A stretch of 64,000 nt of DNA, taken from NCBI RefSeq assembly GCF_000147715.2, contig NC_017934.1:1612001-1676000 (forward strand). The letters are read 5' to 3'. Below, piece by piece: positions 1 through 64,000 of this stretch. The first letter of the stretch is position 1. Each line of letters starts with the position of its first letter. The notes under the pieces are model-generated. The model was not told the origin of the DNA. It saw only the letters and a program-made list of their open reading frames with translations, and ran no database searches. The stretch is from Mesotoga prima MesG1.Ag.4.2. GTDB lineage: Bacteria; Thermotogota; Thermotogae; Petrotogales; Kosmotogaceae. A program made the position numbers and the translations under genes.

Positions 1-2386
<2,386 letters not shown>

Positions 2387-2490
2387 TTCCTTCTTCCTTT
2401 GACTCGCTTCTACTTCTTTACTCCCTATGTACTTTTCAATGACCAGAAAAAATCACTCAAAGATGGATAGCAATCCTGTTAAACTCCTTA
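2387..2490 (-). other. 16S-23S internal transcribed spacer without tRNA
   Basis: The spacer is only about 104 nt and contains no tRNA gene. Read on the minus strand, it begins right after the anti-Shine-Dalgarno sequence with AAGGAG (2484-2489), which can fold back on the 16S 3' end. It then holds one arm of the 16S processing stem (2463-2476) and, at about 2433-2444, GGTCATTGAAAA, a copy of a motif also present in the leader upstream of 16S. That repeated motif resembles the boxA-like antitermination sequence found before 16S and 23S genes in many bacteria. Confidence 0.85.
2463..2476 (-). repeat. 3' arm of the pre-16S processing stem
   Basis: ATGGATAGCAATCC at 2463-2476 is a perfect 14-bp inverted match to 4045-4058 on the other side of the 16S gene. 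In the transcript the two arms bring the ends of 16S together. This is the expected RNase III-type processing stem of a bacterial rRNA precursor. Confidence 0.85.
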
Positions 2491-4020
<1,530 letters not shown>

Positions 4021-4123
4021 TGACTCATTTTTTTGAAACTCGCTGGATTGCTATCCATTTTTCAATGACCCTTCTTCCTCGCTCGACCTTCTCGCTAACG
4101 CTAACTTCGCGTCAGCAATTCCT
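4021..4123 (-). other. rRNA leader with processing-stem arm and boxA-like element
   Basis: The leader lies between the rRNA promoter and 16S. It holds the second arm of the 16S processing stem (GGATTGCTATCCAT on the plus strand, 4045-4058). It also holds GGTCATTGAAAA on the minus strand (4059-4070), the same element as in the 16S-23S spacer. Just after the start site the minus strand can form a small hairpin, GCTGAC-GCGAA-GTTAGC. The boxA interpretation rests on position and resemblance only. Confidence 0.7.
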
Positions 4124-4152
4124 ATACTACCAGTACCCCTTTCCATTGTCAA
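4124..4152 (-). promoter_or_regulatory. rRNA operon promoter
   Basis: On the minus strand the sequence shows TTGACA (4147-4152), a 17-bp spacer and TAGTAT (4124-4129). This is a near-consensus housekeeping promoter about 105 bp upstream of the 16S 5' end. No other equally good candidate was seen between here and htpX. Confidence 0.85.
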
Positions 4153-4213
4153 GTTACAGGTTCGTTTCCTCTATTCGCTTCTCAAGGTGAATTCACTTAA
4201 AAGGAAAAGAAAA

Positions 4214-5221
4214 TCATAGGTAATCGGACAGCTCTGCCTCAATTTCCGTCAGAGTCTTGTTTTCAAGAATCGAAATTCTCATCGCTATTGGTGGATGAGT
4301 GCTCCAAAGGGATGCAAAGAATGAAGTCCTGTTGTTTATGCCTCTCTTTAGAGGATCGGAGATGAATAGATGGGCAGTGGCAACGTTGGCTGTCTGAAGT
4401 TTCGCCGAAGAGGTAACGATTTTCCTCAAGGCATTGGCAAGGCCCGAAGGATTCCTTGTCAACTCCACTGCGCGCGCGTCGGCGAAGTACTCTCTTGTTC
4501 TAGAAACGGCTAGCAGAGAGAGCCTGCCAATAAATGAAAAAAGCGCACCCAATCCAGCAACTGCCGCCAGGAAGGCGATTATTGCAAGAGCAGAATTATC
4601 GTTTTTCTTGGAGGAGCGTCTCGATCTCGTAGCAGCACCAATTGCGCCAAATCTGAGATAGGTGATCAGGGCCCTGAATGCAAGGAGCTGAACTATCACA
4701 ACGGCCCCCAGTAGTGCGGAAATAAGCGTCATGAGAAGAATATCTCTGTTGACTATGTGACTCAGCTCATGCCCGATCACTCCGGAAGTTTCTTCACGAT
4801 CGAGGTCCTTCAGAAGTCCGCTAGTCACACAAATAACTGAATCCTCCTGCTTCCTTCCAGTGGCAAACGCGTTGATCACGGAATCGTCATCGATTACGTA
4901 CACTTCGGGAGGTTTTCCCATTCCTGCGGCGATCGACAGTTCATCTACTATGTTCTTGAGCTGCCGCTCCTCGGGGTCGTTCGCTTTGAGTTCGCGAGCT
5001 TTGACTGATCTGAGGACGATCTCCTTTCCTGAAGTCAGGGATATTAAGGTCTGTATAGATGCTATGGCCAAGAAAACCAAGGTAAATATGGGTAGTATTC
5101 CGAACACCAGATCAATAATCAGGCCAAATGCAATCATCATTACAAGGAAGACCATCACAAGGATGACGGTCTTCCTTACGTTCTTTCTGCTTTCCTCGTA
5201 GAAATCTACAGTAAAAGACAT
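4214..5221 (-). CDS. htpX: HtpX-like M48 membrane metallopeptidase
   Basis: The 335-residue protein has two N-terminal hydrophobic segments (about 17-60). A zinc motif HELSH follows at residues 151-155, with two more hydrophobic segments after it. The third zinc ligand is in EYFADARA (E244). This is the layout of HtpX, a membrane-bound protease of membrane protein quality control with its active site facing the cytoplasm. The start ATG lies 5 bp after the lemA stop, and the site GAGGA overlaps that stop codon, so the two genes are probably translationally coupled. LemA-HtpX pairs are common in bacteria. The gene ends about 60 bp before the rRNA promoter. Confidence 0.93.
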   Translation of the reverse strand: MSFTVDFYEESRKNVRKTVILVMVFLVMMIAFGLIIDLVFGILPIFTLVFLAIASIQTLISLTSGKEIVLRSVKARELKANDPEERQLKNIVDELSIAAGMGKPPEVYVIDDDSVINAFATGRKQEDSVICVTSGLLKDLDREETSGVIGHELSHIVNRDILLMTLISALLGAVVIVQLLAFRALITYLRFGAIGAATRSRRSSKKNDNSALAIIAFLAAVAGLGALFSFIGRLSLLAVSRTREYFADARAVELTRNPSGLANALRKIVTSSAKLQTANVATAHLFISDPLKRGINNRTSFFASLWSTHPPIAMRISILENKTLTEIEAELSDYL

Positions 5222-5226
5222 TGTCC

Positions 5227-5790
5227 TCAGAAATTGAGATCTACGTTGGGAGTTCCTCTTTCGGCTTCTGTGACTTCAAAGAGCGGGAAGGATTCGAACT
5301 TGCCCCCAAAGAAACCAACGATGACGTTATTAGGGAAGATCTCGATCTTTGTATTGAACTTGGTAGCAGAATCATTGAAGAACTGTCTTGCGTAAGAGAT
5401 TTTGTTCTCCGTAGTAGTTAGTTCTTCCATCAATTGTGAGACGTTAGTGTTCGCCTTAAGATCAGGGTAGTTTTCGGCTATGGCAAGCAGTCTACCAAGC
5501 GCACCGCCGAGTTCCTGCTCAGCCTTGATCTTATCTCCAACTCCTTGAGCGGACACGGCCTTTGCTCTTGCCTGAATTACTTTGTCCAGGGTTTCCTGCT
5601 CGAATTTCATGTAGCCCTTCACTGAGTTGACAAGGTTCGGAATCAGATCATGTCTTCTCTTGAGCTGAACATCGATCTGCGACCAAGCATTCTCTACTCT
5701 CTTCTTCAGGGTGACTAAATTGTTGTAAACCCCGATGAGCCAAAGAGCCAAGACAACAATAATTCCAATTACAATGAAAAGAATGACCAT
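5227..5790 (-). CDS. lemA: LemA family protein
   Basis: The 187-residue protein has a single N-terminal membrane anchor (about 1-20) followed by a helical domain. The typical LemA segments are present: NAWSQIDVQLKRRHDLIPNL, then YPDLKAN, then LTTTENKISYARQFFND. Its biochemical role is not settled, and members often sit next to HtpX or phage-shock-like genes. The start ATG follows GGAGGTGGTTGA. A TATAAT hexamer on the minus strand (5814-5819) overlaps the end of the upstream gene and may serve as the -10 of a lemA-htpX promoter, although no good -35 is visible. Confidence 0.92.
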   Translation of the reverse strand: MVILFIVIGIIVVLALWLIGVYNNLVTLKKRVENAWSQIDVQLKRRHDLIPNLVNSVKGYMKFEQETLDKVIQARAKAVSAQGVGDKIKAEQELGGALGRLLAIAENYPDLKANTNVSQLMEELTTTENKISYARQFFNDSATKFNTKIEIFPNNVIVGFFGGKFESFPLFEVTEAERGTPNVDLNF

Positions 5791-5814
5791 TCAACCACCT
5801 CCAACGTATGGCTA

Positions 5815-6603
5815 TTATACAGTATTGCCTCTTTCAATTATCTCTATGATCGATCCAATGTTATTGACAACTTCGTAACTATGTGAATCAGGTACCATGT
5901 CCGCTGTTGTTTCTCCAGACAAAACGAGATATGTGTCTACCCCGGCACTAAGACCGCACTCGATGTCCGTGTAAATTCTATCTCCAATCATCACTGTTTC
6001 CTCCGGACCATAGCCAAAGTCATCCATCACCATTTTCAGTATAGTCGGATCCGGCTTGCCTATAATGTTATCGGGCCGACGACCTGTGGAAGCTTCGAAA
6101 AGGCTCAAGAAGCTTCCAACATCAGGTACCGGTCCATCCTCCGTGGGGCAGTTGACATCTGGGTGAGTCGCTATGAAAGGAATGCCTTGCCTTATGAAGA
6201 GAGCAGCTTTCCGGATCCTCTCATAGTTTATTGTCGTATCGTATGCAAGAACTAATAATTCCGGGGAATTATCGTCTAAGTTCACTCCACTTTTTCTGAA
6301 CATTTCCCTTACCGACGGCGTTGAGAGCAGAAATACTCTCTTATTTGGAAAATCTCGCTTCAAGAAGCTTATGGTAGCTTCGCCGGAGGTATAGACTTCG
6401 AAAAGAGTCCTATCAACTCCCATTTTGGTAAGTTTTCTGATATATTCTTCAGGTGTGCGTGATGAATTGTTGGTTAGAAACACGAGTTTCGAACCGAGAC
6501 GATGAACAGCATTGGCAAATTCAAGACTGCCCTTAAGAAGTCCGTCGCCAAGGTAGAATGTTCCGTCCATATCCGAAACGAAGAGCCGTTTGTTTGTCAG
6601 CAT
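5815..6603 (-). CDS. HAD-IIA sugar/aryl phosphatase (NagD/AraL-like)
   Basis: This 262-residue protein belongs to HAD subclass IIA. Motif I is DMDGTFYLGD near residues 11-20, motif II is LTNNSSRTP, the conserved GKPDP lies in the second half, and motif IV is GDRIYTDIECG. The first aspartate acts as nucleophile in this family. Family members dephosphorylate small phosphosugars, nucleotides or p-nitrophenyl phosphate, and the substrate cannot be read from sequence. The start ATG follows GGAGGAAGAG. The gene is divergent from the DUF2207-like gene across a 61-bp region. Confidence 0.85.
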   Translation of the reverse strand: MLTNKRLFVSDMDGTFYLGDGLLKGSLEFANAVHRLGSKLVFLTNNSSRTPEEYIRKLTKMGVDRTLFEVYTSGEATISFLKRDFPNKRVFLLSTPSVREMFRKSGVNLDDNSPELLVLAYDTTINYERIRKAALFIRQGIPFIATHPDVNCPTEDGPVPDVGSFLSLFEASTGRRPDNIIGKPDPTILKMVMDDFGYGPEETVMIGDRIYTDIECGLSAGVDTYLVLSGETTADMVPDSHSYEVVNNIGSIIEIIERGNTV

Positions 6604-6664
6604 CTCTTCCTCCGTTTTTCAGGTTGTTTTCATAAGCAGAGTATAATACAAAGGGTGAGATGAA
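6604..6664. promoter_or_regulatory. Divergent promoter region
   Basis: The 61-bp gap contains the near-palindrome GTATAATAC. It offers TATAAT on the plus strand (6642-6647) and a -10-like hexamer on the minus strand. Neither has a convincing -35, so overlapping divergent promoters are inferred from position. Confidence 0.4.
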
Positions 6665-8266
6665 ATGAAAAGGAAATTCGAAAGAAAGTATTTCTTTATA
6701 ATATTCATGATGGTCAGCGGCTTCTTCATATTCATTGCCCTGGGTAACGGATTCTGGAGAGAATCTGCCCCTTACAAGATAGATTCAGTCGAGATAAATG
6801 CAAAGCTCGACGAACAAGGTGATCTTCATGTTGAAGAGCTTTCTGTTTACATACTTTCCCGTAATAATCGCACGGCATCCAAAAAACTACACTTATCTTA
6901 CCCTTCGGTTCTGAAGTCTTATTCGGTTGAAATTCCTAATGATGCTGGATTTGTGAAAGAGATCTCCTCTTCTCCGGGAGGTTTTGACGCCAGGATCTTC
7001 CTTGAACAGGAAGTGAGTGAGTTTGTCATGAATACCGAATACGTTATTTCGGGAGTCGTTGAGGTGGGTTCGGATATAGCTGTGTTAAGCTATAGATTCT
7101 GGGAACCGAATTCCGACGCTATGACAAGGGATATTTCTCTCGCTATGGAGCTTCCAGAAACGATAATTTCGAGACTTACAGAGGATGATATTTCTGTTAG
7201 ACCATTTAAGGAAGCGAGTTTTGAAATTGAAGGAAACCTTGTCAAACTGCAAATGAAGTCGGTTCTTTCAAATGCTTCTGGCGAAATCAAGATCTCATTT
7301 CCGAAGAGCATTGCTAATACGATGCCAAATGCGGTCAATACAACTATAAGTAAAAGTGCATTGCGTAAGGAACATGAATCCGCTATGTTCCAGCAAGCCT
7401 TTCTTTCTGGTTTGATTGGCTTCCAAATAGCAGTTCCTTTCTTCGTGATCTTCTTCACATTCATACTTTTCGGGATCGAACCACAGGTGAAGTCTGAAAT
7501 AGGCTACAGACTCTACGATGTGCCGGGTTACCTTCTCAATGCTGTAATCAAGAATCCCTTTCAGGAAATTGATCATAACGGGTTTCTATCTACGATTATG
7601 GAGATGCATAACAGTGGGGAGATACAGATTGGTGAGAACACAATATCTTTCGAAACAAGTGAAAAAGGAATTCCGACACAGCAAAAATGGGCTTTGCAGA
7701 CGCTGAAATCTCTTAGAAGAAATGAGGATGGATCGATAGAGATCCCTGATGCAGAGAGCGACGCCTTTTCTTTTGACGAGTTCAAAGAACAATACGGTTT
7801 CTGGCGGAAGCATGCTATGCGTGTTGTAAAGTCGGGGCGGTTCTATGAGTATCTGGGTTCAACTGTAATGTCTGTGTTTTCTATATTGTATCTAATAATA
7901 TGGTCACTGATATTGAAATTCGTCTTTGGGAACTGGCAAGTTTATCTCTCCTTCCCCGATGAATCGCTGGCGATTTCAATAGTCCTTTACGCCGATTGGT
8001 GTCTCGGCTGGCTACTTCTCGTTCTTCCAAAGAATATCTTTGCTCGGTGGACGCCTTCTGGAAGGTTGTTCTACATGGAATGGAAAAAAACCGAGAAGGA
8101 GCTTCTTTCAAAACAGTCATGGACTAATGATGACATTGCAAAGCTAGTTGCTCTTGGTCACTTACAGGACATTATTTCCAACAGGAAGAGAGTATCTGAT
8201 CAACAGCTCACTTTGCTGCGCCAGCTACAAAGACTCGAGATGATTTTTAACAAGGTGAGACCTTGA
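6665..8266 (+). CDS. DUF2207-like membrane protein
   Basis: The 533-residue protein has an N-terminal membrane segment (about 10-28) followed by an extracytoplasmic beta-rich domain of about 200 residues. A second membrane segment lies near 255-275. A cytoplasmic-type region resembles the DUF2207 pattern (YRLYDVPGYLLNAVIKN, then a line on local sequence features). Two closely spaced hydrophobic segments lie near 400-450. DUF2207 proteins are predicted membrane proteins of unknown function. The site GGGTGAG precedes the ATG. The family call comes from overall layout and is not certain. Confidence 0.6.
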   Translation: MKRKFERKYFFIIFMMVSGFFIFIALGNGFWRESAPYKIDSVEINAKLDEQGDLHVEELSVYILSRNNRTASKKLHLSYPSVLKSYSVEIPNDAGFVKEISSSPGGFDARIFLEQEVSEFVMNTEYVISGVVEVGSDIAVLSYRFWEPNSDAMTRDISLAMELPETIISRLTEDDISVRPFKEASFEIEGNLVKLQMKSVLSNASGEIKISFPKSIANTMPNAVNTTISKSALRKEHESAMFQQAFLSGLIGFQIAVPFFVIFFTFILFGIEPQVKSEIGYRLYDVPGYLLNAVIKNPFQEIDHNGFLSTIMEMHNSGEIQIGENTISFETSEKGIPTQQKWALQTLKSLRRNEDGSIEIPDAESDAFSFDEFKEQYGFWRKHAMRVVKSGRFYEYLGSTVMSVFSILYLIIWSLILKFVFGNWQVYLSFPDESLAISIVLYADWCLGWLLLVLPKNIFARWTPSGRLFYMEWKKTEKELLSKQSWTNDDIAKLVALGHLQDIISNRKRVSDQQLTLLRQLQRLEMIFNKVRP

Positions 8267-8310
8267 TTCCTACATTGAATTTGAGCTGATTAACCCGAAA
8301 GTGAACAGGG

Positions 8311-8340
8311 TTGACAACTGAAATTCTAATCCTTTATAAT
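8311..8340 (+). promoter_or_regulatory. Consensus promoter for the glutaredoxin gene
   Basis: TTGACA (8311-8316), an 18-bp spacer and TATAAT (8335-8340) match the housekeeping consensus perfectly. The expected start site is near 8347, just before the palindrome at 8351-8365. Confidence 0.88.
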
Positions 8341-8350
8341 TAGTTTATGA

Positions 8351-8365
8351 TACCCCTCGGGGGTA
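8351..8365 (+). promoter_or_regulatory. CsoR/CstR-like operator palindrome
   Basis: TACCCC-TCG-GGGGTA is a perfect inverted repeat lying between the -10 hexamer and the start codon. A repressor bound there would block initiation. The G-tract palindrome closely resembles operators of the CsoR/RcnR/CstR repressor family, which respond to copper, nickel or persulfide. The regulator gene is not in the window, so the assignment rests on site resemblance. Confidence 0.6.
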
Positions 8366-8383
8366 ATGGAGGTGAAGAATCAA

Positions 8384-8623
8384 ATGAACGCAAAGGTAAT
8401 TGTGTATTCCACACCGTCTTGTCCTTGGTGTAAGAGAGCAAAGGACTATTTCAGAACCAATGGGATTCCTTTCAAGGACTACGATGTGAGCAAAGATAGA
8501 GCTAAAGCAGAAGAGATGGTAAAGAAGAGCGGACAGATGGGTGTTCCAGTCATAACTATTGGTAGTCAGGTAATAGTCGGGTTCGATAAGAATAGGATAG
8601 ATAATTTGCTGGGAATCCACTAA
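8384..8623 (+). CDS. Glutaredoxin-like thiol oxidoreductase
   Basis: The protein of 79 residues has a single glutaredoxin/NrdH-type thioredoxin fold. The active-site motif CPWC lies near the N-terminus (VYSTPSCPWCKRAK), followed by GVPVITIG (cis-Pro loop) and a C-terminal IVGFDKNRI. It should reduce disulfides or handle persulfides in the cytoplasm. An upstream ATG at 8366 is in frame, but the strong site GGAGGTGA (8368-8375) sits 8 nt before the ATG at 8384, so the latter is chosen. The gene stands alone between its own promoter/operator and a terminator, which suggests control by metal or sulfur stress. Confidence 0.9.
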   Translation: MNAKVIVYSTPSCPWCKRAKDYFRTNGIPFKDYDVSKDRAKAEEMVKKSGQMGVPVITIGSQVIVGFDKNRIDNLLGIH

Positions 8624-8644
8624 GGTTAAATCATCAGACCATCT

Positions 8645-8671
8645 GCGGGCTTAGGCCCGCTTTGTTTTTTT
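8645..8671 (+). terminator. Rho-independent terminator after glutaredoxin
   Basis: GCGGGC, loop TTAG, then GCCCGC form a 6-bp GC-rich stem (8645-8660), followed by TTTGTTTTTTT. Confidence 0.9.
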
Positions 8672-8737
8672 ACCGGGGTAGTGCTATTCTCTCAATATAG
8701 GGCAAAAAGACATATGTGCGATGTTGGAGGTGTAGTG

Positions 8738-9838
8738 TTGAAGAGGTATTTTGTTGCGCCCGGTAGAGTTAATGTCATTGGTGAACACACCGACTATAAC
8801 CAGGGATTCGTTATGCCTGTCGCGATTGACAAATATGTATTACTGTCGATTGAGCGGACAGACGAGAGCGTCATTGCTTTGAGTTCTGCTGGAAGGGAGC
8901 CAGTCTCATTTCGGGAGGAAAGCATAGAAAAGACCGGCGATTGGAGTGACTATCTAAAAGGAGTTTTCTGGGTTTTGAAGGATAACCTTGGCGTTGACTT
9001 TGGAGGGATGAAGATCAAAATCAGCTCTAGCATCCCTGAAGGTGCCGGCCTCTCAAGCTCAGCTGCTCTTGAAGTTGCTCTTATCTTAGCGTTGAATTCG
9101 GTGTATGGACTTAAGCTGGGGGACAAAGAACTTTATAGTTTTGCTCAGCAGGCCGAAAATGAGTTTGTCGGTGTCCAGTGTGGAATTATGGATCAGTTTG
9201 CAGCCGTGATGGGAAAAAAGGACACGGCAATCTTCCTAGACACTCTCGAGATGCGCCACGAATATGTACCGTTAGAGCTTGGTGAATACACATTTGTCGT
9301 ATTCGACTCCAAGGTTCATCATTCTCTCTCCAGTGGTAACTACAATACTCGAAGGGCCGAAGCAAATAAGGCTCTCGAAATACTCGGGAAGAACAGTTAT
9401 CGAGAGGTCTCCATGATTGATCTCTTCCCTAACAGAGGTAAACTTGGTGATCTATACTACAGAAGAGCGCTACATGTTGTTTCTGAGAATATGAGGGTTC
9501 TAGAGGCCATGAAGATGATGTCGAACTCGAATTTCGAGAATCTCGGCCGAATATTGATTCAGTCCCACGAATCACTGGCTCTTGATTATGAAGTAACTTG
9601 CGAAGAGACTGATTTTATCGTTGACACTCTACGAGAAATTGGAGGTGTCTCCGGTGCAAGAATGATAGGAGCAGGATTCGGCGGTTCGGTACTCGCTTTA
9701 TGTGAAAAGATTGAGATGAAAAAAATAGTTGAAGTCATGAAAATCAGATACAAAGAGAGATTTGGAATTGATCTCGACTCTTATGAAGTAAGACCGTCAG
9801 ATGGAGCGAGAGAAGTGGATGCCACCTTCCCGCTTTAA
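8738..9838 (+). CDS. galK: Galactokinase
   Basis: This GHMP kinase phosphorylates galactose at C1 with ATP, the first step of the Leloir pathway. The galactokinase signature APGRVNVIGEHTDYN lies within the first 22 residues. The ATP-binding motif PEGAGLSSSAALE lies near residues 99-112, and the third GHMP motif GAGFGGSVLAL is near the C-terminus. The frame is open upstream to 8681. However, the site GGAGGTG (8726-8732) is 5 nt before a TTG at 8738, and the resulting start matches the usual family N-terminus, so 366 residues are proposed. The next genes follow on the same strand, and an alpha-galactosidase downstream supplies its substrate. Confidence 0.95.
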   Translation: MKRYFVAPGRVNVIGEHTDYNQGFVMPVAIDKYVLLSIERTDESVIALSSAGREPVSFREESIEKTGDWSDYLKGVFWVLKDNLGVDFGGMKIKISSSIPEGAGLSSSAALEVALILALNSVYGLKLGDKELYSFAQQAENEFVGVQCGIMDQFAAVMGKKDTAIFLDTLEMRHEYVPLELGEYTFVVFDSKVHHSLSSGNYNTRRAEANKALEILGKNSYREVSMIDLFPNRGKLGDLYYRRALHVVSENMRVLEAMKMMSNSNFENLGRILIQSHESLALDYEVTCEETDFIVDTLREIGGVSGARMIGAGFGGSVLALCEKIEMKKIVEVMKIRYKERFGIDLDSYEVRPSDGAREVDATFPL

Positions 9839-9911
9839 TATGTGTTTGGACAGTCGAGCAGAGAGTACTATTCCATCCGTCTCTTTGTAGTTCTTTCTAA
9901 GGAGGAGTTGC

Positions 9912-10913
9912 ATGAAAGTCAATTTGGGTATTGTGGGTGCCGGAATAGCATCTAGGGAGCTCCATCTGCCCGCGTTGAGAAGACTGACCGAGTTATTCAA
10001 GATTACGGCCGTGAACAGCAGGACTAGAAGAAAGGCTGAGGAATTTGCCAAAATAGCTGGTGGCGATGTTGAGGTCTTTGATTCGTATGAAGAAATGCTG
10101 AATTCTGATGTTGTGGACGCTGTTGTGCTTGCAGTTCCAATTGCCTTGAATCCACAAATGATTGAGGCGGCAAGAAAGGCAAACAAGCCGGTTATCTGTG
10201 AGAAGCCAGTAGCGGCCACTACTAAGGAAGCCATCCGATTGTTGCATCTTCCAGGTAATACTCCCATTTATATAGCGGAGAATTACAGGCATATCGAGGT
10301 TTACAGAAAGGCCGAAATACTTATCAAGGAGGGAAGACTTGGCAAGCCTCTGGCATTCAGCTGGTTGAAGTGGGTAGATTTCGGGCAGGACAACAAATAC
10401 GTTCAGACTAAGTGGAGGCAGACGCCTCAGCACATCGGTGGATTCATCTCTGATGGAGGGGTACATGATGTGGCCGCGCTTCGCAAGATTCTTGGTAACG
10501 TTGAGGAAGTAAGCGGCTTTTCGGAGAAGAATTTCGACTATCTTGGTGCTGAAAACTCCGCGGTCTTCAATATGACTCTGGGTTCCAATGTGATTGGTAA
10601 CTATTCCGTCGTCTATGGCGCCCCCGCTTCTCTAAATAGATTTGAAATAGTCTGCACAGAAGGAATAGTCCAAGTTGACAAAGACGAAGCTACTCTTGAG
10701 ATATATTCCAGCGACAGGGAGAAACTCTTTCTTAATAAAACAGATGGTTTTGCCGAAGAGTTTACTGATTTTCACAGGGTGTTAGAGGGTCAGATTAACT
10801 CTCTGGGATCAGTTGAAGAGGCAGTTATGGATCTTGCCACCATAGAAGCGGGACTCATTTCCGCAAAAGAGAAGAGAGTTGTAAGAGTTGACTCTTTGCT
10901 AAACGAAAGCTGA
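9912..10913 (+). CDS. Gfo/Idh/MocA family NAD(P)-dependent oxidoreductase
   Basis: The 333-residue protein starts with a Rossmann segment GIVGAGIASRELHLPAL, a slightly unusual form of the GxGxxx pattern. The family signature EKPVAATTKEAI follows near residue 98, and then a C-terminal substrate domain. Family enzymes oxidise or reduce sugars, inositols and related compounds, and the substrate cannot be told here. AAGGAGGAG precedes the ATG. The gene lies 73 bp after galK and 7 bp before the PLP enzyme, so all three may be cotranscribed. Confidence 0.85.
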   Translation: MKVNLGIVGAGIASRELHLPALRRLTELFKITAVNSRTRRKAEEFAKIAGGDVEVFDSYEEMLNSDVVDAVVLAVPIALNPQMIEAARKANKPVICEKPVAATTKEAIRLLHLPGNTPIYIAENYRHIEVYRKAEILIKEGRLGKPLAFSWLKWVDFGQDNKYVQTKWRQTPQHIGGFISDGGVHDVAALRKILGNVEEVSGFSEKNFDYLGAENSAVFNMTLGSNVIGNYSVVYGAPASLNRFEIVCTEGIVQVDKDEATLEIYSSDREKLFLNKTDGFAEEFTDFHRVLEGQINSLGSVEEAVMDLATIEAGLISAKEKRVVRVDSLLNES

Positions 10914-10920
10914 GATATAT

Positions 10921-12063
10921 ATGCGGGGATTCAACACAAGAGCAATTCACGCTGGTGAAGAGAAAAAGATAAACGATGCGGTTAGCACACCCATCTTTCA
11001 AACATCTAACTTCTTGGCAGATGACGTGAAGTACATGGACGAAAGCTCGGAAGTTCTTTACACAAGGGTTGGAAATCCCTCTATTGGAGTGGTAGAAAGA
11101 AAGCTATCGGATCTGTTCGGCGGAACTGGCGGCGTCTTCTTCTCATCTGGAATGGGTGCCATAACTACTGTTTTTCTGTCCATTCTCAAATCCGGAATGA
11201 ACCTGGTGATCTCGAGAAATATCTATGGAGGAACGCAAAGCCTTATCTCCGATCTGCCGGGAATGGGAGTTGAGATAAGGAGATTCGATCAGTCACGAAT
11301 TGATGAACTGGAAACTCTTATTGACGATAAGACGGGCATTGTGTATGTCGAGTCGATGTCGAATCCCGATTTGATTCTTTCAGACATTGAAGGGATTGCT
11401 CGAATTACTAGAGAAAAAGAAGCTGTTCTCGTAGTAGACAATACGTTTTTATCTCCGTATAATTTCAGGCCGCTCGAATACGGGGCAGACGTAGACATTC
11501 AGAGTCTGTCCAAGTATGTGAACGGGCATTCAGATGTCATTGCAGGGTTTGCCGCCTTCAAAGACAGTGGTCTGGAAAAAAGGGTAAGAAAGGTAATGAT
11601 CAAATTGGGTACAAATGGGGCGCCCTTCGACGCTTTTCTGGTTGGCCGCGGGGCGAAGACTCTTGGCCCTAGGATGGAATTGCACAACAGAAATGCAAGA
11701 GAAGTGGCAGAATTTCTCTCGAAAAATCCAAAAGTACTTCGGGTTTCTTATCCTTCGTTGAAGGCAAGCGTACCGGCCTGTTTCTCTGAATGCAGGGGAT
11801 TTGGAGGCGTAGTTTATCTCGAACTGGAAAGTTTGAGTGCAGCTAAATCGTTCATAAGAAGGAGCGAGCTGTTTCTTGAAGCTACTAGTCTTGCCGGTGT
11901 TGAGTCTCTTGCAACCATTCCCGTCTTGACAAGTCATGCTTCTTTGTCTGCCGAGCAGTTACGCGATGCAGGTCTTTCAGAAGGAGGTGTAAGACTCTCT
12001 GTCGGCATTGAGGATCTAGAGGATCTTCTGTCCGACCTAGATTTCGCTATGAAGGGAATTTAG
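10921..12063 (+). CDS. Cys/Met-metabolism PLP enzyme (cystathionine gamma-synthase/lyase family)
   Basis: The 380-residue protein is a fold-type I PLP enzyme of the trans-sulfuration family. Family features include STPIFQTSNF near the N-terminus, YTRVGNPS, the cofactor-contact segment FFSSGMGAI, and SLSKYVNGHSDV, in which the lysine forms the Schiff base. The C-terminal SLAGVESLATIP and RLSVGIED are also typical. Members include cystathionine gamma-synthase, beta/gamma-lyases and methionine gamma-lyase, and sequence alone does not separate them here. The start codon has only a weak ribosome site, which fits translation following on from the gene 7 bp upstream. Confidence 0.88.
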   Translation: MRGFNTRAIHAGEEKKINDAVSTPIFQTSNFLADDVKYMDESSEVLYTRVGNPSIGVVERKLSDLFGGTGGVFFSSGMGAITTVFLSILKSGMNLVISRNIYGGTQSLISDLPGMGVEIRRFDQSRIDELETLIDDKTGIVYVESMSNPDLILSDIEGIARITREKEAVLVVDNTFLSPYNFRPLEYGADVDIQSLSKYVNGHSDVIAGFAAFKDSGLEKRVRKVMIKLGTNGAPFDAFLVGRGAKTLGPRMELHNRNAREVAEFLSKNPKVLRVSYPSLKASVPACFSECRGFGGVVYLELESLSAAKSFIRRSELFLEATSLAGVESLATIPVLTSHASLSAEQLRDAGLSEGGVRLSVGIEDLEDLLSDLDFAMKGI

Positions 12064-12204
12064 TTGGCCTCGTCGCAGCTCTTTGCTGGAAAGAACGGAA
12101 GCTGAGAAATAAAGGAACTGAGCGTGAGAAGAAGCAAAGAAAACCGAAATGCAGGAATAAGAATATAAACGGCTTTCCTTATGAAGCTGTTGGTTAGACT
12201 GCGA

Positions 12205-12233
12205 TTCAACTTACTTCTTCACCCGTCTATAAT
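12205..12233 (+). promoter_or_regulatory. Possible promoter for the alpha-galactosidase gene
   Basis: A clear -10 TATAAT (12228-12233) is preceded at 17 bp by TTCAAC (12205-12210), a weak -35. It lies 28 bp before the GTG start in the 197-bp gap after the PLP gene. The rest of that gap (12064-12204) shows no gene or clear terminator. Confidence 0.55.
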
Positions 12234-12260
12234 TGTCAACAAGCTGTGAGGTGATATGAA

Positions 12261-14033
12261 GTGCTGAAAATAAGGGTCTCTAGTATCGAGGAGTTCCTTC
12301 TGGCGGACAGAAAGGAATTCAAAATGGAGGCAGGCAATTTTGTTTATATATACGACTTCGAGAGACTTACCGATTCGCCGGGGATTCTCCTCCGGATTTC
12401 AGTAGTGAATAGATCTGATGCTCCGAAGAAAGTCGGAAAGATAGATCTTCTTGAAATAGAGGACGTTAGCGAACCCGTATATTACAATGGTTGGCAATCA
12501 TGGCTACCATTCAAGGCTTACTGGGAACAACCGATTGTGGATCCTTTCGTTCAGTACGCCGATTCACATGAGATAAGTCTCTTCTCAGCAACACCTATTC
12601 CCGAAATCTTGAGGGAGGGAAGAAGACCAAGCGATTACTTCATTGCCACTGATGAGTTGGTTGTTGGATTTCTATCCAGCAGATTCTCGCATCAATACTT
12701 TCTCTGGAACGACGATCAGTGCAATATACGCGGCTCGGCAGATCTCTTTGGGGCTGAACTGGCGCCAGGTGAATCAGTTCAGCTCGAGAAGATGGTGATT
12801 TTTGGCAAAGACAGTTTGTGGAGTATGTTAGAGAATTATGCAAGTCTTATCAAGAAAAGCAACAAGGTCGAGTTCAACGATTTCAGCGGTGTCGGGTGGT
12901 GTAGTTGGTATCAATACTTCTCAGACATCACCTTTGAACAACTGTCAAAGAATATTCGGCTGCTCGCGGAAATTAGAGATCGAGAGAAAATCGATTATAG
13001 ACTGGTTCAGCTTGACGACGGATACCAGGAGGATATTGGTGATTGGCTCGAAACAAACTCCAAATTTCCTGAATTGAAGGAAATCGCTTCCGAAATAAGA
13101 AAGAGGAAATTTTCGGCGGGTCTCTGGATTGCACCGTTTTCTGCGTCTGAAACTTCGAAAGTCTTCAGGGAACATCAGGATTGGTTCGTGAGAAACGAAG
13201 ACGGCTCACCGAGAATTGCCTACAGGAACTGGGGAAAGAAGATATTTTCCCTGGATACTACGAATCCCAAGGTGCTTGAACACCTGAGAGATTTGATTGT
13301 CTCGATAAGGAGATCTGGTTTTGATTATCTGAAGATCGACTTTCTTTTCGCCGGTGCCATTCCCGGAAGGAGATACAGAGAGGACTGCGGTCCGATCGAG
13401 GCTTATAGAATAGGCATGAAGGCTATAAGAGATGCCGCCGGAAAAGATTGCTTCATTCTTGGTTGCGGCGCGCCGCTTCTCCCTTCGGTAGGATTTGTGG
13501 ATGGTATGAGGATTGGATCTGATACCTCTCCACAATGGAACGGTGAAGCTATGGATATCGGTATTCCCAGTGCAAGGTTTTCACTAAGAAATGCTTATAC
13601 AAGAGCATTTATGCATAGAAGACTTTGGCTTAATGATCCCGACACGGTCATATTGAGAAAGTGCGAAATGACTGAAGAAGAGAAGAGGATCTTCGCCTTG
13701 TCCGTGGGACTGCTTGATGGAATGATGATAAACAGCGACGATATGGAACTGGTTGATTCACAGGGAATCTCACTTCTAAAAGAAGCGATAATGCTAAAAG
13801 GAGGAGAACCTCGTGTCTTCCTTGACGGAATGAATAGTGTTTTTGCCACTTGCACTAGAAAGGCCAATTACTGCAATGTGACTTCATTTGTCAATCTTAC
13901 TGACACGCCTAGACACTCCATAAAGCTCAAAGAGATGTATGAAAATTGGTCAGGAGTTAAGCCTCCGGTTAAGGAAGTCGAGCTTCCACCAAAAAGCATA
14001 TGGATAGCAAAAAGTGATTCATGTGATATCTAG
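12261..14033 (+). CDS. galA: GH36 alpha-galactosidase
   Basis: This 590-residue cytoplasmic-type enzyme, with no signal peptide, hydrolyses terminal alpha-galactosides such as melibiose and raffinose. An N-terminal beta domain is followed by a TIM barrel beginning near VGWCSWYQYFSD (residue 211). The barrel contains LDDGYQ and LKIDF, with the predicted nucleophile D360, and the predicted acid/base D421 lies in RIGSDTSP. The GTG start is set by GAGGTGA six bases upstream. It probably works with galK about 2.4 kb upstream. A sugar transporter for these substrates is not in the window. Confidence 0.93.
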   Translation: MLKIRVSSIEEFLLADRKEFKMEAGNFVYIYDFERLTDSPGILLRISVVNRSDAPKKVGKIDLLEIEDVSEPVYYNGWQSWLPFKAYWEQPIVDPFVQYADSHEISLFSATPIPEILREGRRPSDYFIATDELVVGFLSSRFSHQYFLWNDDQCNIRGSADLFGAELAPGESVQLEKMVIFGKDSLWSMLENYASLIKKSNKVEFNDFSGVGWCSWYQYFSDITFEQLSKNIRLLAEIRDREKIDYRLVQLDDGYQEDIGDWLETNSKFPELKEIASEIRKRKFSAGLWIAPFSASETSKVFREHQDWFVRNEDGSPRIAYRNWGKKIFSLDTTNPKVLEHLRDLIVSIRRSGFDYLKIDFLFAGAIPGRRYREDCGPIEAYRIGMKAIRDAAGKDCFILGCGAPLLPSVGFVDGMRIGSDTSPQWNGEAMDIGIPSARFSLRNAYTRAFMHRRLWLNDPDTVILRKCEMTEEEKRIFALSVGLLDGMMINSDDMELVDSQGISLLKEAIMLKGGEPRVFLDGMNSVFATCTRKANYCNVTSFVNLTDTPRHSIKLKEMYENWSGVKPPVKEVELPPKSIWIAKSDSCDI

Positions 14034-14086
14034 TACGAAAATTATATAAAGTAACAACGGGAAGATACCGCGAACTTCAAATGAAA

Positions 14087-16111
14087 TCAGTTAACGCTGT
14101 CTCTTGGAGTAAGAATCCACACCGTTAGGGGAGGAACTTTGATCTCCCCACCAAAAAATGAAATAGTCTCTCCAGTCAAGTATTCTGTGAATTCACCTTC
14201 CATCGAAGGGCTGAAGAATGCAGCCTCTCGTGAGGGATTGGTTATTACTATTACTTCGTCAGTGGCCTTCCATCTTCTAAAAGAGAAAACCGGTCCTTCA
14301 GCGGCAATGACCTCATACTCGCCAGTGCGGATCGATTCGTGCGATCTTCTAAGATCTAACAAAGCCTTATAGAAATCGTGAACATCATGATTCCAGCGCT
14401 CTTCATCCCAGATCATTGGCGCTCTGTTTTCAGGGTCACGACCTCCTTTCATTCCTATCTCATCTCCATAGTAGATCACTGGACTGCCAATGAACGTCAT
14501 CTGGAGAGCCACAGCGATCTTCATAAGGTCGATCTGATTGAAAGCAAGAGTAAGGATTCTTTCGGTGTCGTGACTGTCGAGAATATTCCATAGAGAATGA
14601 AGAGTCTGGGGTGGATAAGCATTCAGGTACAGATTTGTCATAGCAGCAAACTTAGCTGCGGAATTTCCGGCTCTGAACACGTATTCTACAACAGCATCCT
14701 TGAAAGGATAATTCATGACAGAATCGAAACTCTTACCTCTTAGCAGAGATCTAGCGTCACCCCAAAACTCAGCGACAAGTATCATCTCATCGTCTAAGCT
14801 TTTCAAAAGCGGTCTGAAAAAGTCGGTCCAGAATAGTGGGTCTACTTCTGTTGCGACGTCTAAACGCCAACCGCCAATTCCGTCGCAATCGTATTTCCTT
14901 ACCAGTCTCTCAACGTATGATTGCCAATCTTTGTTAAGAGCGTTTATTTTCGGCATATATGCGTAGCCGTTCCACCCAACATATGTCATTGCCCTGTCCT
15001 GAACTTTTCTTATCGGAAAGCGTTTCACAAAATACCAGTCAACGTAGGGAGATTCTTCTCCCCTTTCTCTTAGATCCTTGAAGGCGAAAAAGTCGTATCC
15101 AGTGTGATTAAACACTCCGTCGAGAATGATCTTTACGTCGCTGTCATTGGCAGCGGTTAGAAGTTCCTCGAAGAGCTGGTCGTCTCCGAAATTGTCATCG
15201 ATTTTCAGATAGTCTTCGGTGTCATATTTATGGCTTGAGGGGCTCTCGAAAATGGGATTGAGGTATATTGCATCTACCCCCAGTTCAAGTAAGTGATCGA
15301 AATGATCCAAAATCCCTTTGAGATCGCCACCAAAGAAACCGTCTCCTCCAAGATTTGCGTAATCGGGATCGGCATTCCATTCCTGAACGTTTGGCGGATC
15401 ATTTCTCGGGTCTCCATTGGCAAATCTCTCCGGGAATATCTGATAGTATGTTGCTCCCTTTGACCAATCAGGGAGGTCGAAGTAGGAAATCGGAAGGCTC
15501 TCTTTCGAAAAACAGTAGGGAATTCGGGGTTTTCTGCAGAGTCCAAGAGAGTCGAGAAAGACAAGTCCAGAATCGGTCTGTATTTCGAAGTAGTATTCAA
15601 GTTCTTCGACGCTTAATCTTTCTGTGCGGTAGAAGCTCTGATTTCCAAAGTCCCGTAGATATTCAAGCGGGTAGCGTTCCCCATCAATTACGATTTTGGC
15701 TTCAAAAGGGACATCGGTCGGAGCCGAGACTGCAAAATAGTATTCATCATGGTTTATCGGGTTTAAATAATCCCTGTCTCCAACGCTGTGTCTGACAGAA
15801 TCATGTAGGACCTCGAAATCCTCGACAATCATCACAGACATTTCTCTTTCATTCTCGTAAGATTTTTCATCGTTCCTTTCATCTGGGAAACTCGATTCCT
15901 CTGTGGTGAAATAGTAACGGTATCTACCAGGTTCAAGAGAAACCTCTGCTGTCCACCAATCGTTTTCCAGTCTCATCATTTCGAGTGTCATTGATTTTTC
16001 CATAACTACTACTGAAGGTGTGCTCTCCGATGTGGTCAAGAAAGATACTCCGCATCCTAATGTCATAACCGTTAAGAAAAGGATGATCATCATTTTCTTT
16101 ACTAACATCAT
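14087..16111 (-). CDS. GH13 alpha-glucan hydrolase, lipoprotein (neopullulanase/cyclomaltodextrinase type)
   Basis: The 674-residue protein starts with a hydrophobic signal ending TVMTLGC, a lipoprotein-like site with Cys20. A beta-sandwich region follows, then a GH13 barrel. The barrel shows YYQIFPERFANGDP, DGVFNHTG (region I), GWRLDVA (nucleophile Asp near 417), ILVAEFWGD (acid/base Glu near 443) and LDSHDTER (region IV). It should cut alpha-1,4 and perhaps alpha-1,6 bonds of maltodextrin or pullulan outside the cytoplasm. The frame is open further upstream to 16159. However, GGGAGGAG precedes the ATG at 16111, which overlaps the transporter stop as ATGA, so that start is used. Confidence 0.9.
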   Translation of the reverse strand: MMLVKKMMIILFLTVMTLGCGVSFLTTSESTPSVVVMEKSMTLEMMRLENDWWTAEVSLEPGRYRYYFTTEESSFPDERNDEKSYENEREMSVMIVEDFEVLHDSVRHSVGDRDYLNPINHDEYYFAVSAPTDVPFEAKIVIDGERYPLEYLRDFGNQSFYRTERLSVEELEYYFEIQTDSGLVFLDSLGLCRKPRIPYCFSKESLPISYFDLPDWSKGATYYQIFPERFANGDPRNDPPNVQEWNADPDYANLGGDGFFGGDLKGILDHFDHLLELGVDAIYLNPIFESPSSHKYDTEDYLKIDDNFGDDQLFEELLTAANDSDVKIILDGVFNHTGYDFFAFKDLRERGEESPYVDWYFVKRFPIRKVQDRAMTYVGWNGYAYMPKINALNKDWQSYVERLVRKYDCDGIGGWRLDVATEVDPLFWTDFFRPLLKSLDDEMILVAEFWGDARSLLRGKSFDSVMNYPFKDAVVEYVFRAGNSAAKFAAMTNLYLNAYPPQTLHSLWNILDSHDTERILTLAFNQIDLMKIAVALQMTFIGSPVIYYGDEIGMKGGRDPENRAPMIWDEERWNHDVHDFYKALLDLRRSHESIRTGEYEVIAAEGPVFSFRRWKATDEVIVITNPSREAAFFSPSMEGEFTEYLTGETISFFGGEIKVPPLTVWILTPRDSVN

Positions 16112-17037
16112 TTTGACTCCTCCCTTGTTTTTCTTCTCGCCAAGGCATTGGCACCCCAAACTCCCAGAAGAATTAGAGATATCCCAATTACCTGAAGTGG
16201 ACCGAATCTCTCGCCTCTGAAGACAACTCCGGCCAAAAGAGATACGACAGTCGACAGATAAACGAATACCGTTGATCGCGACGCTTCAAGCTTAGAAAGC
16301 ATGAAATTGATGAGGAAAAAGGCTCCGACCGATGACAAAGTGCCCAGATAAAGCGCTGCTATGGCAACCTGAGGTGTACCCAAGCCTAAAATGTAGAAAG
16401 AGAACTCTCCTTTTATCAAAGATGTTACCACAGCGATCAAAGTGAAAGAGATGAAACCCATAGTCATCATATGATATGTTATTTCCCATGCTTTAAACCT
16501 GACAGAAGCCTTTCTTGACAAAATATTGTAGAAGGCAGCTGAAACTGTGCTACCTAAAAGAATGATGGGTCCAAGGACACTGCCGCCCGTTGAAAGACCC
16601 TTCCCGGCTGTTATCAGAACTATTCCCAGTAGCGCGGTCAAGACTGAGAACACTTGAGGAGCGGCAAGTCTTTCCTTAAGAAAGACTCTGGCGAATATAA
16701 GAACGAATATCGGAATTGTCGAAAGCAGGATACCAGCTTCGGACGATGTCGACAGTGAGACTCCAACGTTCTCGAAGATGAAGTACATGACCGGTTGAAC
16801 AAGACTGAGCAAAAGCAAATCCTTGAAAATAGACTTGTATGGCCTTACTTTGATTACACCCAACGCTCTCAGGAGAGAAATCGTCACGAAAGCGACTGAA
16901 AACCGGTACGAAAGAAAGTACATCGGATTTGTATATTCAAGAGCGTTTTTCGTAAACAAGAAGGAAAGACCAAATATCACCGAAGAACCAATGCCAGCAA
17001 AATAGGCCAGAAGTCTGTCCCTTTCTTTCTCTGCCAT
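16108..17037 (-). CDS. DMT-superfamily (EamA) transporter
   Basis: This protein of about 309 residues has around ten hydrophobic helices in two similar halves (two EamA repeats), for example IGSSVIFGLSFLFTKNAL in the first and a second repeat starting near the middle. Such carriers export or import metabolites across the inner membrane, and the substrate is unknown. The ATG at 17037 follows GAGGTG at a spacing of 4. A TTG 12 bp further upstream is possible but has the ribosome site inside it. The gene shares an ATGA overlap with the GH13 lipoprotein, so the two are coupled. Confidence 0.87.
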   Translation of the reverse strand: MAEKERDRLLAYFAGIGSSVIFGLSFLFTKNALEYTNPMYFLSYRFSVAFVTISLLRALGVIKVRPYKSIFKDLLLLSLVQPVMYFIFENVGVSLSTSSEAGILLSTIPIFVLIFARVFLKERLAAPQVFSVLTALLGIVLITAGKGLSTGGSVLGPIILLGSTVSAAFYNILSRKASVRFKAWEITYHMMTMGFISFTLIAVVTSLIKGEFSFYILGLGTPQVAIAALYLGTLSSVGAFFLINFMLSKLEASRSTVFVYLSTVVSLLAGVVFRGERFGPLQVIGISLILLGVWGANALARRKTREESK

Positions 17038-17052
17038 AAAACACCTCAATCA

Positions 17053-17082
17053 ATAATATCACCGGGAAAAACAAACCGGCAA
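17053..17082 (-). promoter_or_regulatory. Promoter for the DMT-GH13 operon
   Basis: On the minus strand TTGCCG (17077-17082), an 18-bp spacer and TATTAT (17053-17058) precede the transporter start by about 15-40 bp. Confidence 0.6.
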
Positions 17083-17111
17083 CCCGAGAACGTTGTCTGC
17101 TACACATAGTC

Positions 17112-17117
17112 TATAAT
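17112..17117 (+). promoter_or_regulatory. -10 element for the metallopeptidase gene
   Basis: TATAAT at 17112-17117 would start RNA near 17124. That makes the TTG at 17126 almost leaderless and favours the TTG at 17159. No good -35 is visible. Confidence 0.4.
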
Positions 17118-17158
17118 AATAGTAGTTGTGCTTCGTTTTCAGAGGGCGGTGGCTTTTT

Positions 17159-19627
17159 TTGTTCAGAAGATATTTCTTGATAACATTTCTCTTATTGTCG
17201 GCATTTCTTTCCGGGTATTCATTTAGGGATCTCGACTGGTTGAAGCATGAGTCCGATCACTTTGTATACTTGTACCATAAGGAAGTGGCTTCCTCTATTT
17301 TTCAGGTTGAGGCGTTGGCGGAAGATGCCTTTGATACTCTAAGTGAGTTGTTTGGCAATCCGTTTAAAGAGAAGATAACTGTGATCATCGGTGGCTATGA
17401 AGATCGTTCTAATGGGCTGGCAAATCCAGTTCTTGAATCGATTTATATAATGACAGTTGGAATGGACTACCCATATAGAAACGACGGTTTTTGGCTGGAA
17501 GAGGTGATCACTCACGAACTGACTCACCTGTTTCAGATCACTTCGGTCACTGAATTTGGAAACATACTGAGAAACTATGTCTCCAAAGCCTATTTGCCCA
17601 ATGCACTTCAGCCTATGTGGCTTACTGAAGGCTTTGCTCAATTGGGAAGTGAACTAATCGGAGATCTTTACGAGTACGACTACAGGCGATTGCCTTTTCT
17701 GCTAGATCAATTAATGGAAAATGAGCCATTTTCGGAGGAGACTGTAGTAACAGGGTTCAGCGGAATAGGCGGAGAGTCTTACTACAATTACGGCTATGCT
17801 TTTCTTTCTTATCTTTCCGAGACTTACGGAATCGAAAGCTTACTGGAACTTGTGAAAGTGAAGAGGGGACTTCTTGGTCTCACGGGGATAGAGCTTGCGA
17901 TAAAGAAGGTATATGGAAAAAGCTATGAAGAGCTTAAAGGGGAGTTCATAGAATATCAAATCAAGAAATGGGAAGCTGCGGAAGTACCCTTCGTTTACGA
18001 ATTCTCACGTGGCGTTGGCGAATTCGTCAATCATTTCAGACCAAAGATTTATGACGGGAAACTTTACTATCTTTCTCTTGATAGGCAGATGAAATGTTAT
18101 TCTCTCAACATCGAAGGCGTTGAGATATTTAATTCTACAATGGAGATTGTGGATTTCGCAGTCTTTGAAAGCGAAATAGCGCTTATCCTCTTTGAAGAGG
18201 AGCAATCCGAAACCAGATTGTATTTCTTTAGGGAAGGCAAGTTAGAGAGAACAAAAACGGCTCATCTTCGTGAAATCGATTATTTGGGCAAGGATAGGCT
18301 TCTTGTTGTGAGAAACAATCTCGGCATTTCTTCGATAGAAATCCTTTCTTTGAGAACGGAAAGGGTAACCAGGATCTTCACGCCACTTGATCCTTCGACT
18401 CAAATTGACAATATAAGAGTATCTTGTGACGGCAGTTTAATTGCATTCAGAATTAACAATAAAGGCGACAAGTCACTGGCGATTTATAACTCAAGCACCG
18501 AAAAGTTTGGATTTTTTGACGTTACGAATGATTTCTCGATTGGTGGTTGGGTTTCCGAGGGATTTTTAATTTCTGTTAAGAACGAGTTCGGCAGCGATGT
18601 TTATGTTGTCACATCTGAAGGTGAGATGATCGGAAAGAGCTCCTTCTCAAGATATGTTAGGGAACCAGTAATGATTGCAGACGGCGTGATTGCCGTAGGC
18701 CAGCTTCAGGGAAGGAAGCTGCTCTTCTCCTCCAACACAAAACCAACCGATTATAGTTTGGAGAGCAAAGAAATTATTTTGAGTCCTCCTCAAGAAATAG
18801 AGGGAGTCGCTTACAACGGCTTTTCAGACTGGAGATTCGTTTCGCTACTTCCCTTTAAGGGGATTTCGGTGCTCTTTTCCGACCTAACTTTTCGCAACAA
18901 GCTTCTTGGAGGGGTGTCGTTCGACTTCGAGACGATGTTGCCTGGAATCAATGTTCAACTCTTCAGCGAAGACTATTTGCCGGTGGATTTCTCTCTGTCG
19001 CTCGAATATGCCAATCTTGAGCCGAAAGCTCTGTTAAACGTTTACAGGCGCTACAGGATCAATCCCAAGCTTTCTTTCGGTTGGAAAGCTTCGCTTGAGT
19101 ATCCTTTGAGAATTGCCGGTTCCCTCGACGCGGCCCTTGAGGATTCCTCAGCACTGTACGGAGGTCAGGCCTCGCTCAATACACTGATAAATGTTCGAGA
19201 CACTCAGACGGCGACTTCTAATCTCGTAGATGTTGGAATAAACGTAGACTTCGATTGGAATAAGCACGGATTTACTATAGATTCGACAATTTACTCCAGA
19301 GTTACTTTCGGGGAAGAGCCTTCCATAGTCCCGGTGGAACTTTGGGGCTTTAGAGACGACACTAACATTGTTGTCGGCTTTTCCCTGGACTCGGATTATG
19401 TCATTTCGAGAAGGGGTCTCAATGTGATGAATCTCGTCCATTTCTCAGAGGAAGGTATTGGGGGAAAGATCGACTTTTTGATCGGTAGTCGGTTTTCCTG
19501 GAGAATAGCTATCTACAAGTTTGAAACAGCCTTCCTGTACGCAGCCTATCCCATGCACATAAAAGCAGGAATCATGCTTGAAAACACTAGACTGCTCCCT
19601 TATCTGGATTTTGAGCTAATATATTAG
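17159..19627 (+). CDS. Exported metallopeptidase (MA-like) with propeller and barrel-like C-terminus
   Basis: The protein of about 822 residues begins with a signal-like segment (RRYFLITFLLLSAFLSG). A gluzincin domain follows, with HELTH near residue 118 and the likely third ligand in WLTEGFAQ (near 155). A central region of about 300 residues has repeated short beta strands, as in TolB-like propellers. The last 230 residues show alternating beta-strand patterns ending in FELIY, an aromatic C-terminus as in outer-membrane barrels. It may therefore be anchored in the toga outer membrane. The frame opens at TTG 17126, but TTG 17159 lies behind a purine-rich GGCGGTGG and is preferred. Its end overlaps the GH31 gene by 12 bp tail to tail. 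Confidence 0.7.
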   Translation: MFRRYFLITFLLLSAFLSGYSFRDLDWLKHESDHFVYLYHKEVASSIFQVEALAEDAFDTLSELFGNPFKEKITVIIGGYEDRSNGLANPVLESIYIMTVGMDYPYRNDGFWLEEVITHELTHLFQITSVTEFGNILRNYVSKAYLPNALQPMWLTEGFAQLGSELIGDLYEYDYRRLPFLLDQLMENEPFSEETVVTGFSGIGGESYYNYGYAFLSYLSETYGIESLLELVKVKRGLLGLTGIELAIKKVYGKSYEELKGEFIEYQIKKWEAAEVPFVYEFSRGVGEFVNHFRPKIYDGKLYYLSLDRQMKCYSLNIEGVEIFNSTMEIVDFAVFESEIALILFEEEQSETRLYFFREGKLERTKTAHLREIDYLGKDRLLVVRNNLGISSIEILSLRTERVTRIFTPLDPSTQIDNIRVSCDGSLIAFRINNKGDKSLAIYNSSTEKFGFFDVTNDFSIGGWVSEGFLISVKNEFGSDVYVVTSEGEMIGKSSFSRYVREPVMIADGVIAVGQLQGRKLLFSSNTKPTDYSLESKEIILSPPQEIEGVAYNGFSDWRFVSLLPFKGISVLFSDLTFRNKLLGGVSFDFETMLPGINVQLFSEDYLPVDFSLSLEYANLEPKALLNVYRRYRINPKLSFGWKASLEYPLRIAGSLDAALEDSSALYGGQASLNTLINVRDTQTATSNLVDVGINVDFDWNKHGFTIDSTIYSRVTFGEEPSIVPVELWGFRDDTNIVVGFSLDSDYVISRRGLNVMNLVHFSEEGIGGKIDFLIGSRFSWRIAIYKFETAFLYAAYPMHIKAGIMLENTRLLPYLDFELIY

Positions 19628-21865
19628 AAACTCATAACCATCCGGGGAATCTATAATCGATCTTTTATAAAGCTTTCTTCCATCGTGTATTTCGAACTCT
19701 ATCCTTCTTTCATCACACTTGAAGCTACCTTCTTGGGGTTTGACTTCAACCTTCAGCCCGTTTGAAGTATTATCAACTATGATTGTTTTTGATGAATACT
19801 CGCCTCTCTTATATGCCTCTGTGAGACCATCATCCTCATATAGGTAGAATTCGGCCCTATCCTTAACAAAGCCCAAGAACTTCAGAGTTTTCCAGGAGCC
19901 GCTTTTCACAAATTGCAGACCGTCCGTCATGGCAATGAGCGAGTCTTTCTTCAAAAAGTAAGGAATGATGTTGAGAGGTGCTTTTGCCCATGAATGACCG
20001 CTGTTGACCACTTTTCTGGTGTTGAGATCAAGCCACTCTTCGCCTGGAAGATAAACATGCCTTCCTTCGGAATTTCTTTGATAAACGGGAGCTACCATTA
20101 TCGAAGGACCGATCATGAACTGGTCGTCGGCATAATACGTTTCGCTATCGCCGGGCCAAATCAGAGCGAGCGGTCTAACCATAGTCATCTCCCCGTTTGC
20201 AGATTGTTTATGTACCGAATACAGGTATGGAAGAAGAGAATATCGTAGCTCAATCGCTTCCCTTACAAGTTCCTCAACTTCCTTGTCGAAGGCCCAGGGT
20301 TCCTGATTCCTTGTCCCTATGGCGCTATGATTTCTGAAGAAAGGGAGGAAAGCCCCAAACTGTGTCCAACGAACTAGCAATTCTCCGGAGCAATCGTCAC
20401 CGAACCCTCCGACATCGCATCCGGTGAAACTAACTCCTGCTAAGGAGATAGACTGAATCAGCCTAATCTCATTCAGAAGCTGCTCCCATTGACTTGCATT
20501 GTCACCAGTCCACAGGACTGCATAACGTTGTATTCCAGGATACGAAGACCTGGTTATATTGAACGGTCTCAGATCAGACTTGCTCTTCCTGATTCCTTCG
20601 TATGCGGAACGAGCCATATTGAAGCCATAGATATTTCTTACCTCTCTATGAGAATGAGTGTTCCCATCGTCATCCTTTTGAACGAAATCTACTCCGTGAT
20701 CGTAATACTTCTTCTTCGAAATAATCTTTCCAAAAAGGAATTCAGTTTCGATTCCAGAATCATGAAGCTCTTCGGCCATAAGCTTAAGTTCTAAAAGAGA
20801 TTCCGGTGTATAGAAGATAGCAGGTTCGTTCATGTCGTTCCAGAATCCTGAGACTCCATTCTTTATAAGACGATCATAGTGTTGTCCCCACCACTCTCTT
20901 GCGGCAGAGTTTAGAAAATCTGGGAGCCTCGATTCTCCAGGCCAGACAGCAGCTCTAAATGGGCTACCGTCCTTTCTCAAACAGAACAAGTCTTTCTTCT
21001 GCCCTTCTTCGTAAATATCAAACCCGTCCTGAGCTTTGACCCCCGGATCGATTATTGCAACAGTCTTGATCCCCATGCTTGACAGCTTAGCCGTCAAGGA
21101 AGAAGGATTAGGGAAGCGATTTTTGTCCCACGTGAAGACCTTGAAATCATCCATGTAATCAATATCCAAATGAATTGCATCGCACGGAATGCGGCGTCTC
21201 CTGAAATTTTCAGCAATCTCTAAAACCGCTTCTTCGTTTGCATATGACCATCTAGACTGATGGTAACCTAAGGACCAGGCAGGAAACAACAATGGATTCC
21301 CTGTGAGCTTGAAGATGCGTCTAATTGTATCAGAAGGACTCCCAACGAAAATGAAAAGATCGAAACCGTCCCCCTCAATGCTTATTTTGATTGTGTCTCT
21401 ATTTTCAAATCCAATGTCAAAACTCGAATAACCTGGATGGTCAAGAAAAAGAGCGAACTGCTCTTCGGGGGAAACAATGTGGAAAACGGGAAGAGATGAA
21501 TACAGTCTCCTCTTTGATGGCGAGTGATCAGGTTCGTCGGTATTGTACATCTCATAGATACTGCCTCTTTTGTTCAAAGGTCCCATTGTCTCTCCTAGCC
21601 CTAGGACAGCCTGGTTCTTCTGGAGCGTGATGTTCACAACATAACCGGCGTCATTCTCAGCGACATTCATCTCATTACCGGCTCTTGAAACAAATGTTCT
21701 AGCCTGTCCAAGATCTAATACGCCTAGAAGTTGACATGCACCCAGCTCGTCAAGTTCCTCTTCGGGTTCAATTATCACCGCGCCGCTCTTCAGCTTTGTC
21801 TTTCCCTCTCTCACAACACTGACCTTAACAACAGAATTCAAATAACGAAAGAAGCGTTTCTTCAA
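19616..21865 (-). CDS. GH31 alpha-glucosidase/alpha-xylosidase family enzyme
   Basis: This protein of about 749 residues has the GH31 plan: N-terminal beta domain, TIM barrel and C-terminal beta domains. Key segments are HLDIDYMDDFKVFTWD, GFWNDMNEPAIF (nucleophile Asp near residue 344), and the acid/base region RYAVLWTGDNASQW, followed by GCDVGGF and RNHSAIGTRNQEPW. No signal peptide is seen, so it should act in the cytoplasm on maltose or isomaltose-like oligosaccharides. The frame continues to 21901. However, GGGGGTGA sits just before the TTG at 21865, which gives a better start. Confidence 0.92.
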   Translation of the reverse strand: MKKRFFRYLNSVVKVSVVREGKTKLKSGAVIIEPEEELDELGACQLLGVLDLGQARTFVSRAGNEMNVAENDAGYVVNITLQKNQAVLGLGETMGPLNKRGSIYEMYNTDEPDHSPSKRRLYSSLPVFHIVSPEEQFALFLDHPGYSSFDIGFENRDTIKISIEGDGFDLFIFVGSPSDTIRRIFKLTGNPLLFPAWSLGYHQSRWSYANEEAVLEIAENFRRRRIPCDAIHLDIDYMDDFKVFTWDKNRFPNPSSLTAKLSSMGIKTVAIIDPGVKAQDGFDIYEEGQKKDLFCLRKDGSPFRAAVWPGESRLPDFLNSAAREWWGQHYDRLIKNGVSGFWNDMNEPAIFYTPESLLELKLMAEELHDSGIETEFLFGKIISKKKYYDHGVDFVQKDDDGNTHSHREVRNIYGFNMARSAYEGIRKSKSDLRPFNITRSSYPGIQRYAVLWTGDNASQWEQLLNEIRLIQSISLAGVSFTGCDVGGFGDDCSGELLVRWTQFGAFLPFFRNHSAIGTRNQEPWAFDKEVEELVREAIELRYSLLPYLYSVHKQSANGEMTMVRPLALIWPGDSETYYADDQFMIGPSIMVAPVYQRNSEGRHVYLPGEEWLDLNTRKVVNSGHSWAKAPLNIIPYFLKKDSLIAMTDGLQFVKSGSWKTLKFLGFVKDRAEFYLYEDDGLTEAYKRGEYSSKTIIVDNTSNGLKVEVKPQEGSFKCDERRIEFEIHDGRKLYKRSIIDSPDGYEFLIY

Positions 21866-21955
21866 TTCGTCACCCCCGGTTCTTAGAAATATCGTTCTCA
21901 TTGTACAGCAAGATGGTAGACTTTGTATGTATTTTGAAAAGCAGGAGGTAGATCG

Positions 21956-22270
21956 ATGACCGTAAGGGAGGCAGTCTGTAAGATAAAGAGCCTGAGAGCC
22001 GAAAGGCTTTCAGAAATCAGCGGCACATATATGTTTTTCATCGCGGGTGGGGAACCATCAAAATTCGCTGTCGAAATCTTGGATGGAAGACTTGAAGTGT
22101 ACGAGGAAGACAAACCTTCGGATTGTTCCATAAGTACTGATCTTGAAACCTTCGAAGGAATTGTCGGAGGAGCTGTCAATCCTTTTGCTGCTTTTATGAG
22201 CGGAAAACTCAAGATTTCCGGAGATCTGACTTTCGCAATGAAATTGAACAAGCTACTTGGAGGTGAATAG
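21956..22270 (+). CDS. SCP2 sterol-binding-domain protein
   Basis: The 104-residue protein consists of a single SCP2-like fold. It shows the FAVEILDGRLEVYE strand pair, CSISTDLETFEGIVGG, and the closing segment FMSGKLKISGDLTFAMKLNKLL that is typical of the family. Such domains bind lipids or other hydrophobic ligands, and the ligand in bacteria is usually unknown. AGGAGG precedes the ATG. It is the first gene of a tight cluster with the DsrE-like and LUD genes. Confidence 0.85.
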   Translation: MTVREAVCKIKSLRAERLSEISGTYMFFIAGGEPSKFAVEILDGRLEVYEEDKPSDCSISTDLETFEGIVGGAVNPFAAFMSGKLKISGDLTFAMKLNKLLGGE

Positions 22271-22621
22271 ATGTCGGCTGAAGTGATGATACTTGCCTTT
22301 GAAGGCAAGAAAGCTTGTTTTTTACATGCGCTCCTAAATGCACTGGACATGTCAGAAAAGGGAATCGAAGTGGCTATCGTGATGGAGGGAGAATCACCCA
22401 GTCTCTTGAAGGAAATTGTAAACGAAACGGATGCTCTACATGGGCTTTACAGCGAGGCAAAGAGGAAAGGTTTGATCAAGGCCGTTTGTTATGGTTGTTC
22501 CAAGTTGATGGGTGTGCTTGAGATAGTGGAGAAGGAAGGTCTTCCCTTAAATGGAAGTATGAAGAACCATGTGCCTTTGGCTCCTTATGTAGAGAGGGGA
22601 GCGGAGATAATTACCTTTTAG
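22271..22621 (+). CDS. DsrE/DsrF-like small protein
   Basis: The 116-residue protein has an alternating alpha/beta pattern: MILAFEGKKACFLHALLNAL, then VAIVMEGESPSLL, then a helix, then IKAVCYGCSKLMGV, and a final PYVERGAEIITF. This fits the DsrE/F/peroxiredoxin-like fold used in sulfur relay and other small cytoplasmic proteins. The CYGC pair could be redox active or bind sulfur, which is inference. Its ATG directly follows the SCP2 stop, with GGAGGTGA inside the end of that gene. Confidence 0.7.
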   Translation: MSAEVMILAFEGKKACFLHALLNALDMSEKGIEVAIVMEGESPSLLKEIVNETDALHGLYSEAKRKGLIKAVCYGCSKLMGVLEIVEKEGLPLNGSMKNHVPLAPYVERGAEIITF

Positions 22622-22699
22622 TCTATTGAACGCAGCTTGCCCGTGACACCACGAAGTAGAGCAGATCAGAATATTTTTTTCTTAGGAAAGGAGTCCTTT

Positions 22700-23341
22700 A
22701 TGAGAAACAGTCTAAGGCGTTGGAAGAACGAGAAACTCTCTGAAAGACTTGCGAAAGTTTTCGAGAGTAAGGCGATAAAATTCATGTACTTCCCCGATAA
22801 AGAGATGGTCGTAGATGCGGTTTCAAAGCTCGTTCCTGACGAAGCAACTGTGAGTGCGGGAGGTTCCCTTACTCTTCAGGAAACTGGGGTATCCGACCTT
22901 CTGAAGTCTGGAAAGTACAACTTTCTTGATAGAGATTCTGTTTCTGGTAATGAGGAAAAGAAGAGGATAATGATCAGTGCGTTTGAGGCCGATTATTATT
23001 TCTGCAGTGCAAATGCCATTACTGAAAGTGGCGAGATACTTTTGCTTGATGGCAACGGTAACAGGGCTGCCGCCGTTACCTTCGGGCCCGACAAAGTGAT
23101 TCTAATTGCTGGAGTTAACAAGGTTGTCAGCGATTTAGACGCTGGAATCAAGAGGATTAGATCAATAGCACCGATGAACGCTAAAAGATTGAATCTGCAT
23201 ACTCCCTGTGCTGAAAGCGGTCTCTGTACCGACTGCGACAGCGATGAAAGGATTTGTGAAATATACTCGATAATTGTTGATTCAAGAAGAAGACCCTGGA
23301 GATACACAGTTATTCTGGTCGGTGAAGAACTGGGCTTATGA
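22700..23341 (+). CDS. LUD-domain protein (LutC/YkgG-like)
   Basis: The 213-residue protein matches the LUD domain of lactate-utilisation proteins. It has ATVSAGGSLTLQETG, then DRDSVSGNEEKKR, then ADYYFCSANAITESGEILLLDGNGNR, GPDKVILIAGVNKVV, and a Cys cluster CAESGLCTDCDSDERIC near the C-terminus. The Cys cluster resembles a metal or Fe-S site, known in related DUF162 proteins. LutA and LutB partners are absent nearby. The frame opens at 22637, but AAAGGAG (22687-22693) lies six bases before the ATG at 22700. Confidence 0.85.
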   Translation: MRNSLRRWKNEKLSERLAKVFESKAIKFMYFPDKEMVVDAVSKLVPDEATVSAGGSLTLQETGVSDLLKSGKYNFLDRDSVSGNEEKKRIMISAFEADYYFCSANAITESGEILLLDGNGNRAAAVTFGPDKVILIAGVNKVVSDLDAGIKRIRSIAPMNAKRLNLHTPCAESGLCTDCDSDERICEIYSIIVDSRRRPWRYTVILVGEELGL

Positions 23342-23604
23342 GGACGGTGAGGATTAGAGTCTACGGACGCGTACAGGGAGTGGGGTTTAGATATTACGCT
23401 CTGTACACCGCCAGGTCTCTGGGCATAACTGGCTATGTCAGGAACGAACCCGATGGGAGCGTCGAGATAGTTGGCTCTGGGAGAGATCCCGATATTGAGG
23501 CTTTTATTGAAAGCATTGATCGGGGCCCTACGTATGCAAATGTAACCAAGACGGAAATTGAAGAGCTACCCTTCATGAGATTCGAGTATTTTGAAATCAG
23601 ATAA
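23338..23604 (+). CDS. acyP: Acylphosphatase
   Basis: The 88-residue protein has the acylphosphatase signature VYGRVQGVGFRYYAL, with the phosphate-binding arginine in GFR, and the catalytic asparagine in GYVRNEPDGSVEI. It hydrolyses acyl phosphates such as carbamoyl phosphate or 1,3-bisphosphoglycerate. The start overlaps the LUD stop as ATGA, which indicates coupling. Confidence 0.95.
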   Translation: MRTVRIRVYGRVQGVGFRYYALYTARSLGITGYVRNEPDGSVEIVGSGRDPDIEAFIESIDRGPTYANVTKTEIEELPFMRFEYFEIR

Positions 23605-23610
23605 TGAAGT

Positions 23611-24270
23611 TCAGATCCCACCCCATTCTGAAAGAAACTGTTTCACGAATTGCACGACAAATCTGTAGCGGTTTTCTGCGATTTCCTTTGCGGTCTTCGT
23701 CCAGAAACTCTCCGGAGTTATCTTCAATATCTTCTCAAAGAAATGATTAATGGCAGTACTTGAGTACCCTTTGTATGAATCACCTGGCTTGAGCTTTGGT
23801 GAATGAAGAGGAGTTCCCGTTTTTCCCGAAAATGAAAAAACCCTTGCGACAGCAATAGCACCTATTGCATCGAGCCTATCGGCATCTTGCAGTATTCTTG
23901 CCGACATGCTGGAAGGGTTTAATCCAGAAGAATATCGGTGCACCTTAATTGCTTCAGAGACTTCGAAAGTGAATTGAGATTCGAAACCCATCTCATTCAA
24001 AAGCTGAAACGCATATTTCGCTCCGCTCTCCGCATGATCTATTCCAGTGAAATCCTCTTCGGGTCGCTTAATATCGTGAAGAAGTGCAGCAATGACCGCA
24101 ATTTCGAGGTTTGCCCCTTCACGGATGGCTATTTCACTCGCACTTTCAGTTACTCGTAGAACATGAGAGATGTCATGAGCCGGGTCGTCGTAATTCTCAA
24201 AAGCCTTCTCGACAACGCCCAAAATTTCTTTTATGTGCGGTATGCAGTTGATGAGTCGGTCAAAGTCCAC
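23611..24270 (-). CDS. HD-domain phosphohydrolase
   Basis: The 219-residue protein carries the HD metal motif set: AHDISHVLRV (first His), LLHDIKRPEED (HD pair) and a later DADRLDAIGAIAVARVFS with the final Asp. This matches YedJ/RelA-like HD hydrolases that act on nucleotides, with the exact substrate unknown. The GTG start has AGGGGG upstream. It is convergent with acylphosphatase, 6 bp apart. Confidence 0.9.
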   Translation of the reverse strand: MDFDRLINCIPHIKEILGVVEKAFENYDDPAHDISHVLRVTESASEIAIREGANLEIAVIAALLHDIKRPEEDFTGIDHAESGAKYAFQLLNEMGFESQFTFEVSEAIKVHRYSSGLNPSSMSARILQDADRLDAIGAIAVARVFSFSGKTGTPLHSPKLKPGDSYKGYSSTAINHFFEKILKITPESFWTKTAKEIAENRYRFVVQFVKQFLSEWGGI

Positions 24271-24366
24271 AGGATGCCCCCTGAGTCAAAAAGAAAAGTT
24301 GCGCTCAATATTGTAGAATAAGTATACAAGATGATTAGTTCGAACAGTTAAGAGGAGGTACAAATA

Positions 24367-25125
24367 TTGAATATCCTGGTTACAAATGACGATGGAATAA
24401 TGTCGCCCGGAATTATAAAACTCGCGGAAGCGCTTTCGGAAGAACATGATGTCCTAGTTGTTGCTCCAGACGTTGAAAGAAGTGCAACTGGGCATGCAAT
24501 AACAATCAGAACCCCGCTTTGGGCCAAGCAAGTAAAAGTTGGCAACAAAAACATCGGATATGCCATAAACGGTACGCCTGCCGACTGTGTTAAACTTGGA
24601 CTTCTGGCAATTTCCGAAAAGAAGATCGATCTGGTCATCAGTGGTGTAAACAAGGGTCAGAACATGGGTATAGATGTCCTTTATTCGGGAACGGTTTCAG
24701 GTGCTCTAGAAGGCGCCGTAATGGATACTCCATCGATTGCAGTTTCAAGTAGTGACTGGAGTAATCCGGAATTCGAGACTGCCGCAGCGTTTATGGTAAG
24801 TTTTCTCAGAGTCTTTGATGTTAAGATGATGCCAGACTTCACGGCCCTCAATATAAATGTCCCTTCTGTCAAATCTGAGGAGCTCAAGGGTTGGAAGGTG
24901 ACGAGGCAGAGCAGAAGGAGATACAAGGACTATTTCGAAAAGAGAAAAGATCCATACGGAAATAACTACTACTGGATATTCGGAGAGGTAGTTGAAGATG
25001 AGTGCTCAACCGATTGCGATTATAATGCCGTAAAGTCTGGATTCGTATCGATAACCCCTCTCCACGCAATAATGACAGATAATGATTACTTTGAGAAACT
25101 GAAAGAGATTTCAAGAGGGTGGTAA
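24367..25125 (+). CDS. surE: SurE 5'/3'-nucleotidase
   Basis: The 252-residue protein has the SurE signature NILVTNDDGIMSPGI, with two metal-binding aspartates, then ERSATGHAIT, GTPADCVKLG and SGVNKGQNMG. SurE dephosphorylates nucleoside monophosphates and helps in damage repair. The start is TTG, fixed by the site GAGGAGGT 7 bases upstream and by the family N-terminus. A possible promoter is TTGCGC (24299-24304), 18 bp, TATACA. The gene runs straight into def. Confidence 0.96.
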   Translation: MNILVTNDDGIMSPGIIKLAEALSEEHDVLVVAPDVERSATGHAITIRTPLWAKQVKVGNKNIGYAINGTPADCVKLGLLAISEKKIDLVISGVNKGQNMGIDVLYSGTVSGALEGAVMDTPSIAVSSSDWSNPEFETAAAFMVSFLRVFDVKMMPDFTALNINVPSVKSEELKGWKVTRQSRRRYKDYFEKRKDPYGNNYYWIFGEVVEDECSTDCDYNAVKSGFVSITPLHAIMTDNDYFEKLKEISRGW

Positions 25126-25127
25126 GA

Positions 25128-25619
25128 GTGAAAGTGATTTACATAGGAAATCCTATATTGAGAGATGTTTCGGAGAAGGTAGAGGTATTCGACGATGAAC
25201 TCAGACAGTTCGTGAATGAACTGAGTAAGACGATGTATGTAGAAGACGGAGTTGGTCTTGCAGCACCGCAAGTAGCGATATCGCGAAGGCTCTTCGTCTA
25301 CGACCCCGGCGACGGACTAAGGGTTGTAGTAAATCCCGAGATCCTTTTTAGAAGTGATGAGAAGGTCAAGATAGAAGAAGGTTGCCTAAGCATACCCGGA
25401 ATTTACGCAGATGTAGTCAGACCGGCCTCCGTTCGAATTCGTTATCAGGACGAGTATGGTCATTACCATGAAGACGACCTCACTGATTATCCCGCAAGGA
25501 TAGTACAACACGAAACCGATCATCTGGACGGGATACTCTTCGTCGACTATCTCTCGTCAGCAAAAAGGGCAATCTTGAAACCCAAACTTGATCAAATAAT
25601 TAAGGAAAGCGTTGGATAG
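25128..25619 (+). CDS. def: Peptide deformylase
   Basis: This protein of about 163 residues removes the formyl group from nascent peptides. The three deformylase motifs are present: GVGLAAPQV, EEGCLSIPG (metal ligand Cys) and VQHETDHLDG (two His ligands and catalytic Glu). A GTG at 25119 is in frame. The GTG at 25128 has GAGGGTGG five bases upstream and gives the usual start (MKVIYIG), so it is preferred. It pairs with fmt downstream. Confidence 0.97.
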   Translation: MKVIYIGNPILRDVSEKVEVFDDELRQFVNELSKTMYVEDGVGLAAPQVAISRRLFVYDPGDGLRVVVNPEILFRSDEKVKIEEGCLSIPGIYADVVRPASVRIRYQDEYGHYHEDDLTDYPARIVQHETDHLDGILFVDYLSSAKRAILKPKLDQIIKESVG

Positions 25620-26552
25620 ATGAATATTGTCTTCATGGGTACGCCGGAGTTTGCTGCATCACATTTGAAAGCGCTTGTTGAGTCAGGTGTTAAGGTAATA
25701 GGTGTCTTTTCGCAACCCGACAGACCTAAAGGAAGGGGACGAAGAGTCTATCCTACTCCTGTGAAGTCAGTTGCAGAAGTCTACGGATTGCCAGTCTTTC
25801 AACCCGAAAAAGTCAATTCTGGAGAAGGATTGGAAAAACTCAAAGAACTTTCTCCAGATCTAATAGTGGTTGTTGCGTACGGAAAGCTTCTCAAATCAAG
25901 TGTTATTGACCTTCCAACTTTAGGCTGTTTCAATGTCCACGCCTCACTCTTGCCGAAATACAGAGGAGCCGCTCCGATTCAAAGAGCAATCGAAAACGGG
26001 GAAACGAGGACCGGTATAACCATATTCAAGATCGACGAAGGAATGGATACCGGCGAAATAGCTTTGAGGAGGGAGATCGAGATAGAGATTTCAGACAATT
26101 TTGGTTCGCTCTATGAAAAGCTTGAGAGACTCGGAAGGGAAGCTTTGCTTGATTTCTTGAAGATAGCTGAGGCCGGGAGAATCGAGCTTTGTAAACAGGA
26201 GGGAGCACCTTCTTACGCGCCAAAGGTCCAGGCCTCGGACCTGGTCATTTCGGATTTTTCGGATGCAGTTTATGTTTTGAACAAAGTGAGAGCTTATGAT
26301 CCTCAACCTGGGGCAAGAACATCCCTTGACGGGAAGATGGTAAAACTGTTTGGGGCAGCTTTTTCAGATCGAAGTTATGGAAAGAGCAGGGATGGAGAAA
26401 TTGTGAAAGTGGAAGACCACGGTATGGTTTTAAGCTGTGGCACCGGAAATGTTATTATATCGTTAGTACAGTTACCCGGAAAGAGGCCGATGAGCCCTAA
26501 AGATGCAGTAAGTGGCTGGCTGATTCGTGAAGGGATGATTTTGGGGGGATAG
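25620..26552 (+). CDS. fmt: Methionyl-tRNA formyltransferase
   Basis: The 310-residue protein formylates initiator Met-tRNA with 10-formyltetrahydrofolate. It has the N-terminal IVFMGTPEFAASHL, the catalytic segment NVHASLLPKYRGAAPIQRAI, GITIFKIDEGMDTG, and a C-terminal tRNA-binding domain. Its ATG follows the def stop with no gap. The def-fmt pair is a common bacterial operon. Confidence 0.97.
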   Translation: MNIVFMGTPEFAASHLKALVESGVKVIGVFSQPDRPKGRGRRVYPTPVKSVAEVYGLPVFQPEKVNSGEGLEKLKELSPDLIVVVAYGKLLKSSVIDLPTLGCFNVHASLLPKYRGAAPIQRAIENGETRTGITIFKIDEGMDTGEIALRREIEIEISDNFGSLYEKLERLGREALLDFLKIAEAGRIELCKQEGAPSYAPKVQASDLVISDFSDAVYVLNKVRAYDPQPGARTSLDGKMVKLFGAAFSDRSYGKSRDGEIVKVEDHGMVLSCGTGNVIISLVQLPGKRPMSPKDAVSGWLIREGMILGG

Positions 26553-26554
26553 AA

Positions 26555-26770
26555 ATGCCCAGGGTGATCAGGCTATTTCAAATTAGGAACGAGATTACGG
26601 ATTCCGATGCCGAACGAATTGTTTCGAGACTGAAGTCCCTCGACGGCATAACAAAGGCCCAGGTTGATGTTGCAAGTAGTGTCGTTGAGGTGGAATATGA
26701 GAACGCGATCATCGACAGATACATTATTCAGGAAGAGCTGTCCAAGCTCGGTTTTGATATGCTTATATAA
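26555..26770 (+). CDS. HMA-like small protein lacking the CxxC metal site
   Basis: The 71-residue protein has the beta-alpha-beta-beta-alpha-beta pattern of heavy-metal-associated domains: IRLFQIRNEIT, then DAERIVSRLKSLDGITKAQVDVASSVVEVEYE, then YIIQEELSKLGFDML. The usual metal-binding CxxC in the first loop is replaced by EITDSDA, and the protein has no cysteine at all. It probably does not carry copper. It starts 2 bp after fmt, behind GGGGGGATAGAA. Confidence 0.7.
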   Translation: MPRVIRLFQIRNEITDSDAERIVSRLKSLDGITKAQVDVASSVVEVEYENAIIDRYIIQEELSKLGFDMLI

Positions 26771-26791
26771 ACCATTCTCGCGATTTGCTTC

Positions 26792-26820
26792 TTGACAAAG
26801 GAATCCGGTCAAGTTATAAT
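26792..26820 (+). promoter_or_regulatory. Promoter for tRNA-Leu
   Basis: TTGACA (26792-26797), a 17-bp spacer and TATAAT (26815-26820) are a perfect consensus promoter 17 bp before the tRNA. Confidence 0.92.
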
Positions 26821-26837
26821 TTCTGACGTGTGACGTT

Positions 26838-26926
26838 GCCGAGGTGGTGGAATTGGCAGACACGCATGGTTGAGGTCCATGTGGGCAGTTTAGCCTATGC
26901 GGGTTCAAGTCCCGCCCTCGGCACCA
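26838..26926 (+). tRNA. tRNA-Leu (GAG)
   Basis: The 89-nt RNA has acceptor arms GCCGAGG and CCTCGGC, anticodon stem CATGG/CCATG around the loop TTGAGGT (anticodon GAG), and a long variable arm. The T loop is GTTCAAGTC and the terminal CCA is encoded. The long variable arm and anticodon make it a leucine tRNA. Confidence 0.97.
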
Positions 26927-26928
26927 CT

Positions 26929-26954
26929 AAACCGGGTTTTAGCCCGGTTTTTTC
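26929..26954 (+). terminator. Terminator after tRNA-Leu
   Basis: AAACCGGG, loop TTTTAG and CCCGGTTT form an 8-bp stem, followed by a T run. Confidence 0.9.
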
Positions 26955-26968
26955 TTTCGAGGTGCTGC

Positions 26969-29521
26969 TTGGGAGAAATTCTACTTGGTAAGGTTTTCAA
27001 AAGGAACAATGAAATTAAGATAGGCTTGAGGCGTCTCTTTGAGAGCGCTTCATTTGTTTCCATTAATATAAAGGATCTTCCTTCCTTTTTTTCGGAAAGA
27101 GACGAAGACTGCCTCTTCATAGATGCTTCTGTAGAGGAGGTGTATCTAAGTGAGATTGCCGTAGATGAAAGGTTTTTGAATAGTTTCGTCTACCAACCTG
27201 AATCCAGAGATCTTGAAAGCCGTATAGATAACTATATAAGAGTCATTAAGAAGTTACCGATTGGACTCTCATCATTAATCGAGAAAATCGTTCCTGACAG
27301 AGGACTTAGAAACTTTCTCCTTTTTGTGTTAAAGCAGAGTGAGAATGTCGATCCTTGGGAAGACTTCTTACTCTCGGGGCTTACCAGGAGTGAAAGAAGA
27401 GAAAGCGGGAATTCCAGAATTGACATTAAGAAGGCAGTCAGGCTTGTCTTTAGTGAGGGGGGGCTTTTACAGGATTCAATGGAAGGGTATGAATTCAGGC
27501 AGGAGCAGTTCATGACCGCTCTCGAAATTGCTGAATCTGTAGAAAAAGGTGGCAATCTCATGATTGAGGTTGGAACGGGGACTGGAAAAAGCATAGCATA
27601 TCTTGCTCCAGTAGCATATGCTTGTGTTTCCAAGATGCATCAAGCGGTGATCTCGACTAGAACGAGAATCCTCCAGGATCAACTGTTCAAAAAGGATGTG
27701 GAGGTTCTAAAGACCTTACCGAACCTCGATAATCTCAGAGTGTCTGTAATTAAGGGAAGGGAAAGATATCTATGTGTCAGAAAGCTATTTGAAGTTCTGA
27801 ACATGGCTCTCAATAAGATGCTCGATGAAAGTTCGTCGAAAGAACTTGCCGGTGTGATTCTATGGTCAATGTTCACGAGAGAGGGAGATCTTGATTACTT
27901 ACCGTTGGGTGATGAGTTGAGAAGGATGCTCTCGGGCAACAGGTTCGATTGCACCAGAAGACTCTGCCCATTCTTCGAGGTTTGTCCTTACTATGTTCAA
28001 AGGGAAAATGCAAAGAATTCCGATATAGTTATCACGAATCATTCATTCCTGTTCAGTGAAGCGAATATTCGGCTTTCCGATGGAGAACCGGAAGACGGCG
28101 AAAGTATTGGAACACTTCTACCGGCATTTAAATACCTTGTTGTGGATGAAGCTCACGAGCTTGAGTCTTCATTGACTCAGGCAATGAGTTACCGGTTTGA
28201 ACCATATCAGCTAGCTAATACTATTAAGAAACTGATAAAGCTGGTTAGAGACTGCTTTGGATTTCTCAAGAGGCATTTCAATGAGGATTTTTTAAGGAAG
28301 TTGTGGATTAAGCTTAAAGAAGCTACAACTACTCTTGACAGGAAAATAAGACAGATCGTGGTGGATCTGGATAGGGAACGTAATGGGGAGAAAACTACGT
28401 ATTCTGGAAAAGGACTTGAAACGCTTGTCTCAGCACTAACCGTAATCTCAGATATTCTTCAGACGCATATCTATGTGGGCGGACAAACAGTACAAATGCT
28501 GGATGATGTTGAAGAAAGGGACTTGAAAATTGACGGCTTAGAATTTGAAGTTGCTAGGGTTCTGGCTGAAATAAAAGAATGGCTTAAGCAGATCGCGGGA
28601 ATTGCCGCTTCTAGAGATTCTAGGGTAGTTTTTGTGAGCAGGAACGAACAATGCATTGAAAGTTTGAGTATAGTCTCTTCTCCAGTCGAAAACGACACTC
28701 TGATGTCCTCGATTTTCCCGGATGTGGGCGTAAAGATCTTCATATCTGCAACACTGTGGGTCTACAGCAGAGGTAGCGATGGTTTCAACTATGCGAGAAG
28801 AATACTCGGAGCCGGCGAAGAGACCGATGCCGTAAGGCTTGGAACCTCATTCGATTATACTCAGCAGCTGAGATTTTTCGTTCCCACAGACATTCCCGAC
28901 TATCTGCCAAATTCCCTTCCATACATGCAAAGTGCATCGAAACTGACAAAAGACGTTTTGAAGATAGTCGGGGGAGGGTCCATGGTTCTCTTCACCTCTT
29001 ACGAAGACATGAAATGGACTCTTTCGAAGATTCGAGGTGAACTTCACAACTTGTCTCTAAGAATCCAGGAAAGAGACGATAGCTTAACAACAATTCTTTC
29101 TGAGCACAGGAATTCAGAGAAATCCGTAATATTTGGTGCCCGAGCATTTTGGGAGGGAATCGATCTCCCCGGAGAACAGCTGAAGCTGTTAATTGTCTAC
29201 AAACTGCCTTTTGAAAGGCCGGACGAACCACTAATTGAAGCAAGAATCAAGCACTATGGAAAGCGGAGCTTTGCCGAAGGAATGAACAAGTATTACTATC
29301 CAAAAATGATAACTGCCTTCCGGCAGGGGCTTGGTAGACTTATAAGAACCAGGAACGATCGAGGGGTTGTAATCGTACTTGACAGGAGAATCATCGATCC
29401 GGCAAGGGTATATTCTAAGAAGTTGATTGCATCTCTCCCTCCTGGAACGAATATTCAAGCGATAAACAGCAACCAGATACTTCGAGAGCTTAGAAGACTG
29501 AAGAAAGAGAGATGGCTGTGA
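26969..29521 (+). CDS. dinG: DinG/XPD-like Fe-S ATP-dependent helicase
   Basis: This superfamily 2 helicase of about 850 residues is related to DinG and XPD. An N-terminal segment of about 165 residues precedes the helicase core. Walker A is GTGTGKS near residue 200. The four Fe-S cysteines are in RERYLC (near 268) and CTRRLCPFFEVC (near 328-339). DEAH lies near 392, and motif VI is RQGLGRLIRT near the C-terminus. It should unwind DNA 5' to 3'. The open frame extends back through the tRNA terminator. The TTG at 26969 with GAGGTG just upstream is the likely start. Confidence 0.85.
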   Translation: MGEILLGKVFKRNNEIKIGLRRLFESASFVSINIKDLPSFFSERDEDCLFIDASVEEVYLSEIAVDERFLNSFVYQPESRDLESRIDNYIRVIKKLPIGLSSLIEKIVPDRGLRNFLLFVLKQSENVDPWEDFLLSGLTRSERRESGNSRIDIKKAVRLVFSEGGLLQDSMEGYEFRQEQFMTALEIAESVEKGGNLMIEVGTGTGKSIAYLAPVAYACVSKMHQAVISTRTRILQDQLFKKDVEVLKTLPNLDNLRVSVIKGRERYLCVRKLFEVLNMALNKMLDESSSKELAGVILWSMFTREGDLDYLPLGDELRRMLSGNRFDCTRRLCPFFEVCPYYVQRENAKNSDIVITNHSFLFSEANIRLSDGEPEDGESIGTLLPAFKYLVVDEAHELESSLTQAMSYRFEPYQLANTIKKLIKLVRDCFGFLKRHFNEDFLRKLWIKLKEATTTLDRKIRQIVVDLDRERNGEKTTYSGKGLETLVSALTVISDILQTHIYVGGQTVQMLDDVEERDLKIDGLEFEVARVLAEIKEWLKQIAGIAASRDSRVVFVSRNEQCIESLSIVSSPVENDTLMSSIFPDVGVKIFISATLWVYSRGSDGFNYARRILGAGEETDAVRLGTSFDYTQQLRFFVPTDIPDYLPNSLPYMQSASKLTKDVLKIVGGGSMVLFTSYEDMKWTLSKIRGELHNLSLRIQERDDSLTTILSEHRNSEKSVIFGARAFWEGIDLPGEQLKLLIVYKLPFERPDEPLIEARIKHYGKRSFAEGMNKYYYPKMITAFRQGLGRLIRTRNDRGVVIVLDRRIIDPARVYSKKLIASLPPGTNIQAINSNQILRELRRLKKERWL

Positions 29522-30150
29522 TGATGAAGAAGCTGATCTCTCATTTTTTCCCAAACCACTGTCTAGTGTGTGAAAAGGAGATAGATCCAGCCCAGTATTT
29601 GTGTGCAGACTGTCTTGGATCAATCAAGGGGCCAATCATGACTCCATTTGAGCTTAAATTTGTTGATTCGGCCTTTTCGTACTGGAAATATGAAAGCCCA
29701 TTAAAGGAACTCATACGTGCCTATAAGTTTGAAGACAGACCCGGAATAGCCTCTCTCCTTTCAGAGATGCTCTTCGAAATGATTAATACGTTTTCTCCGG
29801 CCGCCGATGTGATAGTTCCTGTTCCCACTTCCATTCAAGCATTTGTCAAGAGAGGCTTCGACACAAATCTCAGAATTCTGAGAAGGCTTTCTAAGACTAT
29901 TGACATAAGAATAGACAATGTGTTGACAATAGCAGGTAAGTCTATTCCTCAGTCAAGGCTTAAGATGGAAGATAGATTCCAGAATGTAAAGGATAAGTTC
30001 TATCTGAAGAGAAGTCCTAGGAGTACGTCAGTAATTCTTTTCGATGATGTCGTTACTACTGGCGCAACTGCAAGCCAGTGTGCTAGAGTTCTTAAGGAAG
30101 GCGGCGTTAAGGAAATCACTTTGCTGGCGATTGCCGGGGGGAAAAAATAA
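29512..30150 (+). CDS. comF: ComF-family phosphoribosyltransferase-like protein
   Basis: The 212-residue protein has an N-terminal zinc-finger-like CLVCEKEIDPAQYLCADC and a C-terminal type I PRTase domain with VILFDDVVTTGATASQC. ComF proteins take part in DNA uptake in competent bacteria. The start overlaps the helicase stop, and ATG codons at 29521 and 29524 are alternatives because no strong ribosome site separates them. The stop codon lies inside the T run of the antisense tRNA-Gln terminator. Confidence 0.9.
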   Translation: MAVMMKKLISHFFPNHCLVCEKEIDPAQYLCADCLGSIKGPIMTPFELKFVDSAFSYWKYESPLKELIRAYKFEDRPGIASLLSEMLFEMINTFSPAADVIVPVPTSIQAFVKRGFDTNLRILRRLSKTIDIRIDNVLTIAGKSIPQSRLKMEDRFQNVKDKFYLKRSPRSTSVILFDDVVTTGATASQCARVLKEGGVKEITLLAIAGGKK

Positions 30151-30164
30151 GGGCCTTGCGGCCC
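30141..30164 (-). terminator. Terminator after tRNA-Gln
   Basis: On the minus strand GGGCC, loop GCAA, GGCCC is followed by TTATTTTTTC. The T run overlaps the last codons of comF on the other strand. Confidence 0.85.
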
Positions 30165-30165
30165 C

Positions 30166-30240
30166 TGGCTGGGAGAGGAGGACTCGAACCTCCATCGGCG
30201 GATCCAGAGTCCGCTGTCCTACCAATTGGACGATCTCCCA
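30166..30240 (-). tRNA. tRNA-Gln (CTG)
   Basis: The 75-nt RNA has acceptor TGGGAGA/TCTCCCA. The anticodon stem GCGGA/TCCGC closes the loop CTCTGGA, which gives anticodon CTG. The T loop is GTTCGAGTC and CCA is encoded. The first base U and the D arm fit glutamine tRNAs. Confidence 0.95.
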
Positions 30241-30251
30241 AGACAGTAAAG

Positions 30252-30280
30252 ATTATAAAGCAGAAGGTAAGAGGTGTCAA
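30252..30280 (-). promoter_or_regulatory. Promoter for tRNA-Gln
   Basis: On the minus strand TTGACA (30275-30280), 17 bp, TATAAT (30252-30257). The region to 30298 is shared with the divergent glycosyltransferase gene. Confidence 0.92.
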
Positions 30281-30298
30281 GCCGTTTGGAGGCATAGG

Positions 30299-31456
30299 AT
30301 GAACATAGCGATGTTCAGTGACACATATTCACCTCAGGTCAACGGGGTGGTGACCATGATCAAGATGCTTGAAGAGAATCTTCAGAAGAGAGGCCATAAC
30401 GTATATATATTTACGGTTGACCACCCCGAAGCAGGCATCCAGGAGAATGTTTATCGTATACCATCTCTTAAATTTCCATGGGAAAAGCAACACCGAATAG
30501 GTTTGCCCACAAACTTCAAGGAACTAATAAAGATCGTGAAGAATCTCGAGATAGACATTATTCACTCGCACACGTCACTAATCGTTGGGTATCTGGCGAG
30601 TTATGTTCTAACGAATTTGCACATTCCAGGAGTAACGACTTATCACACAATGATGGAAGAGTACGTTCACTACATCCCATTCATGGAACCCATTCTGAGA
30701 GTTTACATCAGAGCTCAGGACAGAAGATTTTGTGATAAGCACAGGGCTGTAATTGCTCCTTCGATAAAAATCAAGAAGCTGCTTCTTTCTTATGGAGTTT
30801 CTTCACATATAGAGGTAATTCCCAACGGGGTCGATCTTACTCCATTTAAGAGAAGCTTCAGCAGAGAAGAGAAAAGAGCATTCAGGAAGAAGTACAAGAT
30901 AAAAGAGGACGATAAAGTGCTCATCTTTGTTGGAAGGCTTGGAGAAGAGAAGAGCATAGACAAACTTATAGAGAATTTCGCAAGAGTCTCCGAAGCTTTA
31001 CCAGACTCCCATTTGCTGCTAGTTGGAGATGGTCCTCTGAAGGGTAAGCTGCAGGAATTAGCCAGAAGTCTGAGGGTCGGTGAGAAGGTCCACTTCACGG
31101 GATTCTTGAGATGGCCCGACGAGATATCGTTAGCCTACAAAAGCAGCGATGCATTCATGATCGCTTCTCACACTGAGACTTTCGGCCTTGTTACCCTTGA
31201 AGCGATGGCCTCGGGATTGCCGGTCGTGGCATATAAGGACGATAGCATAGTAAATATGGTACTGGATGGAGAAAATGGCTTCATGTGCTCCTCGAAAGAT
31301 GAGTTATCCAATGCGGCTATTCAAATGCTGAGTGATCATAGCCTAAGAGAAAGAATGGCAAAACGCTCAGTTGAGATCTCGGAGGACTTCTCCGCTGAAG
31401 CTAATGTAGAGAGAACAGTGAATCTTTATGAAAGAGTTGTCAAGAACGAGATCTAG
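30299..31456 (+). CDS. GT4 glycosyltransferase, probable glycolipid synthase
   Basis: The 385-residue protein has the GT-B fold. The N-terminal domain begins MNIAMFSDTYSPQVNGVV, a hallmark of diacylglycerol and similar lipid glycosyltransferases. IPNGVDL, FVGRLGEEKS and the C-terminal EX7E region SHTETFGLVTLEAMASGLPV follow. It should transfer a sugar from a nucleotide donor to a lipid at the membrane. GGAGG lies six bases before the ATG. The frame is open further upstream through the tRNA-Gln gene, but that is a chance extension. It overlaps the flippase-like gene by 17 bp tail to tail. Confidence 0.9.
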   Translation: MNIAMFSDTYSPQVNGVVTMIKMLEENLQKRGHNVYIFTVDHPEAGIQENVYRIPSLKFPWEKQHRIGLPTNFKELIKIVKNLEIDIIHSHTSLIVGYLASYVLTNLHIPGVTTYHTMMEEYVHYIPFMEPILRVYIRAQDRRFCDKHRAVIAPSIKIKKLLLSYGVSSHIEVIPNGVDLTPFKRSFSREEKRAFRKKYKIKEDDKVLIFVGRLGEEKSIDKLIENFARVSEALPDSHLLLVGDGPLKGKLQELARSLRVGEKVHFTGFLRWPDEISLAYKSSDAFMIASHTETFGLVTLEAMASGLPVVAYKDDSIVNMVLDGENGFMCSSKDELSNAAIQMLSDHSLRERMAKRSVEISEDFSAEANVERTVNLYERVVKNEI

Positions 31457-32450
31457 ATTTGAATCCTATTTCATGAGCTGAAAGTAATCCTCCGAAAATG
31501 ATGTTTGCGTAGTAGCTGAAGAATCTCCAGATCAGAAGCGCAGCTCCAATTCCTTCGCCAAAAAAAGACTTAAAAAATAGCACATACCCACCCTCAGACA
31601 CTCCACTCGCTCCTGGTGTTGGAATAAGAGAGACTACAAGGAACAAAATCAGCTGAACGGCCGTGATTTCGAGATAGTTTACAGGCGTTCCAATTGAAAG
31701 GGCAACAAAATACGGGATGGATATCATGCAAATCAGCTGTGCAAGAGTACTCAAAGACGCACTAGTAAGGACAAAGGGTCTCCTGACCAATTCCTTCATT
31801 GAAGAATGGAAGAAGCGTAGCTCTCTCATTGCCTTCTCTATTAACGATTCTTTCTCTTTTACTATTCTGATCTTGTGAAGAAAGCTGATCACAAAGTGGA
31901 TGAGCTTATCAGTTAGCTTAGGACTGAGCGAAAATAGAACAAGTCCTACCAGAACTACACTGTTCAGCGCAAATCCGAAAATAGAGAGCACGGCGAGATT
32001 AGAAATCTTCTGTGAAACAAGCGGGTAGGCCTTGAAAACGGCTACAGCTCCAAGCAATGTGATTACGGTTTGATAAATCAGAAATCTTGAAACGAGCATC
32101 GCAGTTGATTCACCTATCGAGATACCTCTTCTCTGCATAAAGACTATCTGCGCCGGCTGTCCTCCCGAAGAGAAAGGCGTTATACCATTGAAAAATGTTC
32201 CAATAACCGTAATCTTAAAAAGAAATAAGAAGGGAATCGCCAGATTCCGCATGGCTGCGAACAGTTTAAGGGTGATTGCTTCGAATAACCAAGTACCGAA
32301 CGTTAGACAGAATATCAGAAATATCCATCCGGGATTGGCTGCAGAAAGGTAAGAAATCGATTTGCTGAAGTCGGTCGCAAAAAGAACTATCAGAATAATC
32401 AGCAAACTGAGAGAAATCGCGATCATAAAGTTTCTGGTTGATTTTTTCAT
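31440..32450 (-). CDS. Flippase-like membrane protein (LPG synthase TM / UPF0104 family)
   Basis: The 336-residue protein has about eight hydrophobic helices and the family segments FFNGITPFSSGGQPAQIVFMQRRG (in two parts) and LIPTPGASGVSEGGYVLFF. These match the membrane domain shared with MprF and AglD-type proteins. It may move or synthesise a glycolipid, and the substrate is not known. The start overlaps the upstream glycosyltransferase stop by 4 bp (ATGA), so the two genes form a coupled pair. Confidence 0.88.
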   Translation of the reverse strand: MKKSTRNFMIAISLSLLIILIVLFATDFSKSISYLSAANPGWIFLIFCLTFGTWLFEAITLKLFAAMRNLAIPFLFLFKITVIGTFFNGITPFSSGGQPAQIVFMQRRGISIGESTAMLVSRFLIYQTVITLLGAVAVFKAYPLVSQKISNLAVLSIFGFALNSVVLVGLVLFSLSPKLTDKLIHFVISFLHKIRIVKEKESLIEKAMRELRFFHSSMKELVRRPFVLTSASLSTLAQLICMISIPYFVALSIGTPVNYLEITAVQLILFLVVSLIPTPGASGVSEGGYVLFFKSFFGEGIGAALLIWRFFSYYANIIFGGLLSAHEIGFKSRSRS

Positions 32451-33454
32451 TTTTTCCTGTCAAGTACCTCTAGGTAGATTTTCTTAAGTTCCTGACCAAT
32501 AATCGACAGATCCTTTTCCAGCGCAGTTCCCTTTCCACATGCCGATAGTTTCTTTCTCAGACTTTCATTGTGAAGTAATCTATCTATGTTCTCCATGAAC
32601 TCCTTGTTGTTTTTTGCCTTCAGACAGTTCTCTTCATGTTTCATCCAATCACTGTATACAGGTATATCTCTCAAAACGATCGGGGCTTCTGTAGCCAGGG
32701 CTTCCAGGACAACAATGCCTTCAGTCTCTTCATAGCTCGGGAAAAGAAAGACATCACAAGCCGAATAAGGGCCGATAATCATCTCTTGCGGAATGAACCC
32801 GGGAAATTTCACATTGTCTGGAGGATTTTTCAAAAGCCTTCGAATTTTGGAAGGCAGAAGACTGCTGATTTTTGCTCCGAACCAGTAAAAAACTAAATCA
32901 GTCCTCTTCTCAGCTATTTCGCAGAAATCTATTACTCCTTTCCTTTCGAAAGGGAGTCCAACTGAGACAATCAGGGGCTTTCGAATGTTGTTTTCCAAAA
33001 GGAATTTCTCGGCCAGTACTTTGTTTTTTGAAAATCTTGTATTGTCGACGCCATTTGAAACGGCTTTGATTGGGAGATCGATTCCATAACTCTTGATGAG
33101 ATTTTTGGCATACTCCGTAGGTGAAATAAGAAAATCTGCTGATGAATAGAGCTTTATCAATCTTTTTTTCAGCCAGGGTGCGATCGCGTTTGACAGAGTG
33201 AACGAGTTTCTAAAGTCCTCATAGGTTGTGTGTGTATGATAGATAACGGGAATGTTGGACTTCTTCGCTTTCTTAAGAATCCTCTCCGCTCCGGGCCCCA
33301 CCGTGTTTATGTGGACAACATCAAAACGGTCTTCCTCATTTGTTGTATACTCCACACCGACTTTCTCAAGAGCCGACATTTGGTGCTTCAATGCGATTCC
33401 CACGCCTGACTTACTGAAGAGCTTCTTTCCTTCGGAATACAAAAGGACTCTCAT
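32447..33454 (-). CDS. GT4 glycosyltransferase
   Basis: The 335-residue protein is a GT-B enzyme with an N-terminal GKKLFSKSGVGIALKHQ. AVSNGVD and SVGLPFERKGVIDF follow, and the C-terminal domain has PSYEETEGIVVLEALATEAP as the EX7E motif. It is related to enzymes making mono- and diglycosyl lipids. GGAGGT lies just before the ATG. Together with the coupled flippase-like gene and the GT4 at 30299 it suggests a glycolipid pathway. Confidence 0.9.
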   Translation of the reverse strand: MRVLLYSEGKKLFSKSGVGIALKHQMSALEKVGVEYTTNEEDRFDVVHINTVGPGAERILKKAKKSNIPVIYHTHTTYEDFRNSFTLSNAIAPWLKKRLIKLYSSADFLISPTEYAKNLIKSYGIDLPIKAVSNGVDNTRFSKNKVLAEKFLLENNIRKPLIVSVGLPFERKGVIDFCEIAEKRTDLVFYWFGAKISSLLPSKIRRLLKNPPDNVKFPGFIPQEMIIGPYSACDVFLFPSYEETEGIVVLEALATEAPIVLRDIPVYSDWMKHEENCLKAKNNKEFMENIDRLLHNESLRKKLSACGKGTALEKDLSIIGQELKKIYLEVLDRKK

Positions 33455-33825
33455 TTTTACCTCCAGGACAGTTGTTAGTAGATCTTCGCAGTCGATTTCG
33501 ACAAGAAAATGCCTGCTGAAATCTATAACAAGAAAGGATTGTCTACAGAAACGTCAAAAAGAAAATCTTACTTCTTTCCTTATGTTAGAAAACAGTTCAG
33601 ACATGAGTGGCCTTCTCACTCTCTTCAACGACTATTCTACCCTATCTAAGAATATTTATCACTTGAACTGCCTCCTATCAATGTTTGACACACTAATCAG
33701 AGTATCCAGGGAAACTAAGTCCCCTCCTTTGTTTTTCTTCAGGCTCAGTTAAGGGAAACTGAAAGAGCTTACAAGAGTCTAAATACTGGAAAATAACAAT
33801 TAAGTGTTCAGTCATTTTGAGGAAA
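33455..33825. other. Intergenic region with no gene seen
   Basis: About 370 bp between divergent genes. It holds the ribosome site of the glycosyltransferase at its left edge and no convincing coding frame, RNA fold or terminator. Confidence 0.6.
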
Positions 33826-33854
33826 TTGACTATCGTGGTCAATCAAATTATACT
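33826..33854 (+). promoter_or_regulatory. Promoter for the NTPase gene
   Basis: TTGACT (33826-33831), 17 bp, TATACT (33849-33854), giving an untranslated leader of about 75 nt. Confidence 0.75.
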
Positions 33855-33937
33855 GAGTGAAGGAACACAAAAGCGAGTTGCCAAGATAACTGAGTTTTCT
33901 CAACTAACTGATTGATTTTTCATATGGGGGAGTCACA

Positions 33938-34456
33938 ATGAAATTCTTCATTACCGGAGAAAGGAATGTCGGAAAGAGTTATCTTGTGGAAAGAATAAAA
34001 CCGGTCGTTAAGTATAGAGGCTTCGAAACACGTTTTGATAATGATCTGGAAAATTTATACATGAATTTCTACGAAGGGGACTCACTTCTTATAGGAACAA
34101 GGGAAAGAGGACGACTAAGAATTGTAGAAGAAGGGTTTTTATTTGCCACAAAGCTTCTGGGCTCGCTTGACATACCCAACGACAATCTCTTGATAATGGA
34201 CGAAATTGGCTTTCTTGAAGAAGATTCTCCGGAGTTTCAGCAAGCGGTTGTCTCTTCTTTAAGACGTGCAAAGCATTGTCTATGCGTTCTAAGAAAGGGT
34301 AACTTCTCATTTATTGACCACTTGAAGCGATCGATGGGAATCGGTAGCATTGAGCTTACTGAGGCGAACCGTGAGGACGTCTTCGGTAGGGTTGTAAGAG
34401 AGATAGAAAAAGAGAGGGCAAATCTACCCTCTCCTGGAGGCGACGAAGGGATTTGA
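33938..34456 (+). CDS. P-loop NTPase (THEP1-like nucleoside-triphosphatase)
   Basis: The 172-residue protein has Walker A GERNVGKS at residues 7-14 and Walker B LLIMDEIGFLE near the middle. That DEIG segment is typical of THEP1-type NTPases and nucleotide kinases. The substrate is uncertain. The start ATG follows GGGGGAG. The last 22 bp overlap the 3' end of tRNA-Cys on the other strand, and the tRNA terminator stem lies inside the coding sequence just before. The protein C-terminus is therefore dictated in part by an RNA gene. Confidence 0.8.
   Translation: MKFFITGERNVGKSYLVERIKPVVKYRGFETRFDNDLENLYMNFYEGDSLLIGTRERGRLRIVEEGFLFATKLLGSLDIPNDNLLIMDEIGFLEEDSPEFQQAVVSSLRRAKHCLCVLRKGNFSFIDHLKRSMGIGSIELTEANREDVFGRVVREIEKERANLPSPGGDEGI
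34406..34433 (-). terminator. Terminator after tRNA-Cys
   Basis: On the minus strand GAGAGGG, loop TAGATTTG, CCCTCTC is followed by TTTTT. It lies wholly within the NTPase coding region on the plus strand. Confidence 0.85.
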
Positions 34457-34511
34457 ACCCTTGAGTAGAGATTTTGCAGACCTCCGCCTTTGACCCCTTG
34501 GCTACGTCGCC
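34435..34511 (-). tRNA. tRNA-Cys (GCA)
   Basis: The 77-nt RNA has acceptor GGCGACG/CGTCGCC. The anticodon stem GAGGT/ATCTC closes the loop CTGCAAA, which gives anticodon GCA. The T loop is GTTCAAATC, the discriminator is U and CCA is encoded. U73 and GCA are cysteine identity elements. The D arm is a few bases longer than usual. Confidence 0.95.
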
Positions 34512-34522
34512 CAACGAGAATT

Positions 34523-34551
34523 ATTCTAGCATGTAAATGAGATCATTTCAA
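34523..34551 (-). promoter_or_regulatory. Promoter for tRNA-Cys
   Basis: On the minus strand TTGAAA (34546-34551), 17 bp, TAGAAT (34523-34528). It starts right after the terminator of the ncRNA candidate upstream. Confidence 0.85.
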
Positions 34552-34745
34552 CAAAAGGGCCGCTATTGGCGGCCCTCGGGGTGGAAAATTCTTCAGGAGG
34601 GAGGTTGGCTCCCTTAGTTCCTTGGGTCTGGAACCAACTCGCAACAGGACGCGGGGACATCCTTTGCATCTCAATGATATATCGTTGCTTACCCGATACC
34701 AAATGCGAATTTATCCGACCTGAAACGAGCAAAGTGATTTAGCAC
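34552..34745 (-). ncRNA. Unidentified structured RNA candidate with its own terminator
   Basis: The 190-nt stretch between two minus-strand genes has no credible coding frame but strong fold potential on the minus strand. TTCAGG near 34720 can pair with CCTGAA near 34590 as a closing stem. Inside are GTATCG-loop-CGATAT, AGGATG-TCCCCG-CGTCCT and GTTGGTTCC pairing with GGAAC and CCAAC. It ends in an 8-bp stem AGGGCCGC/GCGGCCCT (34556-34576) followed by TTTT. It does not show SRP RNA, tmRNA or RNase P signatures. A 6S-type RNA is possible but not supported by a motif I can name. The 5' end is approximate. Confidence 0.5.
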
Positions 34746-34870
34746 TCTTTATCTACACTATGAACACCAATTTGAAAGTATGCTCTATTCTCTTGCACCC
34801 GTAATATCTGGAAATTACCATGAAAGACAGAGTTCTTTCGAATATTCTCTGCTGAATAAACAGGCATGAA

Positions 34871-36157
34871 TCATTTGTCAAAAACGAGTTCCCTGAACCA
34901 AATATAACTGGTAAGCCCGAAAGTGGGAATTCTGAAAACTGGATATGTGGGAATCGGACCGTCTCCCGCCTGAAGGACATAATCGTCAAGATACTCGATC
35001 CTACCGTCCTTAGAGATCAGGAACATGCCGTTCGACAACGGTGTGCTGTAAAGCTCCACTGCCGATTTGTCGGCAATCAGGTGTAACCAGGAGTATTCTT
35101 CAAGAGAGTCTGCAGAAGTGATTTCGTCGCCGGAGTAAAGCCATAAGAGCTCAATTTCTGGTTTTGCGGAATACTCGTTCCATGTGACAAGCTCGTTTAA
35201 AAGGCTTCTCAGCCTCTTCTCTTCTCTGCCAGTATCTTCGCAATCACCTGTAGCGCATGGAAATCCGCCGTTGAAAACTTCAAGCGGTGTCTTTGAAGTC
35301 ACGACTACGATGATGGGATTTCCGAGATAATCGCTCATAGAGAAGGTCTCTCCAAATACGTCTCTGGCTTCGAACAGAGGTGCGATCGAACCCTTTTTCA
35401 ACAGAGGCCTGTTCTGGGCATCTTCATCGACCTGCTCGAATGTGACTTTTCTGCCATCCCTGCTGATCTCGCTTACTCTGTAGTTCTTGTCGTTGATTCT
35501 TATGACGCTGGTCGCTTCGAAAAGCTCGTGATTCTTATGAACCATGTCTATAGTTCCATCTCTGTCCAGATCTATTCCGATGAAGACTTCGTCTATCTTA
35601 TCGGCCAGGCCATCGGGCGCGGTAGGAAACAGGGCGATTTCGATAAGCTCTCCGTCGACTTCCAGCAAACCTTCTCTTCTACTCATGAGCAAGTAGTCGA
35701 CTTCGACGCCTTCCTTTTTTGGAAGGATCGCGTGAATTTCAAGATCCTGGGTCATGTAAGATGAATTCCCGTTGGAAAGATATTCGACCCTTAACTGTTG
35801 ACTGAATTTATAGGCACGGCTTTCATTGATAACGGTCCCTCTATATTGTCCCTTTATCGGAATGTTGTTTAGGAAACAGCCGTCGTAATCGCTGTCGATC
35901 CAGAGGATCGGAGGCTCGACGTTCATGATCGCTATGTTGACAGTTGAATCCCCGATTGTGATTTGTCCGTAGAAAATACGCTCATCTGCGATTGCGCTGA
36001 CTCCTTCCGGTGGATAAATACTCATTTCGACATCGCTTCCGCTCGCGATGTATGTCCAGCCCATCCGTTCCGTAAGATAACCGGACAGAGTACCGGAAAA
36101 AAGCATCGCCGACGAAATCAACGAAACGACAAGCAATATCGCTACCTTTTTAGCCAT
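34871..36157 (-). CDS. Exported protein with C-terminal thioredoxin-fold domain
   Basis: The protein of about 428 residues has a signal peptide (KKVAILLVVSLISSAMLFSG) and a beta-rich middle with a calcium-like GIDLDRDGTIDM. From about residue 255 a redoxin-like domain follows (KKGSIAPLFEARDVFGETFSMSDYLG). In place of the CxxC there is FPCATGDCED, two cysteines four residues apart, so ordinary thioredoxin chemistry is uncertain. The ATG at 36157 follows GGAGG at 8 bases, whereas a GTG 9 bp upstream overlaps that site. The Cys-rich gene lies 25 bp upstream on the same strand. Confidence 0.65.
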   Translation of the reverse strand: MAKKVAILLVVSLISSAMLFSGTLSGYLTERMGWTYIASGSDVEMSIYPPEGVSAIADERIFYGQITIGDSTVNIAIMNVEPPILWIDSDYDGCFLNNIPIKGQYRGTVINESRAYKFSQQLRVEYLSNGNSSYMTQDLEIHAILPKKEGVEVDYLLMSRREGLLEVDGELIEIALFPTAPDGLADKIDEVFIGIDLDRDGTIDMVHKNHELFEATSVIRINDKNYRVSEISRDGRKVTFEQVDEDAQNRPLLKKGSIAPLFEARDVFGETFSMSDYLGNPIIVVVTSKTPLEVFNGGFPCATGDCEDTGREEKRLRSLLNELVTWNEYSAKPEIELLWLYSGDEITSADSLEEYSWLHLIADKSAVELYSTPLSNGMFLISKDGRIEYLDDYVLQAGDGPIPTYPVFRIPTFGLTSYIWFRELVFDK

Positions 36158-36182
36158 ACGAATCACCTCCTCAATTCATATG

Positions 36183-36611
36183 TCAAAGATCAGAGCAAAA
36201 ACAACTTTCACTCACAGCTTCGGCTTCAAAATCATCTTCGATTTGAAAGAAATAGAACATTATTGTGCATTTGTTGCAGCTGGCTACACCAAATCCTTCG
36301 CAGTCAACATCCACGTACTCCCAGCTCCACGGACTTGCGTCAATCGAGTATCTGCATTCTCCGCAAGCGCTTGCAAATACACTCAAAGGGTTGTTGTTTG
36401 CGTCGTAATGACGTGCTTCTGTAGAAATACAGCAATATACTGCGTAGGGTACAAATCTCGTATTAATTATCAACTCTTTGCTGTAAGAAAATTCTGAATA
36501 CAAGAAACAATTGCATTCATACAAATAGCAACCTGGGTCCTCCACTCTTGTGATCACGCCACCAGTCAGTCCAAATGTCAAAATCGACAGGAATACGAAA
36601 GAAAAAATCAA
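36183..36611 (-). CDS. Cysteine-rich exported protein of unknown function
   Basis: The 142-residue protein has a signal-like start (FSFVFLSILTFGLTGG) and 12 cysteines in the mature part, arranged as C-x5-C-x-C, CC, C-x2-C, C, C-x2-C and C-x-C. I do not recognise the family. TTG at 36611 is the first standard start. In frame 21 bp upstream, a CTG at 36632 sits six bases after AGGAG and would add LIFKRCF, giving the positively charged N-region a signal peptide needs. The true start may be that CTG. It probably forms a unit with the exported thioredoxin-fold gene downstream. Confidence 0.6.
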   Translation of the reverse strand: MIFSFVFLSILTFGLTGGVITRVEDPGCYLYECNCFLYSEFSYSKELIINTRFVPYAVYCCISTEARHYDANNNPLSVFASACGECRYSIDASPWSWEYVDVDCEGFGVASCNKCTIMFYFFQIEDDFEAEAVSESCFCSDL

Positions 36612-36649
36612 AAAACACCTTTTAAAAATCAGAGTTCTCTCCTTTCTAG

Positions 36650-37042
36650 TTAGTTAAGGTACTGAAATAATATCACCATATATGTCATATAGAAAAATAG
36701 GAATAAACAAAATCAGATATGCTTAGCGCTAAATATTCGTGAACAGCTGTCCTGTGTTACCTAAATCGCAGATTTTCACAGTAATATTGTAATATGACCG
36801 TGATTATTAAGAGAAGTACACGATAAAATGTAGTGTACGCGACGCGTGTACGTATTGAATCATAAAAAGACATATGAGGCTATATGTAGTTCTCTCCAGA
36901 ACTTGGTGGTACCTCCCGGTGATGATAAGTTCTTCCATGTTCAGGTTTGCTCTAGATCATTTACGACGGATCACTTCATTTGCCGGTAGTCATCACACGG
37001 TATTCTATATGAACAGCAATATCATCATGGCATATCAGGCTA
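36650..37042. other. AT-rich intergenic region with inverted repeats
   Basis: No coding frame is convincing. It contains GTACAC-11 nt-GTGTAC (36816-36838), AGAACTT/AAGTTCT flanking 36904-36925, and a long-range pair CCG-GTGATGA (36916-36925) with TCATCAC-A-CGG (36990-37000). These may mark a promoter region or a short structured RNA, but none is strong alone. Confidence 0.35.
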
Positions 37043-37071
37043 TTGACAGATAGATTCGAGTAATGTAGAAT
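37043..37071 (+). promoter_or_regulatory. Promoter for tRNA-Asp
   Basis: TTGACA (37043-37048), 17 bp, TAGAAT (37066-37071). Confidence 0.9.
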
Positions 37072-37082
37072 CTTTTATGTTT

Positions 37083-37160
37083 GGGGACGTGGTGAAGTTT
37101 GGTTATCATGCCGGTCTGTCACACCGGTGGCCGCGAGTTCAAGTCTCGTCGTCCCCGCCA
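37083..37160 (+). tRNA. tRNA-Asp (GTC)
   Basis: Acceptor GGGGACG/CGTCCCC, anticodon stem CCGGT/ACCGG with loop CTGTCAC (anticodon GTC), T loop GTTCAAGTC, discriminator G and encoded CCA. Confidence 0.97.
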
Positions 37161-37162
37161 GA

Positions 37163-37190
37163 GAGAGTCCTTAGGGGCTCTCCTTTTTTT
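37163..37190 (+). terminator. Terminator after tRNA-Asp
   Basis: GAGAGTCC, loop TTAG, GGGCTCTC, then CTTTTTTT. The following 290 bp to ruvC show no gene. Confidence 0.88.
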
Positions 37191-37481
37191 GCATATTGGA
37201 AGCTTCAGACAATTCTCACACTCAAGATGACAAGCAAGTTCTTCCGGTCAATATCTACTTAACTTCTTTCAGGTTGAGGACGGTTACAATATCTTCAGAG
37301 TGAATGTATTCGATACAGTGTCCTTGTGACTTAAAGATTAATTCCCGTCGGGTCGTTTTGACCATTGTCGTTGCTGTCAAGAATCGAAGCCTTTCAGACT
37401 TTTGACTTCTTTGAGCTGGACTTAGGGTGATGAGTGTTTTGTAATAGACTGGTTTCTACCGAGTTCTGGAGGTGTTCATAG

Positions 37482-37988
37482 TTGCCTGCCTGTGTTAGGG
37501 TTCTAGGTATCGATCCAGGTTTTGGAGCGGTTGGATATGGTGTAGTCGAGATGAGATCGTCGCGGATCGATCTCGTTTCATACGGAGCGATCAGAACTGA
37601 GCCGCAAGAACCTATACCTGACAGACTTCTAAAGATTCATGATCGGCTTGAAGAACTTCTACTCGAGTTTCGCCCCGATGAATCTGCCGTCGAAGAACTT
37701 TTCTTCTTCAGAAATGTCACGACGGCGATTCAGGTGAGCGAGGCGAGGGGGGTTATACTTCTTGCAATGAGGAGACACGAAGTACCGATATTTGAATATA
37801 CACCCCATCAAGTAAAACTTGCCGTTACTGGCTACGGAAGAGCCGAAAAGGGGCAGGTTCAGAGGACTTTGAAAACTTTCTTCCGAATGGAAGTTAACCC
37901 CAGACCCGATGATGCGGCCGATGCGCTAGCAGTAGCCTGGTGTCACTTGACTTCAAGGAAATTCCCCGGAGGTGTTCGAAAGGCATGA
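37482..37988 (+). CDS. ruvC: Crossover junction endodeoxyribonuclease RuvC
   Basis: The 168-residue protein resolves Holliday junctions with RuvAB. It has the RNase H-fold motifs LGIDPGFGAVGYGVV (first Asp), AVEELFFFRN (Glu), YTPHQVKLAVTGYGRAEKGQV and RPDDAADALAVAWCH (final Asp pair). The TTG start is fixed by GGAGGTG seven bases upstream. It overlaps polC by 4 bp (ATGA). Confidence 0.95.
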   Translation: MPACVRVLGIDPGFGAVGYGVVEMRSSRIDLVSYGAIRTEPQEPIPDRLLKIHDRLEELLLEFRPDESAVEELFFFRNVTTAIQVSEARGVILLAMRRHEVPIFEYTPHQVKLAVTGYGRAEKGQVQRTLKTFFRMEVNPRPDDAADALAVAWCHLTSRKFPGGVRKA

Positions 37989-40900
37989 AACTATTCTTGA
38001 GAAATGTGGGACTCCCTTTATCGAGGCTTCTTTCGAAGGCTTTGAGCATCGACTCATCTTTCGAGTGTGAAGGAATAGAGATTTCCGATATATCTGTGGA
38101 CTGTAAATCTAAAGAGATCGAGTTAGCTTTCCAATGTGAGGTTAGCAACGAGATAAAGGAGTTTCTTGAATCTGTCTTTTGTGAGAAGGCTTCTCGACTT
38201 CTAGAGTCTTCCGTGACTCTTTCGTTTAAGACTTTAACCAGCGAGGGTGAAATACCTGACGAAGACGCAATGGAAGTTACCGAGTCTCAGTTTAGAGAGA
38301 TACTCCAGCTTACGAATGGTGCATCTTCTTATCTTAGATCCTCGGAAATGGAGTTCAAAGACAACAAAATAACTATCTCAGTTCACGACCAGTTCTCATT
38401 TCAACGAATCAGTTCTAAGAAGCATGACTTACGAAAGGCAATAGATAAGGTCTGCAAGAGAAGTATTCCTTTTGAGATAACACTGGACATTTCAGAGGAT
38501 CAGGACTCACCAGTTGAGGAAGTCTCTTTCGATAGAGAAGATAATGGAGAAACGGAGCATTTGGAAGAAAGATCGGATTCAGTCTTGATGGGTAGATCGA
38601 TCAGGGCAGTCTCTGTGAAGATGAGTGAAGTTCTTGGCAATGAAACCAATCTTGTTGTCAGCGGGAGGATCTTTGGACTCGAGTACAGGAATGGAAAGCT
38701 TTCGATTCTAACGTTCAACGTGACTGACTATACGGATTCCCTCACAGTCAAACTTATCGGTGAGAATGCGCGCTCTCTTTCCGAAAAGTTACGCGAAGGC
38801 GATGAAGTAACGATCAGGGGGAAGATGGAAACTGATAGCTGGATGAAAGAAGAGATTCTGATCCCGAGGGATATCGTTAGAACTAAACTGCCGAAACGCA
38901 TGGACAATGCGATGGAAAAGCGCGTCGAGCTGCACCTTCACACCAAAATGAGTTCTCTGGATTCTGTAGTAGATGTAAACGATTTGGTAAACACTCTTAA
39001 AGATTGGGGCCACGATGCCGCTGCAGTGACTGATCACGGCGTTGTTCAGTCTATACCGGAGTTCTACTTTGCGGCAAAAAAGAAAGGAATAAAACCTATC
39101 TTTGGTATGGAAGGTTACATGATAAAGGACTCGGAACAGATATCAATGAATCTGGAAAAAGAGGACTCGCCTCTGGAAAGTGCGACCTTCATTGTTTTTG
39201 ATCTTGAAACTACAGGTCTTAATCCTAAGGAAGACGAGATAATTGAAATCGGTGCAATAAAGATGAAAGGCAACGAAATTCTCGAGACATTTTCTTCTTT
39301 TGTGAAACCTCAGAAAGAACTCTCGTCTCTAATAACAAGCCTGACTGGGATAACTGAAGATATGCTTTCAGGCGCAGGAACAATCAAGCAAGTTCTTCCT
39401 GAATTCACGAAATTTGCTGAAGGAGGCATTCTAGTTGCACATAATGCCTCTTTTGATTATGGTTTTATCCGCAACTCAGTAAAGAAATACTTCGGAGGCG
39501 ACTGGGAAATGCCGTGCATCGACACCCTTGCCCTTGCAAAGAGCCTTTACAGAGCCAAGAGTTACTCTCTGGACAACGTAGTGAAGCGACTTAAACTGGG
39601 ACATTTCGATCACCATAGAGCTTATGAGGATGCGAAGGTTACTGCAGAGGTCCTTAAGAAATTCCTTCAGCAAGCAAAGAAGAGAGGAGTCGAGAAGGTT
39701 AACGAGTTGGAAAAGCTGAGAAAGAACCAGAATCTCGACTCGCTGAAGCCTGTTCACATAAGTATTCTTTCAAAGAACAGGAAAGGTCTTGAAAATCTCT
39801 ACAAGTTGGTCACTGCATCACACACCAAGTACTTCTACATGAAGCCAAGGATACCAAAGAGCTTGCTTACTGATTTCCGAGAAGGTCTTCTCATAGGTAG
39901 TGCGTGTATTTCAGGAGAGCTTTCCAAGGCATATATAGGTGGTGCGAGTGTAGATGAGCTCGAGGAAATCGCAAAGTTCTATGATTACATTGAAGTCATG
40001 CCGCTCGATAATATTGACACATCAGAGGGCGAGACTAGTATGTCTAAAGAGACGCTGATAAAGATGTATCGAGAGTTTTATAAAGTTGGGAAAAAACTAA
40101 ATATCCCAGTTGTGATGACCGGTGACGTACATTTTGTCAATCCACATGACGATATTTATAGAGCAGCAATAAACGCGGCCCAGGACTATGACAACTTTCA
40201 GAATCAACCTTCTCTTTATCTCCACACTACCGAAGAGATGATTGGCAAAGCTCTGGAAATCTTTGAAGACGAGGGGATCGCTAAAGAAATCGTTGTCGAT
40301 AATTCGAGATTAATCGCTTCGCAAATCGAAAACGTTGTCCCGATTGAGGGTAAGCTGCACCCACCCGTAATCGAAGGCGCCGATGAAGAAGTAAGGAAGA
40401 TGGCCATTGAAAATGCAGAAAGGCTTTATGGAAAGCCTTTACCTGATATTGTAGAAAAGAGGCTGAATCGGGAGCTTGAGGCGATAATTGGTCACGGCTA
40501 TGCCGTTCTGTATCTCATCGCGCAGAAAATGGTCAAGAAATCTAATGAGGATGGCTATGTGGTTGGTTCTAGAGGGTCGGTGGGGAGTTCGCTCGTGGCC
40601 AATGTTATCGGTATTACTGAGGTTAACCCTCTTCCACCACATTATCTATGCCCCGAGTGTGGTAAATCAGTATTCCCGGAAACCGATCTGGAATCCGGTT
40701 ATGATCTACCCGCTATGAAGTGTCCTGGATGTGGAAATGAAATGTTGAAGAACGGTCAGAGCATACCATTCGAGACCTTTCTCGGATTCGAAGGAGACAA
40801 GGTTCCCGATATCGATCTTAACTTTTCCGGGGAGTATCAAGAGAAGGCCCATTCATTCATTGAAGAATTGTTTGGCAGAGACCATGTTTTCAGAGCCGGT

Positions 40901-42223
40901 ACAATATCCACAGTTGCTGAGAGAACGGCTTTCGGTTTTGTCAGGGCTTATTCGGAGAAGAGCGGCAAAACTCTACGGAGAGCAGAGCAGGAGAGAATTG
41001 CCCGTGGAATAGTTGGAGTAAAGAGGACGACCGGACAGCATCCCGGTGGATTGATGATCGTTCCTAAAGACATGGATGTTCATAACTTTACCCCTGTACA
41101 ACATCCCGCAAACGATACAAAAAGCTCGATACTAACCACACATTTCGCATATGAAGTCATCCACGACGATTTGGTCAAAATAGATGCACTGGGACACGAC
41201 GATCCCACCTTCATAAAAATGCTGAAGGACATCACGGGAGTGGATCCCGAGAAAATTCCGATGGACGATGAGGAAACCCTTGGGATTTTTTCCTCACTGA
41301 AGCCTCTTGGCTTGCGATTTCACGAGCTTGGAACGGATGTGGGGACACTTGGGATCCCTGAATTCGGTACTACCTTTGTTCGAAGCATGCTTTCAGATAC
41401 GAGACCCTCTACTTTTGGCGAGCTTGTAAGGATATCGGGCCTGTCTCATGGGACTGATGTTTGGCTTAACAACGCGAAGGATATCATCACTTCGGGACAT
41501 GCTTCATTGTCGCAGGTTATTGCCTGTAGGGATGACATCATGAATTATCTAATTGGCAAGGGAATGGAGCCAAAAGAGGCCTTCAAGATTATGGAAAAGG
41601 TCAGAAAGGGTAAGGGTCTCAGCAAGGAAGATGAAATAGAGGTAAGATCTTGCGGTGCTCCTGAATGGTTCATGAATTCGTGTAAGAAGATCAAGTACCT
41701 CTTTCCCCGGGCGCATGCCGCCGCTTACGTGAGCATGGGTTACAGAGTCGCTTACTTCAAGGTGCACTTTCCTCTTGCCTTCTACAGCACCTACTTTTCG
41801 ATCAAGGGCGGGGAATTTGATATAGACATCTGTACTTCCGACATAAATTCAATCAAGAAAGAGATAGTTCGATTAAGGTCCGATCAAGATAGAAATGTCA
41901 AGGACAGAGCGAAGGAGACACTTCTTGAAGTTGTTATGGAAATGAAACTGAGAGGATTTTCTTTTCTCAATGTGGATCTTATGGAGTCCCACCCTACGAG
42001 GTTCTTGATTGAGGGGAATTCACTAAGAATTCCCCTTAATAGGCTTCAAAACATGGGCGACAAAGCGGCAAGATCAGTTGAAGTTGAGAGAGAGAAAAGG
42101 CCGTTTTCATCGGTTGAGGATTTGATCCGCAGAACTGCTCTTAACAAGACAAGTGTTGAGATGTTAAGAAAATACGGAGCTTTGAAGAATCTGGCCGAGA
42201 AAGAACAGATCAGACTGTTCTGA
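37985..42223 (+). CDS. polC: PolC-type DNA polymerase III alpha subunit
   Basis: The 1412-residue replicase has the PolC domain order. After an N-terminal region and OB fold, a PHP domain starts near residue 313 (ELHLHTKMSSLDSVVD). It is interrupted by a DnaQ-type 3'-5' exonuclease (FDLETTGLNPKEDEI near 402, later HNASFDYGF). A zinc motif CPECG/CPGCG lies near 889-910, and catalytic aspartates are in PDIDLNF near 941. The polymerase and helix-hairpin-helix region follow. Exonuclease and polymerase lie in one chain, so proofreading is built in. The start overlaps ruvC, with GGAGGTG 10 bases upstream. Confidence 0.97.
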   Translation: MKLFLRNVGLPLSRLLSKALSIDSSFECEGIEISDISVDCKSKEIELAFQCEVSNEIKEFLESVFCEKASRLLESSVTLSFKTLTSEGEIPDEDAMEVTESQFREILQLTNGASSYLRSSEMEFKDNKITISVHDQFSFQRISSKKHDLRKAIDKVCKRSIPFEITLDISEDQDSPVEEVSFDREDNGETEHLEERSDSVLMGRSIRAVSVKMSEVLGNETNLVVSGRIFGLEYRNGKLSILTFNVTDYTDSLTVKLIGENARSLSEKLREGDEVTIRGKMETDSWMKEEILIPRDIVRTKLPKRMDNAMEKRVELHLHTKMSSLDSVVDVNDLVNTLKDWGHDAAAVTDHGVVQSIPEFYFAAKKKGIKPIFGMEGYMIKDSEQISMNLEKEDSPLESATFIVFDLETTGLNPKEDEIIEIGAIKMKGNEILETFSSFVKPQKELSSLITSLTGITEDMLSGAGTIKQVLPEFTKFAEGGILVAHNASFDYGFIRNSVKKYFGGDWEMPCIDTLALAKSLYRAKSYSLDNVVKRLKLGHFDHHRAYEDAKVTAEVLKKFLQQAKKRGVEKVNELEKLRKNQNLDSLKPVHISILSKNRKGLENLYKLVTASHTKYFYMKPRIPKSLLTDFREGLLIGSACISGELSKAYIGGASVDELEEIAKFYDYIEVMPLDNIDTSEGETSMSKETLIKMYREFYKVGKKLNIPVVMTGDVHFVNPHDDIYRAAINAAQDYDNFQNQPSLYLHTTEEMIGKALEIFEDEGIAKEIVVDNSRLIASQIENVVPIEGKLHPPVIEGADEEVRKMAIENAERLYGKPLPDIVEKRLNRELEAIIGHGYAVLYLIAQKMVKKSNEDGYVVGSRGSVGSSLVANVIGITEVNPLPPHYLCPECGKSVFPETDLESGYDLPAMKCPGCGNEMLKNGQSIPFETFLGFEGDKVPDIDLNFSGEYQEKAHSFIEELFGRDHVFRAGTISTVAERTAFGFVRAYSEKSGKTLRRAEQERIARGIVGVKRTTGQHPGGLMIVPKDMDVHNFTPVQHPANDTKSSILTTHFAYEVIHDDLVKIDALGHDDPTFIKMLKDITGVDPEKIPMDDEETLGIFSSLKPLGLRFHELGTDVGTLGIPEFGTTFVRSMLSDTRPSTFGELVRISGLSHGTDVWLNNAKDIITSGHASLSQVIACRDDIMNYLIGKGMEPKEAFKIMEKVRKGKGLSKEDEIEVRSCGAPEWFMNSCKKIKYLFPRAHAAAYVSMGYRVAYFKVHFPLAFYSTYFSIKGGEFDIDICTSDINSIKKEIVRLRSDQDRNVKDRAKETLLEVVMEMKLRGFSFLNVDLMESHPTRFLIEGNSLRIPLNRLQNMGDKAARSVEVEREKRPFSSVEDLIRRTALNKTSVEMLRKYGALKNLAEKEQIRLF

Positions 42224-42231
42224 GGACGAAA

Positions 42232-43278
42232 ATGGATTTCAAAATAAGCGCTTCAGATTATGCAAAGCTGATCGATCTTTTTGGAAGAGTATCCGGTACT
42301 CTGGAACCCTCCTACAGATACTTTCAGATCTACTACAAGAGAGGACTGAAGTTTTTTGCTTCTGATGGTTGCATGAAGCTTGAGTTTTCCTCCGGCGTTG
42401 CTACCTCACCTTTCAATGGAGTTTATACGGTACCGATCGATTACGCTCGAGCTTTGAAGAGTTCTGACCCAACCTCATTAATTTGCTTTTCTGCGGGTGA
42501 AGAAGACCTAGAGCTGAGGACGGCCTCAGAGACGCTTACTTTACAAAAGGCCCGCAGCAGCACTCTTCCGGCTATGGAAAGAAAGTTTGAGTTCTTCTCG
42601 CGTTTTCCCCTGAAGGAATTCAGTAGTTCTTTGAACTTTGTTTCATCTGCTTCTGTTGAGGGAGAAACTGTCGAGATCTTCTCAAAGAAGAACGAGACTG
42701 TTCTTGCCTCATCGGCGAACAGAATGGTATTGGTTTCAGTTCTTGAATACGAGCCAAAAACCGAGTTCCGTTACTCTCTTCAATATGTAACCGTTAGGCA
42801 TCTGGTGAAGGCCTTAGAGTTGCTCACATCGGAAGAACTCTATGCTGGAACAGGGATTTCCGAGCTGGGGCTGAAGATTGGTCCTCTATTGTTTTCAATA
42901 TGTACTGATGAAGCGGATTTCTCCGAACCACCATCCTTCTTTTTCGGAGACACCGATGATGGAAATGACGTACAGAGAAAGGCCTTTCTTTCCGCTCTCA
43001 GAAAGATAACACGGTTATCAAAGCATGGATTTTCGGTTCTGATGATTTCTGACAAGAGCAAGTTGAAGTTCTTTCTGAAGGCCGGTGCTCTCCGTTATGA
43101 ATGCGAGGTGTGTGATTTTGTTGGTGATGAATTCGTTGCGCAGGTAGATCCGAGAAAGCTGCAGTCTGTTATTTCAAGGATAAAAGATTCTAAGATTCGT
43201 CTGGTAACACGAAAGGGGAATCTGCTTATGGTGGGAAGAAAGAGCAAGATGTACCTTATGGTGCCCCTTATTAAGTGA
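42232..43278 (+). CDS. Divergent sliding-clamp (DnaN-like) protein
   Basis: The 348-residue protein has no standard signature, but its layout follows a bacterial beta clamp. The N-terminal repeat has GLKFFASDGCMKLEF and GVYTVPIDYARALKS. The middle repeat has VLASSANRMVLVSVL, where clamps usually have a SDGFRLA-type segment. The C-terminal repeat has FVAQVDPRKLQSVISRI, and the end YLMVPLIK resembles the clamp C-terminus YIVMPIRL. The length is slightly below the usual 366. It starts 8 bp after polC behind GAGGACGAAA, so it is cotranscribed with the replicase. Whether it is the main clamp or a paralog cannot be told here. Confidence 0.6.
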   Translation: MDFKISASDYAKLIDLFGRVSGTLEPSYRYFQIYYKRGLKFFASDGCMKLEFSSGVATSPFNGVYTVPIDYARALKSSDPTSLICFSAGEEDLELRTASETLTLQKARSSTLPAMERKFEFFSRFPLKEFSSSLNFVSSASVEGETVEIFSKKNETVLASSANRMVLVSVLEYEPKTEFRYSLQYVTVRHLVKALELLTSEELYAGTGISELGLKIGPLLFSICTDEADFSEPPSFFFGDTDDGNDVQRKAFLSALRKITRLSKHGFSVLMISDKSKLKFFLKAGALRYECEVCDFVGDEFVAQVDPRKLQSVISRIKDSKIRLVTRKGNLLMVGRKSKMYLMVPLIK

Positions 43279-43373
43279 TATGTTATATCTGCATCTGTTA
43301 GTATTGATATGACTGGATTCACTAATGTTCAGCGAAATTCAAGAAGGTACTTCAAAAGTCGGAGTTGAAAAAT

Positions 43374-44720
43374 ATGGGGATTCTTGAAACGAAAGGCCTT
43401 GGAAAAAACTTTGGTGAAAACAACGTCTTTAGGAACGCTGACATAGAACTTGAGAGTGGGCTGCTTACAGTTCTTGGAGGGATTAACGGTTCCGGCAAAT
43501 CTATTCTTGTAAAGACAATCAGCGGTGACATCCTGCCCGATTCTGGAAAGGTAATATTTGAAGGCTCTCCAGTGGATTTGACATCGATCGCCGAGGCAAG
43601 ACGTCTAGGCATAAGTGCCATCTATCAGGAATACATGTTAGTTCCGGATCTCACGGTCGCTGAAAACATCTTACTTGGGAGTGACAAATTCACGATTAGC
43701 AGAAGGAAGATGAACGATCAAGTCTCGCGTTTTCTTGAGCAGCTTGGCCTGGAGTTCGATCCTTCCTCGAAAGTCTCTTCTTTTTCATCTGATGATCAGG
43801 TTCTTCTCGAGTTTGCAGTTGCAGCGTTTTCCAGGCCGAAGGTTCTCATTTTGGATGACCTCTTTTCTTTTGTACGTGGTGCAACCCGGGTGAAACTCCT
43901 TGAAATGATAGACTCATTTAAAAAAGGAGGAGTGGCCGTTCTAGTCACAACGTCCGATCCAGAAGTAATGGTACTGGGCGATCGTCTATTCTTTATGGAT
44001 TATTCTGGCATCAAACCTCTTCCACTGCAAACTAAGGAAAGTGATATATGGAAGATGCTGGGTGTCTCACCTGAGTACTCAGTAGCACCAGTTGGAGGTG
44101 AACCGTTAATCGACATAGAAAACCTGGCAGATACCGGACTCGATCTGAGGTTGAAAAGGGGAGAGGTTCTCTGTATTTCCTGTGACAATGGAGTTTCGGT
44201 TAGAGAATTCACAAGAGCGCTTACAAGGCAGGACCCTTTCTCCGAGAACTCTGTGGCAATGCTTCGAGAGGCGAAGAACTTCTTTGAAAGATTCTCCTCC
44301 AGAGGTCATTCTAGCGAGGCCGAAAAATACTTCTCCTCTAATGTGAAGAACACCGGTCTTGTTTCGCAAATCATGTTGAAAAAGTCCCGTAAATTCACCT
44401 CAAATAGATCACTGAAAAAGAGTTTCATTTTAAACAAAGAAAGCTTGGTTTCCGTGAAGAGTTTTCTTGCTGGGCTGGGAAGAGCTCCCGGTTTCTCCGG
44501 TCTAATGCGCGATGACGATACAAAACTTTCGCATTTGAGATTCGATGCTTGCGATCTCTTTATCTTTATTAGACCTTTAATAGGACTGGACCCAGTTTCG
44601 ACGAGAGCCCTCGCAGAGGTTCTGCAGGAGATTGCTGACCGTTCCAAAGCCGCCGTGGTAATTTCCGACGAAATCATGAGCCGCAAGCTTTGCACAAGGA
44701 TAATGAACAAATGCAATTGA
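43374..44720 (+). CDS. Degenerate tandem ABC ATPase (RbsA-like), no permease nearby
   Basis: The protein of about 448 residues resembles the two-domain ATPases of sugar ABC importers. The first half has Walker A GGINGSGKS, Q-loop YQEYML and Walker B VLILDD. The signature motif reads FSSDDQ instead of LSGGQ, and the catalytic Glu after Walker B is Asp. The second half keeps only traces (RGEVLCISCDNGVS) and lacks Walker A. No permease or binding protein is near. The ATG at 43374 follows GGAG at 9 bases. The next gene overlaps by 10 bp. It may regulate or serve something other than sugar uptake. Confidence 0.75.
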   Translation: MGILETKGLGKNFGENNVFRNADIELESGLLTVLGGINGSGKSILVKTISGDILPDSGKVIFEGSPVDLTSIAEARRLGISAIYQEYMLVPDLTVAENILLGSDKFTISRRKMNDQVSRFLEQLGLEFDPSSKVSSFSSDDQVLLEFAVAAFSRPKVLILDDLFSFVRGATRVKLLEMIDSFKKGGVAVLVTTSDPEVMVLGDRLFFMDYSGIKPLPLQTKESDIWKMLGVSPEYSVAPVGGEPLIDIENLADTGLDLRLKRGEVLCISCDNGVSVREFTRALTRQDPFSENSVAMLREAKNFFERFSSRGHSSEAEKYFSSNVKNTGLVSQIMLKKSRKFTSNRSLKKSFILNKESLVSVKSFLAGLGRAPGFSGLMRDDDTKLSHLRFDACDLFIFIRPLIGLDPVSTRALAEVLQEIADRSKAAVVISDEIMSRKLCTRIMNKCN

Positions 44721-45715
44721 ACCCTGATTTCTCTTACGAGAAGAAGAAGATTGAGTTTTCCAGCGGGTACATTTTCAAAGGGAAGCACTATAGATGTTCG
44801 ATTATCAAGTATCCATCTTTCTACAGGAACAAGATCAGGGGAACAGAAAACGTTGAAATCTACAATTTCTCACCAAGAGAAAGAGCTGTAGGCTCGATAA
44901 TCATTCTTCATGGACTGGGAACGGTAAATATCCCATTTTTGTTCTGGATGGGAAGCCATCTTGCAAGTGCCGGTTTGCAGGCTTCTGTGATGATCCTTCC
45001 GGGAAATTACACACGAACGGCAACCGGTTCAACTAGTGGAAAAGATTTCTTTTCTCCTGATCTCAGAAGGTTGATTGTTTTCTGGGAGCAGGCAGTTGTG
45101 GATACAATGACAACCATCGATCTCCTTCAACAAGAGAAACTCTGGTGGGATAACAACTGCCTTTTTGGTTACTGCCTAGGCGGAATGATCTCTACGATCG
45201 TGAACGCTATCGATCAAAGAATAAACGACATGATATTGATGACCGTTGGAGGTAACATTGCGAAAATAATATGGCAGTCACCGGTATTGAAATCAATTCG
45301 TGATTCACTTAGGAGCGGCTCGGGAAAGGAGGGCTATCTAAACGACGAAGTGAAGTTAAATGCTAGATTCGAAGAGGATGCTCGTGCAGTGAAACTTATA
45401 AAAAGTGCACATGAACTGATCGAGTCCGATCTTCATCCTTTGTTTAAGATAGATCCTCTCGCCTATGCCCGTTTCAATGACAGAAAGAAAGTAACGATGA
45501 TCGAGGCTCTCTTCGACAAAACTCTTCCCATAGAAACTAGAAAACAGCTTTGGGAAGCCTTCGGAAGACCAAAGAGGTATATTGTGCCTGTAGGACATGT
45601 ATCCTGGTTTCCCTTTGAGTATGCTCTTGGTAAGTTCATACTGAAAAAACTGGGAATAAAGGAGGCCAGAAGAAACTTGAGGCTCTTGGAAAGTACTAAG
45701 CCAACTATGGAGTAG
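44711..45715 (+). CDS. Alpha/beta hydrolase with Cys nucleophile elbow
   Basis: The protein of about 334 residues has the alpha/beta-hydrolase oxyanion segment SIIILHGLGTV. The nucleophile elbow reads GYCLGG (Cys near residue 156) instead of GxSxG, as in PHA synthase-like and dienelactone hydrolase-like enzymes. A late Asp and the His in PVGHVSWFPFE complete a plausible triad. The substrate is unknown. The ATG at 44711 overlaps the ATPase end. A TTG at 44690 is also in frame. Confidence 0.75.
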   Translation: MQLNPDFSYEKKKIEFSSGYIFKGKHYRCSIIKYPSFYRNKIRGTENVEIYNFSPRERAVGSIIILHGLGTVNIPFLFWMGSHLASAGLQASVMILPGNYTRTATGSTSGKDFFSPDLRRLIVFWEQAVVDTMTTIDLLQQEKLWWDNNCLFGYCLGGMISTIVNAIDQRINDMILMTVGGNIAKIIWQSPVLKSIRDSLRSGSGKEGYLNDEVKLNARFEEDARAVKLIKSAHELIESDLHPLFKIDPLAYARFNDRKKVTMIEALFDKTLPIETRKQLWEAFGRPKRYIVPVGHVSWFPFEYALGKFILKKLGIKEARRNLRLLESTKPTME

Positions 45716-46017
45716 TCGCCAGGCAAATGGAAAACAATTTCTCTTCTTACTCAACTTTTCCTGGCCAAAGCCGATACTTTTAATTAACTACTCTTGCCAA
45801 GCAGCGAGCGATTAAACTGTATTTTCCTTGAACTCTTCAACTAATTCAAGAGTACTCAAACCTTCTAACTGGCAGTAGCAGATGACCTATCTGATGCTTC
45901 TTTTTCACTCCAGTCGGATTACCTACACACTCACTTTTTCGCCTTGAAGAGGACAATAAATCAGTCTTGTTTCTCAGTATGACAGATTCCTTTCGAACAG
46001 CTAATCGAAATCTGTTT
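45716..46017. other. Convergent intergenic region
   Basis: About 300 bp between convergent genes. I see no coding frame and no clear stem-T terminator. Confidence 0.5.
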
Positions 46018-48789
46018 CTATAGGCCCAAGAAACTTACAAAAGAATCTACAAGATTGGGATCGAACTGCTTTCCTGCGCACGTTCTTAGTTCTTCAATGG
46101 CCTCTTCAGAGGAAACGGGATGCTTATATGGTCTTCCGCTCATCATAACATCGTAAGCATCAATGATGGAGATTATTCTGGCGAGTAGTGGAATTGATTC
46201 ACCCTTAAGACCCCTGGGATAACCTGAACCGTCCCACCACTCATGATGACTAAGAATCTCATCCGCTATCCCGATAAGTTCAGGTGAGGAAAGAGCTATC
46301 CTAAATCCAGCCTCCGGATGAGATTTAATCTTCTTCCATTCCTCGGCCGTTAAACTTCCGGCTTTGGTAAGGATCTCTTCGGGAACTGCAATCTTCCCAA
46401 TATCATGGAGGGCGCCGAGGAGCAAGAGGTTGTCAAGTTCAGCTTCATTCAAACCGATAGACTTTCCGAAGTCTCTGCTGATTGTCTTAATTCTCTCAGT
46501 GCGTTCTTCCGTTTCATAGCTCTTGTTGAGAAGACTCCTCTCAAGGACCTCAACTGTCTTGTTCCTCATCGATATGTTGTTCAGGAGTTTATCCCTGTAC
46601 ATTTTTTCTTCTGCCGACACAAGGGTTTCGCTGAAGTCCTGGTCGATGTCGGACTTGGTTCCTATGCCAAAGGAGACACTGATTGGAAGACTGAAACCAG
46701 TTACCTGATCCAGAGCCTTTTTAATCCTGTTAACCAGAGACTCTGCTGACTGAGCATCGGTTTGAGGAAGGAGCATTATGAATTCATCTCCTCCCCACCG
46801 AGCGATGATGTCGTCGGATCTTACTGAAGATTTAAGGCAGTCGGCAACCGCTTTCAAAAGTCGGTCGCCCTCGAGATGCCCGAAGGCATCGTTGACGATT
46901 TTCAGCCCATTTACATCACCCATCACAATACTTATCGGCATCTGACGCTTCACGTTTAGCCTGTCTATCTCTTCCTCGAAGAATGATCTGTTGTACAGCG
47001 CGGTAAGCTGGTCGTGAAATGTCACATAATGGATTTCCCTGTCGGATCTGATTCTCCAAATCGCTTCAACCGCATGTGCCATCAAGGTCTCAACCATCTT
47101 GATTTCTTCCTGTTTCATTGGAGAATCATGGTAAGACACTAGGGCACCAATGCTTTTCATCGGAACAATTGAAACCGAGTCTTTACAGTTGGGAACAACT
47201 TTTCTAATAGATGAGCTTTCAATAAAGGCGGATTTGCCAGTTTCAACGCAGTCTCTTAGTACCCCGCTCCTGAAAAGGTATCCCTGAACGGACGCCACCT
47301 CTCCCTGGCTTTCGAGTGTCACTAACTCCTGATCATATAGGAGATATAGGCTGAACTTCTCCATGCCCAATATATTTACCGATGCATCGATTATTGAGTG
47401 ATATATAGTGTCCTCTTCATTTGACTTCTCCATTTTGAGGGCAACAAAATGGAGTTTCGACACTTTGTCCTTTGTTCTTTCAAGTTCTTCCTTTGCCAGT
47501 TTCTCATCCGTAATGTCTCTAACTGCTCCACAGATCCCTTTAATTTTCGATCCTCCGCCACAGTACTTCGGCTTTGAAAACTCGCTAACCCATCTCAGAG
47601 CTCCGTCTCTTCTAATAATTCGGTACTCTATTCTTTCTTCTTTGCCCGACCTCACTTTTTCCAAATGCTGTTTGTAACAATCCAGGTCTTCGGGATGAAT
47701 TATAGTCTCCCAGTTGAATTCTCTAGGTTCCGGGGAATCAAGGCTGTATCCGCTAATCCTTTCATATGATTCACTTCTCCAGATCTCAGGATCCTTTCCA
47801 TCGCTCGGGAACTCAGTCTCGTAGTAGTAATCGGAAATCGTCTCCGACATCGATCTGTATCTTTCCATTGAAAGTGATAGCTGGGTTTTTACAGATCTTT
47901 CCTCTTCAAGCTTCGCACTCAGAGAAGCGGTCTTCTCCTTTACCTGTCTTCTCAGAGTTCTGTTCCAGAAGTACATTAAAATCAGCACCAGGAAAACAAC
48001 GCTTGCCACGGGAATTGCAAAGAAGAGCCAATAGAGCATATCACCGCTACTGTCTTCAGCATTAATATTGCCGAACCACTTGTTGAAGATTTGCCTGTAC
48101 TCGCCCGTCGAAGAGATTATTGAGAGTCCTTCATTCAACAAAGAGAGCAGCTCGGAGTCACCCCGTTTCACGGCAAAACAGTATTCAAGACGTGTGACTG
48201 GATGTTCAGAATCCATCAGGTTCTTCAGCGAGAGATCTTCGATGAGAAATAATCCCTGAAGAGTATTCATAAGTACAGCATCGACCTCCCCGTTCTCAAG
48301 CATTCGCAATGCAATTTCGGGAGATTCGACCCTCACAACTTCGCTACCCACTCCCTCACTGGTTACAAGCTCATCCATCAGATCTCCCTTTTGCACTGCC
48401 ACCCTGGACTCTCTTAGATCACTTAAAGAGGAAAATCCCTCGGTTCGTTTGTTATAAAAGATTGAACCATGAAGGATTGTGTGCGGATTGGAGAAATCAA
48501 CGAGAAGATTTCTGCCTTCTGAGTAGTACATTCCCAGCAAACCGTCAATTTGACCGGATTCAAGTGCAGATCTAGCGCTTGCCCATGTTCTGAGTTCTAT
48601 TTCAATTTCGAAATCGAGGGCCTTTGATATTGCCCGAAGAATATCAACGTTGAAGCCAACGGGTATTCCTCTTTCGTTCTCATATTCGAAAGGCGGGTAA
48701 TCGACATCGCCACTGAATATGTACTTCATCTGTCCAAACAAAGTCAGAGATAATAGCATGAAGAAAACAATTGAAAATGCTTTTCTCAT
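46018..48789 (-). CDS. Sensor with SBP-PAS-GAF-GGDEF-HD-GYP domains
   Basis: The 923-residue receptor has a signal peptide and then a periplasmic amino-acid-type binding domain (about 20-235, DVDYPPFEYENERGIPVGF). A membrane helix (about 245-270), PAS (about 310-420) and GAF (about 440-570) follow. The GGDEF cyclase has GGDEF near 665 with the inhibitory RSDD five residues before. HD-GYP comes last, with HDIGK near 795, HHEWWDGSGYP near 850. Both making and breaking of c-di-GMP look possible. The ligand is probably a small polar solute. The gene is divergent from the PAF-AH-like gene, 163 bp apart. Confidence 0.92.
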   Translation of the reverse strand: MRKAFSIVFFMLLSLTLFGQMKYIFSGDVDYPPFEYENERGIPVGFNVDILRAISKALDFEIEIELRTWASARSALESGQIDGLLGMYYSEGRNLLVDFSNPHTILHGSIFYNKRTEGFSSLSDLRESRVAVQKGDLMDELVTSEGVGSEVVRVESPEIALRMLENGEVDAVLMNTLQGLFLIEDLSLKNLMDSEHPVTRLEYCFAVKRGDSELLSLLNEGLSIISSTGEYRQIFNKWFGNINAEDSSGDMLYWLFFAIPVASVVFLVLILMYFWNRTLRRQVKEKTASLSAKLEEERSVKTQLSLSMERYRSMSETISDYYYETEFPSDGKDPEIWRSESYERISGYSLDSPEPREFNWETIIHPEDLDCYKQHLEKVRSGKEERIEYRIIRRDGALRWVSEFSKPKYCGGGSKIKGICGAVRDITDEKLAKEELERTKDKVSKLHFVALKMEKSNEEDTIYHSIIDASVNILGMEKFSLYLLYDQELVTLESQGEVASVQGYLFRSGVLRDCVETGKSAFIESSSIRKVVPNCKDSVSIVPMKSIGALVSYHDSPMKQEEIKMVETLMAHAVEAIWRIRSDREIHYVTFHDQLTALYNRSFFEEEIDRLNVKRQMPISIVMGDVNGLKIVNDAFGHLEGDRLLKAVADCLKSSVRSDDIIARWGGDEFIMLLPQTDAQSAESLVNRIKKALDQVTGFSLPISVSFGIGTKSDIDQDFSETLVSAEEKMYRDKLLNNISMRNKTVEVLERSLLNKSYETEERTERIKTISRDFGKSIGLNEAELDNLLLLGALHDIGKIAVPEEILTKAGSLTAEEWKKIKSHPEAGFRIALSSPELIGIADEILSHHEWWDGSGYPRGLKGESIPLLARIISIIDAYDVMMSGRPYKHPVSSEEAIEELRTCAGKQFDPNLVDSFVSFLGL

Positions 48790-48952
48790 AACACACTCCC
48801 AGAAGAAGGCTATCTTCCTCAGAATTTACTATAACATTATGCGGCCTAAATCTATGTGGAGAGAAGAGAGTATTTGTCGACAATCGTTCGATCACATTGA
48901 GATGCCTGTTTTGGCGCCTCCAATGTGTAATAATTGAAAAGAGGTGATTGTT

Positions 48953-50146
48953 TTGAGAGAAACTCATGGAAGTGTAGATATAGGTTTGATTATTGGATTA
49001 TTCTCACTTGTGCTGATTGGTAGCCTTGCATACCTCTTTCCTACCGCTAAGATTCCCGATCCAGGTGGTAAGTACGAAGTCGGAGTCGAGATTATTGAGC
49101 TGGATGATAACAGCAGGATCGATCCATTTTCCGACGGAGAAATGATCCGCAGGCTTGTGATTGATATATGGTATCCCTCGGATGATACATCGGGTAAGAG
49201 AAGAAGCCCATGGTTCAGGAGCCATTCGCTTTTTGTGAACAGCCTGGCCGATAATTATAATCTTCCACCCATGCTGTTTCAGCATTTGAGAGCCGTCAAA
49301 ACTAATTCATTTATTGGCGCGGCTCCTTCGGCCAATGCAAATAATCTACCGGTAGTAATCTTATCTCCAGGGATGCCGGCTATAGTTCCCTTATATTTTT
49401 CATTTGCGGAGTATTTGGCTAGCAGAGGTTTTGTCGTGGTAGGTATTGAGCATCCGTATGCCGCATCAGTCGTGGAATTTTCCGACGGCAGTCAGTTTCA
49501 CTTCAACAAAGATAGAGTGCTCGATCTTCCTGGAGTTGAGACGTTTGAAGAAGGTGCTAGGCTTTCAATGGAGTTGATGGCCGATGATCTGTCTTTTGTA
49601 ATAGACAGTTTGTCTAAATTGAACGAAAGTGGACATCAGCTGGCGGGTATATTTGATCTTGACAGAGTTGCTGCATTTGGTCACTCTGGAGGTGGCGGAG
49701 TTGTTCACTTCGCATCAAATGATGACAGTCGAATAAAGGCTTTGCTTTCATACGATCCAGCGCTTTTCATGCTCAATGATAATGAGATTGAAGAGGGTAT
49801 TGGAATACCTTCACTTATTATTGAAACCGATGAGTGGAAATTCCGAGAAGAATCGGGAAGGATATCGGATCTGATTGAAAGCAGCGTTTTTCCTCCCTTA
49901 CATATAAAGATCTCTGAAGCCAGACACCCGGATTTTGCAATGCTAGATCATCTGTCGCCGTTAGCTCATTTTCTTGACTTCACTGGTAGTTTTATGAAGA
50001 GCGGTGGCGAATATTATCTCTACGACATTATTCAAAGCTTCCTCGAATATACATTTGGCAATTTGAGTGAAAGTGAATTACTGTCGAGACTTCTTCAAAG
50101 GGATGATGTGAGAGTATTCAAGGGGATCCATGAGATCCCTAGGTAA
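48953..50146 (+). CDS. Membrane-anchored PAF-acetylhydrolase-like lipase/esterase
   Basis: The protein of about 397 residues has an N-terminal helix (IGLIIGLFSLVLIGSLAYLF). An alpha/beta-hydrolase domain follows with LPVVILSPG, then GHSGGGG (Ser nucleophile) and a late His in ARHPDF. The dialkylglycerol-type entry IWYPSDD and overall plan resemble plasma PAF-acetylhydrolase-like enzymes. It should hydrolyse esters outside the cytoplasm. The TTG at 48953 lies six bases after AGAGGTGA; a GTG 9 bp upstream overlaps that site. Confidence 0.8.
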   Translation: MRETHGSVDIGLIIGLFSLVLIGSLAYLFPTAKIPDPGGKYEVGVEIIELDDNSRIDPFSDGEMIRRLVIDIWYPSDDTSGKRRSPWFRSHSLFVNSLADNYNLPPMLFQHLRAVKTNSFIGAAPSANANNLPVVILSPGMPAIVPLYFSFAEYLASRGFVVVGIEHPYAASVVEFSDGSQFHFNKDRVLDLPGVETFEEGARLSMELMADDLSFVIDSLSKLNESGHQLAGIFDLDRVAAFGHSGGGGVVHFASNDDSRIKALLSYDPALFMLNDNEIEEGIGIPSLIIETDEWKFREESGRISDLIESSVFPPLHIKISEARHPDFAMLDHLSPLAHFLDFTGSFMKSGGEYYLYDIIQSFLEYTFGNLSESELLSRLLQRDDVRVFKGIHEIPR

Positions 50147-50693
50147 TGTTTTCCTCTTTTAGCATCAAAGGTACGACTGAAATAGTGATTGCTGTATTCA
50201 CTATCGTGCCCGTTGAGAGCATTCTGCTTAGAAAGAGAGAAGTCTCAGCGGCACGTTATTTGAGAGCCAAATTCCGTCGAAGAGTCAACTGTGTCCAAAA
50301 GAATTGCGGGACATAATTTTGCGTTTATTTCAAAAAACTTATATTGTACTGGATCATTTGCGTAGTTAATTGAGGAGTCAAGCATTGGGCAAGGAGAGCT
50401 TCGGGCAATGTCAGGAGGTAGTTCCTCTTCTATTATGTTCCGCTTAGCTTTGATTCACGATCTCGGGGTCGATGACAACCGTCACTTTTCTTAGATTCAC
50501 TCCCTGACAGGAGGTTACAGATACTGCTAGGAGAAGTCTCGGGAAAGCTGGCAAAAGGCCTGGATTTTCGACTTCTCTCGAAGTCTTTACCAGAGGGCCT
50601 TTTCTTTCGTATAAGCTGAACAGATTGAGCATTATCTAAATTGAAAGAACGGAATGATATGAGAGATCTTCTGTGATTCTTTGGACATACAGT
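50147..50693. other. Long intergenic region with a perfect hairpin
   Basis: No convincing gene. A 51-bp hairpin (50553-50603) has outer stem AAAAGGCC/GGCCTTTT, TGG/CCA next, and inner stem GACTTC-TCTC-GAAGTC. It could end transcription in both directions. On the plus strand TTGCGT (near 50313) and TATTGT 17 bp later might start a short RNA ending at this hairpin. A minus-strand frame at 50444-50632 has no ribosome site. Confidence 0.45.
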
Positions 50694-51530
50694 CTATATT
50701 TCCAATGAAAGACCATCATATGCGACAGCAATTCCGAAGCGGACGTAGAACCGTTCGAGTTCACCCTGCGTTGGATTAGGATAGTGGGAGAAGTGATGCG
50801 CGTAAATCTTGGTTGTGTCGTCCATTATTCCGTTTTTTCTCATTGTTTCCACTGTCGAGACCACCTGTTCTGCAGTTTGATGATATGGGAATGTGACCTC
50901 TTTCATGAATCCCAGAGTTGAGTCTATCGCTACCAGATCCAAAGGAGAGTCTAAGAAACTCTTTATCAATTTTAGTGAAAACTCATCTAAAGGACCTGTA
51001 TCAGTGGCATAGAAGAAGGATTTACCCTTCTTCTTAATCAAAAATAACAGAGCCTGTTCACCTTCCTTCACTTTGTGGACAGCTGGAATAGGTATCACGC
51101 TATAATCGTTAAGCACAGTTTCTTTGTAAGCTTCTGCCATTAACAAAATAGTTTTGTCGGGATCAAAGTACACTGAATCCGAAATCAACGACAGAACAGT
51201 CGAATTCGCTAGCACACTCATCGGAGAAAGTCTTTCATACGAAGCATTGTATCTGTCCATTCTGTAACCAAAGTTAGGCAGATATAGATGGTCTGAATGA
51301 GAATGAGTTATTAGAAGGGTTCTGACATTGAAAAGTGTGCTCCCGGTCTTCTGAGCGCCGGCCATAATGTTTGGCCCAAAATCAATCAACAAGTCATCAT
51401 TAACAAGAACGGCCGAGGTCAAACGGAAGTTGTCTGGACCGGCCTCTCTGACCTTTCTACAATTGTCGCAATCACAGAACACGTTGGGATGTCCCTCATA
51501 AGCTGCAGTTCCAAGAAATAGGACTCTCAT
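50694..51530 (-). CDS. MBL-fold metallohydrolase
   Basis: The 278-residue protein has a metallo-beta-lactamase fold. VLFLGTAAYEGHPNVFC lies near the start, and CDCDNC with a spaced Cys pattern recalls PhnP-like cyclic phosphodiesterases. The metal motif THSHSDHL and a later DTGPLDEF follow. It should hydrolyse a phosphodiester or ester, with the substrate unknown. The frame opens at 51584, but GGAGGGG lies just before the ATG at 51530. Confidence 0.88.
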   Translation of the reverse strand: MRVLFLGTAAYEGHPNVFCDCDNCRKVREAGPDNFRLTSAVLVNDDLLIDFGPNIMAGAQKTGSTLFNVRTLLITHSHSDHLYLPNFGYRMDRYNASYERLSPMSVLANSTVLSLISDSVYFDPDKTILLMAEAYKETVLNDYSVIPIPAVHKVKEGEQALLFLIKKKGKSFFYATDTGPLDEFSLKLIKSFLDSPLDLVAIDSTLGFMKEVTFPYHQTAEQVVSTVETMRKNGIMDDTTKIYAHHFSHYPNPTQGELERFYVRFGIAVAYDGLSLEI

Positions 51531-52156
51531 TTTTCCCCTCCAAATGGATGATTGTTGAAAATTATCATTGTGGATAAGTAACAAAATGCCAATACAGATT
51601 GGGAATAGAAAACCTCATTCCCGGCAAAAAAAGCTTGCAATATAAACACTCTTATGGAATCATCTGGTTTTTCTTCGAATCAAAGGAGATTCTTTCCATA
51701 AGATTGGTCAAAGAAGACCCGCCAAAGGATCCCAGTATTTTGGCTACTCCATGTCCAGCATGGCCCTTCGAAATCGATCGGCTCAAAGAATAGGTTGAGC
51801 CTTACTTCATTACGCGATGGATTTCCTATTGGTCGTTGTATTCACAGATTCTCTGCCTTTCAAATCGTATCTATATAACCAGCACTGACCAACCGTCGGC
51901 AGCTGAACAAATAATCAGAGCGAAGCGTCTCTAAGAGACTCCTCGATTCGTCTATGCATAGTGACTAACCGATTTCATGGTAACTGGGGTTTTCAAAGAA
52001 TCAAGTTCATACTTTAGGAGATTCATGCACTTCTTTCTATGTGGTTGAAACCAAAACTCATTTTGATGAAACTTTCTGTCCCTCCGGCCATATACCATGA
52101 CATTTCATAAGCAGATTTCGCTTGACATCTCGCAAAGCAAAGTGCATCTCAGATCT
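51531..52156. other. Intergenic region with a possible orphan reading frame
   Basis: A 64-codon frame (51599-51793, plus strand, TTG) has protein-like composition but no ribosome site and may be a remnant. The rest shows a short GTCTC-TAA-GAGAC hairpin near 51930 and no other feature. Confidence 0.35.
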
Positions 52157-53722
52157 TCAGCGGGACACGATCCTGTTCTTTCCTGTGTTCTTTGCTTCAT
52201 ACATCAGAGTATCCACTTCAAGCAAGAGATCATTAACCGATTCATCACTCCATTCGGCAACTCCAATGCTAATAGTCACAGGTATTTCGTTAGTTCTCTT
52301 GAGTGACTCACTTATTCTCTGCGCAGTGGAAAAAGCTCCCTCAACTCCTGTTGAAGGAAGCAAAATAACGAATTCCTCTCCCCCATACCGAAAGGCGTAA
52401 TCAATCTTCCTGATACTGGATATAATAAGCGAGGAAAGAGATTCGAGAATTCCATCACCCTTCTGATGACCGAAAGTATCATTGATGACTTTAAAATCAT
52501 CAATATCCAGCATGATTATGGATAGCCTGTTGCCATATCTCTTGGCTCTATTGATCTCGTACTCAACTATTTCAAACATCTTCTTTTGATTCATCAGCCC
52601 AGTCAGCGAATCGGTTTCAGCCCTTTCCTTCAACAACTGATTTGCAGATGAAAGCTGACTTTGCATTTCTAATAGTTCTTCGTTCTTTTGGACTATCAAT
52701 CTGTTCGCTTCATCGAGTTGTCGATTTCTCCTTGCCATACTTTCGATTTCTTTGAGTTTTTGCATCGTGGAGAAGGATGATTGCAACTTTGCGACCATTC
52801 TCGCTTCCTCTTCTTTGAAAATCTCTGCGTTCAGCTTAGATATTTCTCTATGGGTTTCCAGAGCTCCTTTAACGTCACCTACAATCTCCTGTATCTCCGA
52901 AATGACTGTAAGTCTCTGAAGAATCTCCGATTTGTTGCCTTTTGATTTGTGATATTCGAGAGAAGTGTTCAGGGACTCTAGGGCCGAACCTAATTCACCA
53001 ACAGCTCTGTAATAGTTCGCCTCATAACGGCAGACTTCTGCAAGAGAAAACTCATCTTCAATCTCGTTGGCAACCTCTCTAGCTCTTTTCAGCAGAGAAT
53101 GTGCTTCATCCTCTTTGCCCGTATATGTGTAAATATCAGCAAGATTCATGTAGCTGTTGGGTAGGTCGCTTTTGAGTGAGTTCTCTTCTTTGAGCTCAAT
53201 GGCCTTCTCGATAAATACCGCTCCTGAACCATCACCTTTAATATTCTCAACTGCGATTCCCTTGTTGTTGAGATATTTGGCGAGAGAGTGATTGTCATTA
53301 TTTCTCTGAGAGAGATCGATAGCTTTATCAATATATTCGAGAGAAGTCTCGAATTCTCCCATTTTGAGGTATACGCCGGCAATGTTGTTATAGATCATAG
53401 GCAATCGTGAATCATCCCCAAGCTCATCAAAGACAGATATCGCGCTGGCAGCATACTCCAGAGCCTTCGAAAACTCGCCTGATTGACAGCTAATTCTTAT
53501 CATTGAATTATAGACAAAGCCAAGTTCAGAACTGCATTGATTTCCGATTTTTTCCAACTCTCTGCCAACAATTTCAAAAGCAATCTGGGTTTCTCCAGAA
53601 TCAACGAGGGATCTCTGAATCCTTTTGAGAAACGAAATTCTCGAATCAAACTCCGATTCATCTTTGGACAGATATTCTTCATACAAGTCTGCAAAACTCT
53701 TTTCCTGTTTTATATGATCCAT
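52157..53722 (-). CDS. Cytoplasmic TPR-GGDEF diguanylate cyclase
   Basis: The protein of about 521 residues has several TPR repeats over the first 300 residues (for example MIYNNIAGVYLKMGEFETSLEYIDKA). A coiled-coil linker and a GGDEF domain with YGGEEF near residue 444 follow. The motif RKID five residues before GGEEF is the c-di-GMP inhibitory site. No membrane segment is seen. The ATG at 53722 follows AGGGTGG, 14 bp after the previous stop. It is a tandem paralog of the next gene upstream, with matching domain order and many shared segments. Confidence 0.92.
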   Translation of the reverse strand: MDHIKQEKSFADLYEEYLSKDESEFDSRISFLKRIQRSLVDSGETQIAFEIVGRELEKIGNQCSSELGFVYNSMIRISCQSGEFSKALEYAASAISVFDELGDDSRLPMIYNNIAGVYLKMGEFETSLEYIDKAIDLSQRNNDNHSLAKYLNNKGIAVENIKGDGSGAVFIEKAIELKEENSLKSDLPNSYMNLADIYTYTGKEDEAHSLLKRAREVANEIEDEFSLAEVCRYEANYYRAVGELGSALESLNTSLEYHKSKGNKSEILQRLTVISEIQEIVGDVKGALETHREISKLNAEIFKEEEARMVAKLQSSFSTMQKLKEIESMARRNRQLDEANRLIVQKNEELLEMQSQLSSANQLLKERAETDSLTGLMNQKKMFEIVEYEINRAKRYGNRLSIIMLDIDDFKVINDTFGHQKGDGILESLSSLIISSIRKIDYAFRYGGEEFVILLPSTGVEGAFSTAQRISESLKRTNEIPVTISIGVAEWSDESVNDLLLEVDTLMYEAKNTGKNRIVSR

Positions 53723-53736
53723 CTCATCCACCCTTT

Positions 53737-55317
53737 TCAAGAAGTAGCCTGGCTTGTTTCCAATCTGTCCTTTCCCTTTGTTTTGGCTTCATAGAGTAGC
53801 TTATCCACAACGGCAATGTATTTGTCTGCCGACTCGCCATTCCACTCTCTAGCACCTGCACTGAATGAAACCGTTATCTCCAGTTCTTCCCGAAAGGATT
53901 CCTTCAACCTTGAATAGACTTCGGTTGCCTTGTCTAGATCAGCTAACGGCAGCAGAACGAGGAACTCTTCTCCTCCATACCTGAAGGCAAAATCATTTTT
54001 TCTAATAGAAGACTTGATGATTCTTCCAATTTCCGAAAGAACCTCGTCACCCTTTAGATGACCGTATGAGTCGTTCACGAATTTGAAGTTGTCCAGATCG
54101 ATCATTATCATCGTAAGAGGAGTGCCGTATCTCTCTGCTCTTGCGATTTCGTTTTCCACTGTAGTCCGCATCTTTCTATGGTTAAGCAAACCGGTTAGCG
54201 AATCGGTTTCGGCCTGCCTTTCGAGAAGCTTATTGGTTTTCTCAAGCCTGCGTTTCATGTCATGCAGTTCGTTGTTCTTCTCTGATATTTCTTCATTTAC
54301 TCTTCTGAGTTCACTGTTCTGCTCAAGAAGAGAGTGCATTTCTCTGAGGTTTTCTCTTGCTTCAAAAGATGACTCGAGTTGTGCTAATGAACGCGCTTGT
54401 TCTTCTTTGAATATTGTACGATTCAGTTCCGTTATCAGTTTGAATGTTTGCAAAGCTTCATTCGCATTACCCATTAACTCATGTATTGAAGAGATCTCAT
54501 TCAGTATGTCTAGCAGCTCCGTATTGTTTCCGTTTTTTTGGTGATACTCGCTTACTCCTGTCAACAGCTCCAGTGCTGAGAAGAGCTCACCTTCGGCCTT
54601 CAAAAAGCGTGCCCTGTACTTCATTGTCTCTGTCAGAGCTCGCTCATCCCCGTTTTCCCTTGCCATAGTAGTTGCTCTTTGGAGTAATTCAGAGGCCTCT
54701 TTCTTCTTTCCCGAATTGTAATAGAGCTCTGCCAGATTCAAATAGCTGTTGGGCAATTCATCCTTCATGTTGTTCTTCTCTTTGATTAAAATCGCTTCTT
54801 CAAGATACGGAATGCCGGATTTATCAGTTTCCGAGTTCTCAAGAATCACCGCAATATTGTTCAAACAACAGGCTGTATTAGTCTCGTCACCATTTTTTCT
54901 GGCCATTTGCAGCGCTTTGTTCGCATTCGAAAAAGCCTTATCATACTCTTTCATTTTGAAGTAGATCCCTGAGGTGTTAATCAAGACTCTGGTTAGCAAT
55001 CCCTCTTCCTCTTTTTCTCTGCAGATTGTCTGAGCCCTTCTGGAATACTCGACTGCGCCCGCGAAATCTCCTACAAGCGCACTCAGTTTAATCATGGAGT
55101 TCAAAAGCACTGCCATTTCCAAAGAATCACAATTATCGAATCTTCTTATCTCCCTTTCAACGATTCCGTGGGCGGCAAGTGTATTTCCCTGGTGATTAAG
55201 GCTGGAGATAGCTTTATTCAGATAAGTTATCTTTAGGGAAAGATCGCTTTCTGGCACCGACATGTATTCCGTCAGCAACTCAACAACTCTATCTTTGATT
55301 TCCGTATTGTCTTCCAT
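53737..55317 (-). CDS. Cytoplasmic TPR-GGDEF diguanylate cyclase (paralog)
   Basis: The protein of about 526 residues has the same plan as the gene downstream: TPR repeats, coiled coil, GGDEF with YGGEEF near residue 449 and the inhibitory site RKND. Shared stretches such as AETDSLTGL and KSSIRK show a tandem duplication that has diverged. The ATG at 55317 is preceded by GGAG at 6 bases; an in-frame ATG 12 bp upstream lacks a site. Confidence 0.92.
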   Translation of the reverse strand: MEDNTEIKDRVVELLTEYMSVPESDLSLKITYLNKAISSLNHQGNTLAAHGIVEREIRRFDNCDSLEMAVLLNSMIKLSALVGDFAGAVEYSRRAQTICREKEEEGLLTRVLINTSGIYFKMKEYDKAFSNANKALQMARKNGDETNTACCLNNIAVILENSETDKSGIPYLEEAILIKEKNNMKDELPNSYLNLAELYYNSGKKKEASELLQRATTMARENGDERALTETMKYRARFLKAEGELFSALELLTGVSEYHQKNGNNTELLDILNEISSIHELMGNANEALQTFKLITELNRTIFKEEQARSLAQLESSFEARENLREMHSLLEQNSELRRVNEEISEKNNELHDMKRRLEKTNKLLERQAETDSLTGLLNHRKMRTTVENEIARAERYGTPLTMIMIDLDNFKFVNDSYGHLKGDEVLSEIGRIIKSSIRKNDFAFRYGGEEFLVLLPLADLDKATEVYSRLKESFREELEITVSFSAGAREWNGESADKYIAVVDKLLYEAKTKGKDRLETSQATS

Positions 55318-55417
55318 CACTGTCTCCATTTCTTGTATTTCTCTGGATTTAAGTGCTTCTAATTATTCACGAGATAGAGCTAAAGCGCCTCCCTGAATAT
55401 GGTAAGTGGAAGCTTAA

Positions 55418-55753
55418 TCAAGGAATTAAGTCCGCATCTTTGTGATCATCATCATTCCAATATACCGTGATCACTTCGAAATTATCAAGCCTCTTTTCCA
55501 GTATAACCGTCATTTCATCGTCCGACACTTTCAGTCTGTTGTAGTTTGCTATCTGTACCCTTATGCCTTCTTCAAGGACTCTAATTACCCTATCCGTTTC
55601 GATTCCTCTTTCATCCATTCTTTGAACGGCATGCTGACTGAAAGAGATTTCCCGTTCCTCTTCTCTCTTTGCTACTTCATCTTTCTCGCTTAAACCTTTT
55701 ATGAGAAATGCAACAACTACAACCGCAATAATCACCGCTAAGGTGAAGAACAT
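55418..55753 (-). CDS. Membrane-anchored DUF4258 protein
   Basis: The 111-residue protein has one N-terminal helix (FFTLAVIIAVVVVAFLIKGL) and a short linker. A DUF4258 domain follows: SFSQHAVQRMDERGIETDRV, then VILEKRLDNFEVITVYW. DUF4258 is related to small nuclease-like toxin folds, but its function is not settled. A membrane-anchored form next to cyclases is unusual. GGAGG lies five bases before the ATG at 55753. Confidence 0.75.
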   Translation of the reverse strand: MFFTLAVIIAVVVVAFLIKGLSEKDEVAKREEEREISFSQHAVQRMDERGIETDRVIRVLEEGIRVQIANYNRLKVSDDEMTVILEKRLDNFEVITVYWNDDDHKDADLIP

Positions 55754-55791
55754 ATCTGCCTCCAAGATGTTCTGCTCTGTGGTTTTTAGAT

Positions 55792-58302
55792 CTAGTCGCT
55801 TTCCCCAATCTTTAGAAGTATGTCATCCATTATATACGGATCCTCCTTACTACCGCCTCCGAAATGGTAGCTTTTAGGTTCCGGATAGATGTCCCGGTAA
55901 ACGGCTTCGATACCATCGAAATCCCAGGTTGTTATGTATACTTTGAATCCATTTAGGCTTTCTGGTCTCCCGATGGTTTCACCGGGAATCCTTAGTACTA
56001 CCTCGCTCTTCATCTTATTTGTCTGTACAAGAGGAGTTGGAGATATTGCTGTGCCGAATGACTTGGGGCCGCTTCCTTCTGCAGAATACGCAACAATCGA
56101 CCAACCGTTTGCAAAAATGAAATAATCCCAGTCAAGTCCTGCTGGCATAGTTGCATTCAAGAAAGGTAGGACCGTTGAGCCGGTTTTGTGGGGATCATCG
56201 ATGAATATCTGGAAAGTGACATGATCGAATCCGTTTTGTGGTCCCCACGTGTCAGTCAAGTCCTTGATTCTCATGTTAAGAGAAAGCGATGCTCCTATCT
56301 GTCTCAATTCAACTCCCAACAGGTCCATCTGATTCTTGAAAGAGATATCCGTTGGATACTCGTATCTTCCCTCCGGTCCTTTGTCGTCTCCTTCTGGATC
56401 GGAAAGCGAAGACAAGAGCAATTCCGGTATGTCGAGGACAACTGTATAGTCTTCACTGTAAATTGACTCCCTTTTCGTTCTTCCGTAAACTTTAAAGAGA
56501 ATCGAGTGAATTCCAGGATCGAACTTCGATATGTCCCACTCGTAAGACCACTGTCCATCTTCGATTTCTATATCTTCGGCCTCCTCAATCCTTGCATCAA
56601 AGATTATCCTTGCAGAAGAAGCTCCTGAGGCAGTTCCTGTGATCGTATATGTCGAAGCAATCTTCTGAGCATATTCTAGATTGGCAATGAACTGGATTTC
56701 GGGGGATTCAACCGACTGATATTCCTCTGAAGCCACGCCAACATATACTGAGCGGGGATTCATTGTCATTAGGAGTTTTCCGTCCTCATCTACCGGATAA
56801 CTTTTCGAAAGTGAGTTGAAGGTGTAAATTGGCTTGATTACCTGACCCTCAGCCAAGCCTGACTCCATGTTTGCTAGAATCCGCCGCTCACCAGCGGTAT
56901 TCATTATGACGTAGATTTTTTCGTTGTCATGCTCCAGGCTGTAAGCAAAGATCCCCGGCCCGTTGGGATCTGATTTCAGGACTTCAACTCTTCCGTATCT
57001 TAATGCAGGATGCTCAAGCCTGAGTTTGGCCAAATCGCTCGTGTACTTATACAACTCAGATTGCGTTTCAAAGTGGTTCAGTCCGCCAGATTGGAAGCCG
57101 TCTTCAAACATTGCCGCTCTTGTTTCAACGAAGCCCTGTTCCGTACCGTAATATACAACTGGTATCCCAGGAACAGTGAAGATGAAGGCCAGCGCCTGCT
57201 TGAGGCTTGCTAATCCCGCTCCCTTAAGAAACCTCTCCATATCATGATTATCTATGAAGGTTAAGAGTCTAGTATGGTCGAAATAACTCTGCCTTGTCTC
57301 GAGTCTGTACCCTAAATTGGCAGTAGGTTTTCCCTCCTTGAGAACACTTCGGAGCTCAATATTCAGAGGAAAATCGAGCATTGCATTCATGCCAGATTCG
57401 AAGAACTCCCCAATAACTCTTTCTCCAGTGTCTTCAAATGGGTCGCTTCTTACCCAGGCTTCACCAAATGTCAGGAAGTTCAATTTGCCGTTCTTGCTGG
57501 CGATTTCGTAAACACCTGACTCTCCATTCAAGAATTCCCTCCAGAATTCGTGGGGCACGTAGATCACGGTGTCTATTCTGAATCCATCGATGTCAGCCTC
57601 ATCTATCCAGAAAGTATAAGAATCCTTCAACGCAGAGATTACTGAAGGGTTTTCCGTGTTCAAGTCATCGAGTCCCGACATCTGATAGTTGAACTTCTGA
57701 TCCTGGTCGTTGAAATTTGATATGTCAGGTGTCCAGTGATAAATGTTCTCGTCTCTGTGCTCCACAAAATTGTTCAGAGAGAAAGGGTATTGCTCCGGAG
57801 AATCCGATGGAACGCTTCCCGAATTCATTTCAAATTCGCCGTCCACGAATCTAAAATAGTCACCCACGTGATTAGGAACTATATCCTGTATTACTAGCAG
57901 ACCTTTCTCATGGGCTTTTTCTACCAGCTCCTTATATAGAGCTATGTCGCCGAAATGTTCATCGATCCTTTTGAAATCTCTCGCCCAGTAACCGTGGTAG
58001 CCACCGTAGTTGACCCAAGGATTCCACCACTGGTTGGCAACAGGAGGCGTAATCCAGATTGCAGTCGCACCGAGTCCTTTGATGTAATCTAGCTTATCGA
58101 TTATTCCCTTCAAGTCCCCACCATTGTATCTTGAGTTATCACTACCAGCCTCTCCTAATCCCATGTCGTCGTTGGATGGGTCACCATTTGAAAACCGATC
58201 AATCATTAAAAAATAGACTACTTGATCCTCCCAGACAGCTGACGAAAGGCAGATTGGTGTTACGAAAAGCATTAATAGAAGAGCGATGAATACTTTCTTC
58301 AT
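55792..58302 (-). CDS. Exported GH13 alpha-amylase/pullulanase-type enzyme with C-terminal glucodextranase-like domain
   Basis: The 836-residue protein has a signal peptide. A GH13 barrel follows with DIVPNHVG (region I), DGFRIDTVIYV (nucleophile near 239), FGEAWV (acid/base near 281) and FIDNHDMERF. A C-terminal beta domain from about 640 (DPEGDDKGPEGRYEYP) resembles the glucodextranase/amylopullulanase C-terminal module. It should degrade starch or related glucans outside the cytoplasm. AGGAGGT precedes the ATG. The gene lies between DUF4258 and the nucleotidase in one direction. Confidence 0.9.
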   Translation of the reverse strand: MKKVFIALLLMLFVTPICLSSAVWEDQVVYFLMIDRFSNGDPSNDDMGLGEAGSDNSRYNGGDLKGIIDKLDYIKGLGATAIWITPPVANQWWNPWVNYGGYHGYWARDFKRIDEHFGDIALYKELVEKAHEKGLLVIQDIVPNHVGDYFRFVDGEFEMNSGSVPSDSPEQYPFSLNNFVEHRDENIYHWTPDISNFNDQDQKFNYQMSGLDDLNTENPSVISALKDSYTFWIDEADIDGFRIDTVIYVPHEFWREFLNGESGVYEIASKNGKLNFLTFGEAWVRSDPFEDTGERVIGEFFESGMNAMLDFPLNIELRSVLKEGKPTANLGYRLETRQSYFDHTRLLTFIDNHDMERFLKGAGLASLKQALAFIFTVPGIPVVYYGTEQGFVETRAAMFEDGFQSGGLNHFETQSELYKYTSDLAKLRLEHPALRYGRVEVLKSDPNGPGIFAYSLEHDNEKIYVIMNTAGERRILANMESGLAEGQVIKPIYTFNSLSKSYPVDEDGKLLMTMNPRSVYVGVASEEYQSVESPEIQFIANLEYAQKIASTYTITGTASGASSARIIFDARIEEAEDIEIEDGQWSYEWDISKFDPGIHSILFKVYGRTKRESIYSEDYTVVLDIPELLLSSLSDPEGDDKGPEGRYEYPTDISFKNQMDLLGVELRQIGASLSLNMRIKDLTDTWGPQNGFDHVTFQIFIDDPHKTGSTVLPFLNATMPAGLDWDYFIFANGWSIVAYSAEGSGPKSFGTAISPTPLVQTNKMKSEVVLRIPGETIGRPESLNGFKVYITTWDFDGIEAVYRDIYPEPKSYHFGGGSKEDPYIMDDILLKIGESD

Positions 58303-58321
58303 ACACTTAACCTCCTGAGTA

Positions 58322-58891
58322 TTAGATCAAAACGCTATCGAGAAATTCGCCAAGGCTCTTGACCCGGAGTCTGTGGTCTATATGTCTGTTGTACGGCCAG
58401 TCCATTATGTACGTATTGATCCCGTGATCAAGTAGGTTCTCTATGTGATGGGGGGCGTCGTCGACCGCGAATTCAATGCCAAGTACTTCGCATAGTTCGC
58501 CCTTTCTTGAACTGACTATTACCGAAACTGGTTGACCAATCTCTTCCTGAATCCATCTTTGAGATTGGGTCTGAACATTTCTCCCTTTGGTGGGAAAGCG
58601 AGAAGTAATGAAATAGACCTCATGCTGACCTTCGCCTATTAGTTCTCCTAATCTCCTAAGATCCTCATCGTTTGCGTATGAAGGTAGTGATTCGTAAAAG
58701 TTTGGTGTGTTTCTAATCCTTTCCCAGACCCTTTCTTCCATTTCAAGCGTCAAGTTGGGCACGCTTTTCCAGAAATCCCAGATCTTGACTTCGACTTCTA
58801 TCGGTACTTCATCATACATTTCATGGGCAATTCTAAGAAATGCAAGATTGAAGTTTGTGAGAATATCATCTATGTCTATCATGATTTTCAT
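58322..58891 (-). CDS. HAD 5'(3')-deoxyribonucleotidase-like protein (NT5C family)
   Basis: The 189-residue protein has the HAD motif IDIDDILTN (nucleophile and acid/base Asp). The later HAD segments VYFITSR and FAVDDAPHHI fit the NT5C/YqfW group. It should dephosphorylate nucleotides in the cytoplasm. GGAGGTG precedes the ATG. The gene starts a 6.7-kb co-directional run with GH13, DUF4258 and the two TPR-GGDEF genes. Confidence 0.82.
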   Translation of the reverse strand: MKIMIDIDDILTNFNLAFLRIAHEMYDEVPIEVEVKIWDFWKSVPNLTLEMEERVWERIRNTPNFYESLPSYANDEDLRRLGELIGEGQHEVYFITSRFPTKGRNVQTQSQRWIQEEIGQPVSVIVSSRKGELCEVLGIEFAVDDAPHHIENLLDHGINTYIMDWPYNRHIDHRLRVKSLGEFLDSVLI

Positions 58892-59023
58892 CGCTTCACC
58901 TCCGCATAGAAAAAGTATATATCATTCAAGTGTCTGTTCTAGTAATCACCAAAGTACTCTTGCAACTCTAATCGTCAATACCTGCCGTTAATTTGTTTCC
59001 GTTCATTCTGGATTCACCAAGCT

Positions 59024-59052
59024 TTGTCACCAAATGACGTTTGTGGGATAAT
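59024..59052 (+). promoter_or_regulatory. Promoter for the ABC ATPase-permease pair
   Basis: TTGTCA (59024-59029), 17 bp, GATAAT (59047-59052), 34 bp before the ATG. Confidence 0.75.
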
Positions 59053-59085
59053 CAAGACAAGGTCTTCTCTCAAGGAGGAAGAAGA

Positions 59086-59754
59086 ATGTTCGAACTCAAG
59101 GAAGTCGCACTGATATATGAAACAAAGAAACAAGCTCTGGCAGCGCTAAAATCAACAAACCTAATTATAGAACAAGGAGAAGAGGTAGGAGTTTTCGGCC
59201 CTTCCGGTTCAGGAAAGTCTTCCCTTCTCTTCATCATGAGTACTCTGAAAGAGCCAAGTCGCGGCGAAGTTAAATATGAAGGTAAGGAAATTACCGCTCT
59301 TACTCCATCGGCGAAGGCGGAACTAAGGCGGAAGGAGTTTGGTTTTGTCTTTCAGGAACACTTCTTGATTAATCATTTAACTGTGAGAGAAAACATCCTG
59401 GTTCCTATAAGAGATAAACGAGGAATCAAAAGGAGAGTCGAGGAGATTACTACTGCGCTTGGACTTGAAGACTTGCTGAAGAGGTTTCCTTATGAACTCT
59501 CAGTGGGGCAGAGCCAAAGGGTAGCTGTAGCGAGAGCTTTGATAGGAAATCCTAAGGTCGTTTTTGCCGATGAACCGACCGCTTCACTCGATGATGAAAA
59601 CGGTCGAAAAGTAATCAACCTGTTGAGATCTTACTGCTCGAAATCAGGAGCGACTCTAGTCCTGGTCTCTCACTCAGCGGAAATTATCGCTGATTTTAAG
59701 AGAAGGATCAAAGTTGAAAACGGGCAGGTATACGAGGATACTGTGAATGCTTAA
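59086..59754 (+). CDS. ABC ATP-binding protein (LolD/MacB type)
   Basis: The 222-residue ATPase has Walker A GPSGSGKSS, Q-loop FVFQEHFL, signature LSVGQSQR and Walker B VVFADEPTASLD. This is the LolD/MacB/FtsE branch, which works with FtsX-like permeases in lipoprotein release or efflux. AAGGAGGAAG precedes the ATG at 59086. An in-frame GTG at 59041 falls inside the promoter region. It overlaps the permease by 8 bp. Confidence 0.92.
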   Translation: MFELKEVALIYETKKQALAALKSTNLIIEQGEEVGVFGPSGSGKSSLLFIMSTLKEPSRGEVKYEGKEITALTPSAKAELRRKEFGFVFQEHFLINHLTVRENILVPIRDKRGIKRRVEEITTALGLEDLLKRFPYELSVGQSQRVAVARALIGNPKVVFADEPTASLDDENGRKVINLLRSYCSKSGATLVLVSHSAEIIADFKRRIKVENGQVYEDTVNA

Positions 59755-61921
59755 GTACATTTGGCTTTATTTCAGGAGAAGGCCCGGGAGAATTCTAGTC
59801 TTCATAATTGTTGTTGCTTTAGGAGTCGCTGTAAGTATCGTTTTGAGCTCGATATTTCTATCTTTTGGAGAGACCAGAAGCAGGATCTCGAAGATCAACG
59901 AAAACTGGATTACTGTGCAGTACCTTTCCGATACCGGTAGAAAAGAAGAGATCGATGACAGCCTCAAAGAGATTTTTGCAGACGTATCTGGCATTTCAGA
60001 TGTGATCCAGGTAGATATCGCTTATCTTGGTTACAATCTTTTTGGAAGCGCGAGAGCGAATTTTCCTGTTTACGGAATAAAGCAAACCGACATTGCACGG
60101 ATTTTGCAGGTGAGCCAGTCTTACATAGTCGACGGAAGGATTTTCTCCCCTAAAACAAATGAAATAATGGTTTCCGACTCGTTCTTAAAGGCCTCCGGAG
60201 TCGGCATAGGACTAGTATACGAGGAGATCTTCGAGACGGCGAGCACAGGGCTGTATAATGTTGTTGCTGCACTTAAAGGCCCTTCGGTTTTTGGAATCGG
60301 TCCGTCCGGGATTTCAGGAGGAAAAGGCGCTTATGGATTCATAGTGCTTTCGGAAAGAGGTTTTTCAATAGCGGTCGAAAGTGAGTTGAGGTCAAGAATA
60401 GCCGGTGAAGAACTCAAAGTAGGGGTTCAAGGTCCCATCTCTTCAAGAGAGAATATCGAAAGAAGTTATTCCGGTTATTACCTGGGAGTCCTCCTGTGCA
60501 ATCTCTGCGTTGCTCTTGTGTTTATAATTGGACTTACAATGCTTAACTCGGTCAGCATTCGTGAAAGAAGAAAGGAATACGGTATTCTAGCGGCAATTGG
60601 CCATTCACCAGCGAGCCTCGGTGCGAGACTTTTCTTTGAATCCGTATACCAGTGTGCCGCCGGTTGGATTATTGGTCTCTTTGCGGGAAGGATTCTTGTT
60701 TCATATCTAGAGACTCGATTTTTCGAACCCAACGGTCTGTTTGTCGGCGATATCTTTGTCTCTACGATATGGACGCTAGTTATTCCAGCAGTAACTGTTG
60801 TATTCACTCAAGTTTTGATCGGGAGTCACCTGAGCCGGGATCTTGTGGGACTTCTAAAGAGCTCGGAAAAGAAGAAAGGGATACTAAAGAATAGATTTAA
60901 GAACATAAGTTTGCCATGGCTTCGATTTCCGCTGAGAAGCGACGGCTATAGATCCCTATTTGTAAACATAATAGTTTTTGCCCTTCTCGTTACGCTCTTC
61001 GGATCATTGCTTTCCTCGCTTACCGATACTATCCGCGATAGTGGTCGGTTCTTCGATAGTTGTTCTTATGTCCAAACTATGGAAAGTGGTGATATTGAAC
61101 TGCCAGAAGAGATTGTTTCCCGATCCAGGGCTGTACTTCCCGCTTCACTTTTAAACCTAGATGTGAAGCTTATCTTTGGAACCACAGAGATCTTCATACC
61201 CGTTGTTTCATCGAAGGATTCAGAGCTTGTGCAGACACTTGTGGGAGATACTTCAGAAAACGCATTCTATGTCAGCAAGGGCCTGTTCGATCTAATAAAT
61301 AGCGGAGAGGTTAACGGCTATGGCAATTCTTCACCGGTTGTGCTTCCGTCCCTTTACGGTCTCTCCGGCATCGTTGTGGAACAAGAAGTCGCTGCCGAGG
61401 GGCTATTGATTTTTCACGCTGGAGATGATCTGGTTGAGGAAATCAGGTTATTTGCCTCTGAAGCCGGTGTAGCTGAGGTTGTAGATCGTCGCTCATTCGA
61501 AACTAAGATTCTCAAGGAGAGTCAGTTCATGAATCTCATAACCTCGATTATCATATATCTTCAATTCTTCGTAGTTGTCATTATTGCTGTTGTCACCGTC
61601 ACAAGGATAGTTCTGGGAAGACGAAGAGAGCTCGCTATTAGAAACATTATTGGTCAGGGAAGGGGTGAAATAGCTCTGCTGCTTTTTGGGGAGTTGATTT
61701 TAGTGCTATTTTCAGGAGCCACAATCGGGTTTATCCTGGGAACAATGAGCTGGAGTATATTTAAGGCATTTTTCCTGTCTGGAGTGTACATTTCATCATT
61801 CGTGGCAGCTAAGGTTTTTCTTAAAATCTTTATAATGATACTAATTGTCTTGTTTTCTGGTCTTGCGATGGAAAGGTATCTGATATCCAAGCAGGATCCT
61901 TTGTCGATTATCGAAAGATAG
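59747..61921 (+). CDS. FtsX/MacB-type ABC permease
   Basis: The 724-residue protein has an N-terminal helix and a large extracytoplasmic domain. FtsX-type helices follow (near 245-275 and 300-360), then a second external region and three helices at the C-terminus (from about 605). This eight-helix, two-domain layout matches lipoprotein or macrolide exporters. It is translationally coupled to the ATPase. The substrate is not known. Confidence 0.9.
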   Translation: MLKYIWLYFRRRPGRILVFIIVVALGVAVSIVLSSIFLSFGETRSRISKINENWITVQYLSDTGRKEEIDDSLKEIFADVSGISDVIQVDIAYLGYNLFGSARANFPVYGIKQTDIARILQVSQSYIVDGRIFSPKTNEIMVSDSFLKASGVGIGLVYEEIFETASTGLYNVVAALKGPSVFGIGPSGISGGKGAYGFIVLSERGFSIAVESELRSRIAGEELKVGVQGPISSRENIERSYSGYYLGVLLCNLCVALVFIIGLTMLNSVSIRERRKEYGILAAIGHSPASLGARLFFESVYQCAAGWIIGLFAGRILVSYLETRFFEPNGLFVGDIFVSTIWTLVIPAVTVVFTQVLIGSHLSRDLVGLLKSSEKKKGILKNRFKNISLPWLRFPLRSDGYRSLFVNIIVFALLVTLFGSLLSSLTDTIRDSGRFFDSCSYVQTMESGDIELPEEIVSRSRAVLPASLLNLDVKLIFGTTEIFIPVVSSKDSELVQTLVGDTSENAFYVSKGLFDLINSGEVNGYGNSSPVVLPSLYGLSGIVVEQEVAAEGLLIFHAGDDLVEEIRLFASEAGVAEVVDRRSFETKILKESQFMNLITSIIIYLQFFVVVIIAVVTVTRIVLGRRRELAIRNIIGQGRGEIALLLFGELILVLFSGATIGFILGTMSWSIFKAFFLSGVYISSFVAAKVFLKIFIMILIVLFSGLAMERYLISKQDPLSIIER

Positions 61922-61929
61922 GTGTAGAA

Positions 61930-62925
61930 ATGAGGTTTAGAGAACTGGTTAGCCCACCCGATGCTTATGAGACAGGTCCGTTGAACAAGATTACTGATCT
62001 TGAGGGAATAGAGGTAGGACATTTCACTTTGATTGAAGACGCGCCAAGATGTTTGCGTACCGGCATAAGCATCGTAAGGATTTCTGGGGTATATGGATCT
62101 CCGATTCCAGCGGCGTGCAGCGTTTTCAACGGTTATGGGAAATCGATGGGCCTTGTGCAGATAGAGGAGCTCGGGACTGTAGAGAGTGACATCTTTCTCA
62201 CAAATACTCTGTCGATAGGGGCTGTTCAGCAGGGAGCAGCGAAACTAGCACTTGAAGACAATCCTGAAATGACATCTTTAAATGTTGTTGTAATGGAGTG
62301 CAACGATGGGTACCTCAGTGATATTCGCTCATTATCTATCAGAGAAGAGATGGTATCTAAAGCTGTAATGGATGCAAGAAAAGACTTTGCTCTTGGTAGT
62401 TGCGGAGCAGGAACTGGAATGATCTGTTTCGGGTATAAAGGGGGAATAGGATCTTCATCCAGGATTATTGAATTCGATGGGAGGAAGTACACCGTCGGGG
62501 CGATTGTTCTTTCGAATTTCGGGAGGTCTTCCGATCTTAGAATACCTTCGCTAGAGTTGTCTAACGACAGTGGTAGTTCAGCTCAAGGTGCCGGATCCCT
62601 GATCATGATTCTTGGCACCGACCTTCCCTTGATGCCCCATCAGTTGAAGCGGGTCTCGCGACATATGAGTCTTGCCATAGGCTTGCTTGGGGCTCCCGGA
62701 CATCACGGAAGCGGTGATATCTCTCTTGCTTTCAGTACTGCGAGGGAGTACTCTTTGAGGGATCAGCGATTGATGAAAAATGAGAATACGATTAGCGAGA
62801 TATTCAGGGCATCCGCATGGGCCTGCGTTGAGGCCATAGTTGATTCGATGCTTTCTTCCGACAGTATGACTGGCTTCAAAGGATCGGTCAAATCTTTGAA
62901 GAGCGCAGTGATTCGCAAACCTTGA
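61930..62925 (+). CDS. P1 (DmpA-type) self-cleaving aminopeptidase-like protein
   Basis: The 331-residue protein has the DmpA/P1 pattern. TNTLSIGAV lies in the first half, with GSCGAGTGMICFGYKGGIGSSSR after it. The proposed self-cleavage site is AGS/LIMILGTDLPLMPHQLKR, where the Ser would become the N-terminal nucleophile. Family enzymes cleave peptides from the amino end. AGGTGTAGAA precedes the ATG, 8 bp after the permease stop. Confidence 0.88.
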   Translation: MRFRELVSPPDAYETGPLNKITDLEGIEVGHFTLIEDAPRCLRTGISIVRISGVYGSPIPAACSVFNGYGKSMGLVQIEELGTVESDIFLTNTLSIGAVQQGAAKLALEDNPEMTSLNVVVMECNDGYLSDIRSLSIREEMVSKAVMDARKDFALGSCGAGTGMICFGYKGGIGSSSRIIEFDGRKYTVGAIVLSNFGRSSDLRIPSLELSNDSGSSAQGAGSLIMILGTDLPLMPHQLKRVSRHMSLAIGLLGAPGHHGSGDISLAFSTAREYSLRDQRLMKNENTISEIFRASAWACVEAIVDSMLSSDSMTGFKGSVKSLKSAVIRKP

Positions 62926-63079
62926 AATTAATCTAGTTGAAGTCTGTCGAACACTTTGCGCGGTAACCTATTGATGCTAAGATTGAATATTCATTTATCG
63001 GGAGATGAAAATGAATGTTTAAAACTCGAGACCTAAAGTCGAATGAAGTTCTGGAGAAGCGTTCGGCAAGATTAGTTTA

Positions 63080-64000
63080 ATGAATATCGATGGCTACCGT
63101 GATTTCTTATCGCTTTTAAGGAACGGAATTATTCTGTGCGAGTTGACATTCGAGGGACGCTGCAAAGTGATCGATGCAAATCCAGCTGCGCTTGAAACTG
63201 AAGGTCTTACGAGAGAAGCTGCCATTGGAATGGACCTTGAACACTTGTTTCCTCCGGCCCGGGAATTCAGTGTAATGGACGGCGTTCGTAGAGTAAGCGA
63301 AACGGGCATTCCACTTCACATTGGATCGAAACATAATCCAGAAACAAGAAGCGAGATTTGGAGAGATGTATCGATTTCCAGACTTTCTTCAAATGTTATC
63401 GCCATTGTCTACAATGACTTTGACGAATCATCTGAAGCGAGGAAGGACCTGAAGAAGAGCAAATTAGAGCTAGATAGGCTGTTTTCAAACCTTCCCGGGA
63501 TTGCCTTCCGATGCAAGAACGACAAAGACTGGACTATGGAAGTTCTCAGTGGGGGATTGGTTGATCTTGCAGGCTATAGACCGGAAGAAATAATTGGAAA
63601 CAAAAAACTGTCGTATGCGGATCTCATCTTTTCGGAAGACAGGGAGAAAGTCTGGAAAAGCGTACAGGAGTCTTTTACCAGAGACGATCATTATGAGATT
63701 GAGTATAGAATAGTAACCAAGTCAGGCATTGTCAAACACGTACTGGAAAGGGGAAAAGTAATCAAAAACCCAGGTGAAGATCAGTCGTTCGTAGAGGGTT
63801 TCATCTCCGATATAACGGATCTTAAGGCTGCAAAGATCGAGATCGAAGAAAGCAAAGAAAGACTCGAAAACACTTTCAAGAGTACTGTAAATGCTCTTTC
63901 GAAGATCACTGAAATCAGAGATCCTTATACCTCTGGTCATCAAAGAAGAGTCGGACTCCTCGCTGAAGCCGTATCTAGAAAAATGGGACTTGAGAGAAAG
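63080..64000 (+). CDS. PAS-PAS-HD-GYP signalling protein, cut by window end
   Basis: The 307 codons visible include a first PAS (LRNGIILCELTFEGRCKVID) and a second PAS (LPGIAFRCKNDKDWTMEV, then GYRPEEIIG). A coiled coil follows, and then the start of an HD-GYP domain (ITEIRDPYTSGHQRRVGLLAEA). The HHExxDGSGYP segment lies outside the window. It probably degrades c-di-GMP. ATG at 63080 is the only start, with just a distant GGAG upstream. Confidence 0.85.
   Translation, partial: MNIDGYRDFLSLLRNGIILCELTFEGRCKVIDANPAALETEGLTREAAIGMDLEHLFPPAREFSVMDGVRRVSETGIPLHIGSKHNPETRSEIWRDVSISRLSSNVIAIVYNDFDESSEARKDLKKSKLELDRLFSNLPGIAFRCKNDKDWTMEVLSGGLVDLAGYRPEEIIGNKKLSYADLIFSEDREKVWKSVQESFTRDDHYEIEYRIVTKSGIVKHVLERGKVIKNPGEDQSFVEGFISDITDLKAAKIEIEESKERLENTFKSTVNALSKITEIRDPYTSGHQRRVGLLAEAVSRKMGLERK

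Follow-up and report, generated by a model that had tools for sequence, protein, structure and literature searches.

A divergent DnaN-fold clamp paralog of the Thermotogota encoded beside polC in Mesotoga prima

What is the protein encoded directly downstream of the PolC replicase in Mesotoga prima: the main sliding clamp, a clamp paralog, or a regulator of replication? A preliminary description, made from the DNA letters alone, had proposed all three. The gene lies in a 64,000-nucleotide stretch of the strain MesG1.Ag.4.2 genome (NC_017934.1, positions 1,612,001 to 1,676,000; hereafter, the window), and all features of the window considered here are on its forward strand and numbered from its first letter. 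A ruvC-like open reading frame (ORF; 37482..37988, named by sequence recognition) lies upstream of polC (37940..42223; longest ORF, 1427 amino acids [aa]; TIGR01405, 1612.9 bits), whose product has the tail EQIRLF, with QIRLF (42206..42220) forming a C-terminal QxxLF clamp-binding motif. polC ends at 42223, and the 348-aa ORF in question (42232..43278; ATG start) begins after a gap of 8 nucleotides, just as first described. Its GAGGA Shine-Dalgarno sequence overlaps the polC stop within TGAGGACGAAAATG (42221..42234, spanning the polC stop and the downstream start), and this overlap, together with the short gap, makes translational coupling of the two genes probable.

Single-sequence searches with the window protein (Pfam, NCBIfam, PHROGs, PDB, and a GTDB scan) returned no relative, and the protein matched none of the curated DnaN models (PF00712, PF02767, PF02768, and TIGR00663), against which members of its family reach E 1e-5 at best; the very low similarity to known clamps noted at the outset is thereby borne out, and the family goes unrecognised by Pfam and NCBIfam. 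These empty searches reflect divergence, not an absence of relatives. Predicted as a monomer by AlphaFold (pLDDT of 92.8, pTM of 0.90), the protein is a complete three-domain clamp, each domain containing the beta-alpha-beta3 unit twice (beta-alpha-beta3-beta-alpha-beta3), in agreement with the three-repeat layout originally proposed. In Foldseek and VIA comparisons, the model aligns over its full length with DnaN structures (best VIA Z score of 28.5 over 343 residues), including that of Thermotoga maritima DnaN, TM0262 (PDB accession number 1vpk; Z of 28.4, rmsd of 3.4, 344 residues). The model of a distant, Thermotoga-type ortholog that is 22-23% identical (pLDDT of 94.4) behaves in the same way (Z of 29.2 to 1vpk), such that both models match DnaN at Z of 28-29 over ~345 residues, with three tandem clamp domains predicted along the whole chain. 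At the profile level, hhalign aligns the paralog family with Thermotogota DnaN across 348 columns (probability of 98.6%, E of 7e-16) at ~14% identity, and, when all PDB sequences are searched with the family profile, only beta clamps are recovered (E of 2e-6 to 0.02) before the first non-clamp, at 0.21. Profiles and models together establish a DnaN homolog whose predicted fold is that of DnaN over its full length.

The source genome (G000) also carries a canonical dnaN (G000:C1:749407-750513; 368 aa; TIGR00663, 250 bits), located 0.9 Mb from the window gene and recovered by the search for a second dnaN that the preliminary description had suggested. The pocket residues of its product are intact (L155, D173, G174, R176, P242, Y244, V247, M362, P363, and R365). 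The window gene is therefore a paralog, one of the roles first envisaged, and not the main clamp, which was another. In some genomes, two canonical-type dnaN-like genes occur besides the paralog (G018:C1:1818708-1819064 and G018:C1:806411-806764; also G052:C32 and G052:C55). Two others, G041 (f6) and G047 (f9), possess the paralog and PolC, with canonical dnaN not detected in the searches made. We rejected the paralog as sole clamp in these genomes: their paralogs lack the canonical pocket, the PolC of G047 keeps QISLF, and the assemblies are incomplete, all of which makes an assembly gap likelier than a missing dnaN.

The paralog is distributed across nearly the entire phylum. A protein search found an ortholog in 59 of 61 related genomes, and a profile of 52 orthologs (A1; presence threshold, E <1e-20) detected it in 98 of 103 Thermotogota genomes, the frame being intact in most carriers. 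The five genomes missed at this threshold are both f7 genomes seen (G042 and G048), both of those seen from genus g34 (G089 and G090), and G072. In these, a broader profile, A5, gave at most weak partial matches, the best of them on DnaN genes; absence from the four genomes of the f7 and g34 lineages implies that the paralog is dispensable there. A scan of one genome per species across ~85,000 bacteria and archaea for the pattern [IVL]PY[VMT][TS][SVA]RH[LI]V yielded 11 matching stretches, 9 of them true members, all in Thermotogota records; a scan with one pattern limits, and does not exclude, relatives outside the phylum. In the source genome, a stretch of 22 residues also matches the family profile weakly (G000:C1:269822-269902; E of 0.0015); it is situated in a short frame with stops and is either due to chance or a tiny remnant. 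In the tree, a single branch separates the paralogs from DnaN (SH-aLRT of 100; stem of ~2.5 changes per site), and, since almost every family of the phylum has both proteins, their divergence is older than the Thermotogota radiation. By this phylogeny, the paralog is an ancient, deep, single-origin DnaN duplicate of the Thermotogota.

We counted conservation over 94 paralog orthologs mapped to Escherichia coli DnaN, whose sequence was verified against PDB. The pocket between domains 2 and 3 that receives QxxLF peptides in DnaN (D173, R176, P242, Y244, V247, M362, P363, and R365) is not conserved in the paralog: D173, R176, Y244, and V247 correspond to variable positions, P242 and R365 align with gaps, and the Pro of P363 is retained in only 28 of the 94. 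The clamp-like C-terminal segment of the preliminary description is accordingly present in the window protein, as YLMVPL, but is not a conserved trait of the family. The mean conservation percentile of the pocket is 0.80 in DnaN (p of 7e-8) versus 0.44 in the paralog (p of 0.86), and, as judged from the alignment, the canonical pocket has been lost in the paralog family.

Other residues are strongly conserved. G22, R189, and K193 are invariant in all 94 orthologs, and D45 (92), E25 (91), C47 (91), C224 (90), E143 (90), H190 (89), and R316 (89) are nearly so. The codons for D45-G46-C47, in a turn of domain 1 that forms part of the conserved site, occupy positions 42364..42372; those for R189-H190-x-x-K193, in the second helix of domain 2, a channel-lining helix in clamps, occupy 42796..42810; and that for C224, in the last strand of domain 2 and co-conserved with C47, is at 42901..42903. 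When the pattern of the pocket is shifted to the junction of domains 1 and 2, where it includes R29, D45, G46, C47, T187, H190, and C224, the mean percentile is 0.65 (p of 0.003), which ranks first among 147 placements of the pattern on the chain, a result qualified by the facts that the site was chosen after conservation had been seen, that it was located by pseudo-symmetry of secondary structure and not by coordinates, and that neighbouring placements overlap. The same positions are mildly conserved in DnaN too (p of 0.011), and part of this signal is therefore structural.

The paralogs also differ from DnaN in charge, with a mean net charge of +5.5 versus -16.2 for Thermotogota DnaN and, within the six channel-lining helices, of +9.4 versus +3.4. 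Of the residues that contact DNA in E. coli, R24 has been deleted and R73 replaced by Asp, and contact with DNA, if any, would therefore involve a different set of residues; on sequence grounds, the charge is compatible with tighter DNA contact but is no proof of it. Among positions of the dimer interface, F106 is replaced by Leu, I78 and L108 stay hydrophobic, and that of I272 is variable or Arg, and the interface, as aligned, is only partly kept.

Our preferred reading, in which our confidence is about even, is that this ancient, Thermotogota-specific beta-clamp paralog serves as an accessory DNA clamp and not as the processivity ring of PolC. The protein would encircle DNA as a dimer, its channel made more basic than that of DnaN by R189, H190, K193, K258, K309, and R316, and would recruit a different partner at the junction of domains 1 and 2, by a site (E25, R29, D45, G46, C47, H190, and C224) that would be the pseudo-symmetric counterpart of the DnaN pocket, with C47 and C224 perhaps constituting a disulfide or paired-thiol site. 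In the order comprising f1 and f2, the paralog is probably co-transcribed with polC, and its dose would therefore follow that of the replicase. A more specific version, which we advance only tentatively, holds that nearly all Thermotogota possess a specialised second ring (for repair or a checkpoint) that is loaded on DNA and whose Cys-containing partner site has moved to the junction of domains 1 and 2, giving one bacterial cell two working clamps, each with its own partner code.

Unlikely, in our estimation, is that the protein forms no ring alone and is instead a regulator, either monomeric or in a heterodimer with DnaN, that modulates the loading of clamps or competes for their partners. 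Such a role would suit a protein whose interface residues are only partly kept, whose canonical peptide pocket is gone, which is encoded beside the replicase in one order, and which evolves faster than DnaN (identity between G000 and G007 of 55% for the paralog versus 76% for DnaN). Against it, orthologs that are ~20% identical keep every one of the three domains along with the two sets of channel helices, and the inner helices bear invariant basic residues that would be needless for a mere decoy.

We regard as improbable a role as a second processivity clamp reserved for PolC (or for the divergent DnaE), the reading suggested by gene order. In 30 genomes, the paralog directly adjoins polC and the two genes are likely to be translationally coupled (16 genomes from f1 and 14 from f2, which belong to one order and from which the f2 genus g6 is excepted), and the window's genus keeps P345 and a hydrophobic C-terminal strand. 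The linkage is nevertheless confined to that order; elsewhere, the paralog follows varied genes unrelated to polC, among them ORFs that, by sequence recognition, we take to be alaS-like (AlaRS type) in Thermotoga-like genomes (L091 and L103), ddl-like (D-Ala-D-Ala ligase) in f3 (L093 and L100), and TsaD-like in one f10 genus (L092). Moreover, D173, R176, P242, Y244, and R365, which are invariant or near-invariant in Thermotogota DnaN, are missing throughout the family. PolC and its QxxLF-type tail are general in the phylum and unchanged in lineages without the paralog, including the four f7 and g34 genomes, as would be expected were DnaN the clamp that PolC uses. No obligate functional coupling is thus visible, and we rejected PolC as an obligate partner in general; of the coupling to the replicase asserted in the preliminary description, what stands is the gene order in these 30 genomes.

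Nor does the distribution of the paralog match DnaE type cleanly. Paralog presence does not track PolC and tracks DnaE type only loosely: the first nine genomes suggested a link, f7 having a full-length DnaE and lacking the paralog, but an association with the short, divergent DnaE was rejected on finding that f5 combines a full-length DnaE with the paralog and that g34 has a short DnaE without it. The phylum contains both forms of this polymerase, the full-length canonical one in f5 and f7 (e.g., G042:C47:188-2974 and G048:C4:9447-12233 in genomes of f7) and the short, divergent one of ~820-950 aa in most others (e.g., G000:C1:700180-702876, equivalent to L192:681-3377, of 898 aa). Separately, several f2 genomes encode a second, shorter PolC-like protein of ~900-1025 aa (e.g., G022:C1:1984984-1987356; also in G018, G020, G021, G024, G025, G027, G028, G029, G036, and G037) that matches mainly the later two thirds of the PolC model, from ~377.

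Quite improbable is a reuse of the clamp fold away from DNA, in a binding or catalytic role (a metal or redox site, for instance) centred on the E25/D45/C47/H190/C224 cluster. In its favor, the residues of highest conservation are polar or Cys/His and lie together at a single predicted junction, but no enzyme family is matched, and H190 varies independently of the cysteines: it is Arg in five sequences with both Cys and stays in three without them, a pattern that argues against a shared Cys/His metal site, which we rejected, and for a Cys pair. Both cysteines are present in 90 of the 94 orthologs, C47 alone in 1, and neither in 3 (all f8), and these losses within one family may represent one event. 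Finally, a decaying, functionless dnaN duplicate, which the low identity to DnaN (~14%) and the absence from a few lineages might suggest, is scarcely credible and already contradicted, given 98 of 103 genomes with a mostly intact frame, residues invariant across families, and dN/dS ratios (~0.03-0.09 in most pairs with measurable dS and 0.23 in one very close pair) that place the gene under purifying selection.

In the usual view, a single ring with a single pocket handles all clamp-dependent work in a bacterium. If the paralog is an accessory clamp, then specialised second clamps exist in bacteria as well, here one kept across almost a whole phylum that has given up the pocket and conserved another site; it would also be a concrete, thermostable protein on which this idea can be tested. 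Our literature search found no paper describing the family, in Thermotoga or elsewhere, and in a 2026 survey of bacterial polymerases, Thermotogae are named a single time and the term DnaN does not occur (PMC12926913).

Among known systems, the closest is DnaN itself (T. maritima TM0262, 1vpk; E. coli, 2pol), with which the paralog shares full-length profile homology and, in the predicted structures, the same three-domain fold throughout; it differs in its low identity, unconserved pocket, other invariant residues, and basic rather than acidic charge, falls below the Pfam and NCBIfam cut-offs, and coexists with a true DnaN. Many Bacillus species likewise have a second clamp gene besides dnaN, dnaN-2, whose product is ~40% similar to DnaN-1 and can participate in replication (PMC3290774, citing Yang and Miller 2008). 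By contrast, the Thermotogota paralog has diverged much further, occurs in nearly the whole phylum, and does not have the canonical pocket, and a recent duplication of the DnaN-2 type was rejected on account of the single deep split, the stem of 2.5 changes per site, and the loss of the pocket. Producers of griselimycin-type antibiotics also carry an extra clamp gene besides the housekeeping dnaN, the resistance copy GriR, which is a close, functional copy tied to the antibiotic cluster; the Thermotogota paralog is ancient and divergent and, as far as its neighbours were seen, not in such a cluster. In eukaryotes, the 9-1-1 (Rad9-Hus1-Rad1) checkpoint clamp is a clamp paralog with altered partner sites that exists beside the replication clamp, and it offers a functional analogy only, for a specialised clamp of the kind we favor here.
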